Source: Armatimonadota bacterium (lineage in GTDB: Bacteria > Armatimonadota > Armatimonadia > Armatimonadales > Capsulimonadaceae). From it: a DNA stretch of 37,317 bases. Shown piece after piece: positions 1 to 37,317 of the stretch (the stretch's first letter is position 1; each line of letters starts with the position of its first letter). The notes below the pieces were generated by a model that saw only the letters and a program-made list of their open reading frames with translations, had not been told where the DNA came from and made no database searches. The stretch covers positions 1 through 37,317 of the forward strand of contig JANXMY010000213.1 of the NCBI GenBank assembly GCA_025354405.1, written 5' to 3'. The translations under genes were made by a program, and so were the position numbers.

Positions 1-20
1 ATTCGGGGAGATCACGAGCC

Positions 21-299
21 ATGGCGTCTTATGAGGCAACAATCAGTGGGTACACCGTTACCGTCAATTACCAGCAGGGTGGAACCAACCAGATCGGGGT
101 AAAGAAGCCCGCGAAAGTGAAGGCCTGGGCGATCTGCCCGGTCAGCGAAAAGCGCATCGACGGTGCATCGAATTCCATGGGCGAGGCGACACGCATGGTG
201 GAGAAAGCCGTGGCAGAATCTATCGTGACGGCACTGGAAGCAAAAGCGGCTGAGGCCGCCGCTCCAGCGTCCTTAACACCGGTCGCTGTCGAGGCTTAG
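21..299 (+). CDS. Small hypothetical protein (92 aa)
   Basis: I do not recognise this family. The product is a soluble 92-residue protein with no membrane segment or signal peptide. The first 45 residues look like beta strands rich in Thr, Val and Lys, and the last 40 form an Ala/Glu-rich, probably helical tail. A GGGGAG Shine-Dalgarno-like sequence at 5-10 lies about ten bases before the ATG. The SDR gene starts six bases after its stop codon, so the two are probably co-transcribed. Codon use resembles the neighbours. It is supported as a real gene by its ribosome binding site and tight spacing, not by homology. Confidence 0.6.
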   Translation: MASYEATISGYTVTVNYQQGGTNQIGVKKPAKVKAWAICPVSEKRIDGASNSMGEATRMVEKAVAESIVTALEAKAAEAAAPASLTPVAVEA

Positions 300-305
300 G
301 CGGAC

Positions 306-1091
306 ATGGCCGAAATTTCTACTCCGCTCACGCTGGATCTGTCCGGAAAAGTTTGCGTCGTAACCGGTGCGACCGGGCAGCTGGGCCGCGTCATGGTCCG
401 CATACTCGCCCGGTGCGGGGCGGATGTCGCGATCCAGTATCTGCAAAATGAAGCCATGGCCCGGCAGCTGTCGGAAGAGCTGGCCGTGCTGGGCCGCCGC
501 GGCCTGCCGGTACAGGCGGATATCACGGATGTGGTCAGCGTCACCGCCCTGCGCGACACGGTCATGGCGGAGATGGGGACTGCCTCTATCATCGTCAATA
601 ATGCGGTCATTCAGTACGACTGGACCAGCGTTCTGCAGCAAAACCCTGCTGACTACGAATCCCAGTTTCGCTCCTGCGTCCTGCACAACGTCCTCATGGC
701 CCAGGCCTTCGTCCCGGGCATGATTGCCGCCGGCAAAGGGGGCCGCGTAATCGGCATCAACACCGAGTGCGCCATGCAGAACTTCGAGTCCCAGTCGGCC
801 TACGTCGCCGGCAAGCGCGGCATGGACGGCGTCCTGCGCATTCTCGCCAAAGAGGTTGGCGGCCACGGGATCACGGTCAACCAGGTCGCGCCGGGCTGGA
901 CTATCAGCGACCAAGACCGCGAAGCGGACACCCCCGACATCTCTGACTACGCCTCTAAAGTCCCACTTCGGCGGCGCGGCACGGATATCGAGATCGCCAA
1001 TGTCGTTGCATTTCTCGCCTCCGATCTGTCCTCCTATATCACCGGGGCCTACATCCCCGTCTGCGGCGGCAATGTCATGCCGGGGATTTGA
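306..1091 (+). CDS. SDR family NAD(P)-dependent oxidoreductase
   Basis: A 261-residue short-chain dehydrogenase/reductase with a Rossmann fold, oxidising or reducing an unknown alcohol/carbonyl with NAD(P). Residues 20-27 read TGATGQLG, spaced like the TGxxGxxG of extended SDRs rather than the TGxxxGxG of classical ones, although the length is classical. VNNAV (97-101) is the NNAG-type motif. The catalytic pair is Y166 and K170 (YVAGK). The residue 13 before the Tyr, normally Ser, is Thr153. The C-terminal proline/glycine-rich end (GAYIPVCGG) matches the usual substrate-loop and GG ending. AGGCGG precedes the ATG. It follows the small gene at 21-299 closely. The family is certain; the substrate is unknown. 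Confidence 0.9.
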   Translation: MAEISTPLTLDLSGKVCVVTGATGQLGRVMVRILARCGADVAIQYLQNEAMARQLSEELAVLGRRGLPVQADITDVVSVTALRDTVMAEMGTASIIVNNAVIQYDWTSVLQQNPADYESQFRSCVLHNVLMAQAFVPGMIAAGKGGRVIGINTECAMQNFESQSAYVAGKRGMDGVLRILAKEVGGHGITVNQVAPGWTISDQDREADTPDISDYASKVPLRRRGTDIEIANVVAFLASDLSSYITGAYIPVCGGNVMPGI

Positions 1092-1161
1092 ATTTCCGGC
1101 CACAGGCGAAGAACCGGGTTGACAAGGTTATTTTCGACCGGGTAAAATAACGACCAGAAAT

Positions 1162-1235
1162 GGCGGAATAGCTCAGTTGGTTAGAGCGACGCACTCATAA
1201 CGCGTAGGTCGAGGGTTCAAGTCCCCCTTCCGCTA
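1162..1235 (+). tRNA. tRNA with anticodon CAU (elongator Met, or Ile2)
   Basis: A full cloverleaf can be drawn. The acceptor stem is 1162-1168 with 1228-1234, seven pairs with a terminal G-U. The D arm is GCTC/GAGC, the anticodon loop CTCATAA (anticodon CAT at 1196-1198), the variable loop AGGTC and the T loop TTCAAGT. The discriminator is A1235 and CCA is not encoded. The anticodon stem lacks the GGG/CCC pairs of initiator tRNA, so this is elongator tRNA-Met or the lysidine-modified tRNA-Ile2. Two stems each contain an A-C mismatch (A1193-C1201 and A1212-C1226), which is unusual. Its last three bases form the stop codon of the gene on the opposite strand. Confidence 0.88.
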
Positions 1236-1808
1236 CTTTTCTTCTTCCTTTGCCTCAGCTTCCACTTCGCCGTCCTCTTCCTCCTCGTCTTCTTCCTCTT
1301 CCTCCGACCCGCCGTCGTAGGCCCGGTAGAAGAGGGCGGCGCCGTCCAGCCACGACTCCAGCCAGCTTTCCAGCGACGCCGACTCGATCCAGCAGGCCTG
1401 CTTGATCAGTGTGGCCCGGGCGAAATGCATCGCCGCCGGAACGCGCGCGGCGACATCCGCCTTCGGCATATTCGGATCCCGCCGAATGATGGGTGCTTCT
1501 GGCTGCGTGCAGTCCACTTCCGACGTGATCCCGCCGCCCCAGTCGCAGAGGGGGATAAGTCCCGCGACAGGCTTCCCCATTTCTGCCAGCTTATTAAGCC
1601 CCGCCCCCGGCCCCCAGCCGCCGTCGCCCACCTTCCGGTACAGCTGCTTCAGCGACTCCGGCAGTGGAGTTCCCAGCCGTTTCTCCGCCGCCGCAATTTG
1701 CTCTTCTGTTGCCGGAGGCGCGGCGACACGACCGCCTTCGTCCGTCGCCGTGCTGCTGTTTTGTGCACGTTCGGTGAGCCGCGCAATGAATTCTGCCTGG
1801 TCAATCAT
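1233..1808 (-). CDS. SMI1/KNR4 (SUKH superfamily) domain protein with acidic tail
   Basis: A 191-residue protein. Residues about 33-75 carry the SMI1/KNR4 signature: an ATEEQIAAAEKRLG helix, then LPESLKQLYRKVGDGGW. SUKH proteins often act as immunity proteins against contact-dependent toxins, or as scaffold-like regulators. No toxin gene is adjacent, so the role here is open. The last 25 residues are almost all Glu and Asp (coded by a GAG/GAA run), which could mimic nucleic acid or bind basic partners; that is inference. The TAG stop codon (1235-1233) lies inside the 3' end of the convergent tRNA gene. No strong ribosome binding site precedes the ATG. Confidence 0.72.
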   Translation of the reverse strand: MIDQAEFIARLTERAQNSSTATDEGGRVAAPPATEEQIAAAEKRLGTPLPESLKQLYRKVGDGGWGPGAGLNKLAEMGKPVAGLIPLCDWGGGITSEVDCTQPEAPIIRRDPNMPKADVAARVPAAMHFARATLIKQACWIESASLESWLESWLDGAALFYRAYDGGSEEEEEDEEEEDGEVEAEAKEEEK

Positions 1809-1943
1809 CTCTAAAAAATCGTCCTATCTTTTTGCGTCGGTGGCGGTGCCTCATGATATTTATGGCTTTCGCCCGCATCATCTCGCCACTCCGTCCAACC
1901 TCCATTTTACCGCACCCACCCCAATTTTGCTTCAGGGGCTGAC

Positions 1944-1987
1944 CGAATGGTTAAAAACCATTCGCTAGGCGAGGCACCCTCCGGGTG
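1944..1987 (+). repeat. Double-hairpin intergenic repeat, copy 1 (complete)
   Basis: Two adjacent perfect hairpins. Hairpin one is CGAATGGTT (1944-1952), loop AAA, AACCATTCG (1956-1964). Hairpin two is CACCC (1975-1979), loop TCC, GGGTG (1983-1987). The spacer reads CTAGGCGAGG. The same architecture, with hairpin starts 31 bases apart, recurs at 17437-17480. The base changes in hairpin one are compensatory, so the structure is conserved rather than the bases alone. It lies between the starts of the SMI1 gene and the 3' end of the terminase gene. Confidence 0.85.
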
Positions 1988-2020
1988 ATGGAGAAGAATC
2001 CTAATCCTACACCCGGAGCC

Positions 2021-2041
2021 CGAGTGGTTGAAAACCACTCG
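2021..2041 (+). repeat. Hairpin repeat, copy 2 (first hairpin only)
   Basis: A perfect nine-base-pair hairpin: CGAGTGGTT (2021-2029), loop GAA, AACCACTCG (2033-2041). It matches the first hairpin of the double-hairpin element seen nearby and at 17437. The CACCC/GGGTG second hairpin is missing downstream, though ACCCGG occurs just upstream. It lies 22 bases beyond the stop codon of the terminase gene and could trap its mRNA 3' end. Confidence 0.8.
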
Positions 2042-2063
2042 CTGATCTTCCCTCTGTCGTACC

Positions 2064-3539
2064 TCACTCCCGCACCCCTAATCCCATCTGGGATCCCAGC
2101 AAGATACGCTTTCCGGGCGGCGGGGCGGGGATCGGCGAGGCCAGCCAGGCGAGGGCCAGGGCGACGACGCAGTCGTCGTGGCCGCCGGAGCGTGCCCCCA
2201 TTTTGAGGCGGCCCGCCATGCCGGGGGCGTACTCGAAGCCGCGCAGCTCCGCCAGCAGCGTCCGGTGGGGAGGGAATTGCAGGGCGCGGGCCGACAGGCC
2301 GACCGTCAGCGTATCGATCAGCCGGACCTTACTCTCCGCGCCGAACTGGAACCGCTCGACCGTGAGCGGCCGGTCCGACGGCAATCTCAGGGGAACCATC
2401 GCCTTCTCCAGCATCTCCGCCACCGGGTCGCCAATGCTGCTGCCGTCGGCCAGAATTCGCACGGGGGCATAGCGCACCAGTATTTCCGCGGCTGCGGCCG
2501 CCTGACGATCCCAGCCGGTTCCCTGCCAGCGGCTCAGATGCACCAGGCGGGCAGGGTGGGCGGCGGCATCCAGAATGGCGACGACGCTGAAGTCCATCTT
2601 GCGGCCCCAATCGATTCCGGCGACGTAGATGCCCCCGACCACTGGCTCCGAATGAATCTCCCCGTCCCTCAGGGTGACCCCGGCCAGCGCTGCGATCGCG
2701 GCGGTGATGTCCTCCTCCCGAAAGACCGCGCCGTAATCGTCGACGAACTGTGCTTCGTACTCCTGGGCATACAGCGACTCGCCCATGTCCTCCCGCTGGG
2801 CCTCCAGAAACGCCAGGTCCAGATGGCTTTTATTGTCTGAGGTCGGACATTGGAACGATGCATAGGTGACAGCCGCGTTCGCCTCCCTCGGAACTGAGGA
2901 TGGGGGGGCCATACCTCGGGCGTAGAGCCGGTAATAGGCCGAGCGGCGGCCAAACGGCGATGATGCCAGCAGGTACTCGCCGCCGACATCGGTCAGCATC
3001 GGCAAAAGCACATCGGTGAGGACGCTATCGGGGACACGCGCGGCTTCATCGACGACGATCCGGTGCGCCCACAGCCCGCGCAGATTACGCCCGTCCCGTC
3101 CCGCGGTCCGAAACGCCATCTCGGCATCCGCCTTAAGCCCGCTAACGACCAGCTTCAGGTAGGGCGAGCTTTTGATGGTCAATTTCAACCCGGGGAGCTC
3201 TTCCTGGGACCCATCCAGCGCCACGCTCAGCTTTTGCTGCACCGCCTCCCCCAGCAGCCGTGCCTGTCCATCGGTAGGAGCGACAATCAGCTGCTTCGAT
3301 CCGGACTCCGTCAGGGCCAGGGTCGCAATATCGATGCTGAGGCACTCCGTTTTGCCCCAGCGGCGTCCGCAGGCCGCCACTCGTACCTGGGCCGTGCAGC
3401 AAAAGAGCTTCCGCTGCTCTGCGTGAGGCGTCCAGCCCCAGAGACGTTTTGCTAGTGCCAGCCGCTCCTTTGCGCTTTTCGTCCGTTTCCGAATCGTCCG
3501 CCACATGATAACCCTGTGCTTTCCGCCCTTCCAGTGCAT
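2064..3539 (-). CDS. Phage terminase large subunit-like protein (orphan)
   Basis: A 491-residue two-domain protein matching the large terminase, the motor and nuclease that cuts and packages phage DNA. The ATPase domain has Walker A GRRWGKT (58-64), Walker B IVVDEA (D164, E165) and the coupling motif LLASSPFG (190-197). The RNase H-like nuclease domain has AGIDWG (D310), D316, ILADGSS (D365) and GHDDCVVALA (D455, D456), so all acidic metal ligands appear present. Both active sites look intact and the reading frame is full length. No small terminase, portal, capsid or tail gene is in the window. It may be a prophage remnant, a domesticated packaging motor, or a gene-transfer-agent part. Met13 is an alternative start. 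Confidence 0.85.
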   Translation of the reverse strand: MHWKGGKHRVIMWRTIRKRTKSAKERLALAKRLWGWTPHAEQRKLFCCTAQVRVAACGRRWGKTECLSIDIATLALTESGSKQLIVAPTDGQARLLGEAVQQKLSVALDGSQEELPGLKLTIKSSPYLKLVVSGLKADAEMAFRTAGRDGRNLRGLWAHRIVVDEAARVPDSVLTDVLLPMLTDVGGEYLLASSPFGRRSAYYRLYARGMAPPSSVPREANAAVTYASFQCPTSDNKSHLDLAFLEAQREDMGESLYAQEYEAQFVDDYGAVFREEDITAAIAALAGVTLRDGEIHSEPVVGGIYVAGIDWGRKMDFSVVAILDAAAHPARLVHLSRWQGTGWDRQAAAAAEILVRYAPVRILADGSSIGDPVAEMLEKAMVPLRLPSDRPLTVERFQFGAESKVRLIDTLTVGLSARALQFPPHRTLLAELRGFEYAPGMAGRLKMGARSGGHDDCVVALALAWLASPIPAPPPGKRILLGSQMGLGVRE

Positions 3540-3731
3540 TATGTTACCTGTATATTAGAACATACGTTCGCGATATTTTGGTCTTGGGCCTGTCTCTGAT
3601 CCGGTCCATCACTCCGCTGATGAGTTAATTTCTTATGATTAATACTCACCAGTACATCTAAATCGCGACTGTTGACAAATACACAGATGGCCAGTCACCC
3701 GTCCCCGACCCGCGCGTTCCGGCTCGCAAAC

Positions 3732-3761
3732 TTGACAGTTTTTAGCAGACGGTGGTATACT
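3732..3761 (+). promoter_or_regulatory. Strong promoter for rpsU
   Basis: TTGACA at 3732-3737 is a perfect -35 box. TATACT at 3756-3761 is a near-perfect -10 box with an 18-base spacer, and TGG before it makes an extended -10. Transcription would start near 3768, giving a leader of about 60 bases to the TTG start of rpsU. It is the best consensus promoter in the window, fitting a ribosomal protein gene. Confidence 0.85.
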
Positions 3762-3829
3762 GAAAAGTTCTTGTTTGGCGCAGGCTAACCGAAAACAGTT
3801 TTTAATTCTAATGCAGGGGAGTGATAAGG

Positions 3830-4027
3830 TTGACGCAGATTCAAGTGCGACCGAACGAATCTCTAGACTCCGCGCTGAAGCGCTTCAAAAAGCAGCTTCA
3901 GCTCACCGGCGTTCTTAAAGAAGCGCGCGAGCATGAGCATTACGAAAAGCCCAGCGACAAAAAGCGCAAGGCCGAAGCCGCCGCGAAACGCAAGCGTATT
4001 CGCAACGAAGAAAAAGAAAAAGGCTAG
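3830..4027 (+). CDS. rpsU: 30S ribosomal protein bS21
   Basis: A 65-residue protein of the small ribosomal subunit that contacts the 3' end of 16S rRNA near the anti-Shine-Dalgarno. The family core is clear: [17 protein letters not shown], then the very basic C terminus rich in KKRK and [12 protein letters not shown] at 3821 would extend the frame by three codons, but AGGGGA runs directly into it, leaving no spacer. The TTG at 3830 lies eight bases after GGGGAG and gives the expected N terminus, so a TTG start is chosen. A strong promoter precedes it. A short hairpin (GCTAGT/ACTAGC, 4023-4041) overlaps the stop codon. Confidence 0.95.
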
Positions 4028-4117
4028 TCTCCGTGACTAGCTCTGCCGTTTGGCGTGCGCTCGTTCCGTTTTGGGAAATCCATTTTGGAGCCGAGCGTAC
4101 GCTTTTTATTCTGCCCT

Positions 4118-6454
4118 ATGGCGAAGCCTTTTCCATCACTACCTTCCAGTCCCATGAACCCCTTTGGGCGACTCCCGCGCCGCCGTCGGCTGCGCAAAGA
4201 GGATCGCTGGGCGGAAGTTGCCCCGCCGCGCCTGCTGGCCCAGCTGCGTCTGTGGCTGGCCGGACGAAACTGGGAGCGTGTCGGCCTGCTGGCAGGCACG
4301 GTGCTGGTGCTGTCTGCTCTGCTTTCCCTGCACCTGCTGCCGGACAAAGTCGCGCTTCGGCCCGGTGAGATCAGCGGCACGGACATCCGGGCATCGCGCA
4401 CCGTACGCTACCTGGACGAGGATGCTACCCGGATGCTCCGCGCCGCTGCCGCCGCGCGCGTTGAGCCAGTTTATACATCTGTGCACGCCGCTTCCGAAGC
4501 CGACGAGACCATCACGGAGGCCTATCTGCGGCTGCGGCGCGATCAGCTCGCCGGCCTGCACGACGGAGCCCGGGCTTCGCAGGATTTGCGGCAGGAGGTG
4601 GGGGTCTCACTTTCGCCCCTCGTTCTCCTGCCGCTGCTGAATGCCGGGTCTGGTGCCTATCATCTGGATCAGGCCGAGCGGCTGACGCACCAGTTTGTTC
4701 ACGATGCGATGGACCGGGAGATTCGCGATGATCACCCTGGCGACCAAGCTGAGGCGCGTGCCGCCGTCACCCAGCGTATCACTTCCTCGCTTCTTCCCCG
4801 GACATACGTACCTGCTGCGGCTGCACTGGCCCAGAGCGTCATTCAGCCGAACCGCATCCTGGACCAGAAGCGCACGGCTGGGGCAATGGCGCTGGCGCAG
4901 CGTTTGGTCGCTCCCGTTTATGGACAGATATTTGCCGGGGATACGGCTGTCCGCCGCGGCCAGATCGTCACTCCCGGTGCAATTCTGCGTCTGCAGGCAT
5001 TAGGCTTGCAGAACCCGCGCCTGGACCCCAGCACGATCGCCTGTGTTGCTGGCCTGGTCGCATTTATGACCGGAATCGTCTGCTTCTGGCTGGCCCGCTA
5101 CAATCCGGAAATCTACCGCTCCACCCGCACCTTGCTGCTGCTGAGCTTATTGGTTGCCATCGGGATTCTCGGCCTGCGTCTGGGCAGTGCGATGATGGGG
5201 GTACGCCTCTCTCCTTCTCAGTTCGGCTATGTTGGGATGGTTTGGGTGGGAGCAACGGGCATGCTGATCGCCGCCCTGATCAAGCCGCGCGTGGCGATGC
5301 TGGTCACGGCGGTGCTGGCGGCGCAGTCGGGCATTCTGGTCGGTGACGAACTGCGCTTTTCCCTGCTGACCCTGCTCTCCACCTGGGTCGCGATTTTTGC
5401 TGTCTCCGATATCCGCAGCCGCAGTGATGTGCTGCGGGCTGGCGGCCTGCTCTGCGTCTCGAACATCGTGCTGAGCCTGCTTATCGGCCAGTTTCAGGGA
5501 GACACGCGGGCGGATATGGCCCAGTCAGTGGTGTGGGCATTCTTCTCGGGGGCGCTCTCGGTCGCACTTTTCTCCGTCAGCGCGGCCTTGTTTGAGCGCC
5601 TGTTTGGCATCACGACCCATCTCGGCCTGCTGGAGCTGTCCGATCCGAACCGTCCCCTCCTGCAAAAGTTCAGCCAGCTTGCGCCGGGGACCTATACACA
5701 CTCCATTATGGTTGGGAATCTGGCGGTGGCGGCGGCGGAAGCAATTGGGGCGGATTCGCTCCTTTGCCGCGTCGGGGCACTATACCATGACCTCGGGAAG
5801 ATGCAGCGGGCACAGTTTTTTGTCGAAAACCAGGCGGGGGGAGACAATGCCCATGAGCGGCTGAATCCCTCCCTCTCCGCGCTGGTCGTGACCGCCCATG
5901 TCAAAGACGGCCTGGAGATCGCTGATCGCGAGAAGCTCCCGCCGATCATTCGGGCGTTTATCGGGGAGCACCACGGCACAAGTTTGATCAAATACTTCTA
6001 TCATCAGCAGTGTGCCGGAGACGATTCTGATGCCGCCCCTGGTCTGGAAGACCAGTTCCGCTATGGGGGCCCGAAGCCGCAGTCCCGGGAAACGGCAATT
6101 CTGATGCTGGCGGACAGCACGGAAGCCGCATCCCGCAGCCTGGAAAAACCGACCCTGGGGCGCATCGAAGATCTCGTGCAGAAGATTGTCACCGCACAGC
6201 TTGCCGATGGCCAGCTCGACGATTGTGACCTGACTCAGCGCGACCTGCGCGGCATCCAGAGTGCGTTCACCCGACTGCTTTCGGGGATGCTGCACAGCCG
6301 GGTCGAATATCCGGAGATGCTTAAAGACGTCTCCACGAAAAAGCCGATAGAGAACCCTCATGCCGATCTTGATCCAGCGCCGAACGGACTGCTTTCCCTC
6401 ATTGAAGGTCCTGGAGACACTCACGGAGCCGCTGACAACTCTCTTGCGGCTTGA
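4118..6454 (+). CDS. PgpH/YqfF-type membrane HD phosphodiesterase (c-di-AMP hydrolase family)
   Basis: A 778-residue membrane protein of the 7TM-HD family. Characterised members (PgpH) hydrolyse cyclic di-AMP. It has a basic N terminus, one membrane helix (VGLLAGTVLVLSALLSL), a large extracytoplasmic domain, a bundle of membrane helices around residues 300-500, then a cytoplasmic HD domain: H528 in THSIMVGN, H557-D558 in YHDLGKM, and later GEHHGT. These metal-binding His/Asp residues look intact. The frame is open from a GTG at 4055. ATG 4118 was chosen because TATTCT five bases before it could be a -10 of a leaderless mRNA; ATG 4154 is also possible. The 3' end overlaps ybeY. This gene order (yqfF-ybeY-dgk) is common in bacteria. 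Confidence 0.88.
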   Translation: MAKPFPSLPSSPMNPFGRLPRRRRLRKEDRWAEVAPPRLLAQLRLWLAGRNWERVGLLAGTVLVLSALLSLHLLPDKVALRPGEISGTDIRASRTVRYLDEDATRMLRAAAAARVEPVYTSVHAASEADETITEAYLRLRRDQLAGLHDGARASQDLRQEVGVSLSPLVLLPLLNAGSGAYHLDQAERLTHQFVHDAMDREIRDDHPGDQAEARAAVTQRITSSLLPRTYVPAAAALAQSVIQPNRILDQKRTAGAMALAQRLVAPVYGQIFAGDTAVRRGQIVTPGAILRLQALGLQNPRLDPSTIACVAGLVAFMTGIVCFWLARYNPEIYRSTRTLLLLSLLVAIGILGLRLGSAMMGVRLSPSQFGYVGMVWVGATGMLIAALIKPRVAMLVTAVLAAQSGILVGDELRFSLLTLLSTWVAIFAVSDIRSRSDVLRAGGLLCVSNIVLSLLIGQFQGDTRADMAQSVVWAFFSGALSVALFSVSAALFERLFGITTHLGLLELSDPNRPLLQKFSQLAPGTYTHSIMVGNLAVAAAEAIGADSLLCRVGALYHDLGKMQRAQFFVENQAGGDNAHERLNPSLSALVVTAHVKDGLEIADREKLPPIIRAFIGEHHGTSLIKYFYHQQCAGDDSDAAPGLEDQFRYGGPKPQSRETAILMLADSTEAASRSLEKPTLGRIEDLVQKIVTAQLADGQLDDCDLTQRDLRGIQSAFTRLLSGMLHSRVEYPEMLKDVSTKKPIENPHADLDPAPNGLLSLIEGPGDTHGAADNSLAA

Positions 6455-6836
6455 AGCCATCGATGGCGACCCTGAGATCAGCGTCGTGCTGTGCGACGAT
6501 CCGTTTATCCAGGATTTAAACGCCCGGTGGCGGGCCAAAGACAAACCGACCGATGTGCTGTCGTTCGCCCAGGAAGACGATCCGGAGCTGCTAGGGGATA
6601 TCGTGATCTCCCTTGAGACTGCAGCTCGCCAGGCCGCCGCCGCCGGGTGGACTCTGGAAAATGAAGTCACCCTCCTTGGAATGCACGGTCTTCTGCACCT
6701 TCTGGGGTATGATGACGAAACCCAGGCGGGCGCGTGGCTGATGCAGGCCCGGACTGAGGCCGCACTCCATGCAGCGGGCATTACCGCTCCCGAACTGGGA
6801 ACACACCCGTTTTTTGTCGAAGAAGACGCCACTTAA
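6360..6836 (+). CDS. ybeY: Endoribonuclease YbeY, variant metal site
   Basis: A 158-residue member of the YbeY/UPF0054 family, a metal-dependent RNase in rRNA maturation and ribosome quality control. WRAKDKPTDVLSF (57-69) and LGDIVIS (78-84) are family signatures. The zinc site is normally H-x3-H-x5-H. Here H109 and H113 are present but the third position is Asp119 (GYDDE instead of GYDHE). Asp can bind zinc, so activity is possible. The first 95 bases overlap the end of the upstream phosphodiesterase gene in another frame. The N-terminal strand MPILIQ fits the family, so the overlap seems real. The kinase-PAP2 gene starts four bases after its stop. Confidence 0.9.
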   Translation: MPILIQRRTDCFPSLKVLETLTEPLTTLLRLEAIDGDPEISVVLCDDPFIQDLNARWRAKDKPTDVLSFAQEDDPELLGDIVISLETAARQAAAAGWTLENEVTLLGMHGLLHLLGYDDETQAGAWLMQARTEAALHAAGITAPELGTHPFFVEEDAT

Positions 6837-6840
6837 TCCT

Positions 6841-7563
6841 ATGCGCCAGGTACCTCGCCCGAAAAATCACCTTGACTCGTTCCGTTACGCCGTGGAAGGC
6901 ATCGTCCATGTGTTTCGAACGCAGAAGCATATGCGGTTTCACTTCCTGACCGTCGTGCTGGTGCTGCTGATCGGCTTGATGCTCCGGCTGAGCCGTGTCG
7001 AAATGGCTGTGCTGTTTCTCGTCGTGTCGAGTGTTCTCGTCGCGGAAATGATGAACACGGCGATCGAGAGCGTCGTCGATATGGTGACCCAGTCTTATCA
7101 TCCCCTGGCGAAGCTTGCAAAAGATATCGCGGCCGGGGCCGTGCTGATCGCCAGTCTCACGGCGGCGATCGTCGGCGGCATCCTCTTTTTTGGCAGCAAC
7201 CAGATCGCTCGCCTCCACCCGCAGGCAATACATGAGGCGCAGACGGTCACGGTCATTTTGACCATCGTCGTGCTGGTATTGATCATCGTTCTGATCAGTA
7301 AAGTGCTGGGCGGTAAAGGCTCCATTCTCTCCGGCGGGGTGGTCAGCGGCCATGCGGCAGTCTCTTTTTTTCTCGCCACCACTCTGATTTATCGAACGAT
7401 GGACTATTTCACGGGTATACTGGCCTTGCTGCTTGCTTTTCTGGTCGCGCAGAGCCGGGTGGAGGGGAAAATTCATACCCTGCAGGAAGTGATCATCGGG
7501 GGCCTCCTGGGGGTTCTGTTTACAGCGGGGATTTACTTCTTCCAGATCTTTCCGGCCCATTAG
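6841..7563 (+). CDS. Diacylglycerol kinase (DgkA) - PAP2 phosphatase fusion
   Basis: A 240-residue integral membrane protein with two domains. Residues 1-120 are a DgkA-type lipid or undecaprenol kinase: FRYAVEG near the start, E69, NTAIE (72-76), D80 and KDIAAGAV (94-101), with three membrane helices. Residues 135-240 resemble PAP2 phosphatases: SGH (169-171), then SR (205-206) with H212 and E216, and more helices. The first PAP2 motif (KxxxxxxRP) is not clear. The pair could phosphorylate and dephosphorylate undecaprenol in cell wall lipid recycling; this is inference. The start at 6841 is just past the ybeY stop; the longer frame from 6769 overlaps ybeY and lacks support. Confidence 0.87.
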   Translation: MRQVPRPKNHLDSFRYAVEGIVHVFRTQKHMRFHFLTVVLVLLIGLMLRLSRVEMAVLFLVVSSVLVAEMMNTAIESVVDMVTQSYHPLAKLAKDIAAGAVLIASLTAAIVGGILFFGSNQIARLHPQAIHEAQTVTVILTIVVLVLIIVLISKVLGGKGSILSGGVVSGHAAVSFFLATTLIYRTMDYFTGILALLLAFLVAQSRVEGKIHTLQEVIIGGLLGVLFTAGIYFFQIFPAH

Positions 7564-7864
7564 CATAAAAGAGAGGCGAGCCTCGAAGACGCTCTGGCCC
7601 AAAAAGCCCAGCGTCAAGGTGATCTTAAGTGCTCGCGTCTATGTTTCCTGGGATTTAGACCCAGCCTTGAAAGGCCGGGCTACTCGGGGAAAGCCCCTCT
7701 ACCACCCGGCTATGGAGCGGCGCGACTACGGGCGGGGCTGAGGAAAATCCCTGGTTATTTATTCACAAGCATCTAGTTGTTTTTTCTCGCAGCCCTGGTC
7801 GCCAGGCACTTTTCAGCCTCGGATCTCCGATCCGTGGCCTCTCTGACGCTGACACAATTTCCCG
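7564..7864. other. Intergenic region with hairpins, no gene seen
   Basis: No credible coding frame. It holds GAGGC-GA-GCCTC (7573-7584), an imperfect hairpin of GACGCT and AGCGTC around 7588-7614 that may end the upstream operon, and the palindrome at 7661-7678. CACAAT (7853-7858) lies six bases before the ATG at 7865 and could be a weak -10, but no -35 is visible. Confidence 0.5.
7661..7678. repeat. REP-like palindrome
   Basis: CCAGCCTT (7661-7668), loop GA, AAGGCCGG (7671-7678): seven of eight positions pair. It is followed by GCTAC and a G-rich stretch, a pattern typical of dispersed intergenic REP elements. Only one copy was noticed in this window, so calling it a family member is inference. 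Confidence 0.45.
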
Positions 7865-9184
7865 ATGAATTCCTCCATTGTAATCGCCCTGCTGGCCTCG
7901 CTTCTGCTCACGCTTCTGAACGCCTTTTTCACGCTGGCGGAAACTGCCCTCAACACGGTGCGTAATGCCCGGCTGCAGGAGATGATCACGCTCGGCGGAC
8001 GTGCGGCGGCGGCGGCGGGCAGTGCCCGGCTCCTGCTGCGGCAGCCGACCCGGGTGGTCGCTACCGTGCAGGTAGGTGTCACCCTGGCCGCCTTCGCCGT
8101 CGCTGCCCTGGCGGCCGCGACACTGGCCCCGGAAGTCGCTCATTCTCTGCCCCCCCGCCTAACTTCTCACCCCGTACGGACGGCAGCCGTAATGGTGACG
8201 CTCCTCAGTGCGCTTTTTACCATCGTTGTCGGAGAGATCGTGCCGCGCTCCATCGCGCTGCGCCGCCCGCAGCCGGTCACCCTTGCCATTGCCCGGCCTC
8301 TCCTGTTTTTCGTCGTCTTGTTCTCTCCACTGGCCGGCCTTGCCCTGGGCCTCTCAAACTTACTGGTCCGTCCCTTCGGTCTGACCGCTACCTTCGCTGC
8401 GCCGATCATTACGGAGGAGGAGCTGCGCACGCTGCTCGAGGCCAGTGCGCAGTCGGGGGCGATTGAAGAAGAGGAAAAAGAGATCATCCGGAATGTCATC
8501 TCTTTCGGGGATACGGATGTGCGCCGGGTGATGACCCCGCGTATCGACGTTAAAGCGCTGGATGTGGACGCCGGCCTGCCCGCCCTGCTGGAGCTGATTA
8601 TGGGCAGTGGTCACTCGCGTATTCCCGTGTGTGAGGGCAGCGTGGACAACATCATCGGGATTGTCCACGCGAAAGACCTGCTGCCCGCCCTTTCCCGTGG
8701 CGAGCGGGATCTTCCCCTCCGCTCCGTCATGCGCCTGCCGCTGGTAGTCCCTGAGAACCGGCAGGTCGGCGAGCTGCTGGACGAGTTCCGCCGCTCGAGC
8801 GTCATGCTCGCTGTCGTGCAGGATGAATACGGCGGCACGGCAGGGCTGGTGACGATGGAGGACCTGCTGGAAGAACTGGTCGGGGACATCAAAGACGAGT
8901 ACGACCGCGAGGAGCCCCTGCTGCTGGAAGTCAGTCCCGGTGTCTATCGCCTGGATGCCCGCCTCGGGATCGACGATCTCAACGAGCACCTCACCCTGTC
9001 CCTACCCGACGAAGATTTCGACACTATCGGCGGCTTCGTATTCGGCCTTCTGGGCCGTCAATCGGAGGAAGGCGAGACCGTTGAGTATGAAAACTTGAAA
9101 TTTGTCGTCGAGAAAACGCATGGGCGGCGCCTGGACAAAATCCGGCTGATACTGCAGGCGGGCGACCCGGAAACAAGGGAGTAG
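7865..9184 (+). CDS. CNNM/CorC-HlyC family CBS-domain transporter-like protein
   Basis: A 439-residue membrane protein. Residues 1 to about 190 form the CNNM (DUF21) membrane domain, with NAFFTLAETAL near the N terminus and EIVPRSIALRRP in the middle. Residues about 200-330 hold a CBS pair that binds adenine nucleotides: RRVMTPRIDVKAL and EYGGTAGLVTMEDLLEELVGDI are typical. The last 90 residues form the CorC/HlyC C-terminal domain (DEDFDTIGGFVFGLLGR). Relatives move Mg2+ or other divalent ions; older annotations call them hemolysins. It follows the yqfF-ybeY-dgk block, a usual neighbourhood, across a 300-base gap. No strong ribosome binding site precedes the ATG. Confidence 0.9.
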   Translation: MNSSIVIALLASLLLTLLNAFFTLAETALNTVRNARLQEMITLGGRAAAAAGSARLLLRQPTRVVATVQVGVTLAAFAVAALAAATLAPEVAHSLPPRLTSHPVRTAAVMVTLLSALFTIVVGEIVPRSIALRRPQPVTLAIARPLLFFVVLFSPLAGLALGLSNLLVRPFGLTATFAAPIITEEELRTLLEASAQSGAIEEEEKEIIRNVISFGDTDVRRVMTPRIDVKALDVDAGLPALLELIMGSGHSRIPVCEGSVDNIIGIVHAKDLLPALSRGERDLPLRSVMRLPLVVPENRQVGELLDEFRRSSVMLAVVQDEYGGTAGLVTMEDLLEELVGDIKDEYDREEPLLLEVSPGVYRLDARLGIDDLNEHLTLSLPDEDFDTIGGFVFGLLGRQSEEGETVEYENLKFVVEKTHGRRLDKIRLILQAGDPETRE

Positions 9185-9300
9185 AGCAGCGTAGGAATTC
9201 ATTCCCATGTATCGTTTGTTCCACTGTCTCACGGCGCAGCATTCATTGCTGAATGAGCGAAGAGGGGGCGCGGGTGAGATAATTGGGGGAGCAGGCAAGA

Positions 9301-9325
9301 GGGTGGGGGCAAGCCCTGCCCCTAC
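9301..9325 (-). repeat. G-rich hairpin repeat, copy A; supplies a TAG stop
   Basis: A 25-base element that matches 35089-35113 at 23 of 25 positions. Read on the minus strand it starts GTAGGGGC and folds with its CCCCCACCC end. Its TAG (9324-9322) is the stop codon of the DACNV-like gene. In the other copy the same TAG ends the PP2C gene. The hairpin could also terminate transcription or protect the mRNA end, although no T run follows. Confidence 0.75.
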
Positions 9326-10695
9326 GCGCGGGGGAGGCGGACGGGGTCCCAGACGAGGATTTGGTCTTCGTGCTGCATCATCGCCCGCAGCTCGCTGTCC
9401 TGGGTGAGAAAGAAGCCGATGGCCTCGGGGTCGAGGCTGCACTGACGCAGCAGGGCGGAGCAGCGCGGGCCGAAGGCGTGGGCGGGAACCGGAGACCGAT
9501 TGGCTTCGGAGGCCTGGTCATCACCTGCGAGGTAAACGTCTTTGCCACCGTCTTCCCCGGTGCTCAGCGCCCCGAACCCGCCCAGGGCGAGCTGCGGGGT
9601 CAGCAGCAGAATGCCTTCCACCTGGGCTAGTGAGGCGATGAACGCGATCGCCTGGTTGATCTCGTGATCGCTCCCCACCGGTCCATCCCGCGGGTCTGGC
9701 TCCGGTAACGCCATCTCCTCGGGCCGTATCTCCAGTTCCGTCTGGGACTGTTCGGATAAAGCTTTGGCGGTCTTGACAAAGCGCTCCATCCAGAACGCCC
9801 CGCGCTGCTGCAGAAGAGTTTGCAGTCCAGCAAACTCCAGGGCGCAGGGAACCTGGAGGCGACCTGCCCGCTCCGGCGAATCGGCGGCCCTGGGTGTGAT
9901 CAGCACGGCTCCGCCCCCGCCGTTTTCCCGTACTTTCAGAAGAATTCGCGCCAGGGTTGTGACCCAGAGGCTCTCCAAACTCTCTGCCCAGTCGTATTCA
10001 GACCGGAAAACGCCGCCGTCTTTGAGGGGGATCGCTACGACGCCCAGAAACGGCGACGCGGCAATCTCCGGGGTAAGCTGCGCTCGAACCTCGATCGGCA
10101 GGCCGCGGAGTGCCGCCGCCAGGCGGTCACGCAGCGGGCCGCGCCGTAAGGGAGACTGAGAATCCGCCCGCAGCGTGTTTCGCTTCAGCTCGATGGGATA
10201 GTCCAGCCCCGCATCCACAGAGATATGTGCCGGGCCGACGATCGTAGCCCGGAAGGACCCGCAGACCCCTGCCTGGGCCTCCCACTTCGCCGGGACGGAC
10301 AGCGATGAATCCGCTCCGTAGTTGACCAGGCCGTGAATGCTCGGTGCGAGACCCTCTGCCCCGAATACCGCCAGGGCCGAGGCTTGTGGGTCCAGCGCTT
10401 TCGCCAGATTCAGGACACTTCCAGTACCGAATGGAATCGGTGAGGTAAAGGAGATATAGCTGCCGCACAGGGGCAGCTCCTCAGGCAAAAATGGCACCGT
10501 TCGGAAGGTCCCCGGCTCCTGCCAGAGCAGGCTGCAGCGCACCGGCTGTCCCCGCTCCGTGCGAAAGCTGGCTTCGTAGAGGACGTCGAAAAACAATGCC
10601 AGTGCCGAAGGCATTGGTGTGTCGACCACCGCCAGAGAAAGTGCCCGCAGGACCGCCTCAGCAAGCTGACGCGGCCCACGATCCAAAGTTGACAT
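9322..10695 (-). CDS. Probable DACNV-type sensor (degenerate diadenylate cyclase-like domain)
   Basis: A 457-residue soluble protein. Its layout resembles the DACNV putative sensors described as relatives of DisA_N diadenylate cyclases. The N-terminal part has a mixed alpha/beta domain (FFDVLYEASFRTERGQPVRCSLLW, later VGPAHISVDAGL). The C-terminal part resembles the DAC fold, but the catalytic DGA motif aligns with VEGILLL (about residue 360) and the RHR motif with an FGPRCSALL segment (about 408). The enzyme motifs are thus lost, suggesting nucleotide sensing rather than synthesis. The frame runs to 11016, but MSTLD at 10695 is preceded by GGTATACT with a six-base gap, suggesting a leaderless mRNA. 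The assignment is by remembered family pattern, not by a search. Confidence 0.6.
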   Translation of the reverse strand: MSTLDRGPRQLAEAVLRALSLAVVDTPMPSALALFFDVLYEASFRTERGQPVRCSLLWQEPGTFRTVPFLPEELPLCGSYISFTSPIPFGTGSVLNLAKALDPQASALAVFGAEGLAPSIHGLVNYGADSSLSVPAKWEAQAGVCGSFRATIVGPAHISVDAGLDYPIELKRNTLRADSQSPLRRGPLRDRLAAALRGLPIEVRAQLTPEIAASPFLGVVAIPLKDGGVFRSEYDWAESLESLWVTTLARILLKVRENGGGGAVLITPRAADSPERAGRLQVPCALEFAGLQTLLQQRGAFWMERFVKTAKALSEQSQTELEIRPEEMALPEPDPRDGPVGSDHEINQAIAFIASLAQVEGILLLTPQLALGGFGALSTGEDGGKDVYLAGDDQASEANRSPVPAHAFGPRCSALLRQCSLDPEAIGFFLTQDSELRAMMQHEDQILVWDPVRLPRA

Positions 10696-10701
10696 AAGTT
10701 T

Positions 10702-10709
10702 AGTATACC
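10702..10709 (-). promoter_or_regulatory. Extended -10 element for the DACNV-like gene
   Basis: On the minus strand TGGTATACT precedes the ATG with only six bases between, so transcription would begin at or next to the start codon. No good -35 is visible, as expected for an extended -10 promoter. Confidence 0.55.
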
Positions 10710-10816
10710 AGACAAGCTTGAGATTGTGCCGGGGTCGAATGCAGAAGACCCCGCTTTCACGAAGAAAACGGGGTCCGGGGGAAGGAAACCAGTAATAATA
10801 GCAGGGAAAATGCGGT

Positions 10817-11080
10817 TCAGGCCGTCTGCATTCGACCGGACCGTGTGGAGAGGAGTCGTCCAGCTTTGTCAAAGAATTGCAGCAGCCAGCGATTGTCGGG
10901 TGCCTCTTCCAGCTGGGCGCGGCGTTTCTGCTCCGCATCCACAAACGCAACCGCCGGCAGCGGGTCCGGGATCGCCTGCAGCGGTGTGCCGTCGTCATCG
11001 CACAGGCGGATATCATTCAGCTCCACACGCAGCGTTTCGGCAAGTGTCAGCATTTTCTGCTCAGCAACAGAGAGTTTCAT
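10817..11080 (-). CDS. Small hypothetical protein (87 aa)
   Basis: I do not recognise this 87-residue protein. It is charged and soluble, with an N-terminal helix (VAEQKMLTLAETLRVELNDI) and several acidic residues (LCDDDG, EEAPDN). There is no signal peptide or membrane segment. A good purine-rich ribosome binding site (AAAGGAAAG) precedes the ATG. AT-rich TATAAT-like sequences lie further upstream (about 11118-11140). It lies about 120 bases upstream of the DACNV-like gene on the same strand, and that gene seems to have its own promoter. Function unknown. Confidence 0.6.
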   Translation of the reverse strand: MKLSVAEQKMLTLAETLRVELNDIRLCDDDGTPLQAIPDPLPAVAFVDAEQKRRAQLEEAPDNRWLLQFFDKAGRLLSTRSGRMQTA

Positions 11081-11168
11081 AAATCTTTCCTTTCTATCTT
11101 TCCGAATTCCTATGATGGATTATTATACGTATGAATTATACTCTATCTGTCGGCAGAAAAGACGAAAT

Positions 11169-11199
11169 CCAGCCATAATTTTATATGAATTATGGCTGG
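11169..11199 (-). terminator. Hairpin after rloB, possible terminator
   Basis: A perfect 12-base-pair inverted repeat, CCAGCCATAATT (11169-11180) and AATTATGGCTGG (11188-11199), with a seven-base loop. On the minus strand it is followed by ATTTCGTCTTTT, a moderate T-rich tract. It lies 38 bases beyond the rloB stop codon. Confidence 0.55.
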
Positions 11200-11237
11200 T
11201 TGGCGTAAAGATAGGGGAATTTGCGAAATTTATTCAA

Positions 11238-11945
11238 TCACAAAATCTTTGGCCGTGGTGTGACATTCGCACGCAACGCTTTTACCAGCAGATGCACGGT
11301 TGTCGAGGGATTATTTTGATGCGGATTCTGATCCGCCCCGTACTCGGCCAGGAGACTTTCCGCGCGTCGGATCGCTTCTTCCTGCTTACTCTGCAGTTCA
11401 TCGTATATTGAAGGGCTGTTCTTCTCGTATTTGTGTCCCAGGCGAACACTGAGCTTCGGAGAATACTGCTCGCGGCTTAATGCACTATGATGGTCTTCGA
11501 AGTGCAATAAATACCATAGCTCGAACGCCTCATTCGTATAAGCCACCTGGAAGCCAGCGGCTTTCGCTTTGGATATCGCGCGGTTGAAGTGATCATCTGG
11601 AAATGAGTCGTGATCAAAGACGCACCATACCTGGTCATAAGCAGACTCCCCCTTCCGGCTCGCAACTTCTTCTATCTCTGCCTTGAGGCGGATCGCTTCT
11701 TCCACTAATGTAAGTGTGTTATAGCCCGTGCCTTTGATTGTGGGAGTAAAGCCAGGCACACGGAACCCTTCGAAGTAGAGCAGCTCTGTTTTCTCCCCTT
11801 CGCAGACAATCAAAAACCGTTCAGTTTGTTCTATGGCATTTTTCTCACGCGAGGCCGATGTCTTTGCTCTCTGCGGCTGAAACTGCGGACGTCTCACATA
11901 TGCTGGCTGCTTTCGCGCTCCACGGTCAGGCATACACTTGCTCAC
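11238..11945 (-). CDS. rloB: RloB-like Toprim-type protein
   Basis: A 235-residue protein of the RloB family, first noted as genes inserted in type I restriction loci and usually paired with the RloA ATPase. Features are Toprim-like: VCEGEKTE (48-55) with E49 as the likely metal ligand, VFDHDSF with D111 and D113, and NEAFELWYLLHF (138-149). The first 35 residues are basic and look disordered. It starts 28 bases after the rloA stop. The frame opens at a GTG (11945); ATG 11933 (MPDRG) is an alternative. DNA here is visibly more AT-rich than its surroundings, suggesting transfer. By analogy with AAA ATPase-Toprim defence pairs such as PARIS, it may be a nuclease effector; this is inference. Confidence 0.85.
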   Translation of the reverse strand: MSKCMPDRGARKQPAYVRRPQFQPQRAKTSASREKNAIEQTERFLIVCEGEKTELLYFEGFRVPGFTPTIKGTGYNTLTLVEEAIRLKAEIEEVASRKGESAYDQVWCVFDHDSFPDDHFNRAISKAKAAGFQVAYTNEAFELWYLLHFEDHHSALSREQYSPKLSVRLGHKYEKNSPSIYDELQSKQEEAIRRAESLLAEYGADQNPHQNNPSTTVHLLVKALRANVTPRPKIL

Positions 11946-11973
11946 GATCTGCCGTGATTTCGGGCGTCTCTTG

Positions 11974-13209
11974 CTATGGCGCGATTGGGAGTCGGGTCAG
12001 GTCACCCAGGAACGGAATCGCTCCGTAACGTCCCTCCAGATAATTCTTTTCGTATGCCGCGTCATTGCGGACTTTATACTCCACGAGTGAAGTTAAGTGT
12101 GTGGATCCTTCTCGATCTTTTTCGGTGAACCATATTTGATCCCGTCGGAATAGGCGCTTGTCCAGCAGGTTTGCATCATGGGTCGAGAAAATAAGCTGAG
12201 CGCCCTTTGGGTTGGTTAGAGGAGATTGAAATATCTCAATAATACGCCGCGTGATTAAGGGGTGAAGCCGGGCATCAAGTTCGTCAATAAAGATAGGCTG
12301 CCCGTATTCCAGTATGCCGAGCAGTGGTCCTGCAAGAGCAATCATTTTTTGTGTACCCTGCGATTCTTGGTTGTTTGCATCAAACGATTGCTCGGCAACA
12401 ATGTTTCCCTCCTTGTCTTTGATCTTGCGGGTAACAATTATGCTTCTTTGAGGAGAGCTTTGAGTATCCTCTTTTTCTTCTGCGGCCTTTAAAGCAAGAT
12501 CATCAAATCCTAAATCAAAAGCCTTCAGAAAACCAACAATATTTTTCCGTTTGTTTTCTGTCTGGAGGCGGTCAATCGTGAAATCACGGAATAGTTCATC
12601 TGTTATTCCAGTCGCGACAATAAAGCCCCTCAGCCAATCAAGAATTTGCTGCGCGATATGTACATTTAACAGAGCGGCGATCGAAAGGAATAGGGCCCCT
12701 TTGCGCGTTCTTGACTCCAGACCTTTTCCTTCCTTAAAGCCTGACTTCACGGTAATTTCTTGCTCTTCACGCAGAAACAAAGCGACTTCTTTTGTTTTTG
12801 GCACATGAAACAGCCACTCGGAGACAACGTGGCTCGTGTCTACCTCAAATCCATAGCGAAACTGCTGACCATTCAGCAGAAACACAATCTCGAAAAATGA
12901 GGGCTGATATTGTGAATGCGTATCTAGTAGAAATGGTTCAACGCCGAACGCCGCCGGAGTGGAGTTCACTTGAGACACATCCAGCACCATCTGTCGCATA
13001 AACCGCAGGGCTAGCCCGAAGTTACTCTTGCCACTGGCATTCGCACCGTAGAGTGCCGCCGTCTTGAGGAGACTTAAAGTCTTCTTAATAGGAGTAACAT
13101 TGTCCCGGTCCAGTACCGGGTCTTCGGAGGTCAGGTTGGCCGCAATCATGCTGAAAGTCGTCTTGTCACGGAAGGACTTGAAGTTGCCCACAGTAAATTC
13201 AATTAGCAT
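11974..13209 (-). CDS. rloA: RloA-like AAA family ATPase (AAA15/ABC-ATPase type)
   Basis: A 411-residue ATPase of the SMC/ABC-like AAA15 class found with RloB. Walker A is GANASGKS (55-62). An ABC-signature-like SQGTQK lies at 283-288. Walker B is IFIDE (306-310) with D309 and E310, followed by LDARLHP. The switch histidine is H344 in STHDANLLD. All nucleotide-binding motifs look intact. The N terminus MLIEFTVGNFKSFRD is typical for the group. Such ATPases sense phage infection in related two-gene systems and control an effector. The probable promoter (TGGTACAAT, 13290-13282) is followed by a palindrome that could be an operator. Base composition differs from neighbours, pointing to horizontal acquisition. 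Confidence 0.88.
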   Translation of the reverse strand: MLIEFTVGNFKSFRDKTTFSMIAANLTSEDPVLDRDNVTPIKKTLSLLKTAALYGANASGKSNFGLALRFMRQMVLDVSQVNSTPAAFGVEPFLLDTHSQYQPSFFEIVFLLNGQQFRYGFEVDTSHVVSEWLFHVPKTKEVALFLREEQEITVKSGFKEGKGLESRTRKGALFLSIAALLNVHIAQQILDWLRGFIVATGITDELFRDFTIDRLQTENKRKNIVGFLKAFDLGFDDLALKAAEEKEDTQSSPQRSIIVTRKIKDKEGNIVAEQSFDANNQESQGTQKMIALAGPLLGILEYGQPIFIDELDARLHPLITRRIIEIFQSPLTNPKGAQLIFSTHDANLLDKRLFRRDQIWFTEKDREGSTHLTSLVEYKVRNDAAYEKNYLEGRYGAIPFLGDLTRLPIAP

Positions 13210-13238
13210 AGGTGTTATATTCTTTTGAAATTAACGCA

Positions 13239-13263
13239 ATATTTGCGGATTATCCGTAAATAT
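13239..13263. promoter_or_regulatory. Operator-like palindrome in the rloA leader
   Basis: ATATTTGCGGAT (13239-13250) and ATCCGTAAATAT (13252-13263) form an 11-of-12 inverted repeat around one central base. It lies between the likely -10 (13282-13287) and the rloA ATG (13209), just after the predicted transcription start. That placement suits a repressor or autoregulatory site; it could also fold as an RNA hairpin. Confidence 0.5.
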
Positions 13264-13281
13264 GCCCAGATTACTAGCGCT

Positions 13282-13289
13282 ATTGTACC
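13282..13289 (-). promoter_or_regulatory. Extended -10 element for rloAB
   Basis: On the minus strand TGTGGTACAAT contains an extended -10 (TGG-TACAAT). The predicted start near 13275 gives a leader of about 65 bases. The -35 position (TCTAAC) is poor. It shares the TGG-TAYAMT form with other promoters in the window. Confidence 0.5.
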
Positions 13290-13522
13290 ACATTATTTAT
13301 CAGTGTTAGAGGCACCGATTGGCCAAAGCTGAGCTTCTCCAGGCTGACGATGATCTGCCGGGCGTCCAGCGTAATAGTTAAGGATAATCTGTGCGAAGAC
13401 AGCCCAGGCCGCGAGTATAAATCATTGAAGTCAGGAATAAAAGGGCTTGCCAGATGCCGAGCTGCGAGCCTGGATTTGGTGCTTTGCTACTAGCACCAAT
13501 TGTCAAAGGGTGCCCATAATTC

Positions 13523-13551
13523 TTCAATCTCACCGGAATCTGTGGTACACT
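13523..13551 (+). promoter_or_regulatory. Promoter of the DUF2156 gene, near-leaderless
   Basis: TTCAAT (13523-13528), a 17-base spacer, then TACACT (13546-13551) preceded by TGG. The ATG at 13560 is eight bases after the -10, so the transcript would begin at or just before the start codon. No Shine-Dalgarno sequence is present, which fits a leaderless mRNA. Confidence 0.6.
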
Positions 13552-13559
13552 ATTTAATC

Positions 13560-14825
13560 ATGACTAATTATCGGCTCAAAGAAGAGACCCTGACACTCGA
13601 ACGCACGCGTGCGCGGCTGCGGCTGACCGAATGGGGTGCGGCACCACTGCTTTATTTCGCACTGCTGCCGGATAAACGTTACCTGTCGGATTCTGACCAC
13701 GCTTCCCGCTGGAGCATTGCGTACCGACTGGTAGGGCGCCATGCGCTCGTGCTGGGTGATCCGATGGGCGATCCGTCGGCGGCTCCCGAGGCGATCGCGG
13801 CATTTCTGGACGAATGTAAACTGCACCACTGGACACCGGCCTTCTACCAGGTCACGCCGGAGCACCTGCCGACCTACCGGGCGGCAGGCCTGCGGGCAGT
13901 GAAAGTGGGCGAAGAGGCACGGATCGTGCTGAACGACTTCTCCCTGGCGGGAAAGCGGTTCAAGAACTTACGCAACGATCTGCGGCGGCTGGAAAAAACG
14001 GGTGTTGTGCTGGAAGAGTTCGCACCGGGTGCGCTGACAGACTCCGAAACCATCGATGACATGACGGAGATCTGCGCAGGCTGGCGCCGGGCGAACCGAG
14101 CGGGGGAAGCAGGCTTTGCGATGGGCGCTTTCGACCCGCTCAGCCGCCTGTTTCGCGAGAGCCGAACCCTGGCCGCGCGGGATCTGGAAAGCGGTCAGCT
14201 GCTGGCATTTACCACGTTTGTCCCGGCCTTTGGCCTGGGGCAGCAATCCGGCTGGACCCTGGACCTCATGCGCCGCAGAGCCAATTCCCCCCATGGGGTG
14301 ATGGACTTTTTGATTGTCTCTGCCACCCAGCTTTTTGCCGAAGAAGGCGCGGAGCTGCTGAGCCTTGGCCTGTCTCCGCTGGCCGGAGCCGACGATCCCC
14401 GGGAATCGCGCCAGATGTCCCTAGTACGCCATTTTCTCTACAGGCGTATGGGCCGGGTCTACAATTTTCAGGGACTGCATACGTTTAAAGCCAAGTTCGC
14501 GACCCACTGGGAGCCGCGCTACTTGATCTCTCGGCCCGGAACTGCGCTTGCCGTGACGGCGGGAGCGGTCTTGAAAGCGCATCTTTCCCCCTTGGAACCG
14601 AAGAAGCAGCATTCGTCGACCAGTCTTCGGAGGCGCGGCCTGGTGCTGACTGCACTCCTGGTGCTTTTGCTCTCCCCATTCGAAAAGACCCTGGCAAAGC
14701 GCGCCGTCAGCCATCCGCGCCGCTGGGCGCACTTTCACGCAATCCATTTCCATCCCCACCTGCTGCATTTCCAGCGGGACCGAACATCGGACCGGCAATT
14801 TCTGCAAGCCGGGCCAACGGCTTAG
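13560..14825 (+). CDS. DUF2156 (MprF C-terminal-like) protein, possible lipid aminoacyltransferase
   Basis: A 421-residue protein matching the cytoplasmic domain of MprF, which transfers an amino acid from aminoacyl-tRNA to phosphatidylglycerol. Two GNAT-like halves are visible. Typical pieces are LVLGDPMGD (near 60), YQVTPEHLPTYRAAGL, FKNLRNDLRRLEKTG (near 140) and the C-terminal LHTFKAKFATHWEPRYL. The 14-helix flippase part of full MprF is missing. Instead a single hydrophobic helix (GLVLTALLVLLLSPF) follows near residue 365, and the tail is rich in His (WAHFHAIHFHPHLLHF). The tail may be a mutated extension. ATG 13560 is used because a near-leaderless promoter points to it; the frame opens at 13500. 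Confidence 0.82.
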   Translation: MTNYRLKEETLTLERTRARLRLTEWGAAPLLYFALLPDKRYLSDSDHASRWSIAYRLVGRHALVLGDPMGDPSAAPEAIAAFLDECKLHHWTPAFYQVTPEHLPTYRAAGLRAVKVGEEARIVLNDFSLAGKRFKNLRNDLRRLEKTGVVLEEFAPGALTDSETIDDMTEICAGWRRANRAGEAGFAMGAFDPLSRLFRESRTLAARDLESGQLLAFTTFVPAFGLGQQSGWTLDLMRRRANSPHGVMDFLIVSATQLFAEEGAELLSLGLSPLAGADDPRESRQMSLVRHFLYRRMGRVYNFQGLHTFKAKFATHWEPRYLISRPGTALAVTAGAVLKAHLSPLEPKKQHSSTSLRRRGLVLTALLVLLLSPFEKTLAKRAVSHPRRWAHFHAIHFHPHLLHFQRDRTSDRQFLQAGPTA

Positions 14826-14852
14826 TCCCTACTTGGGACATGGGGCTTCCGC

Positions 14853-15791
14853 TCAGGGCATAAACGGCTCCGCTTTGACTGTTTGACCGTCGCTCAGGAA
14901 TGTCACCGCGCCGTTCTGATCCGTCCGAAAGGTCTGAATGGCATTTGCGGCAAGGCGGGCGAGAGTCGCGGGGGAAGGGTGGCCGAAGTGGTTGTGCCGG
15001 CCGCAGGAAATTGCAGCATAGCGGGGACGTACCCGGGCGAGAAACGCCTCACTGGACGCATTCGCGGCTCCGTGGTGCCCGGCTTTCAGCACGTCGGCTG
15101 ATAAGTCTGAGCCGGAGTCCAGCAGTGTCTGCTCGGCGGCGGCTTCGGCATCGCCCATCAGCAGGAAATGGGTGCGGCCATAGGTCAGCCGCAGGACGAC
15201 CGAGTAGTTGTTGACCGTGCTGTTGTCTGGGTTCACGCCGTAAGGTGTGCCCGATGCGGGCGGGTTCAGAACATCTGCGGAGACGCCGTCGCCGAGGTCC
15301 AGATGCATCCCCCGGCAGGCGTGTGTGTAGGAGAGATGACGGCTTTTTACCCCGGCCAGAAATGCTTGATACGCCGGAGTCGGATAGGGCAGTACGGTCC
15401 CGTCCATCACCGTCCCGACGGGCTCCTCGCGGAGCACGGAGAGCAGGCCGCCGACATGGTCGCCGTGCGGATGAGTCAGTACGAGAACATCGACGCGGTT
15501 AATCCCCCGCGTATGCAGATAGGGCACGACCACGCGCTCCCCGACATCCGCACCGTCCTCCGGGCGCGTTTCGTCATTGACTCCACCCCCGTCGATCACC
15601 ATTGTCCGCCCCGAAGGTGTTTCCACCACGAGGCAGTCCCCCTGGCCGACATCGAGAACGCACACCCGCAGCTTGCCGCGCTCCAGGTCAGGGTGGGTGA
15701 GGCGAACCGCCCCCCACCAGAGCAGGGGTGTGAGTATCAGCAGGGGCAGAAAGCGGCGCGGGTTTTGGCGCAAGGCGGCGGGAAAGGGCAT
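14853..15791 (-). CDS. ComEC C-terminal part: MBL-fold hydrolase
   Basis: A 312-residue protein with an N-terminal membrane helix (FLPLLILTPLLWWGAV) and a metallo-beta-lactamase domain like that at the C terminus of ComEC/Rec2, thought to degrade the non-transforming DNA strand. Motifs include LDVGQGDC, IDGGG, THPHGDHVGG, LLMGDAE and AGHHGAANAS, so metal ligands look complete. GGAG lies six bases before the ATG at 15791, supporting its own translation. The first 104 bases overlap the end of the ComEC membrane gene in another frame. In most bacteria both parts are one protein; here the split may be natural or due to a frameshift (+1 relative to the upstream frame). Confidence 0.85.
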   Translation of the reverse strand: MPFPAALRQNPRRFLPLLILTPLLWWGAVRLTHPDLERGKLRVCVLDVGQGDCLVVETPSGRTMVIDGGGVNDETRPEDGADVGERVVVPYLHTRGINRVDVLVLTHPHGDHVGGLLSVLREEPVGTVMDGTVLPYPTPAYQAFLAGVKSRHLSYTHACRGMHLDLGDGVSADVLNPPASGTPYGVNPDNSTVNNYSVVLRLTYGRTHFLLMGDAEAAAEQTLLDSGSDLSADVLKAGHHGAANASSEAFLARVRPRYAAISCGRHNHFGHPSPATLARLAANAIQTFRTDQNGAVTFLSDGQTVKAEPFMP

Positions 15792-17295
15792 GGGTGACTC
15801 CGTAAAGGGCGGCGTAGAAGCCGAGCAGAAGCGGGAGGGGCGGGGTCTGGATCGCACGGTAGGCCCAGGGCGATTCGCCGAAGCCGCGGACGATTCGAAT
15901 GACTCCCGTGATTCCCAGCCCCGCCGCCGAGAGCAGAAATCCCCCGGCCATGTGCCAAAAGCTCCACAGGAGTGCTCCGGTAAAGCCCAGAGGAATGAGC
16001 ACGAACAAAGCCGGGACCACCAGCAGGTTCGCCAGCCAGCCGGTCAAAGAAATTTGGTTGTAATCGGAGGCGACCAGTGGCATTGCGCCGAGCTGGGCGA
16101 GCAGGGAAAGGCCGGTCAGCTCAAGGGCTCGCAGTGCGGCCTTGCGGAGCAGAAGTGACTGGAAACGGGCAGTGATCCGGGGACGCCAGAAGCTGTCCCA
16201 GACCGGCATCGTCAGCACCAGAGTCAGAATAGTCACGAATGACATCTGGAATCCCGGCTCCAGCAACGCCGTCGGCTGCAGCAGCAGGATCGTCAGGGCC
16301 GCCGCCCCGATCGCAGTTGGCAGATCGGGTTCGCGCTCAAAGAGCAGCGCCCCAAAGTAGAGCGTCGCCATCAGCACCGCCCGGGTCACGGAGGGCCGCC
16401 CTCCGGCCATCAGCGCATACAGCCAGAGCGCGGCGATACAGAGAGCCGCGCCCCCTTTGCGGGGCAGAGTGAGTCTGCGGCAGAGCCATTCCAGCCAGAA
16501 CGCGGCGATGCCGACATGCAGCCCGGCGGAGGCCAGGATATGCACGGTGCCGGTATGGATAAAGTCGGCCATGAGGTCGGCAGGCAGGTCCGTGCGGTGG
16601 CCGATGAGAATTCCCCCCAGCACCGCGGCCTCCACCGGCGGAAGGGAGGCATGGAGCGCGGTCAGCATACGTCGGCGCACGGTCCAGGCCAGCTCCACGA
16701 AGGGGTTGAGACGGCTTGCGCCCAACTTCTCAACTGACCCGGGCCGGTTCACGCGCAGCTGGCAATAGACGCCGCGGCGAGCCAGGAAGTCGCGCCAGGA
16801 GAATGCCCCTGGGTTGGTTGCTCCGATCGGTGTTTCCAGGCGGCCCCTCAGCCGTATCCGGTCTCCGTAGTCGAGGGACTGACCCGCCGCCGACTCTGGC
16901 CCTAGCCCCACTGAAACGTCGCCGGTCACCGAGGAAGTTTGTCCGCGCACGATCAGCGTTTCCGCGCGCAGGAAGAAAGAGAGCCGTCCGCCACGCCGCA
17001 TTTCCGGGTCGCTGAGAATGGTTCCGGTGAGTGTGACCGGCACCAGCGAGTCGGCGTGATGGGAAATATCTGAGAGTGGCTGGGTCTGGAACGCTGCCAG
17101 CCGCAGACCTCCGGCTCCGATTCCGAGAAGCATCAAGCCTGCGAAGAAGAGCGCCGGCTTTCGGCTGAACGCTGCGGCACAAAATCCCAGCAAAAAGAGG
17201 CCGAATACGACCGCTAGTGGCAGCCATCCGAACACCCTCAGCCCGATCCCGACCGCAAACGCCGCTGCCCAGGTCAAAAGTGGACGATTGAGCAC
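15688..17295 (-). CDS. comEC: ComEC/Rec2 competence membrane channel, N-terminal part
   Basis: A 535-residue membrane protein forming the DNA uptake channel of natural transformation. The first 200 residues have helices and the DUF4131/OB-like domain (VTLTGTILSDPEMRRGG, GDRIRLRGRLETP). Then comes the Competence domain with many helices, including HILASAGLHVGI, the ComEC signature. The last 25 residues (PAPLSAPADTHTPALVGGG) look like unselected sequence, because the conserved protein continues in another frame from 15791. The GTG start at 17295 has GGGAGG eight bases upstream. No other competence gene is in the window. Confidence 0.87.
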   Translation of the reverse strand: MLNRPLLTWAAAFAVGIGLRVFGWLPLAVVFGLFLLGFCAAAFSRKPALFFAGLMLLGIGAGGLRLAAFQTQPLSDISHHADSLVPVTLTGTILSDPEMRRGGRLSFFLRAETLIVRGQTSSVTGDVSVGLGPESAAGQSLDYGDRIRLRGRLETPIGATNPGAFSWRDFLARRGVYCQLRVNRPGSVEKLGASRLNPFVELAWTVRRRMLTALHASLPPVEAAVLGGILIGHRTDLPADLMADFIHTGTVHILASAGLHVGIAAFWLEWLCRRLTLPRKGGAALCIAALWLYALMAGGRPSVTRAVLMATLYFGALLFEREPDLPTAIGAAALTILLLQPTALLEPGFQMSFVTILTLVLTMPVWDSFWRPRITARFQSLLLRKAALRALELTGLSLLAQLGAMPLVASDYNQISLTGWLANLLVVPALFVLIPLGFTGALLWSFWHMAGGFLLSAAGLGITGVIRIVRGFGESPWAYRAIQTPPLPLLLGFYAALYGVTHALSRRLAPKPAPLSAPADTHTPALVGGGSPHPP

Positions 17296-17436
17296 GAATG
17301 TAGCCTCCCTGCGAGCTCCATGCCTTCCCTGGCACCTCTCTGCCCTTTAAGATACCTGATGACGACACAAAATACTCTGCAGCATGGAAGAGTTTCTGTC
17401 GCAGGCATTCGAATCTTGAGCGATCGAGAAGAGTTT

Positions 17437-17480
17437 CGAGTGGTTGAAAACCACTCGCTAGGTAAGGCACCCTTCGGGTG
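17437..17480 (+). repeat. Double-hairpin intergenic repeat, copy 3 (complete)
   Basis: Hairpin one is CGAGTGGTT (17437-17445), loop GAA, AACCACTCG (17449-17457). Hairpin two is CACCC (17468-17472), loop TTC, GGGTG (17476-17480). The layout matches 1944-1987 base for base, with hairpin starts 31 apart and the linker CTAGGTAAGG close to CTAGGCGAGG. Confidence 0.85.
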
Positions 17481-17547
17481 TAAAGAAGGCAGACCGATTG
17501 CCTGCTCTGCGTCTTCGTCCGTATCCGACGTCCGGAGGACGCTTTTA

Positions 17548-17573
17548 CCTAGCGAGTGGTTTTCAACCGCTCG
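17548..17573 (-). repeat. Hairpin repeat, copy 4 (inverted)
   Basis: The minus strand carries CGAGCGGTT (17573-17565), loop GAA, AACCACTCG (17561-17553), then CTAGGT as in copy 3. It pairs with copy 3 as an inverted repeat of about 27 bases with one mismatch. The second CACCC/GGGTG hairpin is missing. Confidence 0.8.
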
Positions 17574-17655
17574 TCCCGCTCGTCCCGCCCGCTCGGCTCA
17601 GGACGGGCGAGTTGAAGCCGCTCCCGTTTGGGTAAAGGCAAAGAGGAGTACCACC

Positions 17656-17988
17656 GTGTCAGACTACTATAACGATGAAGACCTGGGGCGATTTGCGGAG
17701 ATCGGACGTGCCCGTCCGGATTTGATGGAAAAGTTCTTCACCTACTATCAGGCGACCCTGGAAGAGGGGGCTTTGACCAGGCGGGAGAAAGCCTTGATCG
17801 GTCTGGCTGTGGCCCACGCCATCCCCTGCCCGTATTGTATCGACTCGTTCGCACAGTCCTGCCTGGAAGCCGGATCCAACCTTGAACAGATCACCGAAGC
17901 GATCCATGTCGCCAGCAGCATACGCGGCGGGGCGACTTTGATCCACGGCCTGCAGGCCCTGAACTCCATCGACAAAGTGAGTATGTAG
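17656..17988 (+). CDS. Arsenosugar biosynthesis-associated peroxidase-like protein (AhpD fold)
   Basis: A 110-residue protein of the carboxymuconolactone decarboxylase/AhpD fold. The redox motif CPYC lies at C58 and C61 (AIPCPYCIDSF), followed by the helix typical for the family (LEQITEAIHVASSIRGGATLIHG). This small protein is the usual partner of ArsS and is often named arsenosugar biosynthesis-associated peroxidase. Some relatives use selenocysteine here; this one uses Cys. The frame runs from 17320, but GTG 17656 is the start because AGAGGAG lies seven bases before it and the family begins there. ArsS follows 14 bases later, clearly in the same operon. Confidence 0.87.
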   Translation: MSDYYNDEDLGRFAEIGRARPDLMEKFFTYYQATLEEGALTRREKALIGLAVAHAIPCPYCIDSFAQSCLEAGSNLEQITEAIHVASSIRGGATLIHGLQALNSIDKVSM

Positions 17989-18002
17989 AGAGCAGAGAAT
18001 TT

Positions 18003-19007
18003 ATGGCGGTGAGTCTGGTAATGGCCGAGACCCTTGTGGCGGCTGAGAGTACGGAGTTCGATGCGGCGCTCAGCCGCAGTGGGCTGTTCCCCTTGCAGGC
18101 ACTTGGCATTGATACCCTGCAGGTCAATGTCGGCAAAAAATGCAATCAGGCCTGTGGTCACTGCCATGTCGAGGCTGGCCCGAACCGGACGGAGGAGATG
18201 ACGCGGGAGACTGCCGAGACGGTTATCGACGTCTTGCGGCGGAATGCGCCGCTGGCGACGCTCGACATTACCGGCGGTGCGCCGGAACTCAATCCTTCGT
18301 TCCGATACTTGGTCACAGAGGCGCGTGCCCTGGGGCGGCATGTTATCGATCGATGCAACCTTACGATTTTGTTTGTCCCGGGACAGGAGAGTCTTGCCGA
18401 TTTTCTGGCGGAAAACGGCATTGAAGTCGTCGCCTCACTGCCATATTATCTGGCCGACAGGACGGATGCGCAGCGGGGAAACGGCGTGTTTGAGCAGAGC
18501 ATCGCCGGGCTGCATATGCTGAACGCCCTCGGATACGGCCAGCCTGACTCCGGCTTACTGCTGAACCTCGTTTACAATCCGACTGGGGCCTTTCTGCCGC
18601 CCCCGCAAGCCGGAATTGAGAGTGAATACCGGCGCGAACTTCAAAAGCGGCACGGCATCGTCTTCAATCACCTTTATACCATCACCAACATGCCGATCGC
18701 CCGGTTCCGGCACTTTCTGGAGCGGACGGGTAACTACGAGCGCTACCTTCGCCGGCTCACCGACGCCTTCAATCCCGCCGCCGCTGCAAGCGTCATGTGT
18801 CGCTCGCTGATCTCTGTGGGCTACGACGGCACGCTTTCGGACTGCGATTTCAACCAGATGCTGGAGATGCCCGTCTGGGAAGGCATCCCACGCCATATCC
18901 GGGATTTCGACTATGCGCCGCTCGCCGCTCGCCGGATTGTGACCGGCGATCACTGCCTGGGATGCACTGCCGGAGCCGGATCGTCCTGCGGCGGTGCGAC
19001 TGTATGA
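18003..19007 (+). CDS. arsS: ArsS-family radical SAM protein
   Basis: A 334-residue radical SAM enzyme. The cluster motif is C47-x3-C51-x2-C54 (KCNQACGHCH). LDITGGAPELNP and LVYNPTGAFLPP are family motifs. The C-terminal part has MCRSLISVGYDG and SDCDFNQM, ending in HCLGCTAGAGSSCGG, which probably binds further iron-sulfur clusters. ArsS is linked to arsenosugar formation: it is proposed to add a deoxyadenosyl group to dimethylarsenic compounds. Some homologues are selenoproteins; all these positions are Cys here. ATG 18003 has only a weak ribosome binding site and Met7 is possible. No arsM methyltransferase is in the window. Confidence 0.92.
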   Translation: MAVSLVMAETLVAAESTEFDAALSRSGLFPLQALGIDTLQVNVGKKCNQACGHCHVEAGPNRTEEMTRETAETVIDVLRRNAPLATLDITGGAPELNPSFRYLVTEARALGRHVIDRCNLTILFVPGQESLADFLAENGIEVVASLPYYLADRTDAQRGNGVFEQSIAGLHMLNALGYGQPDSGLLLNLVYNPTGAFLPPPQAGIESEYRRELQKRHGIVFNHLYTITNMPIARFRHFLERTGNYERYLRRLTDAFNPAAAASVMCRSLISVGYDGTLSDCDFNQMLEMPVWEGIPRHIRDFDYAPLAARRIVTGDHCLGCTAGAGSSCGGATV

Positions 19008-19020
19008 GTGGCGGAAGGGT

Positions 19021-19734
19021 ATGAGCCAGCGTCCGGCGATCATCGTCATGGCAAAAGCCCCACTCCCCGGCACGGTCAAGACGCGTCTTTCCGGGGCCTA
19101 TCCAGATGCGGAGATCGTCGCGCTGGCCTCCTGTTTCCTGGCCGACACCGTCTCCGCCGCGAAGCAGGTGGGGCCGTCGGTCCTGCTTGCCTACGCGCCC
19201 GAAGGCGGTCAGGCCGTGATCGAGCCTATTGTTGGGCCCCTGGCCGGAGCGGCTGTGTTATGGACCTGCCAGCAGGGTGCGAACCTTGGTGACCGGATGC
19301 ATGCGGCACTTGTCCAGGCGGCGCAATGGGGATTTACCCCGCTCGTGATGGTCGGGACAGACAGCCCCAGCCTGCCACTCGCGCACTACCAATCCGCGCT
19401 GGAGATCCTGCGGTGCGGCGAAGCAGAGGTCGTGCTGGGACCTGCCGAAGACGGTGGGTTTTATCTGATTGGCGTCTCGGCCCCTAGTCCCGCCCTGTTC
19501 GAAGGCGTAGTCTGGAGCAGCCCGGCCGTATGCCAGCAGACGAGAGAGAATGCTGAGCGGGCGGGCCTGCGAGTGCGGACAATTGCCCCGTGGTACGACA
19601 TCGATACCCCCGAGGACCTGCAGCGTCTTCAGGTCGAGCTGCTGGCCGATCCCACCGGTACGGTACGCGCCCCGGCAACCTGCCGCTGGCTGCGCTCGCA
19701 TCTGCTGCCTTCCGATTCAACTCTCTCACTTTAA
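19021..19734 (+). CDS. TIGR04282-family glycosyltransferase (DUF2064)
   Basis: A 237-residue nucleotidyltransferase-like glycosyltransferase of the type found with ArsS (earlier called rSAM/selenodomain-associated transferase 1). The N terminus AIIVMAKAPLPGTVKTRL is the nucleotide-binding signature. GTDSPSLPLAHY carries the metal-binding Asp, and GPAEDGGFYLIG is highly conserved. Its role is probably building the sugar part of arsenosugars; this rests on genomic association. It follows ArsS by 13 bases. Its TAA stop overlaps the stop of the convergent TIGR04283-type gene within TTAA. Confidence 0.88.
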   Translation: MSQRPAIIVMAKAPLPGTVKTRLSGAYPDAEIVALASCFLADTVSAAKQVGPSVLLAYAPEGGQAVIEPIVGPLAGAAVLWTCQQGANLGDRMHAALVQAAQWGFTPLVMVGTDSPSLPLAHYQSALEILRCGEAEVVLGPAEDGGFYLIGVSAPSPALFEGVVWSSPAVCQQTRENAERAGLRVRTIAPWYDIDTPEDLQRLQVELLADPTGTVRAPATCRWLRSHLLPSDSTLSL

Positions 19735-20414
19735 CGAACATCATCGTACCAATCCTTCAGGCGTGATGCCGGCACACCGATCCGGTATCCGGCATACAGA
19801 GCCAGCATCAGAAGCGATGTTCGCCAGACGCCCCGCGCCAGCCAGCGCCGTGCCGACAGGGTGACAGAGGAGCGCAGCACGACGAAGCGGCCCTTTTGAT
19901 TGAGTCGCCGGACGAACTCAACATCCTCGAACAGAGGCCAGTCCGGAAAACCCCCTGCGGCGTCGAAGATGGTTCGGCGAACGAAGATCGCCTGGTCGCC
20001 GGTCGCGTAGCGAAACGCCCGTGAGTGCCAGTTGATGACCCTTGCAACCAAACCGAGGGACCAGGGGCGGCGCTCGGCGAAGCGGACAGAAAAACAGCCG
20101 CCGGCAGACTTGGCATTCTGCAAAACAGAGATAATCGCCGCCGCCGTATCGGGCGACGGCAGGCAGTCGGCATGCAGGAACAGGAGCACATCGCCAAGGG
20201 CGCTCCGTGCCCCGGCGTTCAGCTGCGGACCGCGCCCCCGCTCGGAGTCGACCAGCCGAAGGCCCGCCTGCGATTGGATCCATTCGCGGGTTCCATCAGT
20301 GCTGCCACCGTCGACCACGAGAATTTCCTGCGGGCGGAGTGCCTGCGCCGCCGCTACGATGGCAGGAAGGCCTGTCCGTTCATTGAGGGTTGGGATGATG
20401 ATCGTGAGCTGCAT
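19731..20414 (-). CDS. TIGR04283-family glycosyltransferase (GT2)
   Basis: A 227-residue family 2 glycosyltransferase of the type found in ArsS loci (rSAM/selenodomain-associated transferase 2). It has IIIPTLNE near the start, VVDGGSTDGT (33-42), the FLHADC metal motif (79-84), a DQAIFVRR segment and PLFEDVEFVRRL. A short hydrophobic stretch near the C terminus (SLLMLALYAGY) may contact the membrane. It is convergent with the TIGR04282-type gene and divergent from the flavoprotein gene that starts about 60 bases away. The association suggests arsenosugar assembly, but the acceptor is unknown. Confidence 0.9.
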   Translation of the reverse strand: MQLTIIIPTLNERTGLPAIVAAAQALRPQEILVVDGGSTDGTREWIQSQAGLRLVDSERGRGPQLNAGARSALGDVLLFLHADCLPSPDTAAAIISVLQNAKSAGGCFSVRFAERRPWSLGLVARVINWHSRAFRYATGDQAIFVRRTIFDAAGGFPDWPLFEDVEFVRRLNQKGRFVVLRSSVTLSARRWLARGVWRTSLLMLALYAGYRIGVPASRLKDWYDDVR

Positions 20415-20474
20415 TGTGGGTATGTCTCAGTGTACCTCTTCGGAAAGACTATCGCGAGATGGAAAGAATTCGAC

Positions 20475-21989
20475 ATGCGAAATAAAGCGGACTATGACAT
20501 TATCATCCTCGGCGGCGGCTCCGCCGGAATTGTGTCCGGCGTCATGGCCGGAGCACTGGGGCTGCGAATCCTGCTCATCGAAAAGGGGAAACTCGGCGGC
20601 GAATGCCTCAATACCGGGTGCGTCCCAAGCAAGGCCCTGATCCACGCCGCCCGCGTGGCCCATACACTGAATTCCGCCGGGCAAAGCGGCATCCAAGCAC
20701 CGGGAGTGACCCGGGAGGACATGGCGGGCGTGATGAACGTTGTCCGCGGCGCGATTGGGGAGGTGCAGAGTGCCGACGCCACCGAAGCCCTGATGAAAGA
20801 TAACGGTGTCGAAATCCGAATGGGCGACGCGCGGTTCCAGGATAGTCACACCCTGCTGCTGGAGGGGACGGTGCTGCGGGCGGATAATTTCATCCTCGCC
20901 ACCGGCTCCCGTCCGCGCTCAGTCGAGATCCCGGGGCTGGACGACGCCGGGTATTTGACCAATCAGACTCTCTTCGATCTGCAGGAGATCCCGGCGCGGC
21001 TGCTGATTCTGGGCGGCGGCCCGGTCGGGGTCGAAATGGCACAGGCATTCTGCCGTCTGGGCTGCCACGTTACCCTGGTCCAGCGCGGCCCGCGCCTGCT
21101 CCCGCGCGACGATTCGGAGCTGACCGATCTCCTGACCGATATTCTGCGAGGCGAAGGGGTTGATGTCCGCCTGAACTCCACGTTAGCCTCGGTCGAAAAG
21201 CGAGAGGGAGAGATCACAGCCCGCATCGCGGCAGAAGGCGGGACGGACACGGTTCTCTGCGACGCTGTCTTCGTGGCGGCGGGCCGCGCCCCGAACACGG
21301 AAGGTCTTGGGCTCGAAGCGGCGGGGGTTCGTTTCGACGAGACGCAGGTTTTTGTGGACGACTGGCTCCGCACTTCCGTGCCGCATATATACGCCTGCGG
21401 CGACCTACTTGGCACGCAGCAATTTTCGCATCTGGCCGAATATGAGGCGAAGATCGTCGTGCGCAATATTGCGTTTCCGGGGAAATCATCTGCCGATCGG
21501 CGGATGGCCCTCTGGGCAACATTCACCGACCCCGAAATGGCGCATCTGGGGATGACGGAGGAAGAAGTGAAAGCGGCGGGCCTGAACTATGAAGTCCTTC
21601 GGCAGCCCTTTGCGCAGAATGACCGCGCCATCGTCGACGGCACGGCGCAGGGCCTGGTCAAGGTGATCACGCAGGGAATTACGGGCAGGATTTTAGGCGT
21701 GCATATTTTCGGGCCGAACGCCGGGGAGCTGCTCCACGAATGGATACTGGCCATGCAGCAGGGCCATTCAGTCCGCACCATCGCCGATATGGTCCATGTC
21801 TACCCCTCGCTCTCCATGGCGAGTCAGCATGCGGCCCAGCGCTGGTATGAAGCGAAGTCAAAGGAGCCTTGGATCGCAAAGTCGCTGAGAGCTTATATTC
21901 AGAATATCCGTCCGCATCGGGCCGGGATCGGCCTGGGGCTTGCCGCGGCTGTGGGGATCGGGCTGGGAGCAGCCCTGAGGAAGAAGTGA
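20475..21989 (+). CDS. Mercuric reductase-like FAD/NAD(P) disulfide oxidoreductase
   Basis: A 504-residue flavoprotein of the class I pyridine nucleotide-disulfide oxidoreductases. FAD binding is GGGSAG (13-18). The redox disulfide is C44 and C49 in GGECLNTGCVPSK. LILGGGPVGVEMA binds NAD(P)H and YACGD is the second FAD motif. Lipoamide and glutathione reductases end with HPTxxE; here that region reads HVYPSLSM, so the His-Glu base pair is missing. Mercuric reductases are also altered here, but their C-terminal Cys pair is absent. The last 20 residues form a hydrophobic helix with a basic end, suggesting membrane attachment. GGAAAG lies eight bases before ATG 20475; the longer frame from 20025 runs antisense through the glycosyltransferase. 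Confidence 0.88.
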   Translation: MRNKADYDIIILGGGSAGIVSGVMAGALGLRILLIEKGKLGGECLNTGCVPSKALIHAARVAHTLNSAGQSGIQAPGVTREDMAGVMNVVRGAIGEVQSADATEALMKDNGVEIRMGDARFQDSHTLLLEGTVLRADNFILATGSRPRSVEIPGLDDAGYLTNQTLFDLQEIPARLLILGGGPVGVEMAQAFCRLGCHVTLVQRGPRLLPRDDSELTDLLTDILRGEGVDVRLNSTLASVEKREGEITARIAAEGGTDTVLCDAVFVAAGRAPNTEGLGLEAAGVRFDETQVFVDDWLRTSVPHIYACGDLLGTQQFSHLAEYEAKIVVRNIAFPGKSSADRRMALWATFTDPEMAHLGMTEEEVKAAGLNYEVLRQPFAQNDRAIVDGTAQGLVKVITQGITGRILGVHIFGPNAGELLHEWILAMQQGHSVRTIADMVHVYPSLSMASQHAAQRWYEAKSKEPWIAKSLRAYIQNIRPHRAGIGLGLAAAVGIGLGAALRKK

Positions 21990-21999
21990 AGGCTGGCGG

Positions 22000-22800
22000 C
22001 TAGGCACGGGGCTGCTTGTTGAGAATCACTTCGCAGGGTGCGTGATCAAGCACCGATCGGATCACCCGTGCCAGGCGCGTGTCGGCGGGGTCGTTTGAGG
22101 GCAGGTAGCCTAAGACGATCAGTGAAGCATTAAGTGCGGCAGCCTGTGTCACGATCTCCTCGCCGACCTCCCTGGACCGGATAACGCGCGGCTCCGCGAT
22201 TACCCCTTCGCAGCGGGCGCTACGAATTGCCGCATCGAGAGCGAGGGCCGCTGCGGCTTCCTCTTCGGGAAGCGGGGCGGTAAGGGGTAGATGCCGCGGG
22301 ACTTCCAGCATGTACGTTACATGCAGACGGGCTTTTCGAGTTTCTCCCTCGGCAGTCGCCAGGCGGCAGGCCAGCCCGGCCGCCACCTCCGGGTTTTCGC
22401 CACTAAGCAGAGGCACGAGTATTTCCAGAGGCGGACGGTTCCCGGTCACGGCTCGGCTCGGACCCGGCCCCGCCAAGCGGAGCGATGCTCGTGCTTCTTC
22501 CAGTGTGCCGGTAATCGGCAGGCGCGAACGTACTCCCGGCACGGCCCTGATGACCTCTATGATGGGGCCTGGCAGGTTGCAGACCACGATCCGGGCCCGG
22601 TAGCGCTCGATATAATCCATCGCATCTCGGAACGTCTTCGCTCCCTCTGGGGAGCATCCGGTCAGCCCGCCACCGTCCACGATAATGCCTTCCATGTGAT
22701 GACGCAGCAGCAGGTTCGCCGCCGCCTGAATGGTTGGCCAGAGGTTTTTGTCTAGTGCGCCCTCGAGCCGCACCACATCTTCCCGCGCTTCAATGATCAT
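22000..22800 (-). CDS. STAS domain - universal stress protein (UspA) fusion
   Basis: A 266-residue soluble protein with two parts. Residues 1 to about 105 look like a STAS domain, as in anti-sigma factor antagonists: VRLEGALDKNLWPTIQAAANLLLRHHMEGIIVDGGGLTGCSPEG fits its strand-helix order, though it is weakly conserved. Residues about 125-262 are a UspA domain: LEILVPLLSG, then ASLIVLGYLPSN and RSVLDHAPCEVIL. The usual ATP-binding GxxG-x9-G(S/T) is not intact, so it may not bind ATP. A link between general stress and sigma factor control is inference. A TACAAT -10 lies about 45 bases upstream. Confidence 0.72.
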   Translation of the reverse strand: MIIEAREDVVRLEGALDKNLWPTIQAAANLLLRHHMEGIIVDGGGLTGCSPEGAKTFRDAMDYIERYRARIVVCNLPGPIIEVIRAVPGVRSRLPITGTLEEARASLRLAGPGPSRAVTGNRPPLEILVPLLSGENPEVAAGLACRLATAEGETRKARLHVTYMLEVPRHLPLTAPLPEEEAAAALALDAAIRSARCEGVIAEPRVIRSREVGEEIVTQAAALNASLIVLGYLPSNDPADTRLARVIRSVLDHAPCEVILNKQPRA

Positions 22801-22843
22801 AAAAAGTTACTGTTCTGCCCGCTCCACGTAATCTAAGCAGTTT

Positions 22844-22851
22844 ATTGTACC
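22844..22851 (-). promoter_or_regulatory. -10 element for the STAS-USP gene
   Basis: On the minus strand GGGTACAAT gives a -10 box with a start near 22837 and a leader of about 37 bases. The -35 region is poor. Confidence 0.45.
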
Positions 22852-22864
22852 CGCTCCTCTTTAC

Positions 22865-23563
22865 TTATGCACCCGCCCGCCGCACTGCCGCCGCCAAATC
22901 TGCTGCGTCTGTGACTGTCTCGTCGGCAGTCAGGGCGGGATCATCGGGATTATAAAAGACATACTGCAGGCCGCGCTTGAAACGAACCGTCCTCATGCCG
23001 ACAGCTTTCGCCGGGCCGATATCGTTGTCCGGGCGATCGCCGACGAAAACTGCCTCCTCCGGAGCGATCTTCGCCTCCGTCAGCCCGTACCGGAAAATGG
23101 CCGGGTCGGGCTTGAACAGGTGGACGATCTCGCTGATGACAGTGACATCGAAGAGAGAGGCAATCCCGTAGTTTTCAATCGCCTGGGCTACCTGCGGGTG
23201 CTGGTTCGCGATGATGCCGAGCTGAAAGTCACGCCGCAGATCTTGGAGCACCGGCGTTATTGCGTCGAGGAGCATCCCGAATGGGCGTGGCTTTCGCATC
23301 TGCTGATACTGGTCCCGGGCCTCGTGCCAGAGCGTTTCCGTCTCGGATTGATTCGTGCAATAAGAGGCCAGGGCGTCTTTAATCGCTGCTTCGGGGTTCG
23401 GGCCAAGCGCCGCTAGCCGCTGGCGGGTCGCGTTGAAATCGTCCCAGAGTATGTCTTTTCCATGTGCCCGCAGGGTCAGCAGGAGGGTGTGAAACAGCCA
23501 CTGATGCTGGGCGCTCTCGTCAAAGAGGACGTCGCCAATGTCGAAAAAGACGAATTTAACCAT
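22865..23563 (-). CDS. HAD family hydrolase
   Basis: A 232-residue haloacid dehalogenase-type hydrolase, probably a small-molecule phosphatase. Motif I is FFDIGDVL with nucleophile D8; the usual second Asp position is Gly, common in the DIGxVL subgroup. A helical cap spans about residues 15-110. Motif II/III is ISEIVHLFKPDP with the catalytic Lys, and motif IV is FVGDRPDNDIGPA with metal-binding Asp residues. No ribosome binding site precedes the ATG. It is divergent from the thiol peroxidase gene, with about 100 bases between. The substrate is unknown. Confidence 0.88.
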   Translation of the reverse strand: MVKFVFFDIGDVLFDESAQHQWLFHTLLLTLRAHGKDILWDDFNATRQRLAALGPNPEAAIKDALASYCTNQSETETLWHEARDQYQQMRKPRPFGMLLDAITPVLQDLRRDFQLGIIANQHPQVAQAIENYGIASLFDVTVISEIVHLFKPDPAIFRYGLTEAKIAPEEAVFVGDRPDNDIGPAKAVGMRTVRFKRGLQYVFYNPDDPALTADETVTDAADLAAAVRRAGA

Positions 23564-23611
23564 ACCGCGTAAATACGACGAGAACAGGCGGTTCTCCTCT
23601 GCGGAAAAATG

Positions 23612-23619
23612 GGTATAAT
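23612..23619 (+). promoter_or_regulatory. -10 element for tpx
   Basis: GG-TATAAT: a perfect -10 box at 23614-23619 with no convincing -35. Transcription would start near 23626, giving a leader of about 40 bases. Confidence 0.6.
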
Positions 23620-23666
23620 TAGAAAATAGGCACTTACTTTTCAGTTAAGGAACACGAACAATTACC

Positions 23667-24212
23667 ATGGCAGAACAAAACGAGCGTCCCGGCGCGATCA
23701 CTTTCAAGGGCGGCCCGATGACCCTGGTTGGCCAGGAGCTGAAGGTTGGCGATAAGATCCCCGATTTTCATCTGCAGGCCGCCGACAGTCTTTCCGATAC
23801 GAACTGGAGCAGCCTGAGCGAGAACGGATCCAAGGCTGTCTTGATGGTTCTGGTTCCGAGCATCGACACCAGTGTCTGCGCCTTGGAAACGAGCAAGTTC
23901 AACCGGCATGTCGCTGGCTTGCCCGTCGACAAGATCAAAGTCGTGACCATCAGTGCCGATACGCCTTTTGCTCAGACCCGCTGGGCGAGGGAAGAGAAAG
24001 TCGATAATATTGAGTTTCTGTCGGATCACAAAGGCCGAATGTTTGGTGAGGCGTTCGGAGTCCAGATCAAAGAGATGGGACTCCTGGCCCGTGCGATCTA
24101 TCTGATTGACAAAGACGGTATTGTTCAGTATATACAGACTGTCAAAGAAATCGCCGCTGAGCCTGATTACGATGCCGTGATGGCCGCCGCTCGGAAACTG
24201 ATCGGGGAGTAA
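23667..24212 (+). CDS. tpx: Thiol peroxidase (atypical one-cysteine Tpx)
   Basis: A 181-residue thiol peroxidase that reduces hydrogen peroxide and organic peroxides. KVGDKIPDF (26-34) and VPSIDTSVCALET (63-75) are family motifs, with peroxidatic C71. The family normally has a resolving Cys about 35 residues later, in RFC. Here that position is Ala107 (QTRWAREE) and C71 is the only Cys in the protein. It must therefore be resolved by an outside thiol such as thioredoxin, as in 1-Cys enzymes; this is inference. The first 15 residues extend the usual N terminus. A short hairpin (CTCGGC/GCCGAG, 24222-24240) follows the stop. Confidence 0.93.
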   Translation: MAEQNERPGAITFKGGPMTLVGQELKVGDKIPDFHLQAADSLSDTNWSSLSENGSKAVLMVLVPSIDTSVCALETSKFNRHVAGLPVDKIKVVTISADTPFAQTRWAREEKVDNIEFLSDHKGRMFGEAFGVQIKEMGLLARAIYLIDKDGIVQYIQTVKEIAAEPDYDAVMAAARKLIGE

Positions 24213-24252
24213 CGAAACCACCTCGGCAGGCAGAGCCGAGAAGGAATGCATC

Positions 24253-24549
24253 ATGCCACTTCTCTCGAAAATCAAGATGGGGCTGAGGACAGGTCTCAAA
24301 TCGGGGATCGCATTAGGGGTCGGCATGATCACGGCCGGGCTGGGCTTTATCGGCTTTGGTATCAGCATCTTTGCCATGTCGCTCGGCCTCATCGCCGTCT
24401 TTGCCTACGCCCTGGCGATCGCCGCCGTCTTTGCCCTCTGCCTGCTGATTTTCGCGCTGGTCCCCTCTCTGCGGTTCAGCATGAGCACGGAAGAAGCCAT
24501 TCAAGGCGACTGGGTCCCCGATGAGCCGCAGGAGGCGCACCGAGCATAG
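24253..24549 (+). CDS. Small membrane protein (98 aa), hypothetical
   Basis: I do not recognise this family. The protein has a basic N terminus (LLSKIKMGLRTGLKSG), then two or three hydrophobic helices from about residue 18 to 72, rich in Gly, Ala, Ile and Phe (GITAGLGFIGFG-like and AMSLGLIAVFAYALAIAAVFAL), and a short acidic, cytoplasmic-looking tail (STEEAIQGDWVPDEPQE). AAGGA lies seven bases before the ATG. It sits between tpx and argH, about 40 bases after tpx, so it may be co-transcribed with tpx. Confidence 0.7.
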   Translation: MPLLSKIKMGLRTGLKSGIALGVGMITAGLGFIGFGISIFAMSLGLIAVFAYALAIAAVFALCLLIFALVPSLRFSMSTEEAIQGDWVPDEPQEAHRA

Positions 24550-24654
24550 CTGCCAGCGCCTCGCGTTGTCCGCTAACAGGCATGCTGCGTGCTTTCTCAG
24601 CTGCCGTCGTTTTCAATTTCCGCGCCCACAATCTCTCCTCAGGAGTTCTCGTCC

Positions 24655-26055
24655 ATGTCTTCCTCCGCCCCCAAGCTCTGGGCCGGTCGGTTTTCTCAGG
24701 AAACCGACGCGCTTGTCCACCAATTCAATGCCAGTCTTCACTTCGATCGCCGCCTCTGGCCATTTGATATTCAGGGCAGTATTGCCCATGTGAAAATGCT
24801 GGGAGAATGCGGAATAATACCCGTAGAGGAAGCCGATGCCATCCAAAATGGCCTGGAGGAGCTGCGGACCGATCTGACGGCAGGTACGGCGCAGCTGCAC
24901 CCCGACGCCGAAGATGTGCATATGGCGGTGGAAACACTGCTGACGGAGCGGCTCGGGCCGGTGGCGGGAAAGCTGCATACGGCCCGGTCGCGCAATGACC
25001 AGGTGGCGACAGACTTACGGCTTTACGTTCGCGAAGCAATTGACGGCTTGCGGGAGCGAATCGGCTGGGTTCAGGATACGCTGATCGAGCTCGCTGAGAC
25101 GCATCTGGACACGGTGCTGCCGGGGATGACCCATTTGCAGCATGCACAGCCGGTGAGGCTCGCGCACCATCTGCTGGCCTATTTCTGGATGCTGGCCCGG
25201 GATGATGAGCGGCTCGAGCAGGGGAGAAGCCGGGTCAATCAGCTGCCGCTTGGGGCGGGTGCTTTGGCAGGGACAACGTTCCCCATCAACCGCCGGCGGG
25301 TCGCAGACCTGCTGGGCTTTGAGGGCGTGATCGAAAACAGCCTGGATGCCGTCTCGGATCGGGACTTTGCCATCGAAACGGTCAGCGCTTTGGCTCTGAC
25401 GATGATGCATCTGTCCCGGCTGAGCGAAGAATTGATTTTGTGGAGTTCGCACGAGTTTGGCTGGGCGACGATGGGCGACAATGTGACCACGGGCAGCTCC
25501 ATCATGCCGCAAAAGAAGAACCCGGATGTCGCCGAGCTGGTGCGCGGCAAGACTGGGCGCGTGTTTGGCGACCTGACCGCACTTCTGACGCTGATGAAGG
25601 GCCTGCCGCTGGCCTACAACAAAGACATGCAGGAAGATAAAGAAAGTCTTTTCGACGCACTGGATACGGCGCATATCTCGCTTTCCGTCATGAATACACT
25701 GCTGCAAAATACGCGGTTCAACACCGGGCGTATGGCCTCGGCCTCGCATGGAGATTTTTCCACCGCCACCGACCTGGCCGACTACCTGGTGCGGCAGGGG
25801 CTGCCCTTTCGTCAGGCGCATGAAGTGGTCGGGAAAATCGTCGGTGATTGTGTGCATACAGGGCGAGTCCTGGAAGATTTGAGTTCAAGCGATCTTCAGG
25901 CCGCCTCCGCGCTTTTTGCAGACGCAGATCCCGCTGCACTGGCCAGTCCGCGCGGAAGCGCAGACGCCCGTGGGGCAATCGGTGGCACGGGCCGCGAGGC
26001 GGTGCTCGAGCAGCTTACCCGCGCCCGGTTCCGGCGGAGCCACCAGAAAGGGTAA
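24655..26055 (+). CDS. argH: Argininosuccinate lyase
   Basis: A 466-residue enzyme of the fumarase/aspartase superfamily. It splits argininosuccinate into arginine and fumarate, the last step of arginine synthesis. LWAGRFSQETD starts the family core, HTARSRNDQVATD is conserved, THLQHAQPV holds a catalytic His, and the signature GSSIMPQKKNP begins at G280. Length is normal. AGGAG lies about ten bases before ATG 24655; the frame opens at 24589 but the extension is not conserved. No other arginine gene is in the window. The GGDEF gene starts eight bases after its stop. Confidence 0.96.
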   Translation: MSSSAPKLWAGRFSQETDALVHQFNASLHFDRRLWPFDIQGSIAHVKMLGECGIIPVEEADAIQNGLEELRTDLTAGTAQLHPDAEDVHMAVETLLTERLGPVAGKLHTARSRNDQVATDLRLYVREAIDGLRERIGWVQDTLIELAETHLDTVLPGMTHLQHAQPVRLAHHLLAYFWMLARDDERLEQGRSRVNQLPLGAGALAGTTFPINRRRVADLLGFEGVIENSLDAVSDRDFAIETVSALALTMMHLSRLSEELILWSSHEFGWATMGDNVTTGSSIMPQKKNPDVAELVRGKTGRVFGDLTALLTLMKGLPLAYNKDMQEDKESLFDALDTAHISLSVMNTLLQNTRFNTGRMASASHGDFSTATDLADYLVRQGLPFRQAHEVVGKIVGDCVHTGRVLEDLSSSDLQAASALFADADPAALASPRGSADARGAIGGTGREAVLEQLTRARFRRSHQKG

Positions 26056-26062
26056 CGGACAC

Positions 26063-27589
26063 TTGCCGAAAAAACTCATGCCGGACTGGCTTTCCGCCCT
26101 CGCCTCCGGCGGCCTCACCGCCGCTGCAGGTCTGGCCGCCGGAGGAGCGCCTCTGCATATTTTTCCGCTGGCCTTTGCCCTCGGCGGCGTCTTTCTGCTT
26201 GCGCAGCGCCGCGGCTGGCTGCGCCCGTCACCGCACAGTATGTGGCGTGACGGGGCGGCGACGTTGGTTTTCTCGCTGCTGGTCGTCCTGTTCGCTGCCG
26301 CCACCGGGGGACCGAATTCGCCGCTGCTGTGCGTGCTGACCCTGCCGATTCTCCTTGCGACTCTCTGTTATGGAATGCGTTTGGGTCTCTGGACCAGTCT
26401 GGGCATGGCCGCCGCGTGCGCCCTCCTCTTTCTTGCCCACGGCACGCACCTGCGCACCGCGCCGCTTGGCCCGGCCCTCGTTTTGATGTTCAGCTATCCG
26501 GTGACGGCAATCTTCGCGGATATTCTCCGTGGACAGATGGAGACCCGCCTGCAAATCCTCGATACAGAGAAGCAGGACATCACCGCACTGCTGGACATGT
26601 CCCAGATGATGGAGTCCGCCATCGACCTGGACATGACGCTGAATCTGATCCTTCTGAATGTTCAGCAGCACTGCGAGTGCCGCGTTTGTGCGGTCTATCT
26701 CAAGAGTGCCGATGGACGTACCCTCGAGCTGCGGGCAGCCAGCAGTCAGCGGGGGAAAATCTCTTTGCTGCCGGCGTTTCCCATCGACGAGGCCCGCCGC
26801 GAGATCCGGGATCTGACGGATCCGCCCCAGGCAGCTCTGATTCTCGCCAACATCGATCCCGGCGCGGCGGCCTTCGCCTGCCTGCCGCTGGCCAGTGTCG
26901 AAGGTCTGCTGGGGATGCTGTATGTTGGCTGCTCAGAGGCGAACGAGTTGACGGCGGAGATTGTGCTGAAGCTGGAACAGATCGCGATCTACTCGGTATT
27001 TCCGCTTCAGCGCGTTCTGCTGCAGCAGGATTTCCGCACTCTGGCCTACAGTGACCCCATGACCGGCCTGGACAACTTCCGGCAGTTTGAGGAAACGTTG
27101 GCCGATGAGATGGCGCGGGCTGAGCGTTACGGCCGCCCGCTTTCGCTGATACTTCTGGATATCGACCACTTCAAATCCTTCAACGATACCTTGGGCCACC
27201 CGGCAGGCGATGCTCTGCTCGGTCAGCTGGGGGTCGTCCTGCGAAACTGTCTGCGCAATGTCGATCGCCCTGCCCGGTATGGCGGCGAAGAGTTTGTCGT
27301 CATCTGTCCGGAAACCGGTGAGCGGGAGGCCTACTTAATCGCTGAACGCATCCGTCGAAGCGTCGAGGAGACGGCATTCGCCCTTCTTGAAAAACGCTCC
27401 GGTGAGACCCGCACGAGTGAAGAGACAACTCGGGTGACGGTCAGCCTCGGCTGCGCCACGTTCCCCCGTGATGCCCGGACGGCCCGCGAACTGGTCAAAT
27501 GTGCAGATCTGGCCCTCTACGCTGCCAAAGCTGGCGGACGCAACACCATTCGTACGTACGAGGAAAGCATATCCCCTGCCGCTGTTTAA
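26063..27589 (+). CDS. Membrane diguanylate cyclase (GAF-GGDEF)
   Basis: A 508-residue sensor enzyme that makes c-di-GMP. The first 150 residues have about five membrane helices. A GAF-like domain follows (ITALLDMSQMMESAIDLDMTLNLIL to about residue 315). The GGDEF domain occupies about 330-495, with DPMTGLDNFRQFE, the metal-binding LLDIDHFKSFND, and the active motif GGEEF at 407-411. The inhibitory I-site RxxD is present as RNVD (398-401), so product inhibition is likely. TTG 26063, ten bases after AAGGG and just past the argH stop, is the chosen start; ATG 26078 is an alternative. The frame extends upstream into argH without support. Confidence 0.9.
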   Translation: MPKKLMPDWLSALASGGLTAAAGLAAGGAPLHIFPLAFALGGVFLLAQRRGWLRPSPHSMWRDGAATLVFSLLVVLFAAATGGPNSPLLCVLTLPILLATLCYGMRLGLWTSLGMAAACALLFLAHGTHLRTAPLGPALVLMFSYPVTAIFADILRGQMETRLQILDTEKQDITALLDMSQMMESAIDLDMTLNLILLNVQQHCECRVCAVYLKSADGRTLELRAASSQRGKISLLPAFPIDEARREIRDLTDPPQAALILANIDPGAAAFACLPLASVEGLLGMLYVGCSEANELTAEIVLKLEQIAIYSVFPLQRVLLQQDFRTLAYSDPMTGLDNFRQFEETLADEMARAERYGRPLSLILLDIDHFKSFNDTLGHPAGDALLGQLGVVLRNCLRNVDRPARYGGEEFVVICPETGEREAYLIAERIRRSVEETAFALLEKRSGETRTSEETTRVTVSLGCATFPRDARTARELVKCADLALYAAKAGGRNTIRTYEESISPAAV

Positions 27590-27684
27590 CTTTGCAGCAC
27601 TAATGGAACAATTTTCGGCTTGATTTAGTCCCATAATGGGAACAATAACACAGTAATCGAGACCTGTACCCTCTGGAGACTTCC

Positions 27685-28032
27685 GTGAATCTATTCAAAC
27701 AAGTTCTGCGAATATTGACAATGACTCGGCGCGTCGGCGGCTGGAAAGCGGCGAGTTTGCTTATCCAAAATCTGCCAAAGCAGTTTCAGCTGTTCCGACG
27801 ACTCCTCCGCGACCTGCGCGTTCCTATTTCTGCGAAACTGGTGCTGGTTGGGGCAATCCTGTTTGCCATCAGCCCACTGAATTTCCCCCAGTACATCCCG
27901 ATCCTTGGGCAGCTTGACGATATCGGTATTGCCTTGCTGGCCGGGAGCTTCTTTCTGAAGCAGGTTCCCCTGCCGGTACTGGCGGAGCACCGCTATGCCG
28001 TTGGGTTACGAGAAAATATCGTGATGGCGTAA
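27685..28032 (+). CDS. DUF1232 (YkvA-like) membrane protein
   Basis: A 115-residue protein with the DUF1232 core: ISAKLVLVGAILFAISPLNF, then PQYIPILGQLDDIGIALLAGSFFL. It has two hydrophobic segments and a basic amphipathic N terminus. The function of the family is not established. GGAG lies six bases before the GTG start. A strong terminator follows within 25 bases. Confidence 0.85.
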   Translation: MNLFKQVLRILTMTRRVGGWKAASLLIQNLPKQFQLFRRLLRDLRVPISAKLVLVGAILFAISPLNFPQYIPILGQLDDIGIALLAGSFFLKQVPLPVLAEHRYAVGLRENIVMA

Positions 28033-28053
28033 AAAATCTCACGCAGAGGCATC

Positions 28054-28087
28054 AAAAAAGCGCGGGCCATCTGGCCCGCGCTTTTTT
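28054..28087. terminator. Strong bidirectional intrinsic terminator
   Basis: AAAAAAGCGCGGGCC (28054-28068), loop ATCT, GGCCCGCGCTTTTTT (28073-28087): a perfect 15-base-pair palindrome with A and T tracts on both sides. It ends the DUF1232 gene on the plus strand and the small secreted protein gene on the minus strand. Confidence 0.95.
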
Positions 28088-28108
28088 AACGGCGTATATT
28101 TCCGGCAG

Positions 28109-28402
28109 CTACATTACTTTTTTAGGTGCCAGGGCGGCGTTTGTCTTCGCCAGTTCCGCCTTGGCCACGGTGGAAGAGACTTTGACCAGCTTCATTTTGC
28201 CCATGCTGTCAGGACAGGCATATTTGAACTGCTTGGCCTGTGCCGCCGTGAAATACATATGGCATCTGTCGGCCTGGAAGAGCGAGACCATTTTGCCCGG
28301 AGCCACTTTGCCGTGAACTGTCTTGGCGGGGGCAGCCTGGGCGGTGCCGGAAATGCTGGCGGCCACAAGAGCCGCGGCAAGCGCGGCGAATAACTTTGTC
28401 AT
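28109..28402 (-). CDS. Small secreted protein (97 aa), hypothetical
   Basis: I do not recognise the family. The N terminus is a clear Sec signal peptide: MTKLF, a hydrophobic Ala-rich core, then SGTAQA with likely cleavage after residue 23. The mature part is about 74 residues, basic, with many Lys (APAKTVHGKVAPGKMV, later KLVKVSSTVAKAELAKTN). It has two Cys residues (DRCHMYF and YACPDS) that could form a disulfide. AGGAG lies eight bases before the ATG. The reading frame extends to 28903, but that part is antisense to ribonuclease Z. Its 3' end faces the strong terminator. Confidence 0.78.
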   Translation of the reverse strand: MTKLFAALAAALVAASISGTAQAAPAKTVHGKVAPGKMVSLFQADRCHMYFTAAQAKQFKYACPDSMGKMKLVKVSSTVAKAELAKTNAALAPKKVM

Positions 28403-28457
28403 AACTGTTTCTCCTGAAAGGGATCGGTGAATCGAGACGGTTTCAGTATAGCATACT

Positions 28458-28465
28458 GGTACAAT
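28458..28465 (+). promoter_or_regulatory. Extended -10 element for rnz, near-leaderless
   Basis: TGG-TACAAT (TACAAT at 28460-28465) ends nine bases before the ATG at 28475. No Shine-Dalgarno sequence fits in between, so the mRNA would start at or within about three bases of the start codon. Confidence 0.55.
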
Positions 28466-28474
28466 GATTGCGTT

Positions 28475-29410
28475 ATGCCCGATCTGATACTGACTTTTCT
28501 GGGGACCGGCGCCGGGGCGCCGAGTCGGACACGCAATGTCACAAGCCTCGGGCTGCAATGGGTGCAGCGTGGCAGGCTGTGGCTCTTTGATTGCGGTGAG
28601 GCGACCCAGCACCAGGTCCTGCGCTCTGCGCTTCGCCTCAGCCGCCTCGAACATATCTATATCACGCATCTGCACGGCGATCACGTCTTTGGGCTGCCGG
28701 GCCTGCTCGCAAGCCGCTCCCTGGTGAAAGATATTGAGACGCCGGTGACGATCTTTGGGCCGCCGGGACTTGAAGAATGGCTGTGGACGACACTGCGTCT
28801 GACCCACACGGGCATCGGGTATCCGCTGACGGTGCAGACGGTCACCGAGGGCCTGATCTACGAAGATGAGAGCCGCCAGGTCTTTTGCCGCCGCCTGGCG
28901 CACCGGGTCGAGTCGTTCGGCTACGCCGCAATCGAGAAGCCGCGTCCGGGGGCTTTCGACGCGGAGAAAGCACTCGCACTGGGTGTTCCCTCCGGCCCGC
29001 TGTTTGGCCGCCTCAAAGCGGGTGAGACCCTCACTTTAGACAGTGGCCGAAGTGTCAACGGGCTTGCGCTGATCGCGCCGCCGCGTCCCGGCCGCAAAGT
29101 CGTGATCTGCGGCGATACGGGGCCGACTCCCGCCGTAGTGGAACTCGCCCGGGGGGCGAATATTTTAGTCCATGAAGCGACATTTCTTGCTGAGCACATG
29201 GACCGCGCCCAAGAAAGCGGCCACTCCACCGCGGCCGGAGCCGCCGCCACGGCGCGGGAGGCAGGTGTCGAAACACTCATTCTCACCCATATCAGTCCCC
29301 GCTACGAATCCGACTCCCAGTCTCGCCTGCCGGAGCTTCTCGTCGAAGCCAGGGCGATTTTCCCCAACACTCTGCTGGCCGAAGACTTTTGGAGCTTTGG
29401 CGTCGGATAA
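28475..29410 (+). CDS. rnz: Ribonuclease Z
   Basis: A 311-residue MBL-fold endonuclease that trims the 3' ends of tRNA precursors. FLGTGAGAPSRTRNV (8-22) is the family N terminus. The metal site is THLHGDH (64-70), with VICGDTGPTP, the HEATFL motif and LTHISPRY downstream. The insertion between about residues 145 and 200 (FGYAAIEKPRPGAFDAEKALALGVPSGP) fits the bacterial short form. A tRNA gene without encoded CCA lies in this window, consistent with a need for RNase Z. ATG 28475 follows a TACAAT -10 closely; the upstream extension from 28427 has no support. Confidence 0.95.
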   Translation: MPDLILTFLGTGAGAPSRTRNVTSLGLQWVQRGRLWLFDCGEATQHQVLRSALRLSRLEHIYITHLHGDHVFGLPGLLASRSLVKDIETPVTIFGPPGLEEWLWTTLRLTHTGIGYPLTVQTVTEGLIYEDESRQVFCRRLAHRVESFGYAAIEKPRPGAFDAEKALALGVPSGPLFGRLKAGETLTLDSGRSVNGLALIAPPRPGRKVVICGDTGPTPAVVELARGANILVHEATFLAEHMDRAQESGHSTAAGAAATAREAGVETLILTHISPRYESDSQSRLPELLVEARAIFPNTLLAEDFWSFGVG

Positions 29411-29494
29411 GTAGTTATTGATGGGGCAAAGGAGGCCTTTTCCTCTCCTGATTCTCCCCTGCATCTTCTTTCCAGACCTGCCGATAATTTGGGT

Positions 29495-31159
29495 ATGACT
29501 CCTCGTATCTACATTCTGCGTCCCCTCATGATTGCTTTCTTCCTTCTGATCGTCACTGGGGCTGTGTTCCACGACGTTTTATCCGCTGGCTTCGTTCGCT
29601 GGGATGACGGTCTGCATGTTTACGGAAATCCCTATCTCCACCCCGCCTCCGCCGCCAATTTAGTTGGGCTCTGGAGCGGGCCGTACCGGTATCTCTATGT
29701 TCCCGTGAGCTACACACTCTACTGGCTGCTGGCTCATGCGGCGCAGCTTCCGGCCCCGGTGCAGGCCGCTGACGGCAACTGGGTAGATCTGGATCCGCGT
29801 GTCTTCCATGCCGCGAACCTGCTGCTGCATGCGGCGAATGTCGTGCTGGTGTTCGTGCTGCTGCGCCGCCTGCTGCCGAAGAAATCTCTGACCAGCCGGG
29901 CGGGTATTACGGACTGGGCGGCGGGGGCGGGGGCTTTGCTGTTTGCGGTGCATCCGGTACAGGTCGAATCCGTGGCCTGGATCTCGGAGATGCGCGGCCT
30001 GCTGGCAGGGACGTTCTCCCTCCTTACGCTGCTGTTTTATGTTCGGTCGGGAGAGGCCACTCGAGGAAAACTTTGGTATGCGCTGGCAACCGGCACATTT
30101 GCGCTGGCGCTGCTGGCAAAACCCTCCGCGATCACCGTGCCGCTGATGGCTGGGCTGATCGGCTGCCTCGTTCTTGGCCGCCCGCTGAAGACTGTGCTGA
30201 CAAGCCTTGCGCCCTGGGGCCTGCTGTGCCTGGTGCTGTTCTTAATCACGCATTCCGCGCAGCCGGTGACGACCGCGATCGTGACTCCGGTCTGGACACG
30301 GCCTTTCATTGCCGGGGACGCCCTGGCGTTCGCCCTGAGCAAGCTGGTCTGGCCGGCACGGCTTGGTATCGATTATGGGCGCAGCCCGGTCTGGCTGATG
30401 ACGCAGAGCTGGGCGTACTTCACCGGCCTGGTCCCTGTGACACTGGGGTTTCTGGCCTGGCTGGGCCGTTCTCGTTACCCGGTGGTATGCGCCGCATTTG
30501 GCATCATCACGGCCGCGCTGCTGCCGACGCTGGGGATGACACCCTTCGTTTTCCAGGTCTATTCGACGGTGGCTGACCGCTACCAATATCTGGCCGTTTT
30601 TGGCCTGGCGCTTGCGTTTTCCTGGGGACTGTACGCCGTCTGGACACTTGGGGAGGGGAGGGAGCGTTTGCGTCTGGGTGTGGCGAGTGCCTGCGGGGCA
30701 GTCTTATTGCTCTGCGCCCTGGGCAGCAGCCTTCAAACGCTGTGCTGGCAAAGCAGCGCCGCGCTATTCACGCAGGCCCTGAACGTCAATCCACGGAGCT
30801 GGGGCGCGGCCAATAATCTGGCCGCGGTGCTGCTGGATCAGGGCCATTCGCAGGAAGCGCTCGTTCCGCTGGCCATCGCCCTTCGCGAAAGGCCTGAGTA
30901 CGCCGAAGCGCATGCAAACCTCGGCGTTGTGTGGATCAACCTTCGGCAGCCCCATCGCGCGGAAGCTGAATTCCGAGCGGCGACCACTTACGAGCCCAGG
31001 CTGGGAAGCGGCTGGAATGGCCTGGGAGCCGCCCTGCTGGCGGAAGGCCGTTCCGGGGAGGCGACGAAGGCCTTCCAGCAGGCCCTGCTGGTCTCGCCCG
31101 GCTCCTCGCAAGCCGAGGCAAATCTGCGTCTGGCACAAGCCACGCCCACACGGCCTTAA
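29495..31159 (+). CDS. TMTC-like membrane protein with TPRs (GT-C type)
   Basis: A 554-residue protein with about ten membrane helices followed by C-terminal tetratricopeptide repeats. WDD (W36-D38) in the first outer loop matches the acidic motif of GT-C glycosyltransferases. FAVHPVQVESVAWISEMRGLLAGTF is a strong signature of the TMTC/DUF1736 group, whose animal members are O-mannosyltransferases. The TPRs start near residue 430 (WGAANNLAAVLLDQGHSQEAL, ANLGVVWINLRQPHRAEAEF, WNGLGAALLAEGRSGEATKAF). It may glycosylate exported proteins; this is inference. GATAAT lies six bases before the ATG and no ribosome binding site is seen. Its stop overlaps the next gene's stop within TTAA. Confidence 0.83.
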   Translation: MTPRIYILRPLMIAFFLLIVTGAVFHDVLSAGFVRWDDGLHVYGNPYLHPASAANLVGLWSGPYRYLYVPVSYTLYWLLAHAAQLPAPVQAADGNWVDLDPRVFHAANLLLHAANVVLVFVLLRRLLPKKSLTSRAGITDWAAGAGALLFAVHPVQVESVAWISEMRGLLAGTFSLLTLLFYVRSGEATRGKLWYALATGTFALALLAKPSAITVPLMAGLIGCLVLGRPLKTVLTSLAPWGLLCLVLFLITHSAQPVTTAIVTPVWTRPFIAGDALAFALSKLVWPARLGIDYGRSPVWLMTQSWAYFTGLVPVTLGFLAWLGRSRYPVVCAAFGIITAALLPTLGMTPFVFQVYSTVADRYQYLAVFGLALAFSWGLYAVWTLGEGRERLRLGVASACGAVLLLCALGSSLQTLCWQSSAALFTQALNVNPRSWGAANNLAAVLLDQGHSQEALVPLAIALRERPEYAEAHANLGVVWINLRQPHRAEAEFRAATTYEPRLGSGWNGLGAALLAEGRSGEATKAFQQALLVSPGSSQAEANLRLAQATPTRP

Positions 31160-31956
31160 AAGCGTATCGCGAAGCCTCCGCCATAGAACTGCACCGGGGC
31201 AGCCCCGCCGAGGCCGCGCCCAGTCTCCAAATCCAGCTGTAAGTTCGTGGTCAGTCGATAGGTCAATCCGCCGTCAACAATGGAGGAAGGCGGCCCTTCG
31301 CGCGGCAGATCATCGTAGGTATCGGCAAACACGGCGAAGGGGCTGCTGATCTGGTAGGTGACCTGGCCGGTCGCCGTAAAATCGGTGATACGCTTTCCGG
31401 AGATCGTTGGATAGGCTAAGCTTAGGTTCGACGACAGGCCCCAGCGTGACCCCGACGCGGTCTGTCCACTCAGCGTCAGGCTCGGGTCCACATGGCCGCT
31501 GGTGGTGACTGCCGAGCGTATTGGGATCGTGAGATTGGAGGTTAAAGACAGCTTCGTACTGCCGTCTTTGCTCTGGTAGAACTTGTAGCGCACCCCGATC
31601 CCGCCATCCCCAAAGCCCGATTGCCCTCCGGTGGGCCAAAGGTAATCAGGCAAAGTGACCCGCACTTCCAGCTTGGGGTTCAGCCCCGCTCGGACCAGGG
31701 TCTGCGGCCCATCGGTAACTTGACCGGAGCCGCTGTCCGCCGAATATTTGGTCCGCGAAAACCCGCCCTCTACCTGGACCCGCCCCGGCACAACCGTATC
31801 GCTGCCATTGGTGAACCCCGGGCGATCAGGAGTCAGAATATCGGGAGCGGCGGGAGCAGCCCCGGCCTCAGGAGGGGATGTCTCCGCTCCGGCGGAAAGA
31901 CAAGTCCCGAGCATTCCAAGCATCAAAAAGATACGGCAAACCTGCAGCATACCCAT
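31156..31956 (-). CDS. Outer membrane beta-barrel protein (phenol-degradation MetA-like)
   Basis: A 266-residue exported protein. A signal peptide is visible (VCRIFLMLGMLGTCLSAGAE). The rest is made of alternating hydrophobic/polar strands (VQVEGGFSRTKY, LEVRVTLPDYLWP, GIGVRYKFYQ, TKLSLTSNLTIPI, GLTYRLTTNLQLDLETGRGL), and the last residue is Phe, as in outer membrane barrels. DRPGFTNGSDTVVPGRVQVEGG is typical of the transporter/MetA-pathway barrel group. It implies an outer membrane. It is 13 bases downstream of the Gfo/Idh/MocA gene. The ligand is unknown. Confidence 0.8.
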   Translation of the reverse strand: MGMLQVCRIFLMLGMLGTCLSAGAETSPPEAGAAPAAPDILTPDRPGFTNGSDTVVPGRVQVEGGFSRTKYSADSGSGQVTDGPQTLVRAGLNPKLEVRVTLPDYLWPTGGQSGFGDGGIGVRYKFYQSKDGSTKLSLTSNLTIPIRSAVTTSGHVDPSLTLSGQTASGSRWGLSSNLSLAYPTISGKRITDFTATGQVTYQISSPFAVFADTYDDLPREGPPSSIVDGGLTYRLTTNLQLDLETGRGLGGAAPVQFYGGGFAIRF

Positions 31957-31969
31957 AACATAATTTCCC

Positions 31970-33103
31970 TCATTTTGCGTGCGATAGATCTTTTGCAGCG
32001 ATCGCCACTCGGACGCTCTCCGCTCCGTCTTCGGCGGTCACGAGGCGCTGGTGATTCGGATCACGGACCGCGGCAGCAAAATCGGCGAAGGCCGCCTGAA
32101 CCGCAGTGCGATATACCGGGGTCGGGTCGCCCAGTGAGTGATGGGCGGTGACCCGGTGGGTGACGAATAACTCTCGTCCATTTCCCCGAACCGTTCGCCC
32201 GGTCGCTCCGAAATCTCTGTCGTCGGTCGTCTTGATTGGCAGGTGGCTGGAAAGACCGGCCAGGCCTGCCTCGTCCACGACGGCCGTCAGGTCTAAAGCC
32301 GTGGGAATCCATCCATGCAGCGTCAGATGGCCTCGTTCAAACGCAAAATGGGCTGTCTGCTTCTCCAGCGCCCCCGGGCGGTTGAACGCATGGTAAAACG
32401 AGGCCTCGGTGCCGTTCTCGTAGGTCACCAGGGCCTGCACCCGGTCTTCTTTGCCGGTCCCGTCGGGACGTGTCCAGGTGTGGCCCTGAACGTCCACTGC
32501 GGGAGAGGCGGCAATCGCGCCGATGATATCGAAGAAGTGGACGCCATGCTCCACGAAGATGCCGCCGGAGGCGACCGGGTCCCAGAACCAGTGGTCGTCG
32601 CCAAGGCCCTCGTCGGAGGCGTAGTTTTCAAAGCCGATATGGGTCAGCCGTCCCAGCCAGCCCGATGCCGCAATGGCTTGGACGGCCTGATAGAGCGGGT
32701 TGTAGCGCATGACGAAGTTGACACCGGCGATTTTCCCCGCGGCTTCGGCAGCCGACAGAATCGCCGACGCATCAGCATTGGTGGTCGCCAGAGGCTTCTC
32801 GACGAAAACATGTTTCCCCGCTTCCAGTGCGGCAATCGCCATCTCGGCGTGCTTGTCGGGAGGTGTTACGATATGTACCACCTCGATGGCCGGGTCACGC
32901 AGCATCTCTCGCCAGTCTGTATAGGTGTCGGGGACGCCGCAGCGAAGGGCGGCTTCGGCCAGCCCTGCCGGATCACGTCCGGCAAATGCGATCACCCGGC
33001 CCGCGCTGCCTTCATGATACGCTTCAGTGCAGAAGGTGCCAAAGCCGCGCGGACCGATGAGGCCAATGGAAAGAGGGGTATTCAGAGAAAAGTTTGAGTT
33101 CAC
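31970..33103 (-). CDS. Gfo/Idh/MocA family oxidoreductase
   Basis: A 377-residue NAD(P)-dependent sugar or polyol dehydrogenase-like protein. The dinucleotide site is IGLIGPRGFG near the N terminus. GKHVFVEKPLATT holds the conserved EKP with the catalytic Lys, and SGGIFVEHGVHFFDII the conserved His residues. NFVMRYNPLYQAV is typical. The frame begins at TTG 33121, but GTG 33103 gives the normal N terminus; a TACACT -10 lies seven bases before it, so the mRNA may be leaderless. It is downstream of the kinase gene, with its own likely promoter. The substrate is unknown. Confidence 0.88.
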   Translation of the reverse strand: MNSNFSLNTPLSIGLIGPRGFGTFCTEAYHEGSAGRVIAFAGRDPAGLAEAALRCGVPDTYTDWREMLRDPAIEVVHIVTPPDKHAEMAIAALEAGKHVFVEKPLATTNADASAILSAAEAAGKIAGVNFVMRYNPLYQAVQAIAASGWLGRLTHIGFENYASDEGLGDDHWFWDPVASGGIFVEHGVHFFDIIGAIAASPAVDVQGHTWTRPDGTGKEDRVQALVTYENGTEASFYHAFNRPGALEKQTAHFAFERGHLTLHGWIPTALDLTAVVDEAGLAGLSSHLPIKTTDDRDFGATGRTVRGNGRELFVTHRVTAHHSLGDPTPVYRTAVQAAFADFAAAVRDPNHQRLVTAEDGAESVRVAIAAKDLSHAK

Positions 33104-33110
33104 AGCAAAG

Positions 33111-33118
33111 AGTGTACC
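33111..33118 (-). promoter_or_regulatory. -10 element for the Gfo/Idh/MocA gene, near-leaderless
   Basis: On the minus strand GGGTACACT ends seven bases before GTG 33103. No Shine-Dalgarno sequence fits. The -35 region is poor. It lies just before the 3' end of the kinase gene. Confidence 0.45.
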
Positions 33119-33135
33119 CAAGTTGGCGAGGGAAC

Positions 33136-35025
33136 TTAACGAGGCTGGCCGGCACTGGCGGGGGGAGAGTCGGCGGTTGTGCGGCTGATGGCCTGGGTCG
33201 CTTTAAAGGCATCATCCGTGCCGGGAGCTATCTCCGTCACCCTTTGCCAGTAGCTTCGCGCTTGCAGCACCGATCCGTTATTCGCGGCACTCTGCGCCAT
33301 ATCCATATAGTGATGGACGGCGTTCTGACGTGCCTCCGTGCCGGAGACGCTGGCTGGATCCGCCTGGATGGCCTTCTCCCAGGCGTCGAATGCCCGTGAC
33401 GAGTCCCCATTCTGCCACCGGATATTTCCAAGGTTGTCCCAGGCTGCTGCATTTTGACCATTCAGCTCCGCGGCTTTTTCCAGTGCGGCCTGTGCTCCGC
33501 TCAGATCATTGCCGTGTGCAGCATCGAGGCCGAGAGCCGTATAGGCCTGTGACTGTCCTTCACGGGCAGATTTAGCATCGTCTGATCCAACGGGTGCCGC
33601 TGCTTCGGCCTGGGCGTAATCTTTGGCCGCTTCCTCATACTTGCCTTGGCGCAAGGCACTGATGGCCAGGCGAACAGAGGCTTCGGATTCCACGCGGCGG
33701 CTATGATTTTGAAGTGATACGACGACCGTGCGGATGCCCCATAGCAGGAGCACCAGCAGTGCCAGCAGGCCGATGATCGGCAGCACCAGTGTGAAATATT
33801 TTTCCGCCCATGCGGGCAGACGCCGCACGGGTTGACCAGGAGCGGGTAACTTGCTGAGTGGTGCTGCCGTCATGAATGGCGGGGGAGTGACGACCGCACC
33901 TGATGCGGGTGCCCGGGGTACGACGGTCCGCAGGGGAGGCGTCGCCAGCGGCGCTGCCGACGGCTTTGTGTAGGCTGCGGCGGGCGAAGGAGGCAGGTAA
34001 CCCGGAACTGCTGGCGCCATTGGCGTCAGTCCGGGGTCGGGCTGTCCCAGGGCCGGCAGAGTTGGCGGCAGCCCGGAGATTCCTGAAGGGACGGTTCCGG
34101 TATCGAGAGTTGCCCCAGGTCCGGTGGCGAATGTGAGCGGCGCAGGTCGTGCCGCTGGGGGAGTCGCTGGGGGAGGTCCCTGGGGTAAAGATGGCGCAGT
34201 GGTCAATGCAAACTTTTCAGCTCGCAGGTCCGTCGCCATCGCGGCGGCGTTCTGGTAGCGTAGATTTGGGTCCTTCGCCAGGGCACGCTGCAATATCTGC
34301 TGCAATGCCGCTGGAACGCCGATCGGCATGGTCGGCTGGACATTCATGATATTGTAGGTGATGGTGATGACGCTGTCACCCTGGAACGGCTTACGGCCCG
34401 TCAGCATTTCGTACAGGGTAATTCCCATCGAGAACAGATCTGTCCGGTGGTCTATTGTATGCGAGGCGATCTGTTCCGGGGACATATAGGACGGTGTTCC
34501 GAAGACCTGACCATGCGAAGTGATACTCGGCTCAGTGGTGATCCGCGCGATCCCGAAGTCCGTGAGCTTGATGACGCCGCCGGGCAGAATATGAATATTA
34601 TCGGGCTTGACGTCACGATGCACCACCCCGCGCGAATGGGCATAGGCCAGGGCATCACAAAGCTGGAGCGTGATCTCGACGGTCTCCTTCAGCGGCAGGG
34701 CACCTTGCATCTGAAGTATATCGCGCAGACTCTGGCCTTCCAGATACTCCATGACCAGAAAGTGCCGATCATTCTCCTGACCGACATCATGGATTGTGAC
34801 AATGTTGCGATGGGAAAGCGTTCCTGCGGCTTTAGCTTCCCGGTAGAACCGTTCGATCCGTTCTCGCTTCTGCGCTCCGGCCAGATGCAGCGGCAGCTGC
34901 AGCTCTTTGACGGCGACGCGCCGGGCCATCGTCGGATCAATCGCCTCATACACGATGTCGTTTGAGCGGGCGATTTCGCGGATGATCCGGTATTTGCCGA
35001 GAACAGTGTTGGAGGATACGGCCAC
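33136..35025 (-). CDS. Membrane Ser/Thr protein kinase with TPRs
   Basis: A 629-residue Hanks-type kinase. The kinase domain covers about 10-280: catalytic K40 (VAVKEL), HRDVKPDN (D138, K140, N143), DFG (156-158) and GTPSYMSPEQ. The glycine-rich loop is degenerate: IARSNDIVYEA replaces the usual GxGxxGxV. A Pro/Ala-rich linker spans about 285-400, one membrane helix lies near 408-432 (VLPIIGLLALLVLLLWGI), and TPR-like repeats near 450-620 lie outside the cytoplasm. The TPR part could sense an external ligand. The PP2C gene is just upstream, the likely opposing phosphatase. The start is a GTG with a weak GAGGG upstream. Confidence 0.92.
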   Translation of the reverse strand: MAVSSNTVLGKYRIIREIARSNDIVYEAIDPTMARRVAVKELQLPLHLAGAQKRERIERFYREAKAAGTLSHRNIVTIHDVGQENDRHFLVMEYLEGQSLRDILQMQGALPLKETVEITLQLCDALAYAHSRGVVHRDVKPDNIHILPGGVIKLTDFGIARITTEPSITSHGQVFGTPSYMSPEQIASHTIDHRTDLFSMGITLYEMLTGRKPFQGDSVITITYNIMNVQPTMPIGVPAALQQILQRALAKDPNLRYQNAAAMATDLRAEKFALTTAPSLPQGPPPATPPAARPAPLTFATGPGATLDTGTVPSGISGLPPTLPALGQPDPGLTPMAPAVPGYLPPSPAAAYTKPSAAPLATPPLRTVVPRAPASGAVVTPPPFMTAAPLSKLPAPGQPVRRLPAWAEKYFTLVLPIIGLLALLVLLLWGIRTVVVSLQNHSRRVESEASVRLAISALRQGKYEEAAKDYAQAEAAAPVGSDDAKSAREGQSQAYTALGLDAAHGNDLSGAQAALEKAAELNGQNAAAWDNLGNIRWQNGDSSRAFDAWEKAIQADPASVSGTEARQNAVHHYMDMAQSAANNGSVLQARSYWQRVTEIAPGTDDAFKATQAISRTTADSPPASAGQPR

Positions 35026-35080
35026 AGGTCAGTTTCCCTCGTAAAGGCGAGCTAAGAGCTGAAAGAGCAGAGACTAAGAG

Positions 35081-35117
35081 GCAAGTAGGGGCGGGGGCAA
35101 GCCCCGCCCCTACTTGC
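35081..35117 (-). repeat. G-rich hairpin repeat, copy B; supplies a TAG stop
   Basis: A perfect 16-base-pair inverted repeat: 35081-35096 pairs with 35102-35117 around loop GCAAG. The core 35089-35113 matches 9301-9325 at 23 of 25 positions. Its TAG (35112-35110) is the stop codon of the PP2C gene. It lies between the PP2C and kinase genes and may attenuate transcription or protect the upstream message. Confidence 0.85.
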
Positions 35118-36063
35118 GGCGGCCCCAGCGGGAAGATTTCTCTTCTTTGCCGGCCTCAGAGACAGATCCTTCCGCCTGCCCCCCAATCCCAGAATAGGGA
35201 GTTAATGCTCGTACGGACAGCACAAGGGCCGTGATGTTGTCGCGTCCGCCGCGCTCATTGGCGGCTTCCACAAGCGAAAGCGCCGCCGCAGACGGGCTGT
35301 GCTGCTCTGTGATAGTCTCGATCTCCTGCGGCTCCAGATGTCCGGACAGGCCATCGGAGCAAAGAACAAGTGTATCACCCACTTGAAGGGACTGCGTGAA
35401 GATATCTGGCTCGACCACAGCGGAGGTTCCAATCGAGCGTGTGATGATGTTTCGAAATGGCGAGACCTGTGCTTCGGCCAGGGTCATCGTCCCGAGGCGA
35501 ACCTGTTCGGCTACCCAGGAATGGTCTTCAGTCAGCTGGGCGATCTTGCGGCCGCGCAGCAGGTATGCCCGGCTGTCTCCGACCTGGGCTACCGTCATCC
35601 GGTCTTCGCGCACAATGACGGCGGTGAGGGTGGTTCCCATGCCTTGCCGATCCGAAACGGACTGAGCCATTTCGTAGATGACGCTGTTTGCTTCGATCAC
35701 CGCTGACCGCAGGCTGGCCTCCGTATCGGCCGATGGATTGTCAAAATAGCAAGAAATCACGGTCTTCAGCGCCAGTTCGCAGGCGATCTGTCCGGCGGAG
35801 TGTCCCCCCATGCCGTCGGCAACCGCATAAAAGCACCCCTTCGTGGCCAGGACCGAGAGGTCTTCCGGTTCGAAGAAGTCAAACTTATCTTCGTTGTTGT
35901 CCCGAACACGTCCCAGGTCGGTTTTAGCGCCCATCCGCAGGGCAGCGATGATTTTCGGCATCCGGCCAGCCTCGGACCAGCCTTCGCTGAGTTCTGCGCG
36001 CTCCAGCCGGGTTGCTTTCTCGCCGCCCGTTTCCGGCATTGTTTCTGTCATGGCTTCTTGCAT
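35110..36063 (-). CDS. PP2C-family Ser/Thr protein phosphatase
   Basis: A 317-residue metal-dependent phosphatase. Residues 1-43 are an acidic extension (TETMPETGGEKATRLERAEL). The PP2C core follows: GRVRDNNEDK (51-60), VADGMGGHSAG (81-91) with metal-binding Asp and Gly, GDSRAYLLR, TEDHSWV, CSDGLSGH, and GGRDNITALVLSV near the end. All metal-binding Asp residues appear present. It probably removes phosphate from targets of the neighbouring kinase. It starts nine bases after the FHA gene stop. The TAG stop lies within a hairpin repeat also seen at 9301. Confidence 0.93.
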   Translation of the reverse strand: MQEAMTETMPETGGEKATRLERAELSEGWSEAGRMPKIIAALRMGAKTDLGRVRDNNEDKFDFFEPEDLSVLATKGCFYAVADGMGGHSAGQIACELALKTVISCYFDNPSADTEASLRSAVIEANSVIYEMAQSVSDRQGMGTTLTAVIVREDRMTVAQVGDSRAYLLRGRKIAQLTEDHSWVAEQVRLGTMTLAEAQVSPFRNIITRSIGTSAVVEPDIFTQSLQVGDTLVLCSDGLSGHLEPQEIETITEQHSPSAAALSLVEAANERGGRDNITALVLSVRALTPYSGIGGQAEGSVSEAGKEEKSSRWGRRK

Positions 36064-36072
36064 GGGTACTGC

Positions 36073-37263
36073 TTATCCTTCCGTCGGGACTACCGATGCG
36101 GGTTTATTCTGTGCTAAATCTTGTTCATCCGGGGCTTTTTCCGAGAAATCTTCAGTAGATTCTTCGGCAGAACCCGACTCGAAACGCAGGGTGCTTCCGC
36201 CGATTACAACCAAGTCGCCGGAAGACAGCACTATCGGTTCATCGATTGCAAGCCGCTGTCCATTCAGAAGTGTGCCGTTCGTGCTGCCTACATCCACAAG
36301 ACGTACAGCGCCGTTCTCCGCGATCAGCTGAGCATGGCTGCCGGAAACATACGGGTCTCCCTGAAGCACCACGGTACTCTCCGGACGCCGTCCGAAGGAG
36401 GTGATTCCGGGAGCCAGCAGAAATTCGCGTGTGGTAGAGCCTTCAGGCGCATCGGCCCGGATTTCGATCAATCTGGGCTGGGCGGCGGAGCCGAGAGCAG
36501 GCTGTGCCGACGCCTCTGCCGGAATCCTGAGGTCTGCCGGGTTCTGAAGCACAGTGGGGGCCTGTGGGGAGGGCGGCAAAAGGAGGGTGGTCAGTACGCT
36601 TCCAAACCGAAGCTGGTCGCCATTTGCCACGGCCCGCGGGAGATGCGGTGCCAGCGGGCGCTCATTGATCTGTGTGCCGTTCGTACTGCTGAGATCCTCG
36701 AGTAGGATCTCTCCACTCTCGGTGACTTCCAGGCGCGCATGCTGACGGGAGATCGTTTTGTCCTGCATCAGCACCTCCGCCGCCTCTCGTCCCACAATGT
36801 TGCTTCCCAGCTGCAGGAGATGGATTAGGCCCCCGGCTTCTTCCAAACGGATCGACAGTGGGGCGACGGACTGTTCCGCTTCGATCTTGGGCTCCGTGAT
36901 ACCTCCGGAAATCTGCAGCTGCAAGCCGCACTCCGGGCAAAAGCGGTCCTCAGCACCCGTGCGGCCCTGCAAAACCGGGCAGTGTTCTTCGGCTCCCATT
37001 GGGCATTTACTCACTTTTTCCGCTTCCGGCAGCGCGGAAAGTGGAGCACTGCTGGTGGCGTTCGTGTCCAGATGTCCGCCCCAGTTCTCCCGGTCATAGT
37101 CCGCTCGCCGCTCAGGTGAGGTCAAAATTTCATGCGCTTCCTTGAGCTGTGCGAAAAGGTCAGCGCTGTCAAGGTTATCCTGTGACAGTCGGCGATAGGA
37201 TTGCCGAATCTCTTCCAGGCTGCTTCCGACCGGCACTTCTAAAATGGAGTAGTAGTTTTTCAA
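36073..37263 (-). CDS. J-like, zinc-ribbon, double FHA domain protein
   Basis: A 396-residue multidomain protein. Residues 1-60 resemble a DnaJ J domain (NYYSILEVPVGSSLEEIRQSYRRL, then LTSPERRADYD), but the HPD motif that stimulates Hsp70 is replaced (QDN, 28-30). Four Cys residues (C87, C95, C109, C112) form a zinc ribbon. Two FHA domains, which bind phosphothreonine peptides, follow: FHA1 with GR (158-159), SRQH (172-175) and STNG (193-196); FHA2 with GR (291-292), SGSH (307-310) and STNG (327-330). The tail is acidic. It leads an operon with the PP2C phosphatase and kinase, so it probably reads their phosphorylation state. The TTG start has AGGG about ten bases upstream. Confidence 0.88.
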   Translation of the reverse strand: MKNYYSILEVPVGSSLEEIRQSYRRLSQDNLDSADLFAQLKEAHEILTSPERRADYDRENWGGHLDTNATSSAPLSALPEAEKVSKCPMGAEEHCPVLQGRTGAEDRFCPECGLQLQISGGITEPKIEAEQSVAPLSIRLEEAGGLIHLLQLGSNIVGREAAEVLMQDKTISRQHARLEVTESGEILLEDLSSTNGTQINERPLAPHLPRAVANGDQLRFGSVLTTLLLPPSPQAPTVLQNPADLRIPAEASAQPALGSAAQPRLIEIRADAPEGSTTREFLLAPGITSFGRRPESTVVLQGDPYVSGSHAQLIAENGAVRLVDVGSTNGTLLNGQRLAIDEPIVLSSGDLVVIGGSTLRFESGSAEESTEDFSEKAPDEQDLAQNKPASVVPTEG

Positions 37264-37317
37264 CGAGTTTTACCCTGGTCCAGTGTGTAAATCGTTCCAA
37301 TCAGCGTCTTTTCGACC

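Follow-up and report, generated by a model that had tools for sequence, protein, structure and literature searches.

A lone terminase gene as candidate packaging motor of a dispersed, gene-transfer-agent-like capsid system in Armatimonadota

An apparently intact gene for the large subunit of a phage terminase (TerL), with no phage structural gene beside it, raises the question of what keeps it in a bacterial chromosome. It lies on the minus strand, at 2064..3539, of a 37,317-nucleotide stretch of Armatimonadota DNA (the window; JANXMY010000213.1), which is the whole of contig C226 in a 3.6-Mb assembly of 233 contigs (GCA_025354405.1) and holds the one TerL match of that assembly. A sequence-only reading of the window had called the gene an intact orphan, either a very recent prophage remnant or a gene used by the host, for example as part of a dispersed gene transfer agent (GTA). 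It proposed to decide the matter by measuring dN/dS among homologues, by looking elsewhere in the genome for a portal and a capsid, and by a phylogeny against phage and GTA terminases; frameshifts in relatives or relaxed selection would speak for simple decay. GTAs are defined in PMC9662315 by phage-derived proteins that form caudovirion-like particles with mostly random host cargo, genomes endogenised often at several loci, no full self-packaging, vertical co-diversification with their hosts, and delivery of DNA to cells.

The TerL reading frame encodes 491 amino acids without internal stops. Its probable start is at 3506 or 3539, and translation may begin at 3506 instead of 3539; residues are numbered here from the ATG at 3506. 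The product matches the Pfam families Terminase_6N (3.5e-10, residues 58-279) and Terminase_6C (1.1e-6, residues 308-465), both above the curated cut-offs, and the PHROG profile for terminase large subunits (2.5e-36). Alignment and motif searches mark, all on the minus strand, stretches that we take to be the Walker A (ACGRRWGKTE, 3345..3374), Walker B (HRIVVDEAA, 3039..3065) and coupling (LASSPFG, 2949..2969) motifs of the ATPase, and three nuclease motifs (GIDWGRKMD with Asp299, 2592..2618; LADGSSIGDP with Asp354 and Asp360, 2424..2453; GGHDD with Asp444 and Asp445, 2166..2186). K52, D153, E154, D299, D354, D360, D444 and D445 are invariant in a 16-row TerL alignment. The protein has the predicted make-up of a Terminase_6-type enzyme, with an N-terminal ATPase, a C-terminal RNase H-like nuclease domain and the catalytic residues of both, so that the ATPase and nuclease are indeed intact, as first supposed. 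The nearest named contig is that of an Armatimonadetes MAG (JANXNV010000105.1, 89% identity in TerL).

When 28 ORFs of the window were scanned with PHROG (27 of the 33 called genes plus one alternative ORF; the remaining six called ORFs are short), no head, packaging or tail gene turned up besides TerL, and none for tail, integration or replication was linked to it, as would be the case in an intact prophage. Positions 1-6000 were searched for direct repeats that might be a trace of attachment sites (seed 12, minimum length 25), and there were none. The neighbours are a SUKH (SMI1/KNR4) protein, tRNA-Met, ribosomal protein S21 and an HD-domain 7TM protein, with an RloB/AAA pair farther off. 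The SUKH gene (1233..1808, minus strand, assigned by Pfam) is of host type and lies downstream of TerL, a position it also holds beside the ortholog in a sister species (locus L031); we do not count it among the packaging genes. The RloB and AAA_21 ATPase genes (11238-13209) lie in a stretch of lower G+C (0.46-0.49) and are possibly a defence pair that was gained recently.

The gene is thus an orphan within the window, but the term does not hold for the genome: the search for portal and capsid genes found both on other contigs (C233, C116 and C141), together with protease, c8 and neck-type genes. A portal profile search gave two portals (C233 and C116). There are two capsid genes of the gpT type, one on C141 and a partial one on C233 that is cut by the contig end, and no match to the HK97 capsid family (PF05065) was found in this genome. 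One protease and one c8 gene lie on C141, while c21 and c22 are present twice each. The assembly (G000) has two head sets and one TerL, and a second TerL may be absent from it. We infer by elimination that the window TerL serves the head set that is not the genus's second one, described below. In the sister species of the same genus (G001), the TerL ortholog is 90% identical; its short 4.5-kb contig has no phage neighbours. DUF1559 genes with an N-methylation motif (pilin-like; L031 423-1226 and 2996-3844) stand on both sides of that ortholog and are absent beside the window TerL.

Among 291 Armatimonadota genomes, strong matches were found to the capsid in 118, TerL in 125, the portal in 121, and to all three in 98, which fall in 13 families. 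Genomes with weak matches only, 6 of 124 for the capsid, 13 of 138 for TerL and 20 of 141 for the portal, are left out of these counts. The three genes co-occur pairwise with Fisher odds ratios of 45-56 (p 4e-39 to 4e-42; 291 genomes, uncorrected for kinship), and they are mostly single-copy in the 98 carriers (capsid 92, TerL 92, portal 95). Within the window's order (19 genomes), TerL and portal are both confined to one and the same group of six; the capsid occurs in these six plus G005, and its match is weak in G013. TerL was found without a capsid gene in 21 genomes, and the capsid without TerL in 14. Stops were flagged inside the matched stretch of TerL in five genomes (G242, G137, G099, G194, G115), of the capsid in three (G228, G239, G111) and of the portal in 22. 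All six portal stops that were checked are the gene's own end. The capsid genes of G239 and G228 have genuine internal stops, which slightly lowers our confidence in a dispersed capsid system.

The set comprises TerL, portal (phrog_113), protease (phrog_976), c8 (phrog_1731), a capsid of the Mu gpT type (phrog_371), c21 and c22. Loci were read in 47 carriers, and 36 of them have all seven genes. Some of the gaps in the other 11 are loci that were not fetched; genes in fetched loci were called by a simple codon-usage script, with some genes missed or split. The caudoviricete derivation that the GTA definition calls for is seen by profile in TerL, portal, protease, capsid and c8, by fold in the stopper (c22), and by a modest fold match in the adaptor (c21). 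The predicted structure of c22 (pLDDT 89) matches the phage stoppers of T1 (Z 9.9, 87 residues, 3.1 A) and the lambda neck (Z 9.5, 81 residues, 2.2 A), as well as a chain of the RcGTA particle (Z 7.7), and a single member matches Pfam Phage_attach (0.0017, below cut-off); the modelled protein appears stopper-like. For c21 (pLDDT 70) the matches to connectors are modest, with Bxb1 at Z 6.4 (72 residues, 2.3 A), the neck of SaPI1 at Z 6.1 and that of P74-26 at Z 5.5, and this model suggests an adaptor-like protein. Foldseek gave nothing under 0.001 for either, and the structure-match lists also hold unrelated proteins, namely the PBCV-1 capsid for c21 (Z 5.5) and 3C proteases for c22 (up to Z 7.0). 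In several families a small HTH-type protein, k9, is encoded just before TerL, on its upstream side; by position it is small-terminase-like, while its matches to HTH families stay under the Pfam cut-offs. The clusters also encode small proteins in which inspection by eye points to a hydrophobic stretch (k10, k13, k14, k25), and in family f18 an Amidase_3 protein; a role of these in lysis is a guess. In some otherwise conserved clusters, further genes of like orientation separate the capsid from c21 (L217 12510-13550, L218 3915-6932, L061 970-3300). These genes differ greatly in kind and length (DUF2961; an unknown protein of 1005 aa; CBM96 plus an S9 peptidase), and the position is a possible slot for capsid decoration or cargo.

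TerL, portal and capsid lie within 15 kb of each other in 12 of the 98 carriers; only TerL and portal are close in 46, only portal and capsid in 13, and the remaining 27 have other arrangements. Contig breaks account for part of the apparent dispersal. TerL and capsid are on one contig yet more than 15 kb apart in 22 of the 98, for instance by 1.03 Mb, the maximum, in G162 and by 0.86 Mb in G189. The latter is a single-contig genome, in which the three genes are 0.18-1.04 Mb apart, the portal being 1.04 Mb from TerL. These same-contig cases show a gene set endogenised at several loci, as is often so in GTAs. The arrangement tracks the host family. Contiguous clusters are found in f36 (2/2), f37 (1/1), f38 (2/2), f18 (6/12) and one f14 genome (G145); TerL and portal are close in f14 (36/41) and f29 (6/7); in f7 and in the majority of f1 and f5 genomes TerL stands apart from the other two. 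In f30 all three are mostly apart or on separate contigs, with the exception of G197, where TerL is 2.7 kb from the capsid. Because the loci are up to a megabase apart, a particle would hold at most part of the gene set. This means that, provided the heads are of ordinary size, full self-packaging would be precluded at 1.03 Mb, and the cargo would be expected to be mostly host DNA, as in GTAs.

Between the two species of the window's genus, dS is 0.69 for TerL, 0.58 for the capsid of set 2, 0.70 for the portal of set 2, and 0.66 for RpoB (in genomes with two head sets, portal, protease and c8 were taken from set 2). The near-equality of TerL and RpoB indicates that the window TerL has aged with its host. 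The dN/dS analysis found purifying selection, with values of 0.092 for TerL, 0.091 for the capsid, 0.174 for the set 2 portal and 0.018 for RpoB. TerL gave 0.11-0.15 in five f5 pairs; for more distant f14 pairs, where dS is near saturation, TerL gave 0.25-0.34 and c22 0.48-0.67. Frameshifts or relaxed selection were found neither for the window TerL nor for its ortholog.

Trees of TerL (30 rows), capsid (29) and RpoB (29), drawn from 30 of the 98 carriers, return every host family with at least two rows as a single clade, although support for f14 is only 61 in the TerL tree. The families join in the TerL tree much as in the RpoB tree: f30, f29 and f14 against f5, then f1, then f36, f7, f37, f38 and f18, with a departure in the order of f36, f7 and f37. 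The capsid tree, unlike that of RpoB, groups f5 with f30. Mantel correlations of TerL are 0.877 with portal, 0.854 with capsid and 0.758 with RpoB (G004 left out), and 0 of 2000 permutations were as high. Across the three head genes, distances correlate at 0.85-0.90 mutually and at 0.74-0.84 with RpoB, again without G004; the values against RpoB are only 0.24-0.38 when the broken RpoB fragment of G004 is kept. That fragment was excluded from the trees, and the G239 capsid (internal stop) from both correlations and trees. The host co-diversification that characterizes GTAs is thus seen in the 30 sampled carriers, with the genus's second head set and f5 in the capsid tree as exceptions. Judging from these sequences, the head module is old, mainly vertically inherited and under purifying selection. 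A very recent prophage remnant, the first of the two origins proposed for the gene, is rejected on its dS, its dN/dS and a tree that closely tracks that of the hosts.

A broader phylogeny bears on the phage side of the question. While the window TerL used alone against IMG/VR gave five pattern matches and no relative, the 16-row alignment found 378 relatives. In a tree of 87 rows (50 of 60 eligible IMG/VR terminases; six redundant rows dropped), the Armatimonadota sequences form one clade (SH-aLRT 95), the sister group of nine viral rows. The proposed comparison was thus made against phage terminases, proven GTA terminases being absent from the rows. Two IMG/VR rows, L384 and L386, are nested inside the Armatimonadota clade, L384 being a TerL-portal fragment close to f18. 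Other IMG/VR contigs resemble pieces of the bacterial head module: L075 and L077 have portal, protease, c8 and capsid (and c21 in L075), as L384 has TerL and portal.

The favoured explanation, to which we give a probability of roughly two in three, is that the window TerL is the packaging motor of a dispersed, head-only, GTA-like domesticated capsid system. Of the two origins first suggested, it is thus use by the host, as in a dispersed GTA, that the partner genes elsewhere in the genome, their co-occurrence, dispersal and vertical inheritance, and purifying selection favour. The system would be inherited mainly vertically in Armatimonadota with its genes scattered over the chromosome, and the partners of TerL would be a small-terminase-like protein (in some families), the portal, the protease, c8 as a second virion protein, the gpT-type capsid, and the adaptor-like c21 and stopper-like c22. 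Docked on the portal of the capsid, TerL would drive DNA into the head and cut it at headful, after which adaptor and stopper would seal the filled head. The small membrane-type proteins, plus the amidase in f18, could lyse the cells. Assembled particles, host-DNA cargo, release and transfer to other cells would all follow from this reading of the genes.

Three tail markers were searched in 21 carriers: tape-measure PF10145 matched in four (three above cut-off), phrog_26 in three (one at 0.005) and phrog_290 in five (one at 7e-6, one at 0.05). Thirteen of the 21 gave no hit at all, including the single-contig genomes G162, G163 and G223. Hits in G136, G189, G105 and G153 are near other portal or capsid hits and probably belong to prophages; the remaining hits are in G050, G001, G127 and G095. 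No conserved tail was found by these markers in the 21 carriers, a result compatible with a divergent or dispersed tail. Since no tail was found, delivery is left unexplained, and this is counted against the GTA-like reading. A further reading, which we put forward tentatively and consider less likely than not, is a very old viriform spread throughout the phylum, a head-only GTA as opposed to one more tailed kind: ancestors of the Armatimonadota would have kept the head and neck of a Mu-like phage and scattered the genes, and the cells would now export host DNA in sealed, tailless particles, taken up by way of borrowed prophage tails or the recipient's DNA-uptake machinery.

The same result is what one would expect if the host used tailless heads, DNA-filled or empty, for DNA storage, defence or kin killing, with no delivery at all, and defence-type genes do adjoin some of the copies. 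These neighbours vary from locus to locus, however. Phage adaptor and stopper proteins seal heads and join tails, and the conservation of adaptor-like and stopper-like proteins suggests finished particles, which makes such a use unlikely.

The main mobile rival is a capsid-forming satellite like the cf-PICIs, mobile and making its own heads but with tails from a helper phage, of which the window TerL would be a fragment. Capsid-forming PICIs have head and packaging genes without tail genes, and are compact elements that move between hosts. They are treated in PMC12846349 and PMC13345588. The Armatimonadota set likewise has its own head, packaging and neck genes with no recognised tail genes (by gene order; few neighbours are annotated), and the second head set of the window's genus also speaks for a satellite. 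Sister species G001 has two TerL genes. Contigs C84, C165 and C221 of this species (loci L053, L032, L033) have 141-base ends in common, so that the second TerL falls into a single locus that also includes c8, protease, capsid, c21, c22 and portal, interspersed with Dnd-type genes (PAPS-reductase and AAA hits). In the window's assembly the second set is on C233 (L051). AbiEii lies within or beside the set, a phage-type primase/helicase-like gene is near its portal, and that portal (set 1) has a dS of 0.21 between the two species, against 0.66 for RpoB. The second set looks mobile, either satellite-like or defence-carrying, and these divergences suggest that it probably moved more recently than the window TerL. 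The widespread set, in contrast, is scattered, mostly single-copy and tracks the host tree, the window TerL has the dS of RpoB, and no integrase was seen among the few annotated neighbours. A satellite would account for the lack of a tail, and perhaps for the second head set, whose status as a compact mobile element is uncertain; it does not fit the scattered, vertically inherited main set, for which it is a distinctly improbable origin.

In both species the c21 gene of the second head set is doubled, encoding 306 aa with two domain copies (L051 771-1691). A repeat of about 50 bp occurs near several genes of this set in G001 and G000. It was considered as a shared control element and rejected, as it is also present inside a TerL reading frame and is absent from window positions 1-6000; we take it for an ordinary interspersed repeat.

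The weakest alternative, an old Mu-like prophage broken up by rearrangement with TerL surviving by chance, is in keeping with the phage origin of the genes (the G050 capsid is 42.8% identical to those of Mu-like Pseudomonas phages such as JBD25), the fragmented loci and the genuine stops in a few relatives. It is very improbable given that dN/dS is close to 0.1 within the window's genus, that the active sites are intact, and that seven genes are retained in 36 of 47 carriers read and three together in 98 genomes of 13 families.

The GTA-like system is best read as undescribed, of a new lineage, with extreme dispersal and a tail that has not been recognised. Among the matches listed in the open-access PMC literature, with subscription papers and preprints mostly outside this scope, none describes a GTA for Armatimonadota. 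PMC9662315 evaluates three groups of GTAs, two alphaproteobacterial and one of spirochetes. As described there, RcGTA, BaGTA and BhGTA/VSH-1 are like the Armatimonadota set in having tailed-phage head genes, several chromosomal loci, co-diversification with hosts and purifying selection. The Armatimonadota set differs in its Mu gpT-type capsid and phrog_113 portal lineage, in belonging to another phylum, in the separation of TerL, portal and capsid from one another, and in having no recognised tail. The nearest precedent is FpGTA of Faecalibacterium (PMC12946183). Its head genes (TerS, TerL, portal, scaffold, capsid) form a 10.5-kb operon, those for baseplate, fibre and lysis form another, and its particles, which were purified, have no identifiable tail. 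Common to both are a head locus apart from other loci and lysis genes elsewhere. In many Armatimonadota genomes, however, even the head genes are separated from one another, and the search gave no tail operon.

Among phages, the Mu-like ones and IMG/VR contig L076 have the gpT-type capsid in common with the host set, the G050 protein being 64% identical to that of L076 and 42.8% to JBD25 gpT. The L076 contig also carries a linked hit to a tail protein (phrog_290) and a gene of 973 aa, a possible tape measure with no PHROG hit of its own; in the host loci neither was recognised. The Thermus phages P23-45, P74-26 and Riverbug have the same type of TerL, with 28.5-33% identity over 88-90% of the window protein, and the P74-26 neck chain is the one among the c21 fold matches; these are complete phages, and distant from the window TerL.

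Few GTAs have been proven, and the Armatimonadota module would add a deep, independent domestication in a little-studied phylum, in about a third of the genomes sampled. It would show how far a viriform can break up while still under selection, and raises the question of whether a capsid system with no tail of its own can transfer DNA between cells. A terminase, portal or capsid gene that stands alone on a contig is usually labelled a prophage remnant, yet it may belong to such a dispersed machine. Table 2 of PMC8597652 lists, for a Fimbriimonadales MAG, a 7.1-kb incomplete viral region ('Portal; head; capsid') that is possibly this head module gone unrecognised.

Several other terminase and capsid clusters were set aside. 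A divergent relative of the head module occurs at L464 (G039), L465 (G025) and L466 (G005), with capsids at 40-43%, c8 at 49-56% and different flanking genes. Family f9 includes G025 and G039, the latter a genome in a single contig, while G005 belongs to the same family as the window. In all three, c8 is beside the capsid, and TerL gave no match at 1e-20. The lone TerL of G029 groups among phages in the 87-row tree, and that of G045 (f16) is within an HK97-type cluster. The TerL genes of genera g36 and g87, in eight genomes (G146, G148, G177, G178, G180-G183) that belong to the 21 in which TerL was found without the capsid, score 270-290 bits, against 460 for the member in G120, and are taken for part of another phage-derived cluster. 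Gene calling and profile marked this TerL in six loci (L471-L476) but not in L468 (G178) or L470 (G177); in five of the six (L471, L472, L474, L475, L476) a recurring gene of 345-407 aa adjoins it. The terminase cluster of these f14 genera is syntenic between G180 and G181, and could be a second vertically kept cluster of phage derivation.
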